Shown piece by piece: positions 1 to 45,786 of a DNA stretch of 45,786 nt. The translations under genes and the position numbers were made by a program. Numbering within the stretch: the stretch's first letter is position 1; each line of letters opens with the position of its first letter. A model generated the notes under the pieces. That model saw nothing but the letters and a program-made list of their open reading frames with translations. It did no database searches and had not been told where the DNA came from. Source of the DNA: a virus. The stretch lies in IMG/VR virus record IMGVR_UViG_3300007344_000051, positions 1 to 45,786 of that record; one strand, 5' to 3'.

Positions 1-44
1 ACAGATTTTAAGTCTGGTGCGTCTACCGATTCCGCCATACTCGC
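1..44 (-). tRNA. tRNA-Leu (TAA), 3' part outside the window
   Basis: The 5' part of a leucine tRNA reads on the minus strand from base 44. The acceptor strand starts GCGAGTA, followed by a D-arm and the anticodon loop CTTAAAA, giving anticodon TAA. The window edge cuts off the variable and T arms. It differs at only three positions from the matching part of the complete tRNA-Leu at 127-214, so the two are paralogous isoacceptors. Four bases separate it from the tRNA-Ile CCA end. Confidence 0.85.
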
Positions 45-48
45 ATTT

Positions 49-123
49 TGGTAGGACTGGAGGGAATTGAACCCTCTTCACACCGTTATAAGCAGTGGGC
101 CTTAACCAATAGGCGACAGTCCC
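49..123 (-). tRNA. tRNA-Ile (TAT)
   Basis: This is a complete 75-base cloverleaf with an encoded CCA at 49-51. Acceptor strands GGGACTG and CAGTCCT pair with one G-T. The anticodon loop CTTATAA gives anticodon TAT, which reads the isoleucine codon ATA. The T-arm is GAGGG TTCAATT CCCTC. Hosts usually read ATA with a lysidine-modified CAT tRNA, so a TAT tRNA would help translate the ATA-rich phage genes. The identity rests on the anticodon alone. Confidence 0.85.
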
Positions 124-126
124 GTT

Positions 127-214
127 TGGTAGGAGTAGGGAGACTTGAACTCCCACGGGCGTAATGCCCAACAGATTTTAAGTCTGGTGTGTCTACCGAT
201 TCCACCATACTCCC
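127..214 (-). tRNA. tRNA-Leu (TAA)
   Basis: This is a complete 88-base class II tRNA with a long variable arm and an encoded CCA at 127-129. Acceptor strands GGGAGTA and TACTCCT pair with one G-T. The anticodon loop CTTAAAA gives TAA. The T-arm is GGGAG TTCAAGT CTCCC. It is first in the tRNA cluster, just downstream of the promoter at 232-260, and only three bases precede the next tRNA, so the cluster is probably one processed transcript. Confidence 0.93.
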
Positions 215-231
215 GTGAAGTTGACTTGACT

Positions 232-260
232 ATCATAGGATAGGATCTTACGATTGTCAA
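232..260 (-). promoter_or_regulatory. sigma70-type promoter of the tRNA cluster
   Basis: On the minus strand a -35 TTGACA (260-255), a 17-base spacer and a -10 TATGAT (237-232) sit so that transcription would start about 11 bases before the first tRNA. The hexamers and spacing are near consensus for the host housekeeping sigma factor. The cluster can thus be transcribed separately from the protein genes upstream. Confidence 0.75.
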
Positions 261-269
261 GTCATTGTA

Positions 270-476
270 TCATTCCTCGTATGTGGGTGGATGATACTTC
301 AAGTATTCCCAGAAGGTCAACTTCATTTCCTTATGGGTCATTCCACAATGTTTTGCGGCAGCAGGTAAAGTCATTGTGCAGTTGAACAATGACTCATTTG
401 CCTCTTGAACGTTTTGTGGTGTTGTTTTTACCTTTTGTTCAATTAGTGAACTTTTGTCAATTCTTTGATACATCAT
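270..476 (-). CDS. small hypothetical protein
   Basis: A 68-residue protein I cannot assign to a family. It starts with two methionines. The middle (about residues 36-50) carries a Leu-Pro-Ala-Ala-Ala-Lys-His-Cys-Gly-Met stretch that looks like the first helix of a small DNA-binding fold, followed by an aromatic end (WEYLKYHPPTYEE). The start ATG overlaps the stop of the gene upstream (ATGA), so the two are translationally coupled. It is the last protein gene before the tRNA cluster. Its role is unknown. Confidence 0.7.
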   Translation of the reverse strand: MMYQRIDKSSLIEQKVKTTPQNVQEANESLFNCTMTLPAAAKHCGMTHKEMKLTFWEYLKYHPPTYEE

Positions 477-652
477 AGTGGAGCATAGGCAAGGACATCT
501 TCTTCCACTGTAGCACGAACAAATTGTAGGACATTCATGAACTGATCTGTGGTTTCACACACAAGTTCCTGTTCTGTACCTTCATTAGAATAGATGTAAA
601 TTGTTTTGCGGGTTGGATCTACTACACATCGTGTCAGGTACTCATCTTGCAT
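473..652 (-). CDS. small hypothetical protein
   Basis: A 59-residue, acidic protein starting MQDEYLTRCVVDPTRKTIYI and ending VEEDVLAYAPL. The alternating hydrophobic pattern suggests a small beta-rich fold with a final helix. I do not recognise a family. The ATG at 652 is about 25 bases below the predicted transcription start of the 682-710 promoter, and a stop codon lies ten codons upstream in frame. There is no clear Shine-Dalgarno sequence. Its TGA overlaps the ATG of the next gene, which supports it being a real gene. Confidence 0.7.
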   Translation of the reverse strand: MQDEYLTRCVVDPTRKTIYIYSNEGTEQELVCETTDQFMNVLQFVRATVEEDVLAYAPL

Positions 653-681
653 TTGGAGTGCTTTGCGTTGAATGCCCTGTC

Positions 682-710
682 ATTGTAGCAGACCTTTGAG
701 CGGTAGTCAA
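682..710 (-). promoter_or_regulatory. sigma70-type promoter of the two small genes
   Basis: The -35 TTGACT (710-705), 17-base spacer and -10 TACAAT (687-682) are near consensus. The -35 hexamer contains the TGA stop codon of the 2323-residue fibre gene, so the early-type unit begins exactly where the late structural gene ends. Confidence 0.8.
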
Positions 711-3700
711 CCACCCAGTTTTTCCATGAGTGCCTCGACTTGCTTGGTCAACAAATCTATTTTAGCATTTTGTTCTTCAATTGTCTTCTGTTGCTCTTTA
801 AATGCTTCAATAAAAACACCAGCGAAATTACCATATGCAACAGATTTAATTTCATCACCTTGCCCATTTACTAACTCAGGGAATACTTTTTCAACTTCCT
901 GTGCAATCACACCAATTTGGTGTGGATTATCTTCTAAATCATTTCTATCATATTCAACACCTCTTAAAGATAAAACTTTATCAAGAGCGTTGTCAATTTG
1001 TTTTACATTATCCTTAAGTCTAGCGTCAGAGTTTGCAGTAACACTACCACCAACATTTAAGTTACCAGTTGATGGATTAATTGTATAATTTACATTGGTA
1101 AAGTAAGACTCCGCTGTTCCTGGTGCTGCATTATTACTATTAACAAAGGTAGGATAAAAAGTTGCATTTGTTGTAGTTAGTTGGGTTAATAGTGCATCTG
1201 AAGTCTGTGAATTAGATGGAGTAAATGTATTTACAGATACTGCAGTAACTCTTCCCTTTGTATCAACAGTAATTGTTGGAATTTCCGTTGCAGAACCATA
1301 ATTACCAGCGGCTAATCCTGCAAAAGTGGGAAGACTCACTGCCAAATTAACATCGGCAGTTCCATCAAAAGATACTGGACTTGCTGTAGATACGTCACCA
1401 CTAACACTGAAGTTCCTAGCAGTTTGTAATTTTGTTGCACTATCAGCATTTCCAGTAATTGGCGCTGATATATTTGTTGCTGTTATATTATCAGCGTAGA
1501 TATGATTCCATCTTATTGTATTTGTTCCCAAGTCAAACGTAGAATCTGCAGATGGTCTAACTCCAGATTCATTGATCCTCATAATTGAAGTGAGTTGTCC
1601 TGCGGTAACTGCAGAAGCACCAGTTTTTAGATAAAAGTCCAAATAAACTGGATTAGACAAATCATCAGTATTACAAACTATTCTTGCAGAGTTTCCAGTC
1701 TGACCAGTATTAGTAGGATCTTCAGCTAAACCATCTTTATGATTAAAGGTGATGTTTGCATTACCATATCCATCATTAATTGTAAGGGCAACTCCACGAT
1801 TATTTCTTCCAGCAACTAAATCACCATAACATATTAAGTCATCTCCACTGGGATTCCATCTGAGACCAGTATCTACTTTTATATCTTGATAATTTCCACC
1901 ACCACCATCCGTAAAACAAAGATATCTTTCTGTTGTTCCAGTGCTTTCCGTGGTTACCTTTACTTTATCTGCCTGAGCAACAGTAGCAGTACCAAAATTA
2001 ACACCAACAGCTGTTACTCCAGTAATTCTTCCCTTTGCATCAACAGAAAAAGTAGGAATTTGTGTTGAAGATCCATAACTAGCAGAAGTAACTCCAGTAT
2101 TTGTTAAACTTCCATTCAATACAACAGGACCAGTACCATCAAAAGATACTGTTGGAGATGTTAAATCATTACCAAGACTAAAGTTCTGAGCATTAGTTAA
2201 TGCATCAGCAAAAGCAACTGTAGCAGCAGAGAAATTAATATCTAACTCTTGAGCACTTGTAATTCTTCCTTTAGCATCTACGGAAATTTGAGCAACTTTT
2301 GATGTTGTTCCATAAGTTGCAGATGTAACACCAGTAGTAACTAAATTACCCTGCAATACAACAGGACCAGTACCATCAAAAGATACTGTTGGAGATGTTA
2401 AATCATTACCAAGACTAAAGTTCCTAGCAGTTTCTAATGCTGTTGCTGTATCAGCATTTCCAGTAATTTGTCCACTAAATGTAGTTGCATATACAGTTGC
2501 CCACTTAGCACTAGAAGTTCCAAGATCTAAAGCATTATTACTTAGCGGTCTAAAAGCATCATTATTAGAATCTAATCTGACTCCTTGAGTGTATGCTACT
2601 GCATCATTAGCATTAGCACCTTGTCCAGCTACTTGAATGTCAACTAAACCACTACTTCCATCAGAGGTTAAAGTAATTTTTGCCGCACCATCATTGGCAA
2701 GAACGTATTTATCTCCTCCCGAATTATAATAAGATCCAGATCTAAGTGTTAAATTTCCACCACCATCATTCCAAGAAAGTCTTTTTTGTCCAACATTATC
2801 TAACAACAATGCTCCAGATATACCATTTAACCAGATAGCAGCTTCATCCTTTTGTCTGGCATCTGTATTGCTAAGTATTAAAGTATCTTTAGATGGATTA
2901 TATGTAATCCCACTATCAGTATATAAAGCCTCATAAACGGCAGGACTAGCTGCATTATTACCATCAACAAAAGTTATATTAAAACTAGCATCTGTTGCAA
3001 TAGATTGTGTTCTTATATTATCTGCATTATTAACAGTAGCAGTGCCAAAATCAATAAGAGTATCAGTTACACCAGTTATTCTTCCTTTTGCATCAACATC
3101 AAATACGGGAACTTGTGTAGAAGATCCATAAGTTGCAGATGTAACTCCACTAGTAACTAAATTACCCTGCAACACAACATCACCAGTTCCATTAAAGGAT
3201 ACTACAGGAGAAGTTAAATCATTACCAAGACTAAAACTTCTAGATGTTGTTAATGCATCAGCAAAAGCAACTTGTGCTTGAGTTACATCAAGAAGAGTTT
3301 CAGTTACTCCAGTAATTCTTCCCTTTGCATCAACATCAAACACAGGGATTTGTGTTGATGATCCATAGGTATCAGATGTAACTCCAGTATTGACAAGATT
3401 TCCATTCAAAACAACATCATCAGTACCATTAAATGATACTATAGGAGAAGTTAAATCATTAGCAAGACTAAAGTTTCTCGATGTTGTTAAAGAATCTGCT
3501 TTTGCAACTTGAGATTCTGCAAAGTTTACTAAAGTATTTGTTACACTAAGAATTCTTCCTTTTGCATCGACATCAAATACTGGTATTTCAGTTTGTGATC
3601 CATAGGTAGCAGACGTAACACCAGTGTTATCTAAAGTTGCAACTAACTGTACATTATCAGTTCCGTCAAAAGATACTGATGGAGCATCAACATCACCAAT

Positions 3701-6700
3701 AATACTGAAGTTTCTAGCAACACTCAAAGAATTTGCAGTTGCTACACTTGCGGTTCCAAAATCAATTGCAACATTTATTGCACTAGTAATTCTTCCCTTT
3801 GCATCAACAGAAAATTGTGGTATTGCAGTAGATGTACCATATGTATCAGATGTAACGCCAGTAGTAACTAAATTACCATTCAAAACAACATCATCAGTAC
3901 CATTAAATGATACTATAGGAGAAGTTAAATCATTAGCAAGACTAAAGTTTCTTGATGTTGTTAATGAATCTGCTCTTGCAACTTGAGATTCTCCAAAATT
4001 AATATTAGTGTTAACTACATTTGTTATTCTACCTTTTGCATCGACATCGAATACAGGAACAATAGTAGCAGAACCATAACTAGCAGAAGTAACTCCACTA
4101 TTAACAAGATTAGCATTTAATATAACATTATCAGTTCCATCAAAAGATACTGTTGGAGATGTTAAATCATTAGCAAGACTAAAATCTCTTGCATTCTTTA
4201 ATGAATCTGCAGTTGCAACATTTGCTTCACTAAAATCAATAGCAACGTCTACTGCACTAGTAATTCTTCCCTTTGCATCAACAGAAAAGGTAGGAATTTG
4301 TGTTGAATTTCCATAACTACCTGATGTAACTCCAGTATTAACCAGATTAGCATTTAATATTACATCATCAGTACCATTAAATCCAACTGCTGGAGAAGTA
4401 AGATCATTAGCAAGACTAAAGTTTCTTGATGTTGTTAAAGAATCTGCTCTGGATACTTCTGTAGTGGATACATTTGTTATTCTACCTTTTGCATCAACAG
4501 TAATTATTGGTATAGATATTGGATTACCATAAATTGCAGATGTAACCCCAGTATTAACTAGATTAGCATTTAATATGACATTAGCAGTTCCATCAAAAGA
4601 TACTACTGGGGATGTTAGATCATTAGCAAGACTAAACTCTCTTGCAGTCTCTAATTTAGTTGCAGAATCAGCATTTCCAACGAGATCACCATCTAAAGTT
4701 TCTGCCCAAACAGTATTCCATTTAAGCGCCGAAGTTCCTAAAGTATAAGTTCCAGGAATGGATGGTGTTACAGTACCAGCAATAGTTACTATTGAAGAGG
4801 AATCAATTACTGTTGTTCCAATTCCAACCTTACCATCAGTTCTATTAACTATTAAATATGGATCATTACTTAAATCAGAATCACCATCAATTGCCCACCA
4901 ATCAGCAAAATTGACAAGTCCTGCCCACATAGATCCAGAACTGTTTTTATATTCAATTGCCGATACACCAGTATTTTTTCTTTCTAAGACTAATGGAATA
5001 CTGTCTGGAGATATAATATTTACTTCTCCCGTAGATGGATTAAATGTTATACCACCATCAGATGCTCCATCTGCAGTATATAAATTTTCATACTGAGCTG
5101 GACTATTATCACTATCAACAAATGTAATATAATGTGTGGCATTATCAGATCTTCTTTGCGTTCTTATTTGATTTGCAGTTCCTGCTGCAAGTTGATCCTG
5201 ATCCGTCCAGTTTGTGCCAGTTATTGTCGATAATAAAACTTGCCCATTACCACCAGAATCAAAAGTAGAATCAATAAAAGCACCACGAATAGATATGTCA
5301 CCTTCAAAAGTAGCATTACCAGTTACTCTTGATGTTCCACCAACAAAAAATCTATCAGTAGGATCTATACTATTAATTCCAACATTACCATCTCCACGTA
5401 AAGTTAATACTCTACTTGCCTGATTTGTAGTTCCATTATGAACATCAAATCCCATATAATTACCACCTGGAGCGGAATCATTATATGTTCTAATATAAAA
5501 AGGTCTTGATGTCGTATCCTGTCTATCAAATCTTATTGAACCTTCATCCTGGAAGGTTGTCATAATATCGAATCTTGGTTCTCCAGATACATGTAATTTT
5601 GCTGCAGGTTCTGACTTACCTATACCAAAATTTCCAGTGCTAGGTTGATATGCCAGAAAAGCATTAGTATATAACTGCTCAAAATCTGGTGTATTATTAT
5701 TAGAATCTAAAAAGCTAGGATAAAAATAAGCAGCATTTGATGTAGATTGACTTAATACCCTATTTGCCTGTGCTACGGTTGCGTTTGCAAAATCAATACC
5801 AACATTTACTGCTGTAGTAATTCTTCCCTTTGCATCAACAGTAATTTGTGGTACATTGGTAGAAGAACCATAAGTATTTGGAGTAACTCCAGTATTATTT
5901 AAAGTAAGTGCTAATCCAACATTAGCAGTACCATCAAATAATACTGAAGAAGCAACAGCATCACCACTAATGCTAAATTCTCTTGCAGTTTCTAATTGAG
6001 TTGCAGTATTTGAATTTCCAGTAAAAGAAATTCCATAAACAGTTGCCCACTGAGATCCAGTTGCTCCAATATCTCTAGATGCATCACCAGTAGGAATTAA
6101 ATTTGTATCAATTTTTGACAGTATATTTACGGTATCATTTATATCATCACCAATAAGTACATTTCCTCTAAAAGTTGTTACACCAGTGATTATTGTATTT
6201 GGTAAAAATATTGTTTGTGATCCTGGGTTATAGTATAGGTTATTATTAGTATAATATGATTCATATGGATTTAGTGCAGTAGTAGGATTATTACTATCAA
6301 CAAAAGTCAAAAACCTATTAACGTTAGTAATATCTGTTACTGTTTTTAGTGTATCAGCTTTTAAAGATACTCCATCAATAGTATTTGCATAGACTACATC
6401 CCACTTTAAAAGAGCATTACCAAGATCAAATTGACCTGGAGATTTGGGAATTATATCACTATTAATTTTGGAATTAAACTCTACTATTTTATTATTATCT
6501 GTACCAAAACCAACATCCCCATAAAATGTCGCATTTGTTGCATGGATTGTATTCCACCTAATACTATCCTTTCCCAGATCGTAATTATTATCAAGAGATG
6601 GTACTAATGCACCTTGAATACTAGTAATTCCAGATAAAGTGACAATACCATTAATATCTAAGGTGTTTGTATCTACATCAGTAAATAAAGCATTAACACC

Positions 6701-7678
6701 ATAAACATTATTCCAAGTATTAATATTAGAACCCAAATCATATGTGGATGCTACTGAAGGTATAAAATTACTTTGTATATTAGACTGAAATTCTACATTA
6801 TTATTAAATGTTGCAATACCAGATACAAAAATATTCCCTTCTAATAAAGCGTCTCCTCTAAGATCAAAGGTTTGTCTTGGAGTTGAAGTACCCACACCAA
6901 CCCTTTCAGTCAGTGGATTATAGTAAAAAGTCTCTGCACTAACTACAGTTCCTGTTGCGCTCTTATACTGAACACCATAAACTGGGCCCACACTAAAGAA
7001 GCTTAGTTCATCATTGGGTAACCACTCAACCCCACCAAAAGTATTAGAAACTAGAACACTTGGTTCGGCAGTTCCATTATTATTATAATAATCATATATT
7101 GTTCCAGTCAATCTCATATCCCCATTAATATGGAGAGTTCTTTCTGGTTGTGTTGTTGCTATTCCAACTCTTGCATCATCAAGTGCTGTTATAATAGTTC
7201 CACCAGCACCTACTTTTAATTCTGCTTCTATAGTTAAAAGGGGATCTAATGGATCAAACGTGAATCCAGAAGAAGTTGCAAAATCACCATTATTTTTAAA
7301 TAGAACTTCAGTATCATTACCTGGGGGAGATACTGTAATTGTAGATATATTACTAAAATTCTCTGCTGTTGCTACAATAGAATTTCCTTTAAAGTTTAAT
7401 CTAGTAATACTATTACCAGTACCTACAATAAAATTTTCATCAAATATACTCAAACCAATTGAGTTAAATCCGATGGGAGGAACCTGCCAATATCTATCAT
7501 AGGTATCCCCATCATCAAAAGTAACCAATTGATAATAATTTGGTTTTAATGGCAAAGTTTTTTCTGTAGGAAACCCAAGATTTGGTTCCGCTTCTTCGAT
7601 TCTTAATTGTCTATATCTACCAGTACTAAGACCAGAGAATCTGGCAATTCTTTGTCTTCCAGATATATGCTTTGCCAT
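707..7678 (-). CDS. giant repetitive tail fibre-like protein with S74 intramolecular chaperone domain
   Basis: This 2323-residue virion surface protein is the largest gene here. Most of it is beta-rich and repetitive. A 79-residue module built around NDLTSP, GVTS, TYG and VDAKGRIT recurs, with eleven copies of VD(A/T)KGR. The last 107 residues, from Ser2217 in NSDARLKDN, match the peptidase S74 intramolecular chaperone domain. In characterised fibres this domain trimerises the fibre and then cuts itself off before that serine. A C-terminal coiled coil (EEQNAKIDLLTKQVEALMEKL) follows. It lies next to other structural genes. A role as a tail fibre or other host-contact fibre is inferred; the exact position on the virion cannot be read from sequence. 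Confidence 0.88.
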   Translation of the reverse strand: MAKHISGRQRIARFSGLSTGRYRQLRIEEAEPNLGFPTEKTLPLKPNYYQLVTFDDGDTYDRYWQVPPIGFNSIGLSIFDENFIVGTGNSITRLNFKGNSIVATAENFSNISTITVSPPGNDTEVLFKNNGDFATSSGFTFDPLDPLLTIEAELKVGAGGTIITALDDARVGIATTQPERTLHINGDMRLTGTIYDYYNNNGTAEPSVLVSNTFGGVEWLPNDELSFFSVGPVYGVQYKSATGTVVSAETFYYNPLTERVGVGTSTPRQTFDLRGDALLEGNIFVSGIATFNNNVEFQSNIQSNFIPSVASTYDLGSNINTWNNVYGVNALFTDVDTNTLDINGIVTLSGITSIQGALVPSLDNNYDLGKDSIRWNTIHATNATFYGDVGFGTDNNKIVEFNSKINSDIIPKSPGQFDLGNALLKWDVVYANTIDGVSLKADTLKTVTDITNVNRFLTFVDSNNPTTALNPYESYYTNNNLYYNPGSQTIFLPNTIITGVTTFRGNVLIGDDINDTVNILSKIDTNLIPTGDASRDIGATGSQWATVYGISFTGNSNTATQLETAREFSISGDAVASSVLFDGTANVGLALTLNNTGVTPNTYGSSTNVPQITVDAKGRITTAVNVGIDFANATVAQANRVLSQSTSNAAYFYPSFLDSNNNTPDFEQLYTNAFLAYQPSTGNFGIGKSEPAAKLHVSGEPRFDIMTTFQDEGSIRFDRQDTTSRPFYIRTYNDSAPGGNYMGFDVHNGTTNQASRVLTLRGDGNVGINSIDPTDRFFVGGTSRVTGNATFEGDISIRGAFIDSTFDSGGNGQVLLSTITGTNWTDQDQLAAGTANQIRTQRRSDNATHYITFVDSDNSPAQYENLYTADGASDGGITFNPSTGEVNIISPDSIPLVLERKNTGVSAIEYKNSSGSMWAGLVNFADWWAIDGDSDLSNDPYLIVNRTDGKVGIGTTVIDSSSIVTIAGTVTPSIPGTYTLGTSALKWNTVWAETLDGDLVGNADSATKLETAREFSLANDLTSPVVSFDGTANVILNANLVNTGVTSAIYGNPISIPIITVDAKGRITNVSTTEVSRADSLTTSRNFSLANDLTSPAVGFNGTDDVILNANLVNTGVTSGSYGNSTQIPTFSVDAKGRITSAVDVAIDFSEANVATADSLKNARDFSLANDLTSPTVSFDGTDNVILNANLVNSGVTSASYGSATIVPVFDVDAKGRITNVVNTNINFGESQVARADSLTTSRNFSLANDLTSPIVSFNGTDDVVLNGNLVTTGVTSDTYGTSTAIPQFSVDAKGRITSAINVAIDFGTASVATANSLSVARNFSIIGDVDAPSVSFDGTDNVQLVATLDNTGVTSATYGSQTEIPVFDVDAKGRILSVTNTLVNFAESQVAKADSLTTSRNFSLANDLTSPIVSFNGTDDVVLNGNLVNTGVTSDTYGSSTQIPVFDVDAKGRITGVTETLLDVTQAQVAFADALTTSRSFSLGNDLTSPVVSFNGTGDVVLQGNLVTSGVTSATYGSSTQVPVFDVDAKGRITGVTDTLIDFGTATVNNADNIRTQSIATDASFNITFVDGNNAASPAVYEALYTDSGITYNPSKDTLILSNTDARQKDEAAIWLNGISGALLLDNVGQKRLSWNDGGGNLTLRSGSYYNSGGDKYVLANDGAAKITLTSDGSSGLVDIQVAGQGANANDAVAYTQGVRLDSNNDAFRPLSNNALDLGTSSAKWATVYATTFSGQITGNADTATALETARNFSLGNDLTSPTVSFDGTGPVVLQGNLVTTGVTSATYGTTSKVAQISVDAKGRITSAQELDINFSAATVAFADALTNAQNFSLGNDLTSPTVSFDGTGPVVLNGSLTNTGVTSASYGSSTQIPTFSVDAKGRITGVTAVGVNFGTATVAQADKVKVTTESTGTTERYLCFTDGGGGNYQDIKVDTGLRWNPSGDDLICYGDLVAGRNNRGVALTINDGYGNANITFNHKDGLAEDPTNTGQTGNSARIVCNTDDLSNPVYLDFYLKTGASAVTAGQLTSIMRINESGVRPSADSTFDLGTNTIRWNHIYADNITATNISAPITGNADSATKLQTARNFSVSGDVSTASPVSFDGTADVNLAVSLPTFAGLAAGNYGSATEIPTITVDTKGRVTAVSVNTFTPSNSQTSDALLTQLTTTNATFYPTFVNSNNAAPGTAESYFTNVNYTINPSTGNLNVGGSVTANSDARLKDNVKQIDNALDKVLSLRGVEYDRNDLEDNPHQIGVIAQEVEKVFPELVNGQGDEIKSVAYGNFAGVFIEAFKEQQKTIEEQNAKIDLLTKQVEALMEKLGG
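3079..4500 (-). repeat. in-frame tandem array with 237-bp period inside the fibre gene
   Basis: The plus-strand marker TTCTTCC-TTTGCATC (encoding the VDAKGRI core, with variants) starts at 3079, 3316, 3553, 3790, 4027 and 4264, exactly 237 bases apart. That is six 79-residue units in register. Further diverged copies lie at 2026 and 2263 (again 237 apart), and others at about 1250, 4480 and 5820 at irregular distances. The array could gain or lose units by recombination. Confidence 0.85.
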
Positions 7679-7680
7679 AA

Positions 7681-8334
7681 TTATACAATACTATTTTCTA
7701 GGATGCTACAAATAAATTCTAATTCTATAGGAGAAACTTTTCCTCCCTGAACATATGTATGGGTAATGCCTGCGCCAACACCAGTATTAGTTATAAACAC
7801 ATTTGCTGCATCTATTTGCTCAACAGTAAAAGTACTTTGTGGTGCTGGGAATATAGTTGTAGTTATTCCAGAGGAGTATCCAGCACAAGTAAATTCTAAT
7901 CCACTCATCGTAATTTCATCACCAGCAACAAAATTATGATTTTGCAAAGTCGTAACGGTTGCAATTCCACTAATATGATCATAAACACAATTTGTTATGG
8001 TGACTACTCCAGGATTAGAATCACTCTTAACAACAAGAGAATCGGAATATAATGCTGTTCTTTCCAGAATCAATCTACCATCAAGAACAACTAAAGAATC
8101 ATTGGGAAATACTTCTGCTTCTTTAATAATTCTAACATCCCTAACATTACCAAATCTAGATTTTCTCCTTTGTACCACAGTAACTTTTGGGTATGCAACT
8201 TCTTTTGCAACGTTTGAGACCTGAGCATACAAAACAATAGAAGCTACTCCAGTTGGTGTAGTATAAACTACTTGTTCTCCAGGAGCAACTGGAACAGATA
8301 TATTAAGAAACTTATTAAGTGGTGCTACTGCCAT
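7681..8334 (-). CDS. virion structural protein, unknown position
   Basis: A 217-residue beta-rich protein encoded two bases upstream of the fibre gene and four bases downstream of the beta-helix protein gene, so it is probably made and used with them. The N-terminal half (MAVAPLNKFLNISVPVAPG and on) resembles small structural proteins common in cyanomyophage fibre regions. The C-terminal half carries a repeat-like segment around HISGIATVTTLQNHNFVAGD, a pattern often seen in phage surface beta modules. No enzymatic motif is visible. The structural role is inferred from composition and neighbours. Confidence 0.65.
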   Translation of the reverse strand: MAVAPLNKFLNISVPVAPGEQVVYTTPTGVASIVLYAQVSNVAKEVAYPKVTVVQRRKSRFGNVRDVRIIKEAEVFPNDSLVVLDGRLILERTALYSDSLVVKSDSNPGVVTITNCVYDHISGIATVTTLQNHNFVAGDEITMSGLEFTCAGYSSGITTTIFPAPQSTFTVEQIDAANVFITNTGVGAGITHTYVQGGKVSPIELEFICSILENSIV

Positions 8335-8338
8335 ATTA

Positions 8339-10852
8339 TTATCTTGCGGAACTGCTTAATGCTAGGATTAGTGGTGTTAATTCTGCCTGAATTGCTTTAC
8401 TGAATGACCTTCCACGAATAGTAGATGTTGGTTGATTAATTTGGAATCCTTCACCAATATCAAAATTACCTTTTTGGTCCGTACTCGTAAAAGGAATTTG
8501 TGCTCCAGCAAGAGCAACTATTTCATTCTCCTTGATAGGAACAGCTCCTTGAAGGGGAGTCACTGTATTTATACTAGTACCAGCACCAACATATTCAAAT
8601 GAATGAGAACTGGTCAAAATCCTAGAAATTCTTTTTATGTCAACATCAACTCCAGCATCAATCAAATATGGAACAAATTCGTTAAAAGTTACAGTAGTAG
8701 TTCCAGATCCATCTGGTTCTGTTGCTTCAGACACTGTATAATATATTGGTTCCATATTAACTTTTATAAGAGAAGGATCAATAATGGTTCCGTTTATCTG
8801 AACTCTCATATTTTCAACTTGAGTTGGAAGATAATTTCTACCACTATTAATAATATCAATAGCAACTAGTCTTCCACTGATTGGATCTATAGTGGGACTA
8901 ACTTCTGCAGTAATACCTTCTGGACCTAAAGGAGTTGTACTTCCATTAGTTGCATCTACAAGAAGTACACTTGGTGGAGCAGTAGCACTAAACTGATTTA
9001 TACTCCCAAATGCACCAGAAGGAATAGTCACACTACTAACAAGTTGTAATGGTGCTGTCAATATACCAGCAACTGTATTAATTTTAAAGAATAATGCTTG
9101 ACCATCATAAGGTCTTTTATATTGACCAAAAGTATCTATGGTATTTGTAAGAATAACAGTATCAGTTTGATCCGTAGTTGCTTGACTTACAGTTGCAGTA
9201 AATTCTGTTCTTCCAAGTCCAACAGCATATAAACCAAAATTACCAAAAGACGTGTTTGAGTTTGTTAAATCACAAGAACCTCCAGTATCACAATATATTC
9301 CAATATTAGAATTAATTGTAAAAATTGAAACTAATTGTGCGTATCCACTATTGGTAATAGAAACTCCAATTCCAGCTTCGTTATATTGTGTGAACGAATC
9401 ACAGACCATGGATTTTAAGTCTGCTCCCGAACCTGGAATAGATGCGCTTGCATGATCACCATTTATTTTCATACCAATACTTTTTGGCATAAAATTAGTA
9501 CAATTTCTTACGTATGGACTTCTCCATCTACCAGTTTCACCCTCAAATGTGGGTCCAAGACCAATAAATCCACTATTTGCTTGCTCAGTAACTGAAGTTG
9601 GAGGAAAAGCTACAGCAGCTCCTCCTGGATTATCGACAAATCCACCAAAACCGTCTGATTCACAAGTAAAAGACAAATTCTCAACTAGACATCCTCTTCT
9701 TACATGGAAAAAATCTAGTCCTTTATTATCTGGAATTAAATTCACCAATCTAAGATCTTGTCCAGTAACTGACACATCACTACGGAGACCAATTGGATTG
9801 TTTTCAGTGTAAGTTCCAGACCTTATGAATATAGTATCTCCAGGTTGTGCTATTTCTGCTGCTGCACCTATAGTTCTTTTAGCATCACCTTCCAATAATC
9901 CAGTATTGGCATCATCACCATCCATAGTGACCCAGATAGTGTTTTCTGTCTCTACACCTGCAGGTCTCCATGATACGCCAGTTCCTACAGAAGACAATCT
10001 ATAATCTTTATTAGTTGGTCCAACACTATCATTTATATCTTGTAGTGTTGACCTAACTTCAATTCTTTGATTAAAAGTAGATATTCCACCAACACTTAAT
10101 CCACTATTAATCCCAACTTCATTATCAAAATCGGCTCTACCAATAACTCTAAGTGGTCCTATAGTGGATATTCCACTCACTGTAAAGTTACTGCCTATAC
10201 CAACTTCGGCATAAAAAGTCGATATACCAGAAACAGTAAAATTACTAGCAAGTGTAGCGATACCAAGAACTTCAAGATCCTTTTCTATTATCAGATCATC
10301 CTTAAATGTTGATAATCCAATAACCTCTGCACCTTCAGTAATACGAACATTGCCAATAACATCTAATGATGTTTGGGGAAATTGGGTATTAATTCCAACA
10401 TTACTATCTCTATAGATATTATTTCCACTTAATGCCCATCTATCAGATATTGTAATAGTAGCAACTCTACTTGTTTCAGATACTGCTGCAGATACTAAGT
10501 TATTTTGATCATTGCCATCATAAAAATCAAGTCTATTTGCCAGTCCTTGCTCTACTCCCTCATCATAAATATCGATTGCAAGAATAGGAGTAGATGCAGA
10601 TCCAACATTTCCCCAATATACACCGTTGACATCAGCAATGAGTACGTCACCAGGATTACCAGTATTACCAAACTGGTCAGTCAAATATGCATCAACAAAG
10701 AGATTATCTATTGCCTTCAAATTATCTGCCTGAAGATCTATCAAAACTTCTGGTACAGAATAGGCAACATCAAAATTTGTATCCGCTACTGATACAAACT
10801 CTATTTCATTAGATACAGAATATTTTTTAGTATACTGGAAAGTATGTGGCAT
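8339..10852 (-). CDS. tail fibre-like protein with right-handed beta-helix domain
   Basis: An 837-residue virion protein. Residues 1-300 are repetitive, with recurring FTVSGISTFYAEVGIGS-like blocks (G-I-S-T-F) typical of trimeric phage fibres. About residues 300-560 read as a pectate-lyase-like parallel beta-helix. They begin with TIWVTMDGDDANTG and continue through AAEIAQPGDTIFIRSGTY, the signature of DUF1565-type helices. The C-terminal part is a further beta region. Such domains in phages bind or cleave surface polysaccharide. I see no certain catalytic residues, so binding is as likely as cleavage. It sits four bases upstream of the 217-residue gene. Confidence 0.75.
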   Translation of the reverse strand: MPHTFQYTKKYSVSNEIEFVSVADTNFDVAYSVPEVLIDLQADNLKAIDNLFVDAYLTDQFGNTGNPGDVLIADVNGVYWGNVGSASTPILAIDIYDEGVEQGLANRLDFYDGNDQNNLVSAAVSETSRVATITISDRWALSGNNIYRDSNVGINTQFPQTSLDVIGNVRITEGAEVIGLSTFKDDLIIEKDLEVLGIATLASNFTVSGISTFYAEVGIGSNFTVSGISTIGPLRVIGRADFDNEVGINSGLSVGGISTFNQRIEVRSTLQDINDSVGPTNKDYRLSSVGTGVSWRPAGVETENTIWVTMDGDDANTGLLEGDAKRTIGAAAEIAQPGDTIFIRSGTYTENNPIGLRSDVSVTGQDLRLVNLIPDNKGLDFFHVRRGCLVENLSFTCESDGFGGFVDNPGGAAVAFPPTSVTEQANSGFIGLGPTFEGETGRWRSPYVRNCTNFMPKSIGMKINGDHASASIPGSGADLKSMVCDSFTQYNEAGIGVSITNSGYAQLVSIFTINSNIGIYCDTGGSCDLTNSNTSFGNFGLYAVGLGRTEFTATVSQATTDQTDTVILTNTIDTFGQYKRPYDGQALFFKINTVAGILTAPLQLVSSVTIPSGAFGSINQFSATAPPSVLLVDATNGSTTPLGPEGITAEVSPTIDPISGRLVAIDIINSGRNYLPTQVENMRVQINGTIIDPSLIKVNMEPIYYTVSEATEPDGSGTTTVTFNEFVPYLIDAGVDVDIKRISRILTSSHSFEYVGAGTSINTVTPLQGAVPIKENEIVALAGAQIPFTSTDQKGNFDIGEGFQINQPTSTIRGRSFSKAIQAELTPLILALSSSAR

Positions 10853-10863
10853 TTAGATTCTCC

Positions 10864-11547
10864 TTAAGATCTTATATCATAATTCCAACCAACCACAGAA
10901 TATTGACTATCATCTCCAGGGTAATCTGCAGGAGACTCACCTTCATATTCAACAATTAATTTTTCACCATCTTTTCTTTCACCTTGAACTAAGTAGCTAC
11001 AATTAATAGTACTTCCAGCATTATTAGATACTTTAATCTTTGTTCCCCACTCTACAATTTCATAAAAAAGTTCCTGATAATGACCTATGGATGTTAGTTG
11101 TACTGTTATTGATTCTGGATCAACCAACCCACTCCAGTATTCTGGAAGAGTTATGTATGATTCTTCCTTTATTTTACCTCTAACATAAACACCATTTTCT
11201 GGACCCTCTAAGCAAGTATGTCTAAGTCTCCAACCTTTTTTAGTTGGGTGCGGGATATCAAAATTTTTCTTAGCGGATAACCTATGGGCTCCACCACCAG
11301 AATATACTTCAGAAGCCAAGACCCTACCTAAAGCAGTTACATTTTCCTGAACCTGAAGATCACCAACTTTCATATAATAATACTTATACTGATCACACTT
11401 TACAAATGGGATATCTGCTGGAAGAGGATCAGAATCCTGATTTTCAAACTTAACTACCCAATCATAAAAAGTATTATTTACACCAGATACTGGTTTTTCC
11501 GCACAATCAATTTTACCGCTGCTTTTAGGTTGTAATGAATATGCCAT
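10864..11547 (-). CDS. virion structural protein, paralogue of the next gene upstream
   Basis: A 227-residue protein whose C-terminal 130 residues align with those of the neighbouring 259-residue protein. The shared blocks are KKNFDIPHPTKKGWRLRHTC, EGPE-x-x-VY-x-RG, LPEYWSGLVD, SITVQLT, EKLIVEYEGE, DYPGD and VVGWNYD. The N-terminal half is unique. The conserved module resembles the C-terminal part of phage fibre and carbohydrate-contact proteins in which a lysine-histidine-proline block precedes EGPE. The function is unknown. The tandem position and four-base spacing point to a duplication with diverged N-termini, perhaps two receptor-contact proteins. Confidence 0.7.
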   Translation of the reverse strand: MAYSLQPKSSGKIDCAEKPVSGVNNTFYDWVVKFENQDSDPLPADIPFVKCDQYKYYYMKVGDLQVQENVTALGRVLASEVYSGGGAHRLSAKKNFDIPHPTKKGWRLRHTCLEGPENGVYVRGKIKEESYITLPEYWSGLVDPESITVQLTSIGHYQELFYEIVEWGTKIKVSNNAGSTINCSYLVQGERKDGEKLIVEYEGESPADYPGDDSQYSVVGWNYDIRS

Positions 11548-11551
11548 AATT

Positions 11552-12331
11552 TTAATCTCTTAAGTCGTAATTCCATCCAACAATAGATCTTTGATTATTA
11601 TCTCCAGGATAATCTTCAATATCTCCCTCATATTCAACTATAAGTTTTTCAGTATCAATCCTTTCGGCATAAACATGGTAATAACAATTTATGTCTAAAC
11701 CTTCTTTTTCACTCAAATAAATTATATTATTTTCTATTTTAGTAACAATTATATTTTGATGATACTTTTTGGGAGTGATGTTAACTGTAATACTATCTTC
11801 GTCAACTAATTTTGTCCAATATTCTGGAAGATGTATTTGATTATTATTTATCAGAGATCCTCTATGATACACTGCAGCTTCTGGTCCTTCGACACAAGCA
11901 TGTGTTAATCTCCACCCTTCTTTTGTTGGGTGAGCAATATCAAAATCTTTCTTAATTGATAGAATATGTGGTCTTCCCAATACTCTGGCAACAACTTCTC
12001 CCTGAGCAATCAAATTGGATCCAACTTCTACCTGCTGATTAACTGTAAGATTATTAAATATACATGCATCACCGTCTACAGCAAGAGAATATGGACTATG
12101 ATTGAATCCAGCAATTGCTCCAGGAATAAATGGTGGTTGAATAACGTCACTATTTTTTAATTTTGCAATAGCAACATTTGCCACCGTAAATGGTGGTGGT
12201 GCTCCAAAAACAGCAGGACCTTCTAAATAAGCTCCACCTCTAACTTGAGTTGGTCCCTTACCCAAAGTAAGAGTTGGATCTCCAATACCAACATATAATG
12301 TTTTTTTAACTTCCAAATCGGGTACTTTCAT
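11552..12331 (-). CDS. virion structural protein, paralogue of the gene downstream
   Basis: A 259-residue protein. Residues 1-115 have the fibre-like start seen in cyanophage structural genes (KKTLYVGIGDPTLTLGKG, then NLTVNQQVEVGSNLIAQGEV). Residues from about 118 carry the module KKDFDIAHPTKEGWRLTHAC, EGPEAAVYHRG, LPEYWTKLVD, SITVNIT, EKLIVEYEGD and DYPGD shared with the neighbour. Its last base is the first base of the spike-like gene at 12331. No enzymatic motif is seen. Confidence 0.7.
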   Translation of the reverse strand: MKVPDLEVKKTLYVGIGDPTLTLGKGPTQVRGGAYLEGPAVFGAPPPFTVANVAIAKLKNSDVIQPPFIPGAIAGFNHSPYSLAVDGDACIFNNLTVNQQVEVGSNLIAQGEVVARVLGRPHILSIKKDFDIAHPTKEGWRLTHACVEGPEAAVYHRGSLINNNQIHLPEYWTKLVDEDSITVNITPKKYHQNIIVTKIENNIIYLSEKEGLDINCYYHVYAERIDTEKLIVEYEGDIEDYPGDNNQRSIVGWNYDLRD

Positions 12332-12918
12332 TAAAGTAGTCCTCCAGTTTTTTGCTGTCCCTCAAATAAAGATACACCTTTAGATGGTTTTAATGTTGTG
12401 CAAGAATCTGCACAATCAATTAATCCACCAAAAAAATTCAATGTTCCATTACCAACAACTTCACATACACCAGACGATATAAATTTAGCAACAGAATCAC
12501 CATTAACTTCTATATTTTTTGATCTAATATTAATTTTTTCATTAGATTCAATATTAATATATCCAGTTTTATTATTGGATCCAGTAGCAATTAAATCAAT
12601 GTCTCTTGCTTCTATTCTAACTCTTCCAAGAGGTGCCTGTAAGATAATGTCACCATCTGCTGCTCTTAAAACAAAAGAGGTATTATTTACTGGACTTTCC
12701 CCACAATGTATTTGATATACTCCAGGACAACGATTTATAGTTCCACCATTCATTATACCACTAGACATGAACATTGAATAATGCTCTGATGGTTTTCCTG
12801 GATCACCATTTCTTAGTAACATCCCCGCAAGGGTATTATTTGGATTTATGTGACCAAATTTTATATGACCAAAATCGTTACCCAGTTCTACTGGATTATG
12901 TACTCTAGGTTTTGCCAT
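12331..12918 (-). CDS. spike-like baseplate protein (possible gp5 beta-helix part)
   Basis: A 195-residue protein. The middle reads as short strands with alternating glycine, valine and isoleucine (GDIILQAPLGRVRIEARDID, then GYINIESNEKINIRSKNIEV), the pattern of the triple-stranded beta-helix spike of T4 gp5 and VgrG proteins. It directly follows the gp5-like hub gene, sharing base 12918, and is transcribed with it. I infer that the membrane-piercing spike that is the C-terminus of T4 gp5 is a separate polypeptide here. Alternatively it could be an accessory baseplate protein. Confidence 0.55.
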   Translation of the reverse strand: MAKPRVHNPVELGNDFGHIKFGHINPNNTLAGMLLRNGDPGKPSEHYSMFMSSGIMNGGTINRCPGVYQIHCGESPVNNTSFVLRAADGDIILQAPLGRVRIEARDIDLIATGSNNKTGYINIESNEKINIRSKNIEVNGDSVAKFISSGVCEVVGNGTLNFFGGLIDCADSCTTLKPSKGVSLFEGQQKTGGLL

Positions 12919-15479
12919 TAATTAAACTTCCCCACACAATCTACAACCGTAATTAAACCTTCTTTTTCATCATCAGTCAATTCCCTTTGATCAGATCCCA
13001 ATCCATCAATATCACCATCACCAACACTACTTACACAGAATATTGGATATAATTTAGCATTATATCCTGTTTCGGACTGGATGTAAATTATTGGAGTTTC
13101 AGTAAATCCACTACCAGAATTCACAATTTTTAATTTATCTACTACACCAAATGGTCCATATTCAACTTCAATCTCAGCTCCAAAATTTGGTTCTATAACT
13201 ACTTTATCTCCAGGAGAATAATTAATACCTCTATTTTTTATATAAACATCACAAAGATATAATTTTGTTGGATAACTACCAACATTTATGGTTGGGAAAG
13301 AATTAAAGTCTGTTGATCCATTAACACCAGTTCCAGGAATAGATGTAATCCCCTTTATTGCAGCAACTTCTTCATCATATGTCAAATTGTCTGGAAGATC
13401 ATTATAACCTTGACCAGTTCCTGATGCTACATTATTTCCAGGTCCAATTAAATTCTCAGATCCAGATCCATTTAAAACTAACTTATCTTCTGGAGTAATA
13501 ATTAAATCACCATCTCTTTCGGGCAAAGCAGCTCCTGGTAAATATTGTTCCCATCTACCATCTTCAGTTTTAATTATAGTATTATCTTTAGGTGCCCAAA
13601 CCCTTCCATCTCCACCAACATCACCATTTGGAGAAGCTAAGTATCCACTTCCAGAATCTTCGATAACAACAGCAATAACAGTATAAGTTTCTTCTCCAGT
13701 ATAGTTTATACCACCAATAGAATCTCCACTTACTCCAGAAGTACTAATAACATTATCTGCGATATTATTATTAGATAAATTGGTAGTTGTTGTTATACCA
13801 GAATCACCAGCACCAGTACCACCACCAGAACCAGTACCAGCACCACCACCAGCACCAGTACCACCAGTGCCACCTCTAGGTTCTTTTCTCATAATTGCTA
13901 TGGCATTTGCACCAGAACCCTTACCACAAGAATCTTCAATAGTAACAAAAGGTGCTTTAGTATAACCAGTTCCTCCAGCAATAAGATCTACACCCAACAA
14001 ATCTCCAGAAGCACTAATAATAGCATTACCTTTTGCTCCACTTCCACCACCACCCCAGAAAGTAACTGTTGGTGGTCCACAGAATATAGGTCCAATATTA
14101 CAAGAATTTGCAGAATTAACGGCAGTATTAATTAAATTGGAAAAATCAACAGCTGCTGATGCAGTATCGATCAAATCCCTACCATCATCAATAACACCTT
14201 TTGCTTGGTTTGCAACTTGCTTTGCACCATTTAATATACTATCAAGGTCAAATGACAGTTTTGGTTTTGCACCATCAAAAATACTCCATTCAGTTGTCTC
14301 TGGACATTCTTGATCTTCTTCACAAGCAAAAAATCCAGCAATAGCCTTAATTAGATTAAGAATGCTGTCGGCAAGACTAAAAGCACCGCCAATCAAACTA
14401 GATACTGAAGAAATTGCTTTATCTATGGTTTTAGACACTGCACCTAAAGTATTTCCAATCAAACTAGCAACAAAATTTTGAACAGCACAAGCAGGTACAT
14501 TAATATACCTATCAAGCATTTTTCCAAGAAAATTTCCAATCAAATACTTTAAATTGCCTGTTATTTTATTAAACAAACAAGTAATAAGCTCCATTAGAGC
14601 ATCATGCCCCAATTTAGCCTTATCTCTATCTGGTGGATTTATTAACTCATAGACTTTTTTTACCCTCTTATTAATCTGTTCTTCAGTAGCTTTTCTAATT
14701 TCTTTAAAAACAGATTTCAATCCCTTACTAATAAATTCAGTTGCTTTTGCTACCTTTAATCTAATCCACTCTTGTTTTTGACTAACCCACCCCTGAGCTG
14801 CATTTTCCCAAAGTTGCATTTGGTTCTGTGCTTTCTCAATATTTTGAATTAAAGCCCGCATGGACTTTGTAATTGAACCTAAAGGAATTTTTTCACAATC
14901 AGTTGGAGATGCAATACCAAAAGCTGGTTCATCCATCATCCATTTATCGGATAATCCCCAAATATTTGGGTTTAGTGTAGATTCTTTAGGTTGTCCTTGA
15001 GATAAAGGCATATCACGACCAGAAACTGTATCTTCTGGTCTGTATCCACTATAAGATGCAAAACCATCAGAGATTGGTTGTTCTTTTGGAAGTGGAGTAT
15101 CCTCATTATTTGCAAGGGTTCCCAAAATTATTGGTCCACTTTTAGTTAAAGGATTTTCCCATATTCCATAAACCCTAGTTCCTTGAGTAACACCTATCGC
15201 TAATCCAGTTCCCTTATGACCACTACCAACAGATCCCATTCTCACTTCTGCCCAAGGAAGTTTATCATCAGAGAGTATTTTTTTACTAGGTGGGTGTACT
15301 CCTTGAATTCTAACCTTAACTCTCTTTCCCCAATTTTCTAATTGTTGAACTGAAGATAAACCTTCTTCCTGAGAATTTGTTGACCAAAAATTTCTTGGCG
15401 CAACAATCCCCTCCCACCACCAAAAAGTGTTTTCTAAAATATTAAATGGTTGTGACAGTTCTGATCCGTATAATTCCAT
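12918..15479 (-). CDS. 5: baseplate hub protein, gp5-like with OB-fold N-terminus
   Basis: An 853-residue baseplate hub protein. Residues about 1-150 (FWWWEGIVAPRNFW, RVKVRIQGVHP, LPWAEVRMG, GTRVYGIWENP, PIILGTL) match the gp5/VgrG OB-fold that sits at the tail tip. Residues 200-400 are helical with small hydrophobic stretches. The rest is a beta and glycine-rich region, including a Gly-Thr-rich linker near residue 525 and repeated GSGYT/GTGYT-type motifs. I see no T4 lysozyme motif in the middle. An M23 peptidase encoded nearby may supply that activity. It is followed at once by the spike-like gene and preceded by the CP12-like gene. Confidence 0.72.
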   Translation of the reverse strand: MELYGSELSQPFNILENTFWWWEGIVAPRNFWSTNSQEEGLSSVQQLENWGKRVKVRIQGVHPPSKKILSDDKLPWAEVRMGSVGSGHKGTGLAIGVTQGTRVYGIWENPLTKSGPIILGTLANNEDTPLPKEQPISDGFASYSGYRPEDTVSGRDMPLSQGQPKESTLNPNIWGLSDKWMMDEPAFGIASPTDCEKIPLGSITKSMRALIQNIEKAQNQMQLWENAAQGWVSQKQEWIRLKVAKATEFISKGLKSVFKEIRKATEEQINKRVKKVYELINPPDRDKAKLGHDALMELITCLFNKITGNLKYLIGNFLGKMLDRYINVPACAVQNFVASLIGNTLGAVSKTIDKAISSVSSLIGGAFSLADSILNLIKAIAGFFACEEDQECPETTEWSIFDGAKPKLSFDLDSILNGAKQVANQAKGVIDDGRDLIDTASAAVDFSNLINTAVNSANSCNIGPIFCGPPTVTFWGGGGSGAKGNAIISASGDLLGVDLIAGGTGYTKAPFVTIEDSCGKGSGANAIAIMRKEPRGGTGGTGAGGGAGTGSGGGTGAGDSGITTTTNLSNNNIADNVISTSGVSGDSIGGINYTGEETYTVIAVVIEDSGSGYLASPNGDVGGDGRVWAPKDNTIIKTEDGRWEQYLPGAALPERDGDLIITPEDKLVLNGSGSENLIGPGNNVASGTGQGYNDLPDNLTYDEEVAAIKGITSIPGTGVNGSTDFNSFPTINVGSYPTKLYLCDVYIKNRGINYSPGDKVVIEPNFGAEIEVEYGPFGVVDKLKIVNSGSGFTETPIIYIQSETGYNAKLYPIFCVSSVGDGDIDGLGSDQRELTDDEKEGLITVVDCVGKFN

Positions 15480-15487
15480 TAGATTAA

Positions 15488-15703
15488 TCAGTCTTCATAA
15501 ATTTTGCATTCTGAAGCATCTGGATTTTCATCACAATACATTTCAAATGCTGTTGGATCATGATGATCTTCTGGATGATTTTTATGATAAGTCTCTAAAT
15601 GCTTTAACTCATCTGCAGTATGACGACGCATTTGCGGAGACAATGTTGGGTCTTGAAGCAATTCTTTATCCTTTTCAATATGATCTTCAATTGATCTTTC
15701 CAT
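15488..15703 (-). CDS. cp12: CP12-like small protein
   Basis: A 71-residue, acidic, His-rich protein. Its last 17 residues, MYCDENPDASECKIYED, match the C-terminal signature of CP12 (Cys-x-x-x-Asn-Pro-x-x-x-Glu-Cys-x-x-Tyr-Glu-Asp). In cyanobacteria this disulfide loop grips glyceraldehyde-3-phosphate dehydrogenase so that CP12 can shut off the Calvin cycle. These are the only two cysteines. The N-terminal cysteine pair and the AWD-VEEL core of host CP12 are absent, so it may act on the dehydrogenase alone. It lies between two baseplate genes (8-base and 0-base gaps), which implies late expression. talC and gnd elsewhere in the window fit a carbon-redirecting role. Confidence 0.68.
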   Translation of the reverse strand: MERSIEDHIEKDKELLQDPTLSPQMRRHTADELKHLETYHKNHPEDHHDPTAFEMYCDENPDASECKIYED

Positions 15704-17017
15704 TTAACTTCCTCCTTTACTTGGATTTCTTCCAAATGAATCTCTAATTAGATTCATTTTAGTTAGACTACTACCTGGGGTAATATGGTGACATATATCA
15801 CATATCATATATATTCCACTTAATTCCCTATCAGTTTCAATATTCCTTTTTGATGATTGTTCTGGAAAATCACAATAAACCAGTTGTCCAGATCTTAAAG
15901 AAAAATCTCCAGGTATTGTAACGTCAACAGATAATGAGAATATCTTATTATAACTCATTGCAGACTGAACAATAACATCTTTTGAATTTAGATTTTCCTT
16001 TTTTCTATTTTTCAATTGTTCAGTTTTATTGCCAGATGGAACTTGTCCAACATCCATTCTATGATAATATCTTCTAGATAATGAACCATAAAAAGAAAAA
16101 TCTGGAGATATTTTTGAAAATTCTAATCCACCTTTAGTCTCTTGGTCTTCATTTTCAACATTTTTACTCACAGGATTGAATTTGTGTGTATATGGATTAA
16201 AAGTCTCCAATCTACCACCATAAGCACCAGATTTCAAATTTTCTTGTACATCTATTGTCTTTTTAGACTTATATGATATTATTTTTGCATCATATTCTTT
16301 TGGTAATAAAGTAGTAGAATTATATATAAAAGATTTTACAACTGGACTTTTAAACAATGCATCTATAGATCTAAAATTAAAACCATTATAATTTTCAAAT
16401 ATAAAATATCCTGCGGTAGATTCACCTCCTTGAGGAACTCCTTTTGTTCCAATTTCACTTATTAGAGTGAAAGGTTTTTTTCCAGAACCATAAAAATTCA
16501 AAGTATTAGAAGTTGGGTCTGATATAATATCTTTTTCAGTGTTTAATATATCGGAAAGTATAGATCTAACTGAAGTAGATATCTCACCATCAAATCTTTG
16601 ATAAACTTCGGATTTTAAAAATTCATTAGCAAGATATTCTTTAGATACCAAATCAATAGTAAATATTGTCTTCTCAGAGTGACTAATAATATTTCTTATT
16701 TTATTAATATATAATGCATTATTTCCACTAAAATCCAGTTTGTTATCAAAATTATCAGTAAAACTTAAATCAACCTTCTCAAATCCAGATAATTTTAATT
16801 TATATAAAACTGCCTCACTGTTTGTAGATTCCGTACTATTTCCAGTATCTACTATAACTATAGAAAATCTAACAGTTGTATCTAAAACACTCTCAAAATA
16901 AGAAAAATCAACTATTCCAGGAGATACGTCTTGAGATCCACTACCTCTGTTTGAATAAATTAAACATTTTGTTATATTAGATGATTCTGCAGTTTGATTT
17001 GGAGTATTTACTGCCAT
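15704..17017 (-). CDS. putative baseplate hub protein, gp27-like
   Basis: A 437-residue soluble protein with a mixed alpha/beta pattern and no signal or membrane segment. About residues 30-130 (PGIVDFSYFESVLDTTVRFS, KLKLSGFEKVDLSF) and 200-240 (AGYFIFENYNGFNFRSIDAL) fit the tube-like domains of phage hub proteins such as T4 gp27. The order (hub-like gene, small protein, gp5-like gene) and the transcription direction fit a gp27-gp5 central hub pair. I call it gp27-like mainly from context, and sequence similarity to T4 gp27 is not obvious by eye. Confidence 0.5.
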   Translation of the reverse strand: MAVNTPNQTAESSNITKCLIYSNRGSGSQDVSPGIVDFSYFESVLDTTVRFSIVIVDTGNSTESTNSEAVLYKLKLSGFEKVDLSFTDNFDNKLDFSGNNALYINKIRNIISHSEKTIFTIDLVSKEYLANEFLKSEVYQRFDGEISTSVRSILSDILNTEKDIISDPTSNTLNFYGSGKKPFTLISEIGTKGVPQGGESTAGYFIFENYNGFNFRSIDALFKSPVVKSFIYNSTTLLPKEYDAKIISYKSKKTIDVQENLKSGAYGGRLETFNPYTHKFNPVSKNVENEDQETKGGLEFSKISPDFSFYGSLSRRYYHRMDVGQVPSGNKTEQLKNRKKENLNSKDVIVQSAMSYNKIFSLSVDVTIPGDFSLRSGQLVYCDFPEQSSKRNIETDRELSGIYMICDICHHITPGSSLTKMNLIRDSFGRNPSKGGS

Positions 17018-17050
17018 TATAATTTACCTTTATAATTAGTATTTAACAAA

Positions 17051-19495
17051 TTATCCAATAGTGACATACTTTGTTTTTTCAACAACCGCTATAGTAGTTG
17101 TTGATGGTTGTTCATAGGATGCATTGGAACTAACTTTATCTGCTGTTGATTTTTTATCTGCTGTTTCTATATTTGCTTTGTTATCTTTTTTAAGTGGGTG
17201 AGTATTTACCCAATTTCCAGGATCAATTTCAGATCCTTGTGGTCCAATCTCCCAATGGACGTGAGGACCTTCACTTTTTCCTGTACTACCTACTCTACCA
17301 AGAGAATCTCCCTGTTTAAATTCCTGCCCAACTTTTAATGGGGATGGTCCAACCATGTGTCCATAAAAATGAGTCTGTCCATACACAGAATCTTTCCACT
17401 CAATATAATAACCATATGAACGATCGTATGCAGCCCTAGTAACTTTTCCTGGTAAATAAGCATATAAAGGTGTTCCTGAAGGTGCAGCAATATCATATCC
17501 TCTATGATTGCTCCTAGTGCTTCTTCTATAACCCTTTCCAGATATTAAACTTGCATTGGCTCCCTTTCCAAAAGGACTATATGAAACTGTCAATGGAGCA
17601 TTTTCTCTTCCACCATATGCTACAGTTCCACTAGTTCCAGATATTCTAGCAAATTTATCACTTCCAGACAGTGGTGCAGCAGAAGGAAGTGTCGATCCTG
17701 GTCTTCTTCTTCCACTAGTTCCTCTAGTTGCCCTATCAAATCTCACCCCCGTCAATCTTTCAAAAAATGAAGTAAATGCATCAGAGATTCCATATTCTTT
17801 TTTTCCAAAAACTTTTACATCCATAAAAGCATTGTTTATTTCATCATTAAACTTACTCTTTAATGATTTAAATATTATCTTCTTTCTTTCCGTTTCAATA
17901 CTCTCTACAGATCCACCAGATGAAAGTTTTTGTGTAGTATTGAGAGGATCTCTATAAAAATCTATAATTGATGCAAAAGATTCCGATAAATCAGAGATTG
18001 ATCTATCAGATGGTTTTTGTCCCAGAGACAAATCTAAACCAATAGACGCAATTTTGGATAGGAAGGTATTGTCTTTTTTCTTTAACCTTTTTGATGCTTT
18101 AGATATTCCAGTTATTAAAGAATAATTGTCATCATAAAGTTCATTTAAATTGTTTCTACCAATACTCTTTCCTGGAATAGTATCATCTGGTTTAAAATCT
18201 TTTATTGTTTTCTTAGTCTTAGTCTTATTATCTTTGACTTTTTTATTTGTACTTCCTCCACCAGACTTTGATTGAACTTCTTTAGAATCAGATCCAACAA
18301 GGACATTATAAAGACTTACGCCTATCTGATCACCAATCAATCCACCAAGCAATGAACCAATAGCTACTCCAGCAGAACCAGCAATTATATTGCCAATAAA
18401 AGGAACAACACTACCAGCAACACCACCTATAGTACCTCCTATCCAGGCACCAAGTGCTTGTCCAGCAGCAGCTCCAACTGCACCTGCAGCTGCTTTACCA
18501 AGTGGTTCCTTAAATATAAGAGTTCTTATACCAAAATCAATAAGTGGACCAACAATTGGAATCTTGCCAGCGATTTTACCAGCAGTCTTTCCAGCAACTT
18601 TAGTAACTCCTTTTTGAACAGCTTTTTGAACACCGCTCTGAGGTACTCTTCCAGGTGCTCCTCCAGTTGGTGTTGGTGCTCCTCCAGTTGGTGTTGGTGT
18701 TCTGGACGGTCTGTTTAATCTATCTAAATTCCTTCCACCAAATCTTTCCCTAAATGCCCTATCACCATATCTTTGCCTATATCTTTGCTGAGTTCTAGTG
18801 TTTACTCTCCTACCACTTCTATCAAAACCCTTCCTTTCTGGTCCGTTAAATCTTCTATTGAGAGGATTACTTCCCCCAGAAGAGACCATCATTGCAATTA
18901 TAGCAATGTTAGCAAATTTTGTAAAAGCACTTAAAAAGTTATTTAATTTTTTCTGAGCATCTTCACCAAAAACATTTTTAACTGTGTTTGATATTGTATC
19001 AATAGTATTATAAGCAAATTCTATTCCTGTTGCTACTTTATCAAGAATTCCAGCAGCAAAATCAAATATAAATTGACCTACTGGTTTCAAAAACTTAATT
19101 ATTCCAAGTAATTTTGGTAATAATTTTACCAACCTAAGAACCAAAAATCCAGCTAATATAGAACCCAAAAATTGTTTTGCTCTATCAATTAAACTCAAAC
19201 CAGGAATAAACTTTCTAAATTTATCAAATTTATTAACTTTTTTTCTACTTTCCTTTTTGTCTTCTCTAGTATTCCTTCGCGTTCTTTCAAGATCTCTTCT
19301 AGACAACTCCAATTGTCTTACATTTATTTTTATACTTTTTTTAAGTACATCTTCAATTTTTACTACATTTTCCTTTATGTTGGATATATCTTCAGCAACT
19401 TTAAAAAAACCAGAAGAATAAAAAGTATTAGATCCACTAGAAGCAGAAGGATCTTTAGATGGATTTAATAATTTTTTGGGATCTATAACTGCCAT
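17051..19495 (-). CDS. tail protein with C-terminal M23 zinc endopeptidase domain
   Basis: An 814-residue protein. Residues 29-100 form a charged helical segment (GFFKVAEDISNIKENVVKIE and on) shared with the tape-measure-like protein upstream. Hydrophobic helices follow at 110-160, then an Arg-rich region and Gly/Ala-rich membrane-like stretches at about 310-400. The C-terminal domain, residues about 640-770, is a complete M23 peptidase: His664-x-x-x-Asp668 (NHRGYD), YGH at 711-713, and His745-x-His747 (PHVHWE). M23 enzymes cut peptide cross-links in peptidoglycan, so this protein can open the host wall during DNA injection. Its start overlaps the stop of the upstream gene by one base. Confidence 0.82.
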   Translation of the reverse strand: MAVIDPKKLLNPSKDPSASSGSNTFYSSGFFKVAEDISNIKENVVKIEDVLKKSIKINVRQLELSRRDLERTRRNTREDKKESRKKVNKFDKFRKFIPGLSLIDRAKQFLGSILAGFLVLRLVKLLPKLLGIIKFLKPVGQFIFDFAAGILDKVATGIEFAYNTIDTISNTVKNVFGEDAQKKLNNFLSAFTKFANIAIIAMMVSSGGSNPLNRRFNGPERKGFDRSGRRVNTRTQQRYRQRYGDRAFRERFGGRNLDRLNRPSRTPTPTGGAPTPTGGAPGRVPQSGVQKAVQKGVTKVAGKTAGKIAGKIPIVGPLIDFGIRTLIFKEPLGKAAAGAVGAAAGQALGAWIGGTIGGVAGSVVPFIGNIIAGSAGVAIGSLLGGLIGDQIGVSLYNVLVGSDSKEVQSKSGGGSTNKKVKDNKTKTKKTIKDFKPDDTIPGKSIGRNNLNELYDDNYSLITGISKASKRLKKKDNTFLSKIASIGLDLSLGQKPSDRSISDLSESFASIIDFYRDPLNTTQKLSSGGSVESIETERKKIIFKSLKSKFNDEINNAFMDVKVFGKKEYGISDAFTSFFERLTGVRFDRATRGTSGRRRPGSTLPSAAPLSGSDKFARISGTSGTVAYGGRENAPLTVSYSPFGKGANASLISGKGYRRSTRSNHRGYDIAAPSGTPLYAYLPGKVTRAAYDRSYGYYIEWKDSVYGQTHFYGHMVGPSPLKVGQEFKQGDSLGRVGSTGKSEGPHVHWEIGPQGSEIDPGNWVNTHPLKKDNKANIETADKKSTADKVSSNASYEQPSTTTIAVVEKTKYVTIG

Positions 19496-22128
19496 TACCT
19501 TACACCATAAATTCCATAGGTTTGTATAAGCATGGATCTAGTATTACTTGGATATACTGCAGGGAAACTTGTATCAAGATCTCTCTTACCAACACTCTTT
19601 TGTGATCTTAATTTTTGAATTTCTTCATTTGCAATATGTACCACATTTACTTTGGGTTTTGGTGGGGGAGGAATGGTTTGAGTTGCCACACTCTTTTCTT
19701 TACTGATAGTTGCTGGTAAAACTTTATTAGCAGTTTGATTTATGGTAGAAGAAGTAAATTGATTTTTATTTTGAAGTGATACTTTACCAGAATCAATTCT
19801 ATTTGATTCTGTACTTTGCACTATATTTTGATTTTGTTCTTGTTTGCTATTGTCAACAGAAACCATTTTTGTAAATGGTTGTATGTACTTATCTGCAGAT
19901 AAAGATTTCTCAATCCCTCCAAGAGATTCTTTACCAGATAATGTCGTAGTATCTTGATTATTGATATTATTGATTACTGATGTTGATTTATTTAAAGCAC
20001 TTTTATAATCCGAACTTACAAATTTATTAGTATCTATCCTATTATTCACTTCTCTATTATTGATATTGGTAGATAAATTATTAAAGATATCCCCACCAAT
20101 AAAATTACTATTCCTAATATTTTTTACATTTGATACTTGATCCGATTCAAAAGTATTATTTACATCTGCATTAAAATTATCAACTTTTTTATTAGTAGTT
20201 AAATTTAGATCAGACAAATATGAAGGATTATTTGAAGATATGTTTTGAATATTATTCACAAAATATTTTGAAATATTATTATTTTGTGAATCAAATCCCA
20301 TTTGAGTTGGTCTAATTTTACTAATATTGGAAATATTATTATTTACATTTTCAATTATACTTCTATTATTTGTAGAAGGACCTATCATTCCTCCACCAGA
20401 AGCTAGTTGTATTCCACTTGCGATTTTAGGAGCATTTGTTCCGCCACCAGATTTATTTAAAGATAAGAAGAAATCAGAACCATACTTATTAACAGCAGAA
20501 TTTGATATTACAATCTCTCCTGGTTCCAGTGCAGTAAGTTGGGTATCTTTTCCTGCACCCTTTATCCTTACACCAGTTTGATTAGTAACTTTCCCGCCAG
20601 GGAATTTCGAAATTGTTTCTTGTGGTGATTTTGGTATCTCTCCACCACCAGAATATTTTTTAGTCTCTCCCGTCTCCAATCTATAAATCTGCTCATCAAT
20701 TTCTGATCCAACTCCTTGCATTTTTTGCATTGGATTCAGATTTTCTTTCTGTTTTTTTAATGCTTCTATTTTTTCTTCTTTAGTGCCAGGAGCAGATTCT
20801 GTTTTTCTCTCTTCGGAATCAACAGTACCTGGGAACAACATTGGTATAGTTGCTCCTGCTGTAAATAATCCAACCGCTGCTGCTGCTTTTGGATTCTTCT
20901 TAATCAAATTCATAGCAGCAGGTATTCCCTTCCGCAATATTGTGAAGGTTAGTTTAACCAAAGTTCCAATAACAGTTCTTACAAGTTTTCCTATTGTAGT
21001 TCCAAATAACAAATATCCTGCAATTAAAGCAGGTCCCCAATCTTTTAAAAATCTAAGAATAGCATCAACTTTTCCCTTATTTTTAGGGTCACTCATCCAT
21101 CTGAATAATTTTAATACAATTCTTCCAAGAATTACTGTAGTTATAAACTTCAGCAATTTCTCAAATATATTTTTTACTGGTCCAAGAACCTTATTAGCTA
21201 ATTTTAATGCTCCCTTACCAATAGACTCTAATCTAGATTCATTTTTCTGCCTTTTACCCCTCTCTGAAGATTTGCGAACATTATCTATCTGTTTTTTAAA
21301 TAAATCACTCTGTTTTTGCATCAATTCAAGTATGTTAGCAACAGAATCTCTGATTGCTGCAATATCTTCTGCAAATTTAGAAAAACCAGTTTGGTTTTGA
21401 TTTTGCTGCTCTAAATCTGGAGTTTTTACAGATTCTGGATTTATAATTGCACTTGATGCAAGTGTTATAGGACTTCCAAATTGATCCCTATATTTTTTAT
21501 TGATTTTAAATCTACCAACAAGTCCTTTAACTCTAACATATTCATCCCTCAATAACATCTGCTCTTCTCTAGGAAGAGAATCAGTCCCCATATTAACTCT
21601 AACCAGATACTCCTTTAAAAGAGTTCTGTAAGTTGCATAGTCAATATCAAAGGTATCTTCTAGTCCAAGAATTCTCAAAATTCTTTCATCAATTTCCTCA
21701 TTAACTAAATCTTCCTCACGAACACCATCATACATCCTGTCTTCTCCTTCATCTGGAGATTTATTTACAGGAACGATTGTAGAAGAATCTATCTTTTCTG
21801 TAGATTCAGTTGGTTCTTCTGGCAGTTCTATTTTATCATTATCATTTACATAATATTCCCAAAGATAAATTATGTACTTATTATATGACTCATACTCTTC
21901 TGGAGAAGATGGTCTTGAAAATTTTGGAGAAGGATAATCTTTTTCAGACTTATCCCAAGAAGACATGAATATATCAACTACTCTATCAGCATCTATATTG
22001 AATGTATTTTCAAGTAAGTATTTTGAATATTCAAGTTTAGATAATATTATAGCTCTCCACATTCCCATACGCCTACTAATGGTGGCGTATGGTATATACT
22101 CTTCAATATAGTCTGGTTTAAGATCCAT
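19495..22128 (-). CDS. tape-measure-like tail protein
   Basis: An 877-residue protein. Residues 1-240 are a helical, acidic domain. Residues 247-300 are a coiled coil beginning GFSKFAEDIAAIRDS, similar to the N-terminus of the M23 protein. Residues about 300-430 hold several hydrophobic segments (FITTVILGRIVLKLF, ALIAGYLLFG, AAAAVGLFTAGATIPMLF). The rest is Asn/Ser-rich low complexity. Long helices plus membrane-like patches are typical of tape measure proteins, which set tail length and enter the host membrane. It lies directly after gp26 and the 55-residue ORF, where tailed phages place their tape measure gene. T4 gp29 similarity is not visible, so the call rests on composition and position. 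Confidence 0.6.
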   Translation of the reverse strand: MDLKPDYIEEYIPYATISRRMGMWRAIILSKLEYSKYLLENTFNIDADRVVDIFMSSWDKSEKDYPSPKFSRPSSPEEYESYNKYIIYLWEYYVNDNDKIELPEEPTESTEKIDSSTIVPVNKSPDEGEDRMYDGVREEDLVNEEIDERILRILGLEDTFDIDYATYRTLLKEYLVRVNMGTDSLPREEQMLLRDEYVRVKGLVGRFKINKKYRDQFGSPITLASSAIINPESVKTPDLEQQNQNQTGFSKFAEDIAAIRDSVANILELMQKQSDLFKKQIDNVRKSSERGKRQKNESRLESIGKGALKLANKVLGPVKNIFEKLLKFITTVILGRIVLKLFRWMSDPKNKGKVDAILRFLKDWGPALIAGYLLFGTTIGKLVRTVIGTLVKLTFTILRKGIPAAMNLIKKNPKAAAAVGLFTAGATIPMLFPGTVDSEERKTESAPGTKEEKIEALKKQKENLNPMQKMQGVGSEIDEQIYRLETGETKKYSGGGEIPKSPQETISKFPGGKVTNQTGVRIKGAGKDTQLTALEPGEIVISNSAVNKYGSDFFLSLNKSGGGTNAPKIASGIQLASGGGMIGPSTNNRSIIENVNNNISNISKIRPTQMGFDSQNNNISKYFVNNIQNISSNNPSYLSDLNLTTNKKVDNFNADVNNTFESDQVSNVKNIRNSNFIGGDIFNNLSTNINNREVNNRIDTNKFVSSDYKSALNKSTSVINNINNQDTTTLSGKESLGGIEKSLSADKYIQPFTKMVSVDNSKQEQNQNIVQSTESNRIDSGKVSLQNKNQFTSSTINQTANKVLPATISKEKSVATQTIPPPPKPKVNVVHIANEEIQKLRSQKSVGKRDLDTSFPAVYPSNTRSMLIQTYGIYGVR

Positions 22129-22285
22129 TCTGCTGCTGCTTTAATTTTTCTTCTTCAAGATGAGCCGCTAATAGAGCAACATAAACATCTCTCTCCCATG
22201 GAATCAGATTTTCAATTTCAGTTAATGAGTATTTATGGTATTGTAAGAGAGCAAAATTTAATTTATAATAATTCTCCAAATCCAT
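22118..22285 (-). CDS. 55-residue ORF, probable -1 frameshift extension of gp26
   Basis: It encodes MDLENYYKLNFALLQYHKYS and continues through an IPWERDVYVALLAAHLEEEK helix. The Pro-Trp-Glu-Arg helix resembles the small proteins encoded just before tape measure genes, such as phage P2 GpE, where it is the extension made by frameshifting. The ATG at 22285 has no Shine-Dalgarno sequence. The frame is open back to the slippery heptamer at 22303-22309 at the end of gp26, giving a fusion through the linker RIALAH. The stop overlaps the start of the tape-measure-like gene by 11 bases. Independent translation is possible but looks less likely. Confidence 0.75.
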   Translation of the reverse strand: MDLENYYKLNFALLQYHKYSLTEIENLIPWERDVYVALLAAHLEEEKLKQQQNGS

Positions 22286-22296
22286 GTGAGCGAGAG

Positions 22297-23016
22297 CTAT
22301 GCGAAAAAATCAGATAGACCCTCCAATACTACTTTGCTTTTAACGCTTGTATTTGGATTAGTAATTTCAATCTCGTGAGTTAGTTTTGGCATTGTCTCAA
22401 AAAATAACTCAATTTTTTTAAACTGTTCAGAATTCATTTGTTCCAAAAAAGAAATAAGTTCTTTTTTAGTTGTATCTGATGCAGCCCAACTTTCTTCTTC
22501 TGTGTAAATTTGATCTATACACGAAGCAATCAAATCAAAAGATTGCTCGATACTATTTTTTGCATTAAAATCAAAATTATTTTTAATGAATTGATCCAGT
22601 GAAGGATACTTCATCTCCATTGCAATGGTATCATCTATTTTAATTTGATTTGTGTGTTCATCCAATTTTTTCACTGAAATATCGTCAATATTGATTTTAA
22701 CTGGTACTACAGTTTCATTATCATCTGGACATATAATATTTACATCCAACTCTTCACCAACTGACTTACCTCTAATATTCAAAAATAAATATTCAATATC
22801 AAAAGTTGGAAGTTTTTCAACCTTTACGTTTTTAGTAAGAACACAATTTCTTATAACATTTTTAATTGCAGAAGTGATTTGTTTGGTATCTTCACTTTCC
22901 AATGCAATTACTAAGAGTTTTTCCTCTTTTACCAAAAAAGGTCTGTATTCAATCAAATCTCCAGTAGAAGGAATTTCAAGCTCATATGTTGGAGTAGATA
23001 TTGTAGGCAATGGCAT
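22297..23016 (-). CDS. 26: baseplate/tail assembly protein gp26
   Basis: A 239-residue protein of the T4 gp26 baseplate family (T4 gp26 has 208). Typical features are the PLPTISTPTYELEIPSTG start, EYRPFLVKEEKLLVIALES, and an acidic C-terminal helical half. I start at the ATG at 23016; a TTG three codons upstream is less likely. A T4-type late promoter lies at 23046-23053. Position before a small ORF and a tape-measure-like gene, together with a slippery heptamer at its last codons, suggests it acts as the short form of a tail assembly chaperone. A -1 shift would give a 299-residue long form. Confidence 0.8.
   Translation of the reverse strand: MPLPTISTPTYELEIPSTGDLIEYRPFLVKEEKLLVIALESEDTKQITSAIKNVIRNCVLTKNVKVEKLPTFDIEYLFLNIRGKSVGEELDVNIICPDDNETVVPVKINIDDISVKKLDEHTNQIKIDDTIAMEMKYPSLDQFIKNNFDFNAKNSIEQSFDLIASCIDQIYTEEESWAASDTTKKELISFLEQMNSEQFKKIELFFETMPKLTHEIEITNPNTSVKSKVVLEGLSDFFA
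22303..22309 (-). promoter_or_regulatory. candidate -1 programmed ribosomal frameshift site
   Basis: The last gp26 codons read GAT TTT TTC GCA TAG. This places T TTT TTC in the exact X-XXY-YYZ phase needed for simultaneous tRNA slippage. After a -1 shift the ribosome would read CGC ATA GCT CTC GCT CAC and enter the 55-residue ORF in frame. The zero-frame stop is only one codon further. I see no strong stem-loop downstream. Confidence 0.72.
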
Positions 23017-23045
23017 AATTTTCAAAATAAAAATCAGGTTATATT

Positions 23046-23053
23046 TATTTATA
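23046..23053 (-). promoter_or_regulatory. T4-type late promoter before gp26
   Basis: The minus strand reads TATAAATA, the T4 late promoter box recognised by gp55 with gp33 and the sliding clamp. It lies in the short gap between the gp54-like gene and gp26, about 30 bases before the gp26 ATG, so it can start a late transcript of gp26 and the tail genes below. Confidence 0.7.
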
Positions 23054-23067
23054 ACTGATTTTTTAAA

Positions 23068-23907
23068 TTATCTACCACTTGGTCTAATTGAACCCCTAGG
23101 TGCGCTAGCAGCATCCCTATTTTGAGCAGATTGTCTTAAAGAGTTCTCTCTTGCTTGTTTTCTAGCATCTTCAAGTTGTTGCTGACTATATCTCCAAGAA
23201 TTGCTCTGTTCTTCTCCATCTACTCCTGGAGTTGAAGGTCTATCAGTTTGTGGTTGAGATAACTCAGTACTATAAACTTCTCTTTTAATATAATATCTAC
23301 TATAACTAATACTAACAGTAGCTTTTAAGGTATCAGATGCATCATAACTAATTGGCATAGATGATATTGATAATGGAAATGCTTCTGTAAAATAATATCC
23401 TAAAAACTCTTTAGATCCCGAAGTTACTTTTGATCCCAAATCTCTTTCATATTTTGCAATTCTAATCTCAGATTTATAGTCTGTAGGATATCTTATCCTA
23501 GTATAAAAATCTGGACCATCCATTCTACCAATAATATCTTCACCAGAAGCATACTTCATCCACATTTCAAAAAATCTAATTTGTTGGTAGTTACTATCTT
23601 TAGTAACTAAAAAAGTAAGGTCTATAGAATTATCATACATTCTTCTATAAATGTTTTTTTGGGAAACTCCCATATAATCATTATCAATATCTATTGTCGC
23701 TAGTTGAGATCCTGGTAAAGAAGCTTCTATACAAGTCAATTCAAATAGTTCTTTATCATAGTCTAACCCCAATTCAGAATTTATCTGACTTAATAAATTT
23801 GATGGAGGTACAATATCAACACTATAAAAAGATGTAAGAGCTGGATTCAATATCCTGCTCTTAAGAGTGCTCATATTAACACCAGGATTTACTGGTATAT
23901 TTGACAT
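23068..23907 (-). CDS. tail tube-fold baseplate protein, gp54-like
   Basis: A 279-residue protein. Residues 20-210 fit the tail-tube fold shared by T4 gp19, gp48 and gp54: LTSFYSVDIVPP, ELTCIEASLPGSQLAT, NSIDLTFLVTKDSNYQQIRF, FPLSISSMPISYDASDTLKA. The last 60 residues are a Gln/Arg/Ser-rich tail. gp54 caps the baseplate hub and starts tube polymerisation. gp48, the partner cap, is encoded divergently close by, which fits. The gene is the first of the long minus-strand tail block. The gp54 assignment is by fold pattern and context only. Confidence 0.52.
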   Translation of the reverse strand: MSNIPVNPGVNMSTLKSRILNPALTSFYSVDIVPPSNLLSQINSELGLDYDKELFELTCIEASLPGSQLATIDIDNDYMGVSQKNIYRRMYDNSIDLTFLVTKDSNYQQIRFFEMWMKYASGEDIIGRMDGPDFYTRIRYPTDYKSEIRIAKYERDLGSKVTSGSKEFLGYYFTEAFPLSISSMPISYDASDTLKATVSISYSRYYIKREVYSTELSQPQTDRPSTPGVDGEEQSNSWRYSQQQLEDARKQARENSLRQSAQNRDAASAPRGSIRPSGR

Positions 23908-23949
23908 CTAAATACAAGTGTATACGTTATATTATATGTAGACAACTTA

Positions 23950-24393
23950 ATGAACGAAAGTATTAAAAGTAAGTATAAACCTTCATATCCCAAAAAATAT
24001 AAGGGAAATCCCAACAATATTATTTGTAGGAGTAGTTGGGAGAGAAAATTTTGTTCTTACTGTGACTTAAATGAAAATATAATAGAATGGGCAAGTGAAG
24101 AATTCTTTATTCCTTACGTCTCTCCAATAGACAACAAAGTCCATAGATATTTTCCAGATTTTATTATAAAAGTTAAAGAGAGTAAAGGTTCAATAAAAAC
24201 CTATGTTGTCGAAATAAAACCCAAAAGGCAAACTATTGCACCAGTAAAAAAATCAAGAGTCACAAAATCTTTTATACATGAATGCAAAACTTATGCCATA
24301 AATCAAGCAAAATGGAAAGCAGCAGATGAATGGTGTAAGGATAGATTGTTGGAATTTAAAATAATAACAGAAGATAACCTAGGTATAAAGTAA
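23950..24393 (+). CDS. 4: head completion protein gp4
   Basis: A 147-residue protein clearly of the T4 gp4 (gp50/gp65-linked) head completion family. Its signature blocks are IICRSSWERKFCSYCDLNEN, IIEWASEEFFIPY, VHRYFPDFIIKV and YVVEIKPKRQT. The family has a PD-(D/E)XK nuclease-like core: here the Asp of FPDF and the Glu/Lys of EIKPK are in place. It acts late in head maturation, before tail joining. It is the first of four plus-strand genes and is divergent from the gp54-like gene across 42 bases. Those bases hold a TCTAAATA box at 23907-23914 that may be a weak late promoter. Confidence 0.88.
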   Translation: MNESIKSKYKPSYPKKYKGNPNNIICRSSWERKFCSYCDLNENIIEWASEEFFIPYVSPIDNKVHRYFPDFIIKVKESKGSIKTYVVEIKPKRQTIAPVKKSRVTKSFIHECKTYAINQAKWKAADEWCKDRLLEFKIITEDNLGIK

Positions 24394-25035
24394 ATGCCAA
24401 AAAATACTCTTTTCGAAGATCTAAGAGAAGAAGTGCAGTATGAAGAAGGAAGGTCTCCTTTCTTTTATAGGAGAGCATTTAAAAGATTAACTCAAAAATA
24501 TATTGGTAGAGAAAATAAACTAATACTTGAAGAAAAATTAGACTCTACAGAAGAAGAAGAAAATCAAGATAAAAATGTATTAAGAAGATATCCAAGAACT
24601 GGTCACATATACTTATTTGAATACAAAACAGAAGAAAAAAATTTAAGTATATTTGACCCCTTTCCTTTAGTATATGTAATCAAGTTTAATAGTAAAGAAT
24701 TTACAGGATGCAATTTACACCTAATACATCCAAATAAAAGAAAATATGTAATAGATAATTTAAAAAACGATAAAATTACTTTACCGTATAATACAATATC
24801 TAAATATATAATATCACAAGTTGATGGTTTATTATTGGATATTGCATTTGATGAGTGGGAAGTTGCATCAAATTTACCTATAGAAAATTTGATCTCTATA
24901 AAAGATGGTAAAAGAAGAGATCTTCCTTTATTTGATGTTTGGAAAGAAAAAAACAAAACATTTAGAAAAATGTTAGTTGGAACTAGGATCTATAAATCTT
25001 ATGGATCAAAAGAACAAAACTTTAAAGGCAATTAA
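24394..25035 (+). CDS. conserved T4-like phage protein of unknown function
   Basis: A 213-residue, highly charged protein starting directly after the gp4 stop. Its N-terminus is MPKNTLFEDLREEVQYEEGR. Around residues 70-110 it has HIYLFEYKTEEKN, DPFPLVYVIKF and FTGCNLHLIHP. This FPLV then GxNLHxxxP pattern is one I associate with conserved proteins encoded near structural genes in marine T4-like phages. No catalytic motif is certain. Its position between gp4 and gp48, with ATG directly after TAA, suggests a role in assembly or virion structure. Confidence 0.7.
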   Translation: MPKNTLFEDLREEVQYEEGRSPFFYRRAFKRLTQKYIGRENKLILEEKLDSTEEEENQDKNVLRRYPRTGHIYLFEYKTEEKNLSIFDPFPLVYVIKFNSKEFTGCNLHLIHPNKRKYVIDNLKNDKITLPYNTISKYIISQVDGLLLDIAFDEWEVASNLPIENLISIKDGKRRDLPLFDVWKEKNKTFRKMLVGTRIYKSYGSKEQNFKGN

Positions 25036-25037
25036 AA

Positions 25038-26414
25038 ATGGCTGAACCAGCAGCAAAAGAAGTAACTATAGACGGAAAAAAGGCTTGGGTATCAAAACCA
25101 AGACCATTAAAAAATACTGGTGCAAAAGTATCAACGGTATTTTTTCCAGATACTGGAAGAACAGTATTGGTACAAAGAACCTACGCGGCTTTTGGTGGGT
25201 TGTTGGATGTAGATCTTAACAAAACTCTTGCCGAAAAAAAGGATGATACATGGGAACCAGGACCAAATGCAGCAAACGATTATTTGGGTGTAAAAAAAGA
25301 TTTAGAAGAAGATTCAAATTATACTAGCGCATTAAATTCTTCGGTAGAAAGCACTATAAAAACAGTGTATGCAGAAAAAAATGATGGTAAACTACCGACC
25401 CCAAATCAAATAACATTAATATCAAAAGGAAAGGGGGTAGTAAATGCAGATGAAAAAGATTCTAAAGACAACCAAGATCCTGATCAACAAGAACCAGCAA
25501 CTATAAATGATGGAGTATCTGGTTTAACTGATGTAACCGATGCTTTTTCTGCGTTATCAGAACAAATTAAAGCAGAATCTGCATCAGTAAGATCTTTAGA
25601 TAGATTATCCTATCCAGAAAATTTTCCAGAAAACATGGATTACATAATATTTGAATCCAAATCTTATGGAACAAAAACATTTGATTCATCTACATTCGGA
25701 TTCGGATCAAGAACAAACGAATCTATAGGTGAATCTATAAAATTACCAATACAACCATCAATATCTGATGGAAATAGTGTTGGATGGAATGAACAAACAA
25801 TGAATCCAGCACAAATAGCAGGGGCTGATCTTGCTATAGGTGGGATAACTGGTGGAGCAGAGGGTTTTATAAATTCACTATCAAATAAAATTGCAGCTGG
25901 TCAAGGTGCATCTACAGATGTAGAAGCTGCTATTATCGCATACTTTACACAACAAGCAACTGGTGCTCAAATATTACCCAAACTTGGTGGAGCAGTATTT
26001 AATCCAAATACCGAATTGTTATTCCAAGGTCCACAATTAAGACCTTTTAATTTTACATTTAAACTGACACCAAGATCAGATACGGAATCAGAAAGAGTTA
26101 AGAAAATAATAGGATTTTTTAAGCGTAATATGGCAGCAAAAACCAGTAACTCTCAACTATACTTAAAAGCACCAAATGTATTTGGAATAAGATATTATTT
26201 AAATGGACAAGAAGATCATCCTGGAATTAATTTAATTAAAGATTGTGCTTTGCAATCATGTGTAGTAAATTACACTCCACAAGGAAGTTATATGGCATAT
26301 AAAGATGGTGGAATGGCATCATATGACATATCATTACAGTTCATGGAGTTAGAACCAGTATACTCCAAAGATTATGATGATGATAGAGCAGCAAACCATC
26401 TAATAGGATACTAA
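25038..26414 (+). CDS. 48: baseplate tail tube cap gp48
   Basis: A 458-residue protein. The C-terminal half has the gp48 signature NPNTELLFQGPQLRPFNFTF, KLTPRSDTESERVKKIIGFF and YDISLQFMELEPVY, a tail-tube-like fold. The N-terminal part starts AEPAAKEVTIDGKKAWVSKP and includes a charged linker at about residues 120-160. The middle holds small-residue helices (AGADLAIGGITGGAEGF). gp48 sits on the hub and, with gp54, is the platform from which the tail tube grows. T4 gp48 is 364 residues, so this one is longer. Spacing is 2 bases from the gene upstream and 1 base to gp53. Confidence 0.82.
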   Translation: MAEPAAKEVTIDGKKAWVSKPRPLKNTGAKVSTVFFPDTGRTVLVQRTYAAFGGLLDVDLNKTLAEKKDDTWEPGPNAANDYLGVKKDLEEDSNYTSALNSSVESTIKTVYAEKNDGKLPTPNQITLISKGKGVVNADEKDSKDNQDPDQQEPATINDGVSGLTDVTDAFSALSEQIKAESASVRSLDRLSYPENFPENMDYIIFESKSYGTKTFDSSTFGFGSRTNESIGESIKLPIQPSISDGNSVGWNEQTMNPAQIAGADLAIGGITGGAEGFINSLSNKIAAGQGASTDVEAAIIAYFTQQATGAQILPKLGGAVFNPNTELLFQGPQLRPFNFTFKLTPRSDTESERVKKIIGFFKRNMAAKTSNSQLYLKAPNVFGIRYYLNGQEDHPGINLIKDCALQSCVVNYTPQGSYMAYKDGGMASYDISLQFMELEPVYSKDYDDDRAANHLIGY

Positions 26415-26415
26415 A

Positions 26416-28776
26416 ATGACCCAAGAATATTTTAAAAAAGTACCAAATTTCGAATATATCAGTAGAGATTCGAATAACTCTCCACTGTCAGACTATACCG
26501 AAGTAAAAAACTTATTTAAAAGAGCAAAAATAAGAGATGATATTTTTCAAAATTTAAGTTATTTTGAAAAATATACAATTGTCGGTGAAGAGCGTCCAGA
26601 TGATGTAGCGTATAAATTCTATGATGACCCAACACTTGACTGGGTAATTTTACTTGCAAACAATATACAAAATCTCTATGACGAATGGCCAAAGTCACAA
26701 TCATGCCAAAATGAATATTTACTAGAAAAATATGGAAGTTATGACAATCTATATAATGGAATACATCATTATGAAACTATAAATGTGACAGATTACTTAG
26801 GTAAGTTAATTATAGAAAAAGGTGTTACAGTAACTGAATCATATTATAATGCTCCAGAATTTATTGTAGAAACAGATAAATCAATTAATCTACCAATTAC
26901 AGTTCCAGGAATACCTGCACAAATATCTGCACAAGCATCTAATGGAAGATTAACAAATTTAACTCTAGTATCTACAGGTTTAGGATACACAGGATCTGTA
27001 GAGGTTTTCATATCTCCACCAAATGATCCAGTTCAAGCATTAGTAGAGTTTGAATTAAATGATCCTCCAGCAAATAGGGAAGTTGGAGATTTTACAATAA
27101 TTGATTCAGGATCTGGATATACTGTCCAACCAGCAATAACATTTAGTGATCCAGAGGAAACAATACCATGCCAACTAGAAGCTGTAATTGATGGTTCTGG
27201 AGCTTTAACTTCTATTAATATATTAAATCCTGGAGAAGGATATACTTTTTTACCCACAATTACTATTGATACTCCAAGTGACATATTCTCAAATGCAATC
27301 TTAGATACAACATCAACTCTTACCGTAGAGGCAAGTGGTTGGGAAGGATTTTACCTTGATCCTTCAGGAACTAGAGCATACACATGTCATGGTAATAATT
27401 CATACACTGAAGGAATAGTAGAATATTATACATTCAATTCATCTTTTGATATTTCAAATGGAACAAAAATATCAGAACTAGACTTATCATCAAGTTTTGA
27501 GTACTTAACTGGAATAGAATTTAGACCTGATGGTTCAAGATTCTATGTGACGGGATTGACTTCAAGTGGATTCTTTATTCATCAATATAATCTGTCTGCA
27601 AGATGGAATATAACAACAGCTACACTTTCTGGAACATTTGCGATTTCGGAGTGTGCAGGAATTAGATTTAGAGATACTGGATCAAGTTTTTTTGTAGTTG
27701 ATTTAGCAAACCCAGATACTATCAAAGAGTATGAACTTTATGATGATTGGAATATTAATGCAACATTTGCCAACCCAGTAAGAACTGTAGATATTAATGA
27801 CATTACTGGAGAATCTTCAGTAAGAGGATTTTCCTTCAAAGATGATGGTTCAAAAATGTTTGTGTCTGGAACGGATACAAACTCTGTTCATATACTAGAA
27901 TTAAGCACTAACTGGGATTTAGGTACGTTAACTTTAATAGGAAGCAAAAATACATCCTCAGAAGATAGTATTCCATTGGATGCTTACATGGATCCCACAG
28001 AAACTGTAATTATAACTGGTGGTTCAAATACAAATAAATTTTATGCTTATGATACAGATATCAGAGCAACTGCTACTGCTGTTTTGGGAATAGGAACTAC
28101 TTCAGAGCAAGTTACAGACATAATAGTAACAAAACAGGGATCAGGTTACAGTCAAGAAAATCCCCCATCTGTAACTATACAACCACCAGTAAGAGCAAGA
28201 AGAGCAGTTGGTTTTGTTCTAATTGATAATAACCAAGTAAAGGATATTATTATTACTGATCCTGGTTATAACTATAAATCTCCACCAACTGCAGTAATTG
28301 ATGAACCTCTTCCAAGAATTACTGCAAAAGGATACGCAACCGTACAATCTGGAAAAATTGTACAAATTGCATTGACAAATCCAGGTTTTGGTTATACAAC
28401 TAATCCAACAGTAACATTATCAGATCCAGGACCACTATATCAACCAGAAAAAGATGAAATTTTTATCTCCAATGGTCAGGAGTGGAAATATGATGGATTT
28501 GATTGGACTAGAAGATTATCTTATGGAACTTTATATACAGATACTTTCCTAAATTCAAGAATAGAGGTTCCTGGTAATAAATCTTCTATTCCAGTAACAA
28601 ACTTTATGTATGAAGAAAGATTAGAGACTAAAAAAAGATCAATCTTTATATTAAAGAGAGAATATTTAAACTTAGTCCTAGATGACATTGAATCTATAAT
28701 GGAATATAAAAAGGGTTCTGAACAATATGTGTCCAGAACCCTTAAAAGAGGATATAATCCTTTCTTCTTTAATTAA
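26416..28776 (+). CDS. 53: baseplate wedge protein gp53 with large internal insertion
   Basis: A 786-residue protein. T4 gp53 has 196. Residues 1-130 match gp53 (FKRAKIRDDIFQNLSYFEKY, EERPDDVAYKFYDDPTLDWV, ILLANNIQNLYDEWP), and the last 120 give the conserved end (EWKYDGFDWTRRLSYGTLYT, then FILKREYLNLVLDDIESIME). Between them lie GLGYT/GSGYT/GEGYT modules at about residues 165-290. A propeller-like region follows at about 300-550 with FRPDGSRFYVTG and FKDDGSKMFVSG repeats, then three more G-Y modules. gp53 joins wedges into the hexagonal baseplate, and the insertion probably projects outward. Its stop codon overlaps the gp32 stop on the other strand. Confidence 0.82.
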   Translation: MTQEYFKKVPNFEYISRDSNNSPLSDYTEVKNLFKRAKIRDDIFQNLSYFEKYTIVGEERPDDVAYKFYDDPTLDWVILLANNIQNLYDEWPKSQSCQNEYLLEKYGSYDNLYNGIHHYETINVTDYLGKLIIEKGVTVTESYYNAPEFIVETDKSINLPITVPGIPAQISAQASNGRLTNLTLVSTGLGYTGSVEVFISPPNDPVQALVEFELNDPPANREVGDFTIIDSGSGYTVQPAITFSDPEETIPCQLEAVIDGSGALTSINILNPGEGYTFLPTITIDTPSDIFSNAILDTTSTLTVEASGWEGFYLDPSGTRAYTCHGNNSYTEGIVEYYTFNSSFDISNGTKISELDLSSSFEYLTGIEFRPDGSRFYVTGLTSSGFFIHQYNLSARWNITTATLSGTFAISECAGIRFRDTGSSFFVVDLANPDTIKEYELYDDWNINATFANPVRTVDINDITGESSVRGFSFKDDGSKMFVSGTDTNSVHILELSTNWDLGTLTLIGSKNTSSEDSIPLDAYMDPTETVIITGGSNTNKFYAYDTDIRATATAVLGIGTTSEQVTDIIVTKQGSGYSQENPPSVTIQPPVRARRAVGFVLIDNNQVKDIIITDPGYNYKSPPTAVIDEPLPRITAKGYATVQSGKIVQIALTNPGFGYTTNPTVTLSDPGPLYQPEKDEIFISNGQEWKYDGFDWTRRLSYGTLYTDTFLNSRIEVPGNKSSIPVTNFMYEERLETKKRSIFILKREYLNLVLDDIESIMEYKKGSEQYVSRTLKRGYNPFFFN

Positions 28777-29732
28777 CTGTTAGCAAGGCGTTGGAAGAAA
28801 CTCATAGCATCATCATCTTCAGAATCAACCGAAGAAGTTGAAGACATTGAATCCAACTCATCTTTCATAGATTGTGGCATAGAAGGTGCTGGTTTTGATT
28901 CTTTACGAGATTCAAAACTTGGAGTGAAGGATCCGCGATCAACATCTTCACCTTCAAGTTCTTCATCAATGTTTTGAAGGCGGGGAGTTCCTTTTTTACC
29001 AAGAACATAGTCCAAACGTGTTTGGAGTTCTTCGTAACTCTTGAATTGCTTAGGATCTACAAGTTCAGTGAGAGAATACTGCTTCTTCCAAATTGCTTCA
29101 AGAGCATCATCATCATCCAGAAGAGCACCAGGACGATCAAACTCAGAAGAATCATAGTTCCAGTAACCTGCAACTTTTTTGATCTTCAGTTTAAAGTTGG
29201 CACCTTGCCAGAAGTCAAAGGGATTGATTGGAGTTTCATCTTCAAATTCAGGTTGCATTGCTTCCATAATCTTATCAAAGATCTTCTTACCGTATTTAAA
29301 GAGGAAGACACGACCTTCGTTTTCTGGATGCGCCTTATCTTGAACAACGTAAATATTGCTATAGTAAGACAGTTTACGCTTTTGCTTTTGACTTACAATG
29401 TCCTTTTTAGATTGCTCCCCACTGTTCCAGAGTTCGCGATTCAGTTCTGAGACAGGATCTTTTTGACCCAGAGTTGTGAGAGAATTTTCAATATACCATC
29501 CACCAGGGCCTTGGAATGCATGGGTCCAAAGTTTTGCCCAGGGAAGATCTTCCTGATTAGGAGCAGGAAGGAAGCGGATTACTGCATAACCATTACCAGT
29601 TTTATCGAGTTCTGGTTTCCAAAGGCGATCATCAGCACCACCAGAACTATTACTCATTTTTTCGACTTCTTTGACCAGTTTTTGGGTCAAAGAACCGAGA
29701 GAAGATTGTTTTTTGAGATCAGAAAAAGACAT
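28773..29732 (-). CDS. 32: single-stranded DNA-binding protein gp32
   Basis: A 319-residue gp32 (T4: 301). The N-terminal basic segment (SFSDLKKQSSLGSLTQKL) corresponds to the region for cooperative filament formation. The core OB-fold carries NGYAVIRFLPAPNQEDLPWA, SYYSNIYVVQDKAHPEN and VFLFKYGKKIFDKI. The C-terminus is acidic and Ser-rich (SVDSEDDDAMSFFQRL), the part that recruits replication partners such as gp59. There are no cysteines, so the zinc ribbon of T4 gp32 is missing. It is transcribed from a strong promoter at 29807-29835 through a structured leader, separately from the gp59 block. Confidence 0.92.
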   Translation of the reverse strand: MSFSDLKKQSSLGSLTQKLVKEVEKMSNSSGGADDRLWKPELDKTGNGYAVIRFLPAPNQEDLPWAKLWTHAFQGPGGWYIENSLTTLGQKDPVSELNRELWNSGEQSKKDIVSQKQKRKLSYYSNIYVVQDKAHPENEGRVFLFKYGKKIFDKIMEAMQPEFEDETPINPFDFWQGANFKLKIKKVAGYWNYDSSEFDRPGALLDDDDALEAIWKKQYSLTELVDPKQFKSYEELQTRLDYVLGKKGTPRLQNIDEELEGEDVDRGSFTPSFESRKESKPAPSMPQSMKDELDSMSSTSSVDSEDDDAMSFFQRLANS

Positions 29733-29772
29733 TGATAAACCTCAGATTTTTTTGTACGTATTTGGCTTTTGT

Positions 29773-29824
29773 GTACTCTTAGGGCACTTGCGGCGAGTAC
29801 AGACCTATAATAGAGCAAGTGCCC
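29773..29824 (-). promoter_or_regulatory. inverted repeats in gp32 promoter and leader
   Basis: Two inverted repeats overlap. GGGCACTTG (29782-29790) and CAAGTGCCC (29816-29824) form a perfect 9-base pair that flanks the -10 box. GTACTC (29773-29778) and GAGTAC (29795-29800), extended by one base pair, would form a hairpin at the very 5' end of the gp32 mRNA, before an A-rich unstructured stretch. T4 gp32 represses its own mRNA through a 5' structure plus unstructured leader, so this may be an analogous operator. Confidence 0.6.
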
Positions 29825-29835
29825 GCAGGTGTCAA
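29807..29835 (-). promoter_or_regulatory. sigma70-type promoter of gp32
   Basis: The -35 TTGACA (29835-29830), a 17-base spacer and -10 TATTAT (29812-29807) lie in front of gp32. The -35 box contains the TGA stop of the DUF1825-like gene. The start of transcription is predicted near 29800. Confidence 0.8.
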
Positions 29836-30167
29836 CCCTCGCTTTGAATCCTGTCCTTCATTTTTTCTACCATTTTTTCCATATTAGCAAAAAGAACTGT
29901 CATATCAACATTTTCTGGAAGTCCCATACTAGCAGCAGAAGTCCTTATATTATTTTTCATTTCCACAGCTTTGGGATCATCAGAGAGTTTAATTCTAGTA
30001 TAGAGAATTTTTTGTTTTTCTAACAAAGATTCTAAAATGCCAACATGTTCTAACTTTTGATCTTTGTTCATGGTATAAAAATTAAACATACTAGCATAAA
30101 GCCTTTCTTGAAGGTTATTAATACTATCAATTTCTCCTTTTATTATATCAGATTCAAAAAAACTCAT
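29832..30167 (-). CDS. DUF1825-like protein
   Basis: A 111-residue, mostly helical protein. It begins MSFFESDIIKGEIDSINNLQ and ends in a Met-rich amphipathic helix (LFANMEKMVEKMKDRIQSEG). The pattern fits the DUF1825 family found in cyanobacteria (start FFxSxIxxxE, a middle RxxLSDDP, a Met-rich end) and often seen in cyanophages. No function is known. The ATG at 30167 overlaps the gp59 stop (ATGA), so translation is coupled to the helicase loader. A longer form from a TTG at 30176 is less likely. It ends inside the gp32 promoter. Confidence 0.68.
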   Translation of the reverse strand: MSFFESDIIKGEIDSINNLQERLYASMFNFYTMNKDQKLEHVGILESLLEKQKILYTRIKLSDDPKAVEMKNNIRTSAASMGLPENVDMTVLFANMEKMVEKMKDRIQSEG

Positions 30168-30754
30168 AGCACACAATCCTTTATCATTTTTCGGTACTTA
30201 AAGATATCAATATTTATGAAAGGATCATATTTTTTAATAATTTTAGATATTAATCCCCAAACTGGATCATCTGGCATTTTTTTATTAAAATCTTTTGTAA
30301 AATATAAAATTTTATCAATTATAACAACAGTTTCTAGACAAATACTACCATCTAGATATTTTTTTAGTATAGGGGGATGACCTGAAGAACAATCAAATAA
30401 AGATTCTATATTAAACTGACTAAGAAGAGTTTCTACTTCATTAGAAAAAACATAAGATAGTGACTGATTTCTCATTTTCCAAGAAGAATACACAGATTCA
30501 CCATTTCTTATAATATCACCAATCCAAAGAGAATTTGGATCCTGGGATTGGACAAAATTTGAGACAAAGAAATTTATTACCTCTTTTTCATTTTTTTGTC
30601 TACTTAGTTTTTCAAACCAATATCTATCCTTTCTTTTATAAAAAGACTGTATTGATGCATTTGTTTTACCACAGTATTTGTGGTAGTCATATTTATCTTT
30701 CGTAAAATGATTTTTTATTGAAAGATATGTCTTGTATACTTCAAAGGGTGTCAT
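30164..30754 (-). CDS. 59: helicase loader gp59
   Basis: A 196-residue gp59 (T4: 217). The N-terminus has the family signature MTPFEVYKTYLSIKNHF, DYHKYCGKTNASIQSFYKRK and DRYWFEKLSRQK. The middle (IGDIIRNGESVYSSWKMRNQ) and C-terminus (YDPFINIDIFKYRKMI) also fit. gp59 loads the gp41 replicative helicase onto gp32-coated forked DNA, and here it sits one gene upstream of gp32. A hairpin with T-rich flanks lies just before it, between gp33 and gp59. Confidence 0.9.
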   Translation of the reverse strand: MTPFEVYKTYLSIKNHFTKDKYDYHKYCGKTNASIQSFYKRKDRYWFEKLSRQKNEKEVINFFVSNFVQSQDPNSLWIGDIIRNGESVYSSWKMRNQSLSYVFSNEVETLLSQFNIESLFDCSSGHPPILKKYLDGSICLETVVIIDKILYFTKDFNKKMPDDPVWGLISKIIKKYDPFINIDIFKYRKMIKDCVL

Positions 30755-30777
30755 AATTATAAAAAGGGGTTTTTGCG

Positions 30778-30810
30778 AAAAATTGTCGGGATAAATTTTC
30801 CGACCTTTTT
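30778..30810 (-). terminator. hairpin terminator between gp33 and gp59
   Basis: GTCGG and CCGAC (30785-30789 and 30800-30804) form a short stem around an 11-base AT-rich loop region. T-runs follow on both strands (AATTTTT on minus, CTTTTT on plus), so it may work in both directions. It directly follows the gp33 stop at 30815. The stem is short, so termination may be partial. Confidence 0.55.
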
Positions 30811-30814
30811 CGAA

Positions 30815-31084
30815 TTAAAAAACTAATTTCGCCCTGGATGTTCTCTTTAAAAAGTTTAATTCTATTGCATCGTACTTTAATTTTTCTTTTAATGGTTTTG
30901 ATATAAGTTTTGGTACAGATTCAATATCAATATTATTTTTACTACAAAAATGAATTATTGCATCAATATAATTCATATCTTTGTTATCTCTTACCAATAT
31001 TTCAATTTCTGTTGAAAATTTTGAAGGACAAAAAAATTTTTTATCCAATGCTTTTTGTAATTCTTCTTCTATTTTAACTGACAT
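30815..31084 (-). CDS. 33: late transcription coactivator gp33
   Basis: An 89-residue protein (T4 gp33: 112). The core MNYIDAIIHFCSKNNIDIES then VPKLISKPLKEKLKYDAIE corresponds to the T4 gp33 segment in which a Tyr-x-x-Ala helix is followed by a second helix. The C-terminus NFLKRTSRAKLVF ends in hydrophobic residues, like the clamp-binding tail of T4 gp33. gp33 bridges RNA polymerase and the sliding clamp at late promoters, in line with the TATAAATA boxes here. I chose the ATG at 31084, overlapping the nuclease stop by 11 bases. An upstream frame extension runs back through that gene. Confidence 0.75.
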   Translation of the reverse strand: MSVKIEEELQKALDKKFFCPSKFSTEIEILVRDNKDMNYIDAIIHFCSKNNIDIESVPKLISKPLKEKLKYDAIELNFLKRTSRAKLVF

Positions 31085-31751
31085 AGGATTCAAGTCTAAA
31101 GTTGACGAACTCTCTGATGTACTCTGTAAGTAATCTAATATACTTTTCTTTATCGTATTCTTCATAAACAACACACTCTCCATTTTCACAAGACATGATA
31201 ATTACTAGTTTTTTTACAGATATTCCTGTTAATTCATACAACATACAACCATAAGCCATACACTGTACAAAATAATGTTCAATCCATTCTTTTGGTTTTG
31301 GTTTTTTTGAAGTTTTGAAGTCTATTATTGCTAATTCTCCGTTGTACTCAGCAATACAATCTACTGTTCCAGCTACACCAAGAACTTTACTATACAAAGA
31401 TCCTTCAAGAGCATGAATATTATTTATCTTACCTAATTCATACTTTGCTATTTTGAATAGATACTCTGACAAAGGTTGAACTTTTGGTAATTCCTCATTC
31501 TTAAGATGATACTCAACAAGAGTGTGCATATCAGTTCCACGACTTGTTGCTGCTCTTGTAATTTTGTCCGCTTTTTCTTCACCTATTTTTTTACGCCAGT
31601 TTGCAAAAAACTGGCGATTTTTATGACTGGTTACTGAGGTAATAGAAACTAATTTAATTAGTTCTTCTTCTGTAGGTACTTTATAGTACCTAACTCCATC
31701 AATAGTCTCCCTCTCAAGACGAGGGAGGTCCAATTCAACATGATTAAACAT
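31074..31751 (-). CDS. PD-(D/E)XK exonuclease
   Basis: A 225-residue nuclease of the RecB/Cas4-like PD-(D/E)XK superfamily. Motifs in order: RGTDMH at 71-76 (the R-G-T-x-x-H box typical of this group), VAGTVD with Asp131, then IIDFKTSKK with Asp144 and Lys146, and a following Gln-rich helix (HYFVQCMAYGCML). These form the metal-binding site for cutting DNA ends. Such enzymes in T4-like marine phages probably take part in host DNA degradation or recombination. It overlaps phoH by one base upstream and gp33 downstream, forming a compact replication/transcription operon. Confidence 0.82.
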   Translation of the reverse strand: MFNHVELDLPRLERETIDGVRYYKVPTEEELIKLVSITSVTSHKNRQFFANWRKKIGEEKADKITRAATSRGTDMHTLVEYHLKNEELPKVQPLSEYLFKIAKYELGKINNIHALEGSLYSKVLGVAGTVDCIAEYNGELAIIDFKTSKKPKPKEWIEHYFVQCMAYGCMLYELTGISVKKLVIIMSCENGECVVYEEYDKEKYIRLLTEYIREFVNFRLESYVS

Positions 31752-32509
31752 TAAAATCCTAATTCATTTTTTGCAATAAGGTATTCTTTACACAATCCAG
31801 AACGTACAATATCTTCAAGACCAAACTCAATAATATCAAACGACGGCATTGCTCTAAGAATCTTCATAAAATCGATGATACCATTCCTTTCATTTGTTTT
31901 TTGTAAATCAGATTGAGTAGCATCTCCACAAAAACAAATTTTAGTATGCTCACCTGCCCTAGTAATTATACTATCAAGTTCATGAAAATTCAAATTTTGA
32001 AACTCATCAACGATGATAATAGACTTATCTAAAGTAGTGCCTCTGAGAAAAGAAGTTGACCAAAAACTAATAGTTCCCTGAGTTTTTAAATTTCCATACA
32101 ACATTTCAAACTCAGAGTCAGTTGCCATTTGGAACATATATTTAACCATATTTTTGTAAGGAATCTGATAGATATCAGCCTTATCTTCATGGGTTCCAGG
32201 TAAAAATCCAATCTCTCTAGTAGCAACTAAAGACCTAACAATATAAATTTTTTCATATGGAGTATGTTCATCAAGAACATCCTTCAATGCATTAAAAAGA
32301 GTGATAAAAGTTTTACCTGTACCTGCTGCACCATAAGCAACTAGATTTTTATCATCATCAAAACTATCAAACAATCTTTCTTGGTTATCAGTTAATGGTT
32401 CAACATTAAGAAGATAATCTGAATTAATTGGTTTCCTTCTTTTCATTTGCTTTGCAGTCATTCCAACACCAATTGGTTGTAACTCAGATCCTCTTTTTTT
32501 TCTTGGCAT
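31751..32509 (-). CDS. phoH: PhoH-like ATPase
   Basis: A 252-residue P-loop ATPase. Walker A is GAAGTGKT at 60-67 and Walker B with the DExQ-like motif is VDEFQN at 167-172, followed by ICFCGDATQSDLQK. These are standard for PhoH, a family common in cyanophages and in the host phosphate-starvation regulon. Its activity is probably RNA- or DNA-linked ATP hydrolysis, and its role in infection is unsettled. The N-terminal 30 residues are Lys/Arg-rich. It lies five bases downstream of the 80-residue gene and overlaps the nuclease gene by one base. No Pho box is obvious nearby. Confidence 0.92.
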   Translation of the reverse strand: MPRKKRGSELQPIGVGMTAKQMKRRKPINSDYLLNVEPLTDNQERLFDSFDDDKNLVAYGAAGTGKTFITLFNALKDVLDEHTPYEKIYIVRSLVATREIGFLPGTHEDKADIYQIPYKNMVKYMFQMATDSEFEMLYGNLKTQGTISFWSTSFLRGTTLDKSIIIVDEFQNLNFHELDSIITRAGEHTKICFCGDATQSDLQKTNERNGIIDFMKILRAMPSFDIIEFGLEDIVRSGLCKEYLIAKNELGF

Positions 32510-32514
32510 GTGCT

Positions 32515-32757
32515 TTAAATTTTGGTAACTTTTGATTTGGGAGCTTTTGATGCTTTTTCTAATACATCATTCCATCCAGGATGCTTTTTAATTAATTGGT
32601 CTTTCCACTCACCCAACTCTCCCAAAGAAGCGCAACCTTCAGACCAGTCTCTATGCCATTCTGGATTGTCTTGATACCACTGAGTGATATCATGCACACT
32701 CATTTCAATAACCTTTTTTTCACCTGTAACTTTATTAACTATTGGATACTGTGCCAT
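32515..32757 (-). CDS. small conserved phage protein
   Basis: An 80-residue protein. The N-terminus (AQYPIVNKVTGEKKVIEMSV) has the layout of FmdB-type small proteins, but no zinc-binding CxxC pairs are present. A Trp-rich middle follows (WYQDNPEWHRDWSEG), then a C-terminal LGEWKDQLIKKHPGWNDVL segment. Similar proteins are frequent in marine T4-like phages. The function is unknown. A TATAAATA late promoter lies about 25 bases before the ATG, so it and phoH can be late-transcribed. Confidence 0.72.
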   Translation of the reverse strand: MAQYPIVNKVTGEKKVIEMSVHDITQWYQDNPEWHRDWSEGCASLGELGEWKDQLIKKHPGWNDVLEKASKAPKSKVTKI

Positions 32758-32779
32758 GCTATTTAATGATCTAATGATT

Positions 32780-32787
32780 TATTTATA
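32780..32787 (-). promoter_or_regulatory. T4-type late promoter
   Basis: The minus strand reads TATAAATA in the 31-base gap between thyX and the 80-residue gene. It can start a late transcript covering that gene, phoH, the nuclease and gp33. Confidence 0.68.
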
Positions 32788-32788
32788 A

Positions 32789-33541
32789 TTAAGGCGCTAA
32801 CCTAGCACGATACAAACGTTTTTGTTCATAGTAACTCCAAACGTTAGGTGCCCAATCTTTAATGTGGTCGGTAATCTGTTCACACAAACATTGAATTTCT
32901 AGTTGTGCATCAAGTTTTGATCGAAGGTCTAAAAGATGAAGAGCCGAACGAAGATTAAAAGAAACAACAAAATTTTGTCTAATTGCTTGTGGAAGATAAT
33001 CTCTTAGATGCTCTTCACACATTCCCATTTTATAATAATGCTCATATTCTTTACATTCAATCAGAATACGAGCAAGTTTTTGTTGCCTATGTTCTTCAGT
33101 CCACTCGTACTTTTTACCCTTTCGATTTGTATAAAATCCAGCTGGGCGAACATAAAAAACTTCTTCAGGATCAAGTTCCATTTTTGCAACTTGACGTACT
33201 CTTTTTCCAGTATACCTCTGAGATTGAACATCGAAGGTGACTCCAACTCGATGAGTTCTTGCTTGAACAATCACATTATGAACATATCCAGAACAAGATA
33301 ATGTAATTGAAGGATGTTCAATTGGACCCCAATGACCGCGATCATTACCCAAGAGTTGATCAACAATCCACTCACCACATTTTTGAGGATCAGGTAATTC
33401 TACGGTGTGAATTGGAACTTCAGAGTAATCACACTTTCCTGCTTGCCAAATAACTTGTTCTGGATTTTCGTAAGCATTTAATTTTACAACACTAAGATGT
33501 TTATCTAGAGCAAGAAGATCTTTTGCTTTGATTGGTTTCAT
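32789..33541 (-). CDS. thyX: flavin-dependent thymidylate synthase ThyX
   Basis: A 250-residue ThyX. The signature region RTHR (95-98), then Ser107 and Arg109-Tyr110 in QSQRY, is the form seen in cyanobacterial ThyX and binds dUMP and FAD. Other family blocks are HWGPIEHPSITLSCSGYVHN, EHLRDYLPQAIRQN and NLRSALHLLDLRSKLDAQLE. It makes dTMP from dUMP using methylene-tetrahydrofolate and FAD, supplying thymidine for an AT-rich genome. It is transcribed with the 58-residue gene from the promoter at 33775-33803. Confidence 0.95.
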   Translation of the reverse strand: MKPIKAKDLLALDKHLSVVKLNAYENPEQVIWQAGKCDYSEVPIHTVELPDPQKCGEWIVDQLLGNDRGHWGPIEHPSITLSCSGYVHNVIVQARTHRVGVTFDVQSQRYTGKRVRQVAKMELDPEEVFYVRPAGFYTNRKGKKYEWTEEHRQQKLARILIECKEYEHYYKMGMCEEHLRDYLPQAIRQNFVVSFNLRSALHLLDLRSKLDAQLEIQCLCEQITDHIKDWAPNVWSYYEQKRLYRARLAP

Positions 33542-33575
33542 ATTTTATAATTAATTCCTTTTAATTTTAATTTAA

Positions 33576-33752
33576 CTAGTCACAATAACCATCATCATCT
33601 TCCCAAATCTCATCATAGTCAGTTATTTTGCTATGAGTTTGTTCATAATTAGAAATATAATAGTTATCAACATTAGAATAAATTTCACATTCTAATTCAT
33701 TAACTACTTCTTTCAATTTAGAGAGTAGACTTTTTAATTTTTCTTCTTCCAT
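33576..33752 (-). CDS. small acidic hypothetical protein
   Basis: A 58-residue, very acidic protein. Residues 1-25 form an amphipathic helix (MEEEKLKSLLSKLKEVVNEL), and the end is Asp/Tyr-rich (ITDYDEIWEDDDGYCD). The frame is open for 17 more codons upstream. However, the predicted transcription start near 33768 falls after those codons, so the ATG at 33752 is preferred. It lies 34 bases before thyX on the same strand. I do not recognise a family. Confidence 0.65.
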   Translation of the reverse strand: MEEEKLKSLLSKLKEVVNELECEIYSNVDNYYISNYEQTHSKITDYDEIWEDDDGYCD

Positions 33753-33774
33753 AAAACATGTCTGCTTCTCCACA

Positions 33775-33803
33775 ATTTTAGCATAAAAAAAGGAAGGGAT
33801 CAA
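33775..33803 (-). promoter_or_regulatory. sigma70-type promoter interleaved with a terminator
   Basis: The -35 TTGATC (33803-33798), a 17-base spacer and -10 TAAAAT (33780-33775) precede the 58-residue gene and thyX. The -35 box contains the TGA stop of the 29-residue ORF and lies in the loop and 3' stem of the hairpin terminator. Confidence 0.65.
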
Positions 33804-33810
33804 CCCTTCC
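33785..33810 (-). terminator. intrinsic terminator
   Basis: On the minus strand GGAAGGG, loop TTGA, TCCCTTCC form an 8-base-pair stem (33792-33810) followed by seven T (33791-33785). The stop codon of the 29-residue ORF lies in the loop. Confidence 0.85.
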
Positions 33811-33889
33811 TGTTTAACAGCATGACTTCCAAATAAATTAAGAGTATAAAAATCATTGATGCTGCAGTAATAGCTGCAACTACAATCAT
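33800..33889 (-). CDS. 29-residue membrane peptide
   Basis: It reads MIVVAAITAASMIFILLIYL then EVMLLNRKG: one transmembrane helix (residues 2-21) with a short positive tail. The ATG overlaps the TGA of the 39-residue ORF (ATGA), and its own TGA lies in the terminator loop, so it closes the operon. It is too short for homology by eye, but the coupling and single clean helix support it being real. Confidence 0.6.
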   Translation of the reverse strand: MIVVAAITAASMIFILLIYLEVMLLNRKG

Positions 33890-34005
33890 TTTTTTGCTAC
33901 CTGGCAGTGACCTGCCATACACATTTGTGCATCTTTAAGTTTTTGATCTTTGACTTGCTTTGCCTTAATGACAGAGAGCCAATTGGAAGTTTGATTTGTT
34001 TTCAT
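33886..34005 (-). CDS. 39-residue hypothetical protein
   Basis: It begins MKTNQTSNWLSVIKAKQVKD and ends DAQMCMAGHCQVAKK. It is basic and mostly helical, with a Cys-x5-Cys pair (CMAGHC) near the end. The ATG overlaps the TGA of the DUF4278-like gene and its TGA overlaps the next ATG, so it is one of a chain of coupled microgenes. The function is unknown. Confidence 0.6.
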   Translation of the reverse strand: MKTNQTSNWLSVIKAKQVKDQKLKDAQMCMAGHCQVAKK

Positions 34006-34145
34006 TTTGCAACCTCTACTTTTTTAGTGAACTTCATTCCACGGTAAGTTAAAGTAAATTCTTTTACTTCAGTATTATTTTGAGGTTGTTCGATGTCATA
34101 ATCGACACCGCGATATGTTGTTTTTGTGCTGTAAAGATTAAGCAT
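34002..34145 (-). CDS. DUF4278-like small protein
   Basis: A 47-residue protein with two YRG motifs: TTYRGVDYD near the start and LTYRGMKFTKKV near the end. This pair, with the MLNLYSTKTTYRG start, is the hallmark of DUF4278, a small family common in cyanobacteria and their phages. Its function is unknown. The ATG at 34145 has a good Shine-Dalgarno sequence (TAGGAGT) nine bases upstream, which rules out the longer frame that runs back to 34274. Confidence 0.72.
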   Translation of the reverse strand: MLNLYSTKTTYRGVDYDIEQPQNNTEVKEFTLTYRGMKFTKKVEVAK

Positions 34146-34225
34146 TGTTTTACTCCTAAAGAAATGAGATTTAACCTTCTCTGCTAAGCAGGATCCGTTT
34201 TCCCGTTCCTTCAGTCGTGTGCGTC

Positions 34226-34414
34226 CTATGAGTCTTCTAGTTGAAAACATACAGGATCTGTATGATCCATCCATTTGAAGACTAGACTAACCTTTTCAGA
34301 TACACTAAAAAGCTCAGATTCTAACAATCCCTGACTTAAAAACTCAAAATCTTCACATCGAAGATAATTCGATTGAGGGACATGTGTTGCTAAAAGCAAG
34401 GAGAGTAAAAACAT
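34226..34414 (-). CDS. short peptide downstream of a riboswitch-like leader
   Basis: A 62-residue protein. Residues 1-11 are hydrophobic (MFLLSLLLATH). The centre NYLRCEDFEFL then a helical SVSEKVSLVFKWM resembles the short peptides encoded after Downstream-peptide (glutamine riboswitch) RNAs in marine picocyanobacteria, which often carry a YLRC-type aromatic motif. In cyanobacteria some such peptides inhibit glutamine synthetase, but I see no direct sign of that here. The ATG at 34414 follows the structured leader and its GGAG Shine-Dalgarno sequence. It heads the chain of microgenes down to the 33785 terminator. Confidence 0.68.
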   Translation of the reverse strand: MFLLSLLLATHVPQSNYLRCEDFEFLSQGLLESELFSVSEKVSLVFKWMDHTDPVCFQLEDS

Positions 34415-34468
34415 AGGATGAACGCTCCGTTCCGCGACTTACTTGCGACCCAGAAGGGTTGAACGTAT
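34415..34468 (-). ncRNA. glutamine-riboswitch-like leader (Downstream-peptide/glnA type)
   Basis: The predicted transcript starts near 34468. P1 is CGTTC (34465-34461) with GAACG (34432-34428). P2 is ACCC, loop TTCT, GGGT (34459-34448). Then comes CGCAAGTAAG (34447-34438), matching the conserved junction segment (CGGAAGTAAG or CGCAAGTAGG) of glutamine riboswitches. A second CGTTC (34424-34420) can pair with the same GAACG, with GGAG caught between. The known family sits in Synechococcus, Prochlorococcus and a cyanophage, upstream of short peptide genes, as here. I see no clear P3 helix, so this is a compact form. Confidence 0.72.
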
Positions 34469-34474
34469 AAATGC

Positions 34475-34503
34475 ATTATAACATGTACTATCTATATAGA
34501 CAA
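34475..34503 (-). promoter_or_regulatory. strong sigma70-type promoter
   Basis: The -35 TTGTCT (34503-34498), a 17-base spacer and a consensus -10 TATAAT (34480-34475) place the transcription start a few bases before the riboswitch-like P1 helix. Confidence 0.85.
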
Positions 34504-34529
34504 CCAGTTTTGTATAATACTATACAATT

Positions 34530-34859
34530 TTACAAAAACATTCCTCTGTCACTCATGTACTGTAAAGTATCTTTCATACTACCAATATGCCTATTGCCTA
34601 TTGCAACTTGAGGAAACTCTGCATCAAGACCAAACTCAGAAACAAATTGCTTGATAGTAAAATCTTTTTCTAGTACGTATTCATGGAATTCACCACCTAA
34701 AGATTTTAAGAGCATTGACATACGCTGACACTCTTGACTACCATTACTATAGATTACTGCTGTCTCTAACATTTTACTTAAAATAAACTGTCTACTTTTT
34801 TGGCACCAAACAAAGTGAGATTCTGTTCCATCTTTGTGAATTACACTATAATAACTCAT
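34530..34859 (-). CDS. glutaredoxin-like protein lacking the CxxC site
   Basis: A 109-residue protein. From about residue 31 (LETAVIYSNGSQECQRMSML) it follows the glutaredoxin fold: beta strand, active-site loop, helix, then FPQVAIGNRHIGSMKDTLQY with the cis-proline and the GG-like turn. The active site reads Ser-Gln-Glu-Cys, so one of the two cysteines of the usual CPYC is gone. It could still act as a monothiol reductase or bind glutathione. The N-terminal 30 residues are an extra segment. The ATG overlaps the upstream stop (ATGA). Confidence 0.7.
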   Translation of the reverse strand: MSYYSVIHKDGTESHFVWCQKSRQFILSKMLETAVIYSNGSQECQRMSMLLKSLGGEFHEYVLEKDFTIKQFVSEFGLDAEFPQVAIGNRHIGSMKDTLQYMSDRGMFL

Positions 34860-35074
34860 TCAAATACTGGAAGAGGTTTAGAAAAGAATTCATCTCTCAT
34901 TTTTTTGAGAGCATCTAAATCATTACCATAATAACCCATGTTCATGTAAACACAATCAAGATACCTAAGGTCTTCACGATTACTATCCAGTGTAAGATAA
35001 TCACAATAATATAAAATTTCTTGTGGTACTTCTATTTTATTGTAGTTTTGCTCAATATAAAATGGAATTGTCAT
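34856..35074 (-). CDS. small hypothetical protein
   Basis: A 72-residue acidic protein rich in Tyr and Asp: IPFYIEQNYNKIEVPQEILY, then LRYLDCVYMNMGYYGNDLDA and a final helix. It begins with an ATGA overlap with the membrane peptide gene upstream and ends with an ATGA overlap with the glutaredoxin-like gene. I do not recognise a family. Confidence 0.68.
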   Translation of the reverse strand: MTIPFYIEQNYNKIEVPQEILYYCDYLTLDSNREDLRYLDCVYMNMGYYGNDLDALKKMRDEFFSKPLPVFE

Positions 35075-35250
35075 AGAAAATTTTTAGAATATTCTTCAAG
35101 CATTTTTGGTGATACACAAAATAATTCTCCTTCAGTAATACTTTTAGAAAATTCTGCTTTCATATCACTGCGACCAGAAATAAATCCAACAACAGATATG
35201 GTAATACCAGCAAGTACTAGCAATCCAGTTTTAATATAAGTTTTATTCAC
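35071..35250 (-). CDS. 59-residue single-helix membrane protein, GTG start
   Basis: It reads MNKTYIKTGLLVLAGITISV then VGFISGRSDMKAEF and a helical tail ending SKNFL. Residues 8-25 form one transmembrane helix, with the C-terminal 35 residues soluble. I chose GTG at 35250, supported by the Shine-Dalgarno GAGGAAG nearby and a GTGA overlap with the stop of the upstream gene. Its TGA overlaps the next ATG. The function is unknown. Confidence 0.65.
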   Translation of the reverse strand: MNKTYIKTGLLVLAGITISVVGFISGRSDMKAEFSKSITEGELFCVSPKMLEEYSKNFL

Positions 35251-35471
35251 TTTACTTCCTCAAAATTACAATCCACTTCTTCAAAATTACACTTCTTGTA
35301 AACATCAAAAAGTTTTCCCATCAATTTTTTAGAACACTTATATTCAAGTAGAGTATCATCTTTATCATCCATCTCTGAAGAAGACATCAGGTTCAATAAA
35401 AGCTCTGCTTCTTCTTTAGAAAGCATAATGTTCATTTCAGTAATAATGTCAGTCACGTTGTCTCCAATCAT
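35247..35471 (-). CDS. small acidic hypothetical protein
   Basis: A 74-residue protein with a helical pair (LSKEEAELLLNLMSSSEMDD, then LLEYKCSKKLMGKLFDVYKK) and a short repeat at the end (CNFEEVDCNFEEV). Three starts are possible. ATG at 35471 overlaps the upstream gene by 23 bases. ATG at 35435 would avoid overlap and give 62 residues. The open frame itself runs to 35552. I see no strong ribosome binding site to decide. No family is recognised. Confidence 0.55.
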   Translation of the reverse strand: MIGDNVTDIITEMNIMLSKEEAELLLNLMSSSEMDDKDDTLLEYKCSKKLMGKLFDVYKKCNFEEVDCNFEEVK

Positions 35472-35766
35472 CAGGTTTATCTTGTTTAAACCAATCTGCA
35501 ATCTCATCTGCTGATGAAAATCCAGTTCGGTGATTTGATGGATCAGGATCACCTAATCCCATCTTATTCATAAAATCATCCAGACTACCTTCTTGCATAT
35601 CTGGATTGGCTGCTTTTCTTCTTGCTTTATTTAACCAGTCTTTAGCAGTGGTATTTGCTTTAGCAAGTTTTTCTGCCCAAATAATGTCTTCGAGTTTTAC
35701 CTCTTCTCCATTAACAATGCACTTACAAATGAATTCTAAACGTAATCTGTATTGTGTGGATAACAT
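35449..35766 (-). CDS. conserved hypothetical protein
   Basis: A 105-residue soluble protein. Residues 1-30 are strand-like (YRLRLEFICKCIVNGEEVKL), 30-60 helical (IIWAEKLAKANTTAKDWLNK), then a Pro/Asp/Gly-rich region and a final helix (SADEIADWFKQDKPDDW). It is like many conserved cyanophage proteins without known role. It starts one base downstream of the 66-residue gene and is in the same transcript. Confidence 0.68.
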   Translation of the reverse strand: MLSTQYRLRLEFICKCIVNGEEVKLEDIIWAEKLAKANTTAKDWLNKARRKAANPDMQEGSLDDFMNKMGLGDPDPSNHRTGFSSADEIADWFKQDKPDDWRQRD

Positions 35767-35767
35767 G

Positions 35768-35968
35768 TTATTCCTTTGCTTTAGTTAACCAATTTTCTAA
35801 TTCATTTAATTTTGTAAATTCTTTGTATGCTGCCTCAGAGCGTTCACTAAGAATTTCTAAAATGTCATTAATGATGAGATTATTCTCAACATAATCGTCT
35901 AAGTATTTATCAATGGCTTCTTTAAGATATCTCTTACGATGCCATTCAGGAGAATACGGTTTGTACAT
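35768..35968 (-). CDS. small helical hypothetical protein
   Basis: A 66-residue, almost entirely helical protein: PYSPEWHRKRYLKEAIDKYL, then NLIINDILEILSERSEAAYK and a final ELENWLTKAKE. It is the first gene after the promoter at 35991-36019. It may bind another protein through its amphipathic helices. No family is recognised. Confidence 0.68.
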   Translation of the reverse strand: MYKPYSPEWHRKRYLKEAIDKYLDDYVENNLIINDILEILSERSEAAYKEFTKLNELENWLTKAKE

Positions 35969-35990
35969 AACAAAAAAATTTCATACCAAT

Positions 35991-36019
35991 ATATTAGCAG
36001 AGACCTTTGTCAATGTCAA
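35991..36019 (-). promoter_or_regulatory. sigma70-type promoter
   Basis: The -35 TTGACA (36019-36014), 17-base spacer and -10 TAATAT (35996-35991) precede the 66-residue gene. The -35 box contains the TGA stop of the 43-residue ORF, and a second TTGACA follows directly at 36013-36008. Confidence 0.82.
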
Positions 36020-36147
36020 TGCTCTTTGTATTTCTCTGGATTTTTTGCTGAGTCGTAAATAAAATACGCAAATGGAAATAGAAGCAGTCCACCCAAAATA
36101 GAAGAGACTACAGGAACATTTATAGAACTGTAAAAAGAATGTATCAT
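36016..36147 (-). CDS. 43-residue membrane peptide
   Basis: It reads MIHSFYSSINVPVVSSILGG, then LLLFPFAYFIYD and a polar end SAKNPEKYKEH. Residues 11-31 form one membrane helix. The ATG overlaps the speD stop (ATGA) and its stop lies in the next promoter. No known family, but the layout supports a real gene. Confidence 0.62.
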   Translation of the reverse strand: MIHSFYSSINVPVVSSILGGLLLFPFAYFIYDSAKNPEKYKEH

Positions 36148-36470
36148 CTTTCTATATAACTTAAAGTGTGAGATGTGCAGTGTAATTGTTTTACTATTAA
36201 GTCACAACCAACTTGTGGATCTGCATTTCCGCAGGTAAATATATCAACTGCGGCTTCTCCTCTCTCTGGCCAAGTATGTATACTAATGTGACTTTCAGAC
36301 AGAAGAATTAATACAGTAACTCCTTGGGGTTCAAATTTTTTATGTACTGTAGTTATTACAGTAGCACCACTTACTATAGCGGCATATGATAATAAATTAA
36401 TTAAACCATTTTCATCATTGAGAATCATATATGGACAACCATATAGATTCAATAAGTAATGCTTACCCAT
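36144..36470 (-). CDS. speD: S-adenosylmethionine decarboxylase
   Basis: A 108-residue SpeD of the short bacterial type. The self-cleavage site is in LLSESHISIHTWPE, with Ser60 becoming the pyruvoyl group after cutting behind Glu59. GCPYMILNDE and AAVDIFTCGN are further family blocks, the latter carrying the catalytic cysteine. It decarboxylates S-adenosylmethionine to provide aminopropyl groups for spermidine, which may help DNA packaging or translation in the host. It lies 20 bases downstream of the SGNH gene. speD is a well-known cyanophage auxiliary gene. Confidence 0.9.
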   Translation of the reverse strand: MGKHYLLNLYGCPYMILNDENGLINLLSYAAIVSGATVITTVHKKFEPQGVTVLILLSESHISIHTWPERGEAAVDIFTCGNADPQVGCDLIVKQLHCTSHTLSYIER

Positions 36471-36490
36471 TTGAATTACAAAGTAAAATT

Positions 36491-37345
36491 TTAATTAATT
36501 ATATTAGGTGGAATTGGAAGACTTTCTGCTATTTTAATTGCTTTATAACCAGTTTCTACCAATATTTTTAAATCTTTTGGGAAGTTATCATCAGCAGGGT
36601 GAACATCAAATTTTATTTTAGAATAAACATTGCCAATCAGATTGAGATACATTGTGTTGAGTTTTACAATTTTACTTTTAGTCTCATCAGAGAATTTATA
36701 ATCAAAAACTTTTGTCAAATATTCAAAATGCTCTCCTGGGGTTGGATGATTATCAGTGTAATGTTTATGAACAGAAATTCTGTTCCAGGAACTTCCCCCC
36801 CAAAGAACTTCTTCAAAACTTGGTTCAATATAATCAAAAATATTATTGTATAATTTAAATAATTTATGAAAACTTGTCCTATTCATTTTCAAACCCTTAC
36901 TTTTTTTAATGGTATCCATTGCTAGAAAATGAAATTGAGTCTTATCTTTTAGAAGATTATGAATCAACTTAATAGTTGCAAGATCTCTCATTAAAAAATG
37001 ACAATCATCTGCTATTACTTTAGCAAATCTTACACTCCAAAGTTTATTATCATTATAGTATATATTTCCAGCGTTGAACCACCTATCTGCTTTATATCTA
37101 TCCTCTCTTTGAATCCCAGACCAACAAACAATGACAAGATCTTCTTCATTAAAATTAAAATGTTGATCTGCTTGACAAACCATGTTTGATATGTACACGT
37201 TTCCAGATCCAGCTTGACCAAAATTATAATATTCACAATCCAATTCATGGGCAAGAATATCTGCCCATGTTAACCAAGAATAATTAGTAAAGCTACATCC
37301 AAAAGTAAATAATCTTTTGGGTTTATTAAAAAATAATTTTTTCAT
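36491..37345 (-). CDS. SGNH/GDSL-type hydrolase
   Basis: A 284-residue protein. The block I motif is FTFGCSFTNYS with Ser18 as the likely nucleophile. The block II glycine and a GQAGSGNVYI segment follow. The Asp-x-x-His dyad is likely in TDNHPTPGEHF near residue 200. The middle has the helical layout of SGNH hydrolases (esterases, acetyl-xylan or O-antigen deacetylases). The substrate is unknown; removal of acetyl groups from surface glycans would fit a phage. It overlaps the 87-residue gene upstream by 4 bases. Confidence 0.72.
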   Translation of the reverse strand: MKKLFFNKPKRLFTFGCSFTNYSWLTWADILAHELDCEYYNFGQAGSGNVYISNMVCQADQHFNFNEEDLVIVCWSGIQREDRYKADRWFNAGNIYYNDNKLWSVRFAKVIADDCHFLMRDLATIKLIHNLLKDKTQFHFLAMDTIKKSKGLKMNRTSFHKLFKLYNNIFDYIEPSFEEVLWGGSSWNRISVHKHYTDNHPTPGEHFEYLTKVFDYKFSDETKSKIVKLNTMYLNLIGNVYSKIKFDVHPADDNFPKDLKILVETGYKAIKIAESLPIPPNIIN

Positions 37346-37605
37346 TTCTTATTTTTCTTTTTATCTGGATGATCCCAAAGTTTTGGATTTACTCTACCTT
37401 CTGTTTGAGTAAATCTAATTAATCCTTCTCTATAATTATCCCAATAGTAATCAAAAATATCCACTTTTTTATTGCAGATAACAACATCATAATGTACTGT
37501 CCCATCAACAAGATACTCTACCAAATAAGAAGTATATGGTAGAGATCTATCTTGTGCAAACTCAGGGAGGCAGTCTTTTTTTACAAATTTTAATTTAGAA
37601 CTCAA
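37342..37605 (-). CDS. conserved hypothetical protein
   Basis: An 87-residue protein: strand-rich N-terminus (LPYTSYLVEYLVDGTVHYDV), central DIFDYYWDNYREGLIRFTQ, and a very basic end (DHPDKKKNKK). The ATG overlaps the upstream stop (ATGA). No family is recognised. The basic tail could touch nucleic acid. Confidence 0.65.
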   Translation of the reverse strand: MSSKLKFVKKDCLPEFAQDRSLPYTSYLVEYLVDGTVHYDVVICNKKVDIFDYYWDNYREGLIRFTQTEGRVNPKLWDHPDKKKNKK

Positions 37606-38162
37606 CTTCTACCACCCCACTGAATATCAGTATATGCTTTAGTAACAGCATCTTTTGTAATATTATATCTTGTCTGAAGTTTTTTGTCTTTAACCAGAAC
37701 CATGATTTCTGCTTCTCTTGGGTGAAGACCCTCAAGCATTTGTATAAACATTGTTTCTCTTCTTAAACTAGATAAAGTAGGATTACCACCAAGAAGATAA
37801 TTATAAAAATTTTGATATTCTTTTCTAATAGAAGTTGCTCTTTTACGAACAAACTCATCTGCGTTAGATAATCCTTTAACAGTGTTTAGTTTTTCTACAG
37901 AAGTAGATAATGTATCATTAAAAGCAGATTGTTCTTCTACTCTAGAATAAGGAACATCCCCTTCTGGAAGGAGTGATACAATTGACTCATCAAAATTCCA
38001 GATTAGTAAAGAAACAAGTCCATCATTTCTGTATTTTTGAAGTACTTCTGCTTTTTTTGCAATAGATCTTTGCTTTGAAGCTAAATCTAAAATTTCAAAT
38101 TGGAATGCATTTGGTTGAAGTTCTTCAATCTTCGTCGTCTTCTTCGTCTTCGTAGTAGTCAT
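37602..38162 (-). CDS. DUF6433-like phage protein
   Basis: A 186-residue helical protein. Its core runs FEILDLASKQRSIAKKAEVL, then NDGLVSLLIWNFDESIVSLL, and the end is FIQMLEGLHPREAEIMVLVK with YNITKDAVTKAYTDIQWGG. I associate this pattern with the DUF6433 family of T4-like marine phages, whose function is unknown. I prefer the ATG at 38162, inside the upstream gene; the frame is open four codons further. The first 38 coding bases overlap the end of the membrane protein gene in another frame. Confidence 0.65.
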   Translation of the reverse strand: MTTTKTKKTTKIEELQPNAFQFEILDLASKQRSIAKKAEVLQKYRNDGLVSLLIWNFDESIVSLLPEGDVPYSRVEEQSAFNDTLSTSVEKLNTVKGLSNADEFVRKRATSIRKEYQNFYNYLLGGNPTLSSLRRETMFIQMLEGLHPREAEIMVLVKDKKLQTRYNITKDAVTKAYTDIQWGGRS

Positions 38163-38352
38163 TAGTGTTTTCAAATCGTACAGCTAAAATTTCATCAGGA
38201 AGAATATTCCCGTTCTCATCAAACATTTCTGGATGAGCGTAAATTGGAGTTGACTCATAAACATATGTTCTAGTAATCCAACCTACTACACCACCCAAAA
38301 CTAAAAACATTATACAAAATAATGCTGAAAATGTTAGGGTTACTGCTAGCAT
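38125..38352 (-). CDS. small membrane protein with acidic tail
   Basis: A 75-residue protein. Residues 2-26 form a transmembrane helix (AVTLTFSALFCIMFLVLGGV). A soluble segment follows (YAHPEMFDENGNILPDEILA) and a strongly acidic end (DYYEDEEDDED). The acidic end overlaps the basic N-terminus of the next protein in a shifted frame. It is probably a host-membrane protein. No family is known. Confidence 0.68.
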   Translation of the reverse strand: MLAVTLTFSALFCIMFLVLGGVVGWITRTYVYESTPIYAHPEMFDENGNILPDEILAVRFENTNDYYEDEEDDED

Positions 38353-38371
38353 GTTACTTCTCCCGATGCCC

Positions 38372-38605
38372 CTATGGTTTTTTCTTTACTGATAAGGAAA
38401 TGTCAAATCGAAAGTCTATCTCTCGTTTAAGGAGAGAGATAACCTTTTGAATCTTTATTCCAAATGTTTTAGATTCTGGTCTTTTCTCCCTCCTGCTACG
38501 ATGTCGTAACATTAATTCAAATCCTCTATTGATATCAGTAGTATCAGAATTCGAGGATTTACTATTATTTATTTGATTTTTTTCTCCTTCCTGGCCTTTT
38601 GTCAT
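38372..38605 (-). CDS. small hypothetical protein
   Basis: A 77-residue hydrophilic, basic protein. The first 30 residues are Asn/Ser-rich and probably disordered (MTKGQEGEKNQINNSKSSNS). The rest has RHRSRREKRPESKTFGIKIQ and a helix VISLLKREIDF. The ATG at 38605 has an AGGAG Shine-Dalgarno sequence eight bases upstream, which decides against a start six codons earlier. It overlaps the upstream gene by 41 bases. No family is recognised. Confidence 0.6.
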   Translation of the reverse strand: MTKGQEGEKNQINNSKSSNSDTTDINRGFELMLRHRSRREKRPESKTFGIKIQKVISLLKREIDFRFDISLSVKKKP

Positions 38606-38942
38606 ATGTGTATCTCCTCGCATCTTCTAAAATATCATTTAAATAATTTCTTATTTTTCTTGCTTGTGGTTTTGAGATATGTCCATAGGCTTCCCTAAGA
38701 ATTTTATGTTGAGAATCTTGCCCACCTTTTAGGTATTCATCCAAATCATCAATCAAAAAATTTATACTAGAAGCAGTTTGACTATTAATAAAATCTTCTG
38801 CTTGCTTTCTTTTTACATTGTTTGATTTTAAATAATCATAAAGTCTCAGAATAAATTTACCTTCAAATGCATAATCTATCGCCTTTTCCACATCATAGTG
38901 GACAGTGATAAATTGATTTTCCATACAAGCAAGTGCTGACAT
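38565..38942 (-). CDS. helical hypothetical protein
   Basis: A 125-residue helical protein: ENQFITVHYDVEKAIDYAFE, LYDYLKSNNVKRKQAEDFIN, FLIDDLDEYLKGGQDSQHKI, ARKIRNYLNDILEDARRYTY and a basic end RPGRRKKSNK. The basic C-terminus and helices suggest a nucleic-acid or replication accessory role, but I cannot place it. An ATG six codons in (38924) is an alternative start. It is the next gene after the carbamoyltransferase. Confidence 0.66.
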   Translation of the reverse strand: MSALACMENQFITVHYDVEKAIDYAFEGKFILRLYDYLKSNNVKRKQAEDFINSQTASSINFLIDDLDEYLKGGQDSQHKILREAYGHISKPQARKIRNYLNDILEDARRYTYDKRPGRRKKSNK

Positions 38943-38955
38943 TTTAAATTATATA

Positions 38956-40596
38956 TCAAATAGGGGATTTAAACAACTGTTTGGTTTGATAAAACCACAG
39001 ATAATCTAAGGTAGAATTTCTTAGAGTATCAAAAGCCTGATCAGGAGATTCTACTAAAGGTTCCCCTGAAAGATTTAGACTTGTATTCAGTAGTATACCA
39101 TGACCTGACAATTTTTTAAACTCTTGTAAAATATCATAAAGATGACCACCACTAACAGTTTGAACTCTACATGTTTTATCGACATGAGTTACGCCAGGAA
39201 TCAAATTAGTTTTTACAGGAAAACAAACTGTCATAAATTCATTATCAAATATATCATCAAAGTATTTGCTAGCATCTTCTTTTAAAACTATAGCAGCAAA
39301 AGGTCTATACCACTCTCTCTTTTTTATTGCATTAACTATATCTTTAGCATTTGGATTAAGTGCATTGAAGAGAATTGACCTATTACCCAATGCTCTTTGT
39401 CCAGATTCAGATATTCCCCCGTAAATACCTACAGATTTATTTTCAAATAGAAGTCTAGATATATCTTTTGAATTAGCTACTTGATCAGAATTATATTTTG
39501 ACAGGTCGTGATTAAATCCATGATTAAAAGTATCTTTTATTTTGAGTATGGTTTTATCTTTTGATATTCTTCGATAAAAATACATGGATGAACCAACTGC
39601 CAAACCACTATCATCACACAGTGGTTCAAAATAAAATTCTACATCTGGATATCTTTTTACCAATTCATAATTGGTCACTATATTCATTGCATATCCACCA
39701 CTCAAACAAACTTTTTTTATGTTTGTCTTTTTAATAGCATCACCAATTATTTTACAAACATAGTCAGTAGTCTGAATTTGAACTTCATAACAATAATCAG
39801 ATATCTTTTTATAGTTTGACTCTGTAATATTTGGAGTATCAAGTCTCTCAGTCCTAAACTCAAGATAATCTACAAATTTACTTTCTTCAGAAAAATAATC
39901 CATTATAAGTTCTCTTCCTTTTATTCCCAGAAGATCAAAACTCTTATCTATGGACTCTCCATATGAGGACAACCCCATTGCTTTACCACAATCGTTTACA
40001 CTTCCTCCAGAAGCAAGAGCAGCAGAATTGTATAGGTTTCCAATAGTAATGTAATTGGTTATAGAAGAAATATTATAAGTACAATCTCCAATTAGTTTTC
40101 TTTCTTTTTTATTTTTTAATCTCAATCCTGTCCAATAATTTTTTAATATGGGTTTAAACTTACATGGATATTCGGCAATATAAACAGATTCGGACTCAAA
40201 AGTTTCCTCATCATTAATACTAATTGGAGCTCCACTAGCATCAGCAACAAAAACTATTGCTTTTTCAAACCCACTATTATAGAAAGCATTTGAAGCATGA
40301 TATAAATGATGTTGATATGCATTATATGTAATTTGCTTAGATCCGTAAAGTAAAGACCTCAATATCTCTAAGTCTTGATGGCACATGTTCTCAATGTGCT
40401 CATTTATACTAAAATTAAAGTAATCAATATCTCCAATAAGATTATAATTATCAACCAAAATCTTTATAAGATTTTTGATACTTTCATCCTTTTTTATTCT
40501 AGAATACCTTTCTTCTTTAAAATAATATTCTATATTACCATCATTTAATATAGTAGCAGATGCATCATGTCCACTTCGAAGACAAAGAATTCTCAT
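38956..40596 (-). CDS. carbamoyltransferase, NodU/TobZ family
   Basis: A 546-residue enzyme. The N-terminal YrdC/Kae1-like ASKHA part starts ILCLRSGHDASATILNDGN. His96, His97 and His100 in YQHHLYHASNAFY are the metal-binding residues that carry the carbamoyl-adenylate. VFVADASGAP, KAMGLSSYGE and VCLSGGYAMNIVTNYE are further family blocks. The C-terminal domain has ISESGQRALGNRSILFNALN and HGILLNTSLNLSGEPLVESP. The family moves a carbamoyl group from carbamoyl phosphate to a sugar or antibiotic hydroxyl. In a phage it may modify host surface glycans or phage nucleotides, but the substrate is unknown. It overlaps the glutaredoxin gene by 4 bases. Confidence 0.88.
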   Translation of the reverse strand: MRILCLRSGHDASATILNDGNIEYYFKEERYSRIKKDESIKNLIKILVDNYNLIGDIDYFNFSINEHIENMCHQDLEILRSLLYGSKQITYNAYQHHLYHASNAFYNSGFEKAIVFVADASGAPISINDEETFESESVYIAEYPCKFKPILKNYWTGLRLKNKKERKLIGDCTYNISSITNYITIGNLYNSAALASGGSVNDCGKAMGLSSYGESIDKSFDLLGIKGRELIMDYFSEESKFVDYLEFRTERLDTPNITESNYKKISDYCYEVQIQTTDYVCKIIGDAIKKTNIKKVCLSGGYAMNIVTNYELVKRYPDVEFYFEPLCDDSGLAVGSSMYFYRRISKDKTILKIKDTFNHGFNHDLSKYNSDQVANSKDISRLLFENKSVGIYGGISESGQRALGNRSILFNALNPNAKDIVNAIKKREWYRPFAAIVLKEDASKYFDDIFDNEFMTVCFPVKTNLIPGVTHVDKTCRVQTVSGGHLYDILQEFKKLSGHGILLNTSLNLSGEPLVESPDQAFDTLRNSTLDYLWFYQTKQLFKSPI

Positions 40597-40829
40597 AAAA
40601 TATTATTTTCTTTTAAATATGAGATAGTATCAATACATCCACCAATATATTTTCCATCAGCAATAATTTGTGGGAAAGTAGATCCCATACCAAATTTTTC
40701 ATAAAACTCTTCCCTATCAAAATCAACATCTAATTTATAAACTTGATGTTGAACTTCTAATCTTTCAAGAACGTATTTAATTTTTGTACAATAAGGACAA
40801 TTGTCTTTCGTATAAACAATAAAATTCAT
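40593..40829 (-). CDS. grx: glutaredoxin
   Basis: A 78-residue dithiol glutaredoxin. Motifs: active site CPYC (residues 11-14 in KDNCPYCTKIK), TFPQIIADGKYIGGC with cis-Pro and the GG turn. It reduces disulfides with glutathione and can serve the phage's ribonucleotide reductase, as T4 nrdC does. The stop overlaps the start of the carbamoyltransferase gene. A second, CxxC-less glutaredoxin-like protein is encoded at 34530-34859. Confidence 0.9.
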   Translation of the reverse strand: MNFIVYTKDNCPYCTKIKYVLERLEVQHQVYKLDVDFDREEFYEKFGMGSTFPQIIADGKYIGGCIDTISYLKENNIL

Positions 40830-40841
40830 AGTTCAATAATC

Positions 40842-41198
40842 TCAATTAACTAGTTCTAAATCCCCTACATTGTAGTAAGTACCACTCTTATTATTTCTTA
40901 AGAACTTAAATGCAACTCCTATTGGTTTAATATTTTCTGGATATGGTAGAGACTTATCTTCAACATAATAAGTGTCTTCTTTGCGGAACACAAAAGAAGT
41001 AATCTCTACATGTTTATTACTTCTTTTTGTACCATCATTTAAATTATAAACCTCACCTATTGTTATTGTTTTATATTTTACTTGTCCTGGTTTTGGACTA
41101 TATGAAAACAAATAGCTGGGACGAGTGGAAGATAACTCCCTAAGATCAAACTCTTGGCATTGCTCAAGTGTTGGTTTCCTTTCTTCTTTTTGTGGCAT
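40842..41198 (-). CDS. hypothetical protein
   Basis: A 118-residue protein with a charged start (PQKEERKPTLEQCQEFDLRE), then a strand-rich body (YLFSYSPKPGQVKYKTITIG, VEITSFVFRKEDTYYVE) ending YNVGDLELVN. The beta content suggests a small barrel or sandwich. A TATAAATA late promoter lies 24 bases before the ATG, and an AGGA Shine-Dalgarno sequence is present. No family is recognised. Confidence 0.66.
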   Translation of the reverse strand: MPQKEERKPTLEQCQEFDLRELSSTRPSYLFSYSPKPGQVKYKTITIGEVYNLNDGTKRSNKHVEITSFVFRKEDTYYVEDKSLPYPENIKPIGVAFKFLRNNKSGTYYNVGDLELVN

Positions 41199-41221
41199 TT
41201 TATGATCCTAAGGTTTAATTA

Positions 41222-41229
41222 TATTTATA
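41222..41229 (-). promoter_or_regulatory. T4-type late promoter
   Basis: The minus strand reads TATAAATA in the 35-base gap before the 118-residue gene. It can give late expression of that gene, glutaredoxin and carbamoyltransferase. Confidence 0.65.
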
Positions 41230-41233
41230 AAAT

Positions 41234-41500
41234 TTAAGGCCAAAAAGGAAGAGGTTTATCTTCAGACTCTACTAATTCAAGGTGTTTTTTTAAATCATTT
41301 GTATAGTTTGATTGTGGTACAACATGATTAGTAGGAAGCTCTTTATTATTAAGAGCTTCTACAGTAACAGTTTCTTTCCACTGCAAACGGTTTGTTTTGT
41401 ATGTTCCTTGACGACTATTTGCTAAGAACTTAGCGTCTCTTTCATTACCACAATCTGCAATTTTTTTACCACTAGAATCATATACAGTATAATAAATCAC
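41234..41500 (-). CDS. hypothetical protein
   Basis: An 88-residue protein. The start MIYYTVYDSSGKKIADCGNE then RDAKFLANSRQGTYKTNRLQ reads as a small alpha/beta domain. The end is Pro-rich and acidic (ESEDKPLPFWP). The ATG overlaps the talC stop by four bases, so it is translated with talC. No family is recognised. Confidence 0.68.
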   Translation of the reverse strand: MIYYTVYDSSGKKIADCGNERDAKFLANSRQGTYKTNRLQWKETVTVEALNNKELPTNHVVPQSNYTNDLKKHLELVESEDKPLPFWP

Positions 41501-42192
41501 ACATCTACCTCAGTGTCTTTAACAACAGAATTAGTAGCAACCTTCCAATCAATATTAAATTGATCAAGTCCTTTATCAGTCATTACATTTTTATACATTG
41601 CCCAGAATACTTTTGGAGGAATAGTTACTACATCTGCTCCATTGATTGCACACTGTTCAACCTGTCGAACATCACGAACAGATGCTCCAAGGATATATGG
41701 GATATGATAGTTGTAGTGAGTAGGAGATTGATCATACACTTTACGAATCCTTGCAATAAGATCTAATCCATCAACAGAGTTGTCTTCCCACCTTCCAACA
41801 AAAGGAGAGATGAAAGTAGCGCCAGCTTTAGCAGCAAGGATTGCTTGAGCAACAGAAAATACTAATGTAACATTAGTTTGGACATCTTTCTTGTACAATT
41901 CCTTACATGCTTTAAGTCCTTCTACTGTACATGGAAGTTTGATAGTCATTGATGGAGAAATATCAATGTAATATTGTGCCTGTTGAAGCATCTCTTCTGC
42001 AGTATCAGCAACAACTTCACAAGAAATACTATCAAGTTCTGGGCATTGTGTATTAAGAAGAATAGCAACTGATTGAAGAGTGTTACCACTCTTCATGATA
42101 AGTGTCGGGTTTGTAGTTACACCATCAATTAAACCAGTATCATATGCTTTGATAATTTCAGGAATCTCTGCAGTATCGATAAAAATTTTCAT
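41497..42192 (-). CDS. talC: transaldolase, TalC type
   Basis: A 231-residue small transaldolase. IFIDTAEIPEI, GVTTNPTLIMKSG, Lys85 in MTIKLPCTVEG as the Schiff-base lysine, and FISPFVGRWED are all in place. It moves a dihydroxyacetone unit between sugar phosphates in the pentose phosphate pathway. Cyanophages use it with gnd, zwf and cp12 to make NADPH and ribose. I start at the ATG at 42192; a longer frame would run into the terminator and promoter upstream. The mRNA leader is short, U-rich and has no Shine-Dalgarno sequence. Confidence 0.94.
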   Translation of the reverse strand: MKIFIDTAEIPEIIKAYDTGLIDGVTTNPTLIMKSGNTLQSVAILLNTQCPELDSISCEVVADTAEEMLQQAQYYIDISPSMTIKLPCTVEGLKACKELYKKDVQTNVTLVFSVAQAILAAKAGATFISPFVGRWEDNSVDGLDLIARIRKVYDQSPTHYNYHIPYILGASVRDVRQVEQCAINGADVVTIPPKVFWAMYKNVMTDKGLDQFNIDWKVATNSVVKDTEVDV

Positions 42193-42216
42193 AAAAAAGA
42201 GGATCTCTCGATCCTC
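42193..42216 (-). terminator. intrinsic terminator before talC
   Basis: On the minus strand GAGGATC, loop GAGA, GATCCTC form a 7-base-pair stem (42216-42199) followed by six T (42198-42193). The talC start codon follows at once, so the terminator ends the upstream transcript and overlaps the talC leader. Confidence 0.82.
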
Positions 42217-42245
42217 AGTATAACACATAAATTTACAATTGACAA
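42217..42245 (-). promoter_or_regulatory. sigma70-type promoter of talC
   Basis: The -35 TTGTCA (42245-42240), a 17-base spacer and -10 TATACT (42222-42217) lie just before the terminator hairpin. Transcription starting near 42210 would omit the 5' stem arm, so the talC transcript escapes the terminator that stops reads from upstream. Confidence 0.75.
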
Positions 42246-43136
42246 TTATATTGTTGCCCTAATACGAGCATAATCAAATACTTTTTTAGGAACATTAATA
42301 TCTAACGCTGCCTCAAACCCCTTAAATCCAGGTGCGGAGTTTGCTTCACAGATTCGGTATCCGTCAGGATGAAATAATAAATCGACACCAGCAATATCAA
42401 GATCGAGAACTTTTGCAACTTGAATGCTAAGCATTTCCATTTCGTCGTCAACATCGTATGCTTCCCCTTGACCTCCACGGGAAATATTGGCTTTAAATGA
42501 ACCATCGACAGAGGTACGTTGCATAGCACCAACTACCCTGCCACCAATAACAATAACCCTAAGATCTCTTCCCTCAGAGTATTGAATATACTCTTGAACA
42601 ATCATAGAATTTTTAAAGTCCAATGAAGAAATGAGTTCCGAAAGGTCTTCAAACTGCTTGGCGTTCTCACACAAATATACACCAGCACCATGAGATCCAG
42701 TTACTACCTTAATCACACAGGGAAACCCTACTTGTTTTTCAACTAACTCCGCTTTACATGGAAAACGAGTAAGCATCGTCTTTGGGATAGGAAGTCCTGC
42801 CTGAGCCAGAATCTGGTTGGCATACATCTTATCCTTTGATGCTTCAATAGCAGCAGAGTTTGGGAGGGTAGGTACGTTTAGTCTTTCAAACTGTCTGAGA
42901 ACAGACAAGTTAAAATAACCAGTACCACTCCCAGTCCTAGCAAGTAGAGTATCTGGGAGAGCAACAATATCATTACGATATCGAATGGATTTGCGATCAT
43001 CTCTGGAAACAATCAAGTCGATTTCATCAGCAAATGCTACTGTGAAATCTATACCATATTTATCTGCTTCTTCGATAAAACGTTCTCGTTCATATGTTTC
43101 TGTTGTCAAACGATTACCAAGCATCCAGAGTTTCAT
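42246..43136 (-). CDS. ATP-grasp ligase, RimK-like
   Basis: A 296-residue RimK-type ATP-grasp ligase. An N-terminal pre-ATP-grasp domain (MKLWMLGNRLTTETYERERF) is followed by SKDKMYANQILAQAGLPIPK, the nucleotide-binding KVVTGSHGAGVYLCEN, QEYIQYSEGRDLRVIVIGG and the metal site GVDLLFHPDGYRICEANSAP. RimK enzymes add glutamate to ribosomal protein S6; relatives make peptides such as poly-glutamate, mycosporine-like compounds or glutathione. The substrate cannot be read here. It may modify host translation or a peptide cofactor. It is bounded by terminators on both sides and has its own weak promoter. Confidence 0.85.
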   Translation of the reverse strand: MKLWMLGNRLTTETYERERFIEEADKYGIDFTVAFADEIDLIVSRDDRKSIRYRNDIVALPDTLLARTGSGTGYFNLSVLRQFERLNVPTLPNSAAIEASKDKMYANQILAQAGLPIPKTMLTRFPCKAELVEKQVGFPCVIKVVTGSHGAGVYLCENAKQFEDLSELISSLDFKNSMIVQEYIQYSEGRDLRVIVIGGRVVGAMQRTSVDGSFKANISRGGQGEAYDVDDEMEMLSIQVAKVLDLDIAGVDLLFHPDGYRICEANSAPGFKGFEAALDINVPKKVFDYARIRATI

Positions 43137-43138
43137 AC

Positions 43139-43163
43139 AAAAAAAGAGGGTCTTAACCCTCTT
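43139..43163 (-). terminator. intrinsic terminator after the 30-residue peptide
   Basis: On the minus strand AAGAGGG, loop TTAAGA, CCCTCTT form a 7-base-pair stem (43163-43144). A seven-T run (43145-43139) starts within the last stem base pairs. The ATP-grasp gene begins three bases later. Confidence 0.83.
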
Positions 43164-43192
43164 AGTATATCAGACATAAATCATTCCTGCAA
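43164..43192 (-). promoter_or_regulatory. candidate promoter of the ATP-grasp gene
   Basis: A -10 TATACT (43169-43164) directly before the terminator stem has, 17 bases upstream, TTGCAG (43192-43187), a weak -35 box. The arrangement copies the one at talC. Confidence 0.5.
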
Positions 43193-43262
43193 CCATGATT
43201 CCAAAAGCAAAGATGGTGAAGAGCATGATGCCAATAAGCAACCACCAACACCATCTTGGCAT
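43170..43262 (-). CDS. 30-residue Trp/Met-rich membrane peptide after psbD
   Basis: It reads MPRWCWWLLIGIMLFTIFAF then GIMVAGMIYV, a single transmembrane helix over almost its whole length. The ATG at 43262 lies four bases after the psbD stop, and the gene ends just before the -10 box and terminator. It is unlike the small photosystem subunits I know (PsbT, PsbM, PsbI, PetN), and no high-light-inducible motif is present. Position suggests a role near the photosystem or thylakoid membrane, but this is inference only. Confidence 0.68.
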   Translation of the reverse strand: MPRWCWWLLIGIMLFTIFAFGIMVAGMIYV

Positions 43263-43266
43263 AGGT

Positions 43267-44328
43267 TCATAGCGCGTTGCCACGAGGGAGAACTTCCTCT
43301 GGAAAAACAAAGTTTTCGTGTGGTTGGTCTACTGGTGCCATCCAGGCACGAAGTCCTTCATTCAATAGAATGTTCTTTGTGTAGAAGGTCTCAAACTCTG
43401 GATCTTCTGCTGCTCGAACCTCTTGCGATACAAAATCATACGCACGCAAATTAAGTGCCAAACCAATAATACCAATAGAAGAGACCCAAAGACCCATAAC
43501 TGGAACAAAAAGCATAAAGAAATGCAACCAGCGTTTATTGCTGAACGCAATACCAAAGATTTGAGACCAGAACCTATTGGCAGTAACCATAGAATAAGTT
43601 TCTTCTTCTTGTGTGGTATCAAATGCTTTAAATGTATTTGATTGTTCACCATCTTGATACAGAGTATTCTCTACTGTCACTCCATGAATTGCTGAGAGAA
43701 GTGCTCCACCCAGTATACCCGCTACACCCATCATGTGGAAGGGGTTGAGCGTCCAGTTGTGGAAACCTTGGAGGAATAGGAGGAATCTAAATATCGCTGC
43801 AACACCAAACGACGGCGCAAAGAACCAACTGGACTGTCCGAGAGGATACAAGAGAAAGACAGACACAAAGACAGCAATGGGACCAGAAAACGCGATTGCA
43901 TTGTACGGACGGATACCTACTAGACGTGCGATTTCAAATTGCCTGAGCATAAAACCTATAAGGGCAAAGGCTCCGTGGAGCGCCACAAAATTCCAGAGTC
44001 CCCCAAGTTGGAACCAGCGGATGATATCTCCTTGAGACTCAGGACCCCAAAGTAGAAGAAGAGAATGACCCATAGCATCAGCAGGAGTTGACACAGCTGC
44101 CGTGAGGAAATTAGCACCCTCAAGATAACTAGACGCCAGTCCGTGGGTATACCAGCTCGTAACAAACGTTGTGCCAGTAAGCCAGCCACCAATTGCCAAA
44201 TAAGCAGTGGGAAAAAGTAATAGTCCAGACCAACCCACAAATACAAAGCGGTCTCGTTTAAGCCAGTCATCCAAGACATCGAACCATCCTCTCTGTGAAA
44301 TGGGTGGGGAAAGTGTTGAAGTAGTCAT
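43267..44328 (-). CDS. psbD: photosystem II D2 protein
   Basis: A 353-residue D2 reaction centre protein (host D2: about 352). [20 protein letters not shown] is the D2 (not D1) start. [11 protein letters not shown] holds the TyrD tyrosine. [20 protein letters not shown] and [18 protein letters not shown] carry the chlorophyll, iron and quinone ligands, with five transmembrane helices. It replaces turning-over host D2 during infection to sustain electron transport. AAAGGAG is a good Shine-Dalgarno sequence, and a promoter lies at 44355-44383. psbA is not in this window. Confidence 0.97.
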
Positions 44329-44354
44329 AACTCCTTTGTTAACTTCTCATATTT

Positions 44355-44383
44355 AGTTTACAATACTTTACAAAAGAAGTCAA
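44355..44383 (-). promoter_or_regulatory. sigma70-type promoter of psbD
   Basis: The -35 TTGACT (44383-44378), 17-base spacer and -10 TAAACT (44360-44355) lie in the 64-base gap before psbD, 27 bases above its ATG. Confidence 0.75.
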
Positions 44384-44392
44384 TAGAGAAAT

Positions 44393-44860
44393 CTAAATTA
44401 TTTTTGCGTATCTAAGAACAAGACTGTCATAATCAATTTGATTTGGAATAAACCCACATAGATCTTTTTTAACAAAGATATTAAATTTTTTAGATGTGTA
44501 TTTTGCACCATCAGGTTTATCTATTATACACTGACCATAATGAAGTCCACAATAAACAACATCTTTTAAATCATTTTTGATCATATATCTCAAAAATTTA
44601 TTGTGATCATTCTCAAAATTAATATATTCATTAAAGTATGGATGCAAGTAAACTTTTTTAAATATGTTAAGGTCTTTATCATTTACAAAAAGAGGACAAG
44701 AAACACAAACATGATTTAAATTTTTAAGATAATTTTTTATTTTTTCAAAAACTAATAAATTTCTTTGGTCTAGATCTGGATATTGAATAAGATCACTTTT
44801 GTATGGAGTCTTTATCCAAGGATCCATTATTATCCAAAGAGCATTTTTTTCTAGACTCAT
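44393..44860 (-). CDS. isochorismatase/cysteine hydrolase-like protein
   Basis: A 155-residue protein. MSLEKNALWIIMDPWIKTPY has the first strand with the usual aspartate, and VVYCGLHYGQCIIDKPDGAK has the second, with a cysteine in the expected region, as in isochorismatase-like hydrolases. The end is KKDLCGFIPNQIDYDSL. The active-site set is incomplete by eye, so the fold is a guess. I start at the ATG at 44860. An upstream frame (44793-44939) could be its true N-terminus if the A7 run at 44844-44850 has lost or gained a base. Confidence 0.6.
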   Translation of the reverse strand: MSLEKNALWIIMDPWIKTPYKSDLIQYPDLDQRNLLVFEKIKNYLKNLNHVCVSCPLFVNDKDLNIFKKVYLHPYFNEYINFENDHNKFLRYMIKNDLKDVVYCGLHYGQCIIDKPDGAKYTSKKFNIFVKKDLCGFIPNQIDYDSLVLRYAKII

Positions 44861-44939
44861 CTTTAGAAAATTTAAAAAGTTGTGGCCAAGTATCTTGAAT
44901 AATCTCAGCAAGTTTATATGGTGTTTGTGAAGTAATCAA
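44793..44939 (-). other. possible N-terminal frame of the hydrolase-like gene
   Basis: From TTG at 44939, which overlaps the upstream TGA, the frame reads (M)ITSQTPYKLAEIIQDTWPQL then FKFSKDESRKK before a run of seven A. Beyond the run it reads a short non-coding-like tail to 44793. Dropping one A would join it to NALWIIMDPW of the downstream frame to give one protein of about 182 residues. It is either a separate small gene, a frameshift, or a sequencing error. Confidence 0.5.
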
Positions 44940-45064
44940 TGTGCTGTACCATTCCCATCGTAATCATCACTATCATAATATACAGTCTCTCCTTTGTAAA
45001 ATCCAAAGAAGAGAGTTGTAAGTACAAATGGAATGCAAACCCAGAAGAGTATATTACCGAACAT
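44936..45064 (-). CDS. 42-residue membrane protein
   Basis: It reads MFGNILFWVCIPFVLTTLFF, then GFYKGETVYYDSDDYDGNGT and AH. One transmembrane helix (residues 3-21) is followed by an acidic, Tyr-rich tail. The ATG lies inside the last codons of gnd with GGAGGA as the Shine-Dalgarno sequence, also within gnd. No family is recognised. Confidence 0.68.
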   Translation of the reverse strand: MFGNILFWVCIPFVLTTLFFGFYKGETVYYDSDDYDGNGTAH

Positions 45065-45786
45065 CGTGTCCTCCAAACATTGCTCTCATACCATTCAAGA
45101 CTTTATTTGCAAATCTTCCAAGTTGTCTTGATCCGAATCGTTCATATAATGCACTGCTAATGACAGGAGCGGGAACACCGAGATCCACAGCAGCGTGAAC
45201 AGTCCAACGACCCTCACCACTATCGCTAACTCCCCCATCGAACTCGCTAAGCTCTCTATCGCGGCGTAATACAGTAGCGGTAAGATCAAGTAACCAAGAC
45301 CCAACCACAGAACCACGACGCCACAACTCAGCCACCTCAGCAACATTAATATCGTAGCAGTAGTCTTTTGGATTATCCATTGGAGCGACTTCTGCGTCTC
45401 CTGCTTTGACATACTTTGCTCCCGCATTTGCTTCATGTAGGATATTAAACCCTTCTGCGTATGCTTGCATGATTCCATACTCAACACCATTGTGAACCAT
45501 CTTCACAAAGTGCCCAGCACCAGGACCACCACAGTGCAACCAACCTAACTCAGACTGCCTAACATAGTCGCCAGGTTGTGTACGTTCGGCGGCATCAATT
45601 CCTGGGGCGAGGGCGTTAAAAATGGGACTACAAGTGGCGACCGCAGTATCTCCGCCACCAACCATAAGACAGTATCCACGCTCCAGACCGTAAACACCAC
45701 CACTAGTGCCACAGTCAATATACGCGATGCCAAGTTTTGCAAGGCGCTCTGCTCTTTTCCGACTGTCCTTAAAATTGCTATTGCCA
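45054..45786 (-). CDS. gnd: 6-phosphogluconate dehydrogenase, N-terminus outside the window
   Basis: The C-terminal 243 residues of a decarboxylating 6-phosphogluconate dehydrogenase. IDCGTSGG with GLERGYCLMVGG is the substrate-binding segment. GAGHFVKMVHNGVEYG carries the catalytic lysine. WRRGSVVGSWLLDLTATVL and the end RFANKVLNGMRAMFGGHDV fit the family. It oxidises 6-phosphogluconate to ribulose-5-phosphate with NADPH. The gene continues beyond the right edge. With talC and CP12 it fits the cyanophage pentose phosphate set. The stop overlaps the 42-residue gene. Confidence 0.95.
   Translation of the reverse strand, partial: GNSNFKDSRKRAERLAKLGIAYIDCGTSGGVYGLERGYCLMVGGGDTAVATCSPIFNALAPGIDAAERTQPGDYVRQSELGWLHCGGPGAGHFVKMVHNGVEYGIMQAYAEGFNILHEANAGAKYVKAGDAEVAPMDNPKDYCYDINVAEVAELWRRGSVVGSWLLDLTATVLRRDRELSEFDGGVSDSGEGRWTVHAAVDLGVPAPVISSALYERFGSRQLGRFANKVLNGMRAMFGGHDVR

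Follow-up and report, generated by a model that had tools for sequence, protein, structure and literature searches.

The gp26 locus of a marine cyanobacterial virus raises the question of whether gp26 and the short open reading frame (ORF) behind it, known as 'gp51' or baseplate hub assembly catalyst, are two genes or one. The analyzed sequence (hereinafter the window) is the whole 45,786-nucleotide stretch of IMG/VR record IMGVR_UViG_3300007344_000051, a 45.8-kb fragment; all coordinates given for the gp26 locus refer to the minus strand. Elsewhere in the window are three genes that, by eye, we take to encode PsbA (the photosystem II D1 protein, 43267-44328), transaldolase (41497-42228) and the C-terminal part of 6-phosphogluconate dehydrogenase (45054-45665), which are usual host-metabolism genes of cyanophages.

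The gp26 gene (22297..23016, minus strand) encodes, from its ATG, a 239-residue protein that profile matches place in the PF12322/phrog_150 family (PF12322 T4_baseplate, 5.6e-73; phrog_150, 8.3e-77). The last codons are GAT TTT TTC GCA TAG, with the TAG at 22299-22297, and the heptamer T_TTT_TTC at 22303..22309 fits the slippery pattern X_XXY_YYZ exactly in the gp26 frame. After a -1 shift at this site, the frame RIALAHMDLENYYK... runs to a TAA at 22120..22118, adding an extension that ends in ...QNGS and the stop (22118..22303); the predicted fusion comprises 238 gp26 residues and the 61 residues RIALAHMDLENYYKLNFALLQYHKYSLTEIENLIPWERDVYVALLAAHLEEEKLKQQQNGS, 299 in all. The 55-residue 'gp51' ORF (22118..22285) lies in the same frame, and its ATG, at 22285-22283, lacks a Shine-Dalgarno (SD) sequence (duplex energy -0.3 kcal/mol). 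The initial annotation had described the phased heptamer, the open -1 frame, the 299-residue fusion and the ATG without an SD sequence, and all these details, which can be read from the sequence, are correct. The genes of the window contain 98 in-phase A/T heptamers in approximately 12,500 codons, and among these only the one in gp26 lies close to a stop and is followed by a long open -1 frame. Peptides predicted for the fusion are VVLEGLSDFFR and IALAHMDLENYYK (which reads through the junction), and the predicted N-terminal peptide of a free 55-residue product is MDLENYYK.

Comparison of 208 gp26 junctions from IMG/VR and GenBank phages, 179 of them distinct, detected an in-phase TTTTTTN in 163 of the 179. 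The carriers include Kyanoviridae as well as Pelagibacter, Vibrio, Aeromonas, Cronobacter, Stenotrophomonas, Pseudomonas, Agrobacterium and Sinorhizobium phages. All 160 junctions that are long enough to test have a -1 frame free of stops over 45 codons, and each of the two remaining frames is interrupted by a stop in every junction. In Pelagibacter phage Mosig, the stop is shifted 21 nt downstream, but the heptamer remains in place and the -1 frame open. Because the junctions are related sequences and the counts do not represent independent events, the argument rests on the spread over several phage families; nevertheless, the conservation of the heptamer and the open -1 frame rules out chance. 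The initial annotation had proposed such a comparison of gp26 ends across cyanomyophages, and it shows that both features are conserved.

The pattern of codon usage at the site indicates selection on the bases and not only on the encoded peptide. Of the 141 junctions of the cyanophage type, in which the motif precedes the stop by nine bases, 136 have TTT_TTC as the codon pair, 3 have TTT_TTA and 2 have TTT_TTT, whereas TTT_TTC accounts for only 8 of the 139 other Phe-Phe pairs in the same gp26 genes. Furthermore, the codon 5' of the pair ends in T in all 141 junctions, despite encoding four different amino acids (Ser, Asp, Asn and Gly). In some relatives, Phe is replaced by Leu (TTA), yet the heptamer is retained.

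The heptamer is absent in 16 of the 179 distinct junctions, namely, 14 of the Ackermannviridae type, the one in Vibrio phage K469 and the one in the aberrant contig L182. In the Ackermannviridae-type junctions (Klebsiella phage 0507-KN2-1 and its relatives) and in K469, the tail ORF is still in the -1 frame. The Ackermannviridae-type gp26 genes end in ATT TTC ATT/ATC TAA, and the tail ORF, which is open in the -1 frame, overlaps the stop as TAATG in some of these phages but has ATT in place of that ATG in others. Contig L182 is nearly identical to HTVC008M except that its gp26 frame ends early, probably because the gene is broken or was sequenced with an error. A search of viral contigs with gp26 of Agrobacterium phage ph04 as the query found no relatives.

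On both sides of the heptamer, there are candidate stimulators of frameshifting. Upstream, an SD-like GGAGGG (22319..22324), 9 nt 5' of the heptamer, is predicted to form a -9.9 kcal/mol duplex with the 3' end of 16S rRNA, and the anti-SD match across relatives peaks at this position. The observed strength of this motif (-7.2 kcal/mol, against -6.3 kcal/mol after synonymous codon resampling) derives mostly from a conserved Glu-Gly, so that, as independent evidence, it adds only modestly to the conservation of the peptide. Downstream, the window contains a weak stem-loop (22268..22300; -3.6 kcal/mol, z +0.4), and most relatives have a much stronger one: compared with shuffled sequences, folding of this region in relatives is more stable, with a mean z of -2.1, against 0 to -0.5 in controls. 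Paired changes are observed in the stem (GGTCC/GGACC, GATCC/GGATC, GGTTC/GAACC), and the hairpin is 79% paired in the closest group, against at most 50% when slid, and 89% against 66% paired in the P-HM1 group. One consensus hairpin shared by all groups is weak because the distance to the stem differs between groups, whereas the group-wise stems are good. In the relatives L002 to L080, the hairpin, 17-30 bases past the start of the heptamer, often has the downstream ATG in its loop (GGTCC-ATAT-GGACC).

The arrangement could also be explained by termination at the gp26 TAG followed by reinitiation at a nearby ATG, which would yield a free 55-residue gp51 and no fusion. GenBank and RefSeq do annotate a separate gp51, and an ATG occurs shortly past the stop, within a few codons, in many relatives, with overlaps of the TAATG or TGATG type in a few, but such start codons are an inconstant feature of the junction. 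No ATG, GTG or TTG precedes the conserved core in 41 of the 162 distinct junctions; where an ATG is present, the position of the first one varies between codons 3 and 11, and most of these ATGs lack an SD sequence (median -0.7 kcal/mol across relatives). Moreover, reinitiation leaves unexplained both the invariant T_TTT_TTC and the conservation of R-[IVL]-[AGS]-[LM]-x-H, the -1-frame peptide of the stretch that separates the heptamer from the usual ATG. Thus, we consider reinitiation as the sole mechanism to be quite improbable. The initial annotation had held that homologs with a 55-residue ORF located far from gp26, or equipped with a strong ribosome-binding site of its own, would refute frameshifting; across the cyanomyophages compared, the ORF adjoins gp26 and frequently lacks a start codon of any kind.

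Slippage could, alternatively, occur during transcription, with RNA polymerase slipping on the T run such that the fused frame would be present in some of the mRNA itself. The motif is indeed a T run, which reaches 8 T in HTVC008M and C48C1, but in the window and nearly all relatives it consists of six T and then C or A, and the exact codon phase is kept; transcriptional slippage would favor longer runs and require no phase, and would not account for candidate ribosomal stimulators in the correct places. This explanation appears marginally less probable still than reinitiation. A combination in which frameshifting yields the fusion and reinitiation the free gp51, both tuned by the hairpin, would accommodate the ATG in the hairpin loop and the presence of some ATG in 118 of 154 relatives; given that start codons are conserved neither in place nor in presence, it seems unlikely as well. 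A more specific version, which we regard as rather doubtful, is that the cyanophage hairpin has a dual role, stimulating the -1 shift and, with the AUG in its loop, gating reinitiation, so that the short chaperone, the long chaperone and the free 55-residue gp51 would be produced in a set ratio. The preferred reading, to which we assign a probability of about 0.9, is that gp26 and the 'gp51' ORF are a single gene with a programmed -1 ribosomal frameshift, the products of which would be the tail assembly chaperones TAC-N (gp26 proper) and TAC-NC (gp26 with the extension).

The relationship between gp26 and gp51 of phage T4 supports this reading. The window gp26 matches T4 gp26 (hhalign E = 1.9e-17). 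Like the C-terminal part of T4 gp51, the 55-residue tail matches phrog_634 (1.8e-25) and the C-terminal region of phrog_150 (positions 241-280). The 249-residue T4 gp51 also matches PF12322 (3.9e-52) and phrog_150 over almost the full length, and therefore corresponds to the long form encoded as a separate gene; T4 gp26 and gp51 are paralogs (BLASTP, 2e-6). Because T4 genes 26 and 51 are on opposite strands, their fusion is impossible. T4 would thus use two genes for the short and long forms, and the phage analyzed here, along with many others, a single one; no second gp26-like gene, as in T4, was found in the 45.8-kb record. It is gp26/gp51 that were reportedly described in 2022 as the chaperone genes of T4-like phages, which is consistent with the matches found here. 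Both T4 proteins have been classed among the chaperones of hub assembly, with gp51 not being part of the particle (PMC3004832). T4 gp26 additionally matches phrog_1140, the gp28 family, weakly (9e-4), and gp28 may be a further chaperone relative.

Structural comparison points in the same direction at a level that is not statistically significant. For the AlphaFold model of gp26 (pLDDT 88), the PDB structures ranked highest by fold-match probability are the HK97 tail assembly chaperone 2ob9 (probability 0.77, E = 0.99, rmsd 2.9 over 63 columns) and YqbN (3klu, 0.35), with E values of about 1-2. A sequence search of solved structures returned nothing relevant.

At the end of gp26 of this virus, ribosomes very probably slip back by one base, yielding a second, longer form of the helper protein. 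The majority of the ribosomes would terminate at the TAG and release the 239-residue short form, whereas in a minority, with tRNA-Phe in both the P and the A site, pairing would slip from U UUU UUC to UUU UUU, giving the 299-residue long form. The two forms are best read as a tail assembly chaperone pair akin to gpG and gpGT of phage lambda. By analogy with lambda, the gp26 part would coat the tape measure protein, the tail of 55-60 residues would recruit tail tube subunits or hub parts, and neither form would remain in the virion. The gene order fits a chaperone pair: immediately upstream of gp26 is the gene for the tail tube protein (23068..23907, minus strand; phrog_45, 3.9e-29; PF23849, 1.3e-15), and the tail ORF is followed by genes for long proteins. 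The analogy with lambda G/G-T drawn in the initial annotation is supported by this order and by the fact that T4 gp51 is a paralog of gp26 with the same tail, and weakly by the fold.

Several known systems resemble the one proposed here. Lambda gpG/gpGT, P2 E+E' and the counterparts in Mu-like phages and HK97 consist of a short form and a -1-frameshifted long form, as proposed here, and are encoded between the tail tube and tape measure genes. The lambda heptamer is G_GGA_AAG, in contrast to U_UUU_UUC here, and no sequence similarity was detected between lambda gpG and the gp26 profile. In Escherichia coli dnaX, highly efficient frameshifting at A_AAA_AAG involves an SD-like element about 10 nt upstream and a downstream hairpin; the candidate stimulators at gp26 are of this type, although the heptamer is different and the hairpin in the window is weak. 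In Pseudomonas phage Adele and the Andersonviridae, a poly-T motif is present at the end of the TAC-N gene, the -1 frame is open in every genome and the downstream part is annotated as a separate gene; the motif is GTTTTT, and the phages belong to other families (PMC12846349). A 2016 review described the G-T frameshift as widespread among long-tailed phages 'except T4' (PMC5009743). According to PMC12846349 and PMC10885494, the tail assembly chaperones of T4-like phages were identified by Vladimirov, Gautam and Davidson (Virology 2022, 566:9-15), whose work is cited in the Adele paper (PMC12846349) with regard to poly-T signals for frameshifting in TAC-N genes of the T4-like type, and in the PRFect paper (PMC10885494) with regard to the arrangement of a short gene plus a fused gene. 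Accordingly, the suggestion in the initial annotation that the device operates in a T4-like phage gains support from the conservation, whereas the idea itself, as those two papers present the 2022 work, is not new.

To that work, the present analysis adds the near-universal conservation in cyanophages, the selection at the codon level, the missing start codons, the candidate stimulators, the exceptions and the probably erroneous annotations of 'gp51'. Among the phage records that match the tail, 438 of 547 are named Synechococcus phage or Cyanophage. None of the annotated records that we opened joins gp26 to the second ORF; several label the latter 'baseplate hub assembly catalyst', and in S-CAM1, S-CAM4, ACG-2014d, ACG-2014j, Aeh1 and LPCS28 there is an annotation gap at its position. 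Judging from the sequences, the annotation of 'gp51' as a separate gene in cyanophages is probably wrong. If the frameshift reading holds, the cyanophage 'gp51, baseplate hub assembly catalyst' is the end of a frameshifted chaperone and has no gene of its own, and many records omit the chaperone tail entirely. Under the same premise, there is a simple account of the puzzling essential gp51 of T4: it would be the long tail chaperone, separated into a gene of its own. This account and the reannotation of gp51 both follow from or extend the 2022 work.

The two long proteins encoded downstream are tape measure candidates. The 877-residue protein (19495..22128, minus strand), the gene of which overlaps the 3' end of the 55-residue ORF by 11 nt, is a candidate by its position immediately downstream; it matches phrog_35029, a family of unknown function, and resembles a 766-residue protein of S-SM2. 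The 814-residue protein (17051..19495, minus strand) contains an M23 peptidase domain (PF01551, 8.2e-22) and matches the tape measure family phrog_167 (1.4e-20). The assignment of the tape measure role to either is plausible. In HTVC008M and Vibrio phage D482, family matches place a tape measure-like protein directly behind the tail ORF or one gene further on. The 877- and 814-residue proteins (17051-22128) share a segment of about 150 residues with 25% identity (1e-8), which would fit a duplication of a tape measure-like gene.

Follow-up and report, generated by a model that had tools for sequence, protein, structure and literature searches.

A putative glutamine-I-type riboswitch with a small gene nested between its halves in a cyanobacterial virus

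Introduction

Riboswitch annotation presumes a compact aptamer located upstream of the gene. Glutamine riboswitches in cyanobacteria mostly precede DUF4278 genes and activate their expression upon glutamine binding, and IF17, a glutamine synthetase inhibitor, has an N-terminus related to DUF4278 proteins (PMC6316151). The glutamine-I aptamer has an E-loop, and glutamine is bound in the published glutamine-I and glutamine-II structures alike by the C-G pair of P1, the triple next to it and the G of CGC (PMC6698751). Glutamine-II in marine picocyanobacteria is associated with DUF4278 (PMC6698751). Glutamine binding in vitro by a glutamine-II aptamer in two pieces makes a split aptamer physically reasonable; according to the same authors, glutamine-I would need full unpairing to come apart (PMC6698751).

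The element described in this work shares with glutamine-I (glnA, RF01739, type 1) the P1/P2/P3 three-way layout, the P1 sequence CGUUC/GAACG, the strands AGUA/GAA, the ligand-contact nucleotides and a downstream DUF4278 gene, but a second core and, in the majority of the cassettes collected, an entire gene lie within its P3, and in the window studied here its score is below gathering. With glutamine-II (Downstream-peptide, RF01704, type 2) it has in common the CGUUCA-P2-CGC-GGAACGG core and a small downstream ORF, whereas it has no long stem flanking the 3' pseudoknot strand and presents the E-loop strands of type I. Tandem glutamine doublets also contain two glutamine cores per leader, but they are successive complete aptamers with an intervening ORF disallowed (PMC9481103), unlike the present locus, where the halves interleave and the ORF lies inside. 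In the metE B12 riboswitch of M. tuberculosis, a short uORF is translated within the aptamer and affects downstream expression (PMC11260477); that case concerns one species, a different class and a UUG start, whereas here there are hundreds of loci, both the start codon and the stop codon form part of the putative aptamer and naturally empty versions exist.

Among phages, glutamine riboswitches are known in Melnitz, Mosig and AG-345-P14 (PMC9004378) and in S-CREM1 (PMC9964418; also PMC9602691), and one survey of cyanomyophages reported no riboswitches (PMC7029224). A nested ORF, a second core and a DUF4278 cassette are not described in the accessible portions of the reports on these phages (PMC9004378, PMC9964418). 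A search of open-licence papers gave no account of a gene lying inside a glutamine riboswitch, which is not proof of novelty.

Results

The window analysed was the whole 45,786-nt stretch of the IMG/VR record IMGVR_UViG_3300007344_000051; the virus carrying the element is a cyanobacterial virus, and all parts of the element lie on the minus strand. An original prediction from sequence had proposed a glutamine-riboswitch-like leader at 34415-34503, and the features that it named were all present on that strand: a sigma-70-type promoter, TTGTCT-17-TATAAT with an extended -10 (TG), with 10 of 12 matches (34475-34503; consensus match only), the leader motifs CGTTC (34465-34461) and GAACG (34432-34428), the P2 hairpin ACCC-UUCU-GGGU (34448-34459) and a 62-codon ORF with its ATG at 34414. 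The junction CGCAAGTAAG occupies 34447-34438. Of the 223 cassettes listed, 171 have a -10-like hexamer, one of a set of common variants, no more than 30 nt ahead of the aptamer; the designation of the leader as belonging to an early transcript derives solely from the sigma-70-type promoter match. In many relatives (L011-L018 and others), this promoter is overlapped or replaced by ATAAATA-type sequences similar to T4-like late promoters, which suggests that the cassette may also be expressed late.

With Rfam 15 at the gathering cut-offs (33 bits for RF01704 and 35 bits for RF01739), no match was obtained at the leader, and the whole window gave two tRNAs only. At a permissive threshold, both glutamine families matched the same 48 nt of the leader, each with 25.9 bits (E 2e-4 for RF01704 and 2e-3 for RF01739). 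The long stem of RF01704 (linker and sequence 3' of GGAACGG) was mostly gapped or broken in the alignment of the window, and the 61-nt leader folded alone was no better than its shuffles (z -0.29). A 131-nt leader query retrieved 440 phage records among the matches listed, approximately 420 of them cyanophages. Since the leader is common to these cyanophage records and its paired positions covary in relatives, it is not a chance occurrence, and the predicted conservation of the pairs at the same locus in other cyanophages was borne out.

Related loci were collected with near-exact search patterns, and therefore the apparent invariance of their sequences is overstated; the counts given below are counts among the matches listed and not frequencies, and related sequences are not independent. 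A cmscan of 20 related loci returned the same glutamine families, for most loci at the corresponding position and for two loci above gathering. The locus alignment revealed a near-invariant block and, unexpectedly, repeats of two motifs: CGUUCA recurs immediately ahead of the start codon, and CGC...GGAACGG recurs where the peptide gene ends. This second half was present in 188 of the 191 first-half loci listed. The spacing from the second CGUUCA to the second CGC was bimodal, 12-27 or 140-203 nt with none between, the long form being the one that holds the ORF. The matches listed comprised 223 distinct cassettes, of which 175 carry an ORF and 48 lack one, and both forms occurred in the AGTCG and in the AGCCG subtypes of P3. 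The RNA of the ORF-less relatives is the same, its P2' loop being short. The flanks of L262, which has no ORF and a P2' of UCUCC-UUU-GGAGA, and of L221/L276, which carry a 57-codon ORF, are 94% identical upstream and 93% identical downstream, and therefore the ORF is placed exactly in the P2' loop.

The RF01739 gathering cut-off was reached by the ORF-less relatives L169, L039, L083, L009, L067 and L008, and in five ORF-less relatives this model put P1 and P3 on the outermost strands, with 40.3-46.4 bits. L008, the ORF-less member of the family carried by AG-345-P14, also reached 33.0 bits with RF01704, whose cut-off is 33. The glutamine aptamer originally predicted was thus right in kind, as judged from the scores of 40-46 bits in ORF-less relatives and from the covariation of the paired positions, but its anatomy was incomplete, with only the 5' half covered, and the proposed covariance-model search left the window itself below both cut-offs. 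Because of this score, we name the window element a divergent, gene-split relative and not a certified RF01739 member; its aptamer is missed by the standard models because it is interrupted by the gene.

The 3' half, CGCACACGACTGAAGGAACGG, was located at 34223-34203, about 200 nt downstream of the leader and past the peptide gene. The sequence supports the two halves, when joined, as a putative glutamine-I aptamer with P1, P2, P3 and the E-loop strands AGUA/GAA. This outer aptamer would be assembled from strand a (CGUUCA, 34460-34465), the 5' strand of the outer P1, invariant in the alignment and placed on the RF01739 P1 in relatives; the P2 hairpin; CGC-AAGUA (34440-34447), which combines the ligand-core CGC with the E-loop strand AGUA, is invariant and aligns to the RF01739 junction in relatives; the P3 strands AGUCG (34435-34439) and CGACU (34213-34217); and GAA-GGAACGG (34203-34212), which combines the E-loop strand GAA with the outer P1 3' strand b' and is aligned to GAAGGAACG of RF01739 in relatives. 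P1 CGUUC/GAACG, P2 and P3, the latter with moderate support, are thereby found around a three-way junction, as in glutamine-I. The strand letters AGUA (34443-34440) and GAA (34212-34210), which we take to be those of the glutamine-I E-loop, flank the P3 strands at the sequence level. The canonical P1 partner of CGTTC is GAACG at 34208-34204, beyond the peptide gene; the GAACG at 34432-34428, to which the original prediction had assigned this role, is an alternative partner and part of the inner core.

P3 would enclose a second, rearranged copy of the aptamer core. It comprises strand b (GGAACGG, 34427-34433; invariant), an inner-core P1 strand pairing with a' in the predicted whole-element fold or with a in a tandem fold, strand a' (the second CGUUCA, 34419-34424; invariant), P2' and the second CGC (34221-34223), which is invariant in the alignment and is non-coding in the window, yet kept. 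The 5' strand of P2', UCCUAUG (34412-34418), holds the start codon of the ORF and is a 7-bp complement of 34230-34224, with covariation, and the 3' strand, CAUAGGA (34224-34230), supported by sequence and predicted fold, holds the stop UAG (34228-34226). The ORF would therefore be the loop of P2', with AUG in one strand and the stop in the other or, in other members, in the P3/E-loop junction. Intact second aptamers are present in ORF-less relatives. The ligand-contacting positions of the published structures (PMC6698751) are kept in both the outer and the inner cores, both of which may bind glutamine.

The nested architecture is supported by sequence, covariation, predicted fold and the comparison of empty and filled relatives. 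In 36 diverse ORF-bearing loci, 96.5% of the cells of the nested structure were paired, and covariation was 0.281; shuffling gave 0.102 (0/500) and sliding no more than 0.077. Covariation is strong in P2 and P2' and moderate in P3: the signal came mostly from P2, with changes on both sides in all four pairs, and P2', less from P3, and the P1 strands were without any variation. P2' matching was 105/115 versus 84.5 after swapping (0/5000; 0/20000 in a further swap test), and for the long types of P3 it was 83/100 versus 70.7 (0/5000). The swap test of the 5-bp P3 within ORF-bearing loci was not significant; in these loci a double change was seen in one of the five P3 pairs only, and the third pair was often A.C. 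Variants of P3 across the halves include AGUUG/CAACU, GGaCGG/CCGcCC and AGcCGaCU/AGcCGaCU, and pair 8 changes from U-A to A-U in the AGCCG group. In this subtype (L220-L335), the strands of P3 are almost the same sequence (AGCCGACU with AGCCGACU) and mispair as A.C at positions 3 and 6, a pattern that resembles duplication of one half. For the 268-nt window RNA, the unconstrained minimum free energy fold was the nested structure (z -2.25).

The nested ORF (34226-34414) encodes 62 aa and belongs to PHROG 13397, a family of function not known. Homologues were found in 41 phage records with 40-55% identity, and a search from the 62-aa peptide alone gave five near-identical loci. Purifying selection was observed in two ORF families of relatives (median pN/pS 0.27 and 0.48). 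GGAG (34425-34428), located between b and a' and 10 nt before the ATG, is its likely Shine-Dalgarno site. The ORF ends with the UGA in ACUGAAGG or the UAA in ACUAAAGG in 159 of the 175 ORF-bearing cassettes listed; in the window and nine other cassettes the stop codon is within the P2' strand. Since the start and the likely Shine-Dalgarno site are inside the structure and the 3' end of the ORF is the 3' half of the aptamer, translation must open P2' and, in most relatives, P3. The peptide gene had been predicted merely to follow the aptamer; instead it lies inside, and the most likely target of control is the DUF4278 gene downstream.

This DUF4278 (PF14105) gene, at 34002-34145, encodes 47 aa and scored 31.0 bits with Pfam, for which gathering is 25.3; the next gene was of the YRG/DUF4278 type in 210 of the 223 cassettes listed. 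The sequence UUUCUUUAG (34156-34164) is the complement of CUGAAGGAA (34214-34206) and overlaps the Shine-Dalgarno AGGAG of that gene (34157-34153), the duplex in the window having 9 bp and -8.6 kcal/mol. In the relatives, an aptamer strand C-U-G/A-A-A-G is complementary to CUUC/UAG running into the DUF4278 Shine-Dalgarno site, and the G/A letter of the aptamer is coupled to the C/U letter near the Shine-Dalgarno (Fisher p 6e-16; 4e-12 within the P3 subtype of the window), with 97 G-C, 57 G-U, 53 A-U, 2 A.C and 6 G.G combinations, that is, 207/215 pairable. Within one subtype, the Shine-Dalgarno-side duplex energies were only about 1.8 sd better than those of swapped pairs. Between the aptamer and the DUF4278 gene there is an optional hairpin, ACGGAUCC-stem-GAGAAGGUU (34169-34202), with varying complementary stems, found in 23 of the 223 cassettes listed in 20 distinct forms and with no Rfam match. 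A terminator-like hairpin with a T run downstream lies at 33791-33811 (consensus match only).

Discussion

Our findings are, as a whole, best explained by a glutamine-I-type riboswitch with a nested gene, in which glutamine turns the DUF4278 gene ON and peptide synthesis and glutamine sensing are mutually exclusive, an explanation that we consider likely. Without glutamine, the aptamer strand would cover the DUF4278 Shine-Dalgarno site through the helix CUGAAG/CUUCAG; glutamine would stabilise the outer P1 and P3, so that the strand would be held in P3 and the E-loop and the Shine-Dalgarno site freed. The covariation of this helix, together with the host precedent, suggests that the DUF4278 gene is activated by glutamine as in hosts, and we infer that the phage may sense host nitrogen in this way. 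In the folded RNA, the nested ORF would have its start site concealed, and ribosomes translating it would have to unwind P2' and P3 and then stop on the aptamer 3' strand. As deduced from this geometry, peptide synthesis and glutamine sensing probably exclude each other. More tentatively, and with somewhat less than even confidence, we propose a two-input RNA device, with two putative glutamine sites back to back around the shared P3 and the gene as the loop of a helix, in which translation of the nested gene, through ribosome occupancy, and glutamine binding would act as mutually exclusive inputs and together set the expression of the DUF4278 protein and of its companion peptide during infection.

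A dynamic four-strand switch, in which the RNA alternates between tandem and nested pairings and glutamine or ORF translation chooses between them, would be compatible with the nested-gene riboswitch and would extend it, and we regard it as possible though doubtful. Both a and a' are perfectly complementary to b as well as to b', the predicted energies are a few kcal/mol apart and the two cores are kept in both states; the invariance of P1, however, is equally explained by ligand contacts, and the states are known here from predicted folds.

A plain tandem of two independent, pseudo-cooperative glutamine aptamers (a-b and a'-b'), with the ORF in the second P2 loop and no long-range P3, appears unlikely. 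Against it, P3 covaries across the halves, AGUA is present in the first half only and GAA in the second half only, RF01739 prefers the outer pairing in five relatives and the nested fold is lower in energy in most of the loci tested. In the AGCCG subtype, nested and tandem pairings are similar in predicted energy, and covariation cannot choose between the two because the strands a, b, a' and b' never vary. Moreover, glutamine-I doublets are common (157 doublets; PMC9481103), CGUUCA-P2-CGC-GGAACGG is found in each half, the second tandem unit of L008 alone scored 37.8 bits, above the RF01739 cut-off, and local pairing would form first during transcription. It was because Rfam aligned the outer halves that the tandem reading was replaced by the nested one.

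The reading closest to a Downstream-peptide RNA, in which the 62-aa peptide is the sole target of the leader and the match further downstream a decoration or relic, is improbable. The peptide is conserved and its start codon and probable Shine-Dalgarno site are within the structure, but both halves and the DUF4278 gene persist in the ORF-less forms, and covariation links the Shine-Dalgarno-side helix to the aptamer 3' strand. A conserved DNA element or recombination hotspot in place of an RNA, to which the very high conservation of the primary sequence of the cores could point, can be practically dismissed, since P2 and P2' show compensatory changes despite the gene between them, relatives match Rfam at gathering and the covariation already disfavours it.

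The nested arrangement is common in marine cyanophages. It offers a natural test of the distance possible between aptamer halves and of the competition between translation and ligand binding, and also of a possible use of host glutamine status by phages to adjust nitrogen metabolism in the host by means of DUF4278 proteins.

A scan of 84,980 genomes for hosts, using a nested pattern with fixed window-type spacing and tail, returned one contig, L215 (1-8000), labelled as a Euryarchaeota archaeon TMED129 MAG. An archaeal origin is disfavoured: since the contig carries PhoH, ThyX and other cyanophage-like genes in addition to the nested cassette, it is most likely a mis-binned cyanophage contig. 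In L039, a PhotoRC-II RNA above gathering (1021-1116) is found on the same contig as the ORF-less cassette. In the window, genes for tRNA-Ile (TAT) and tRNA-Leu (TAA) are located at the left end, at 49-214 on the minus strand.
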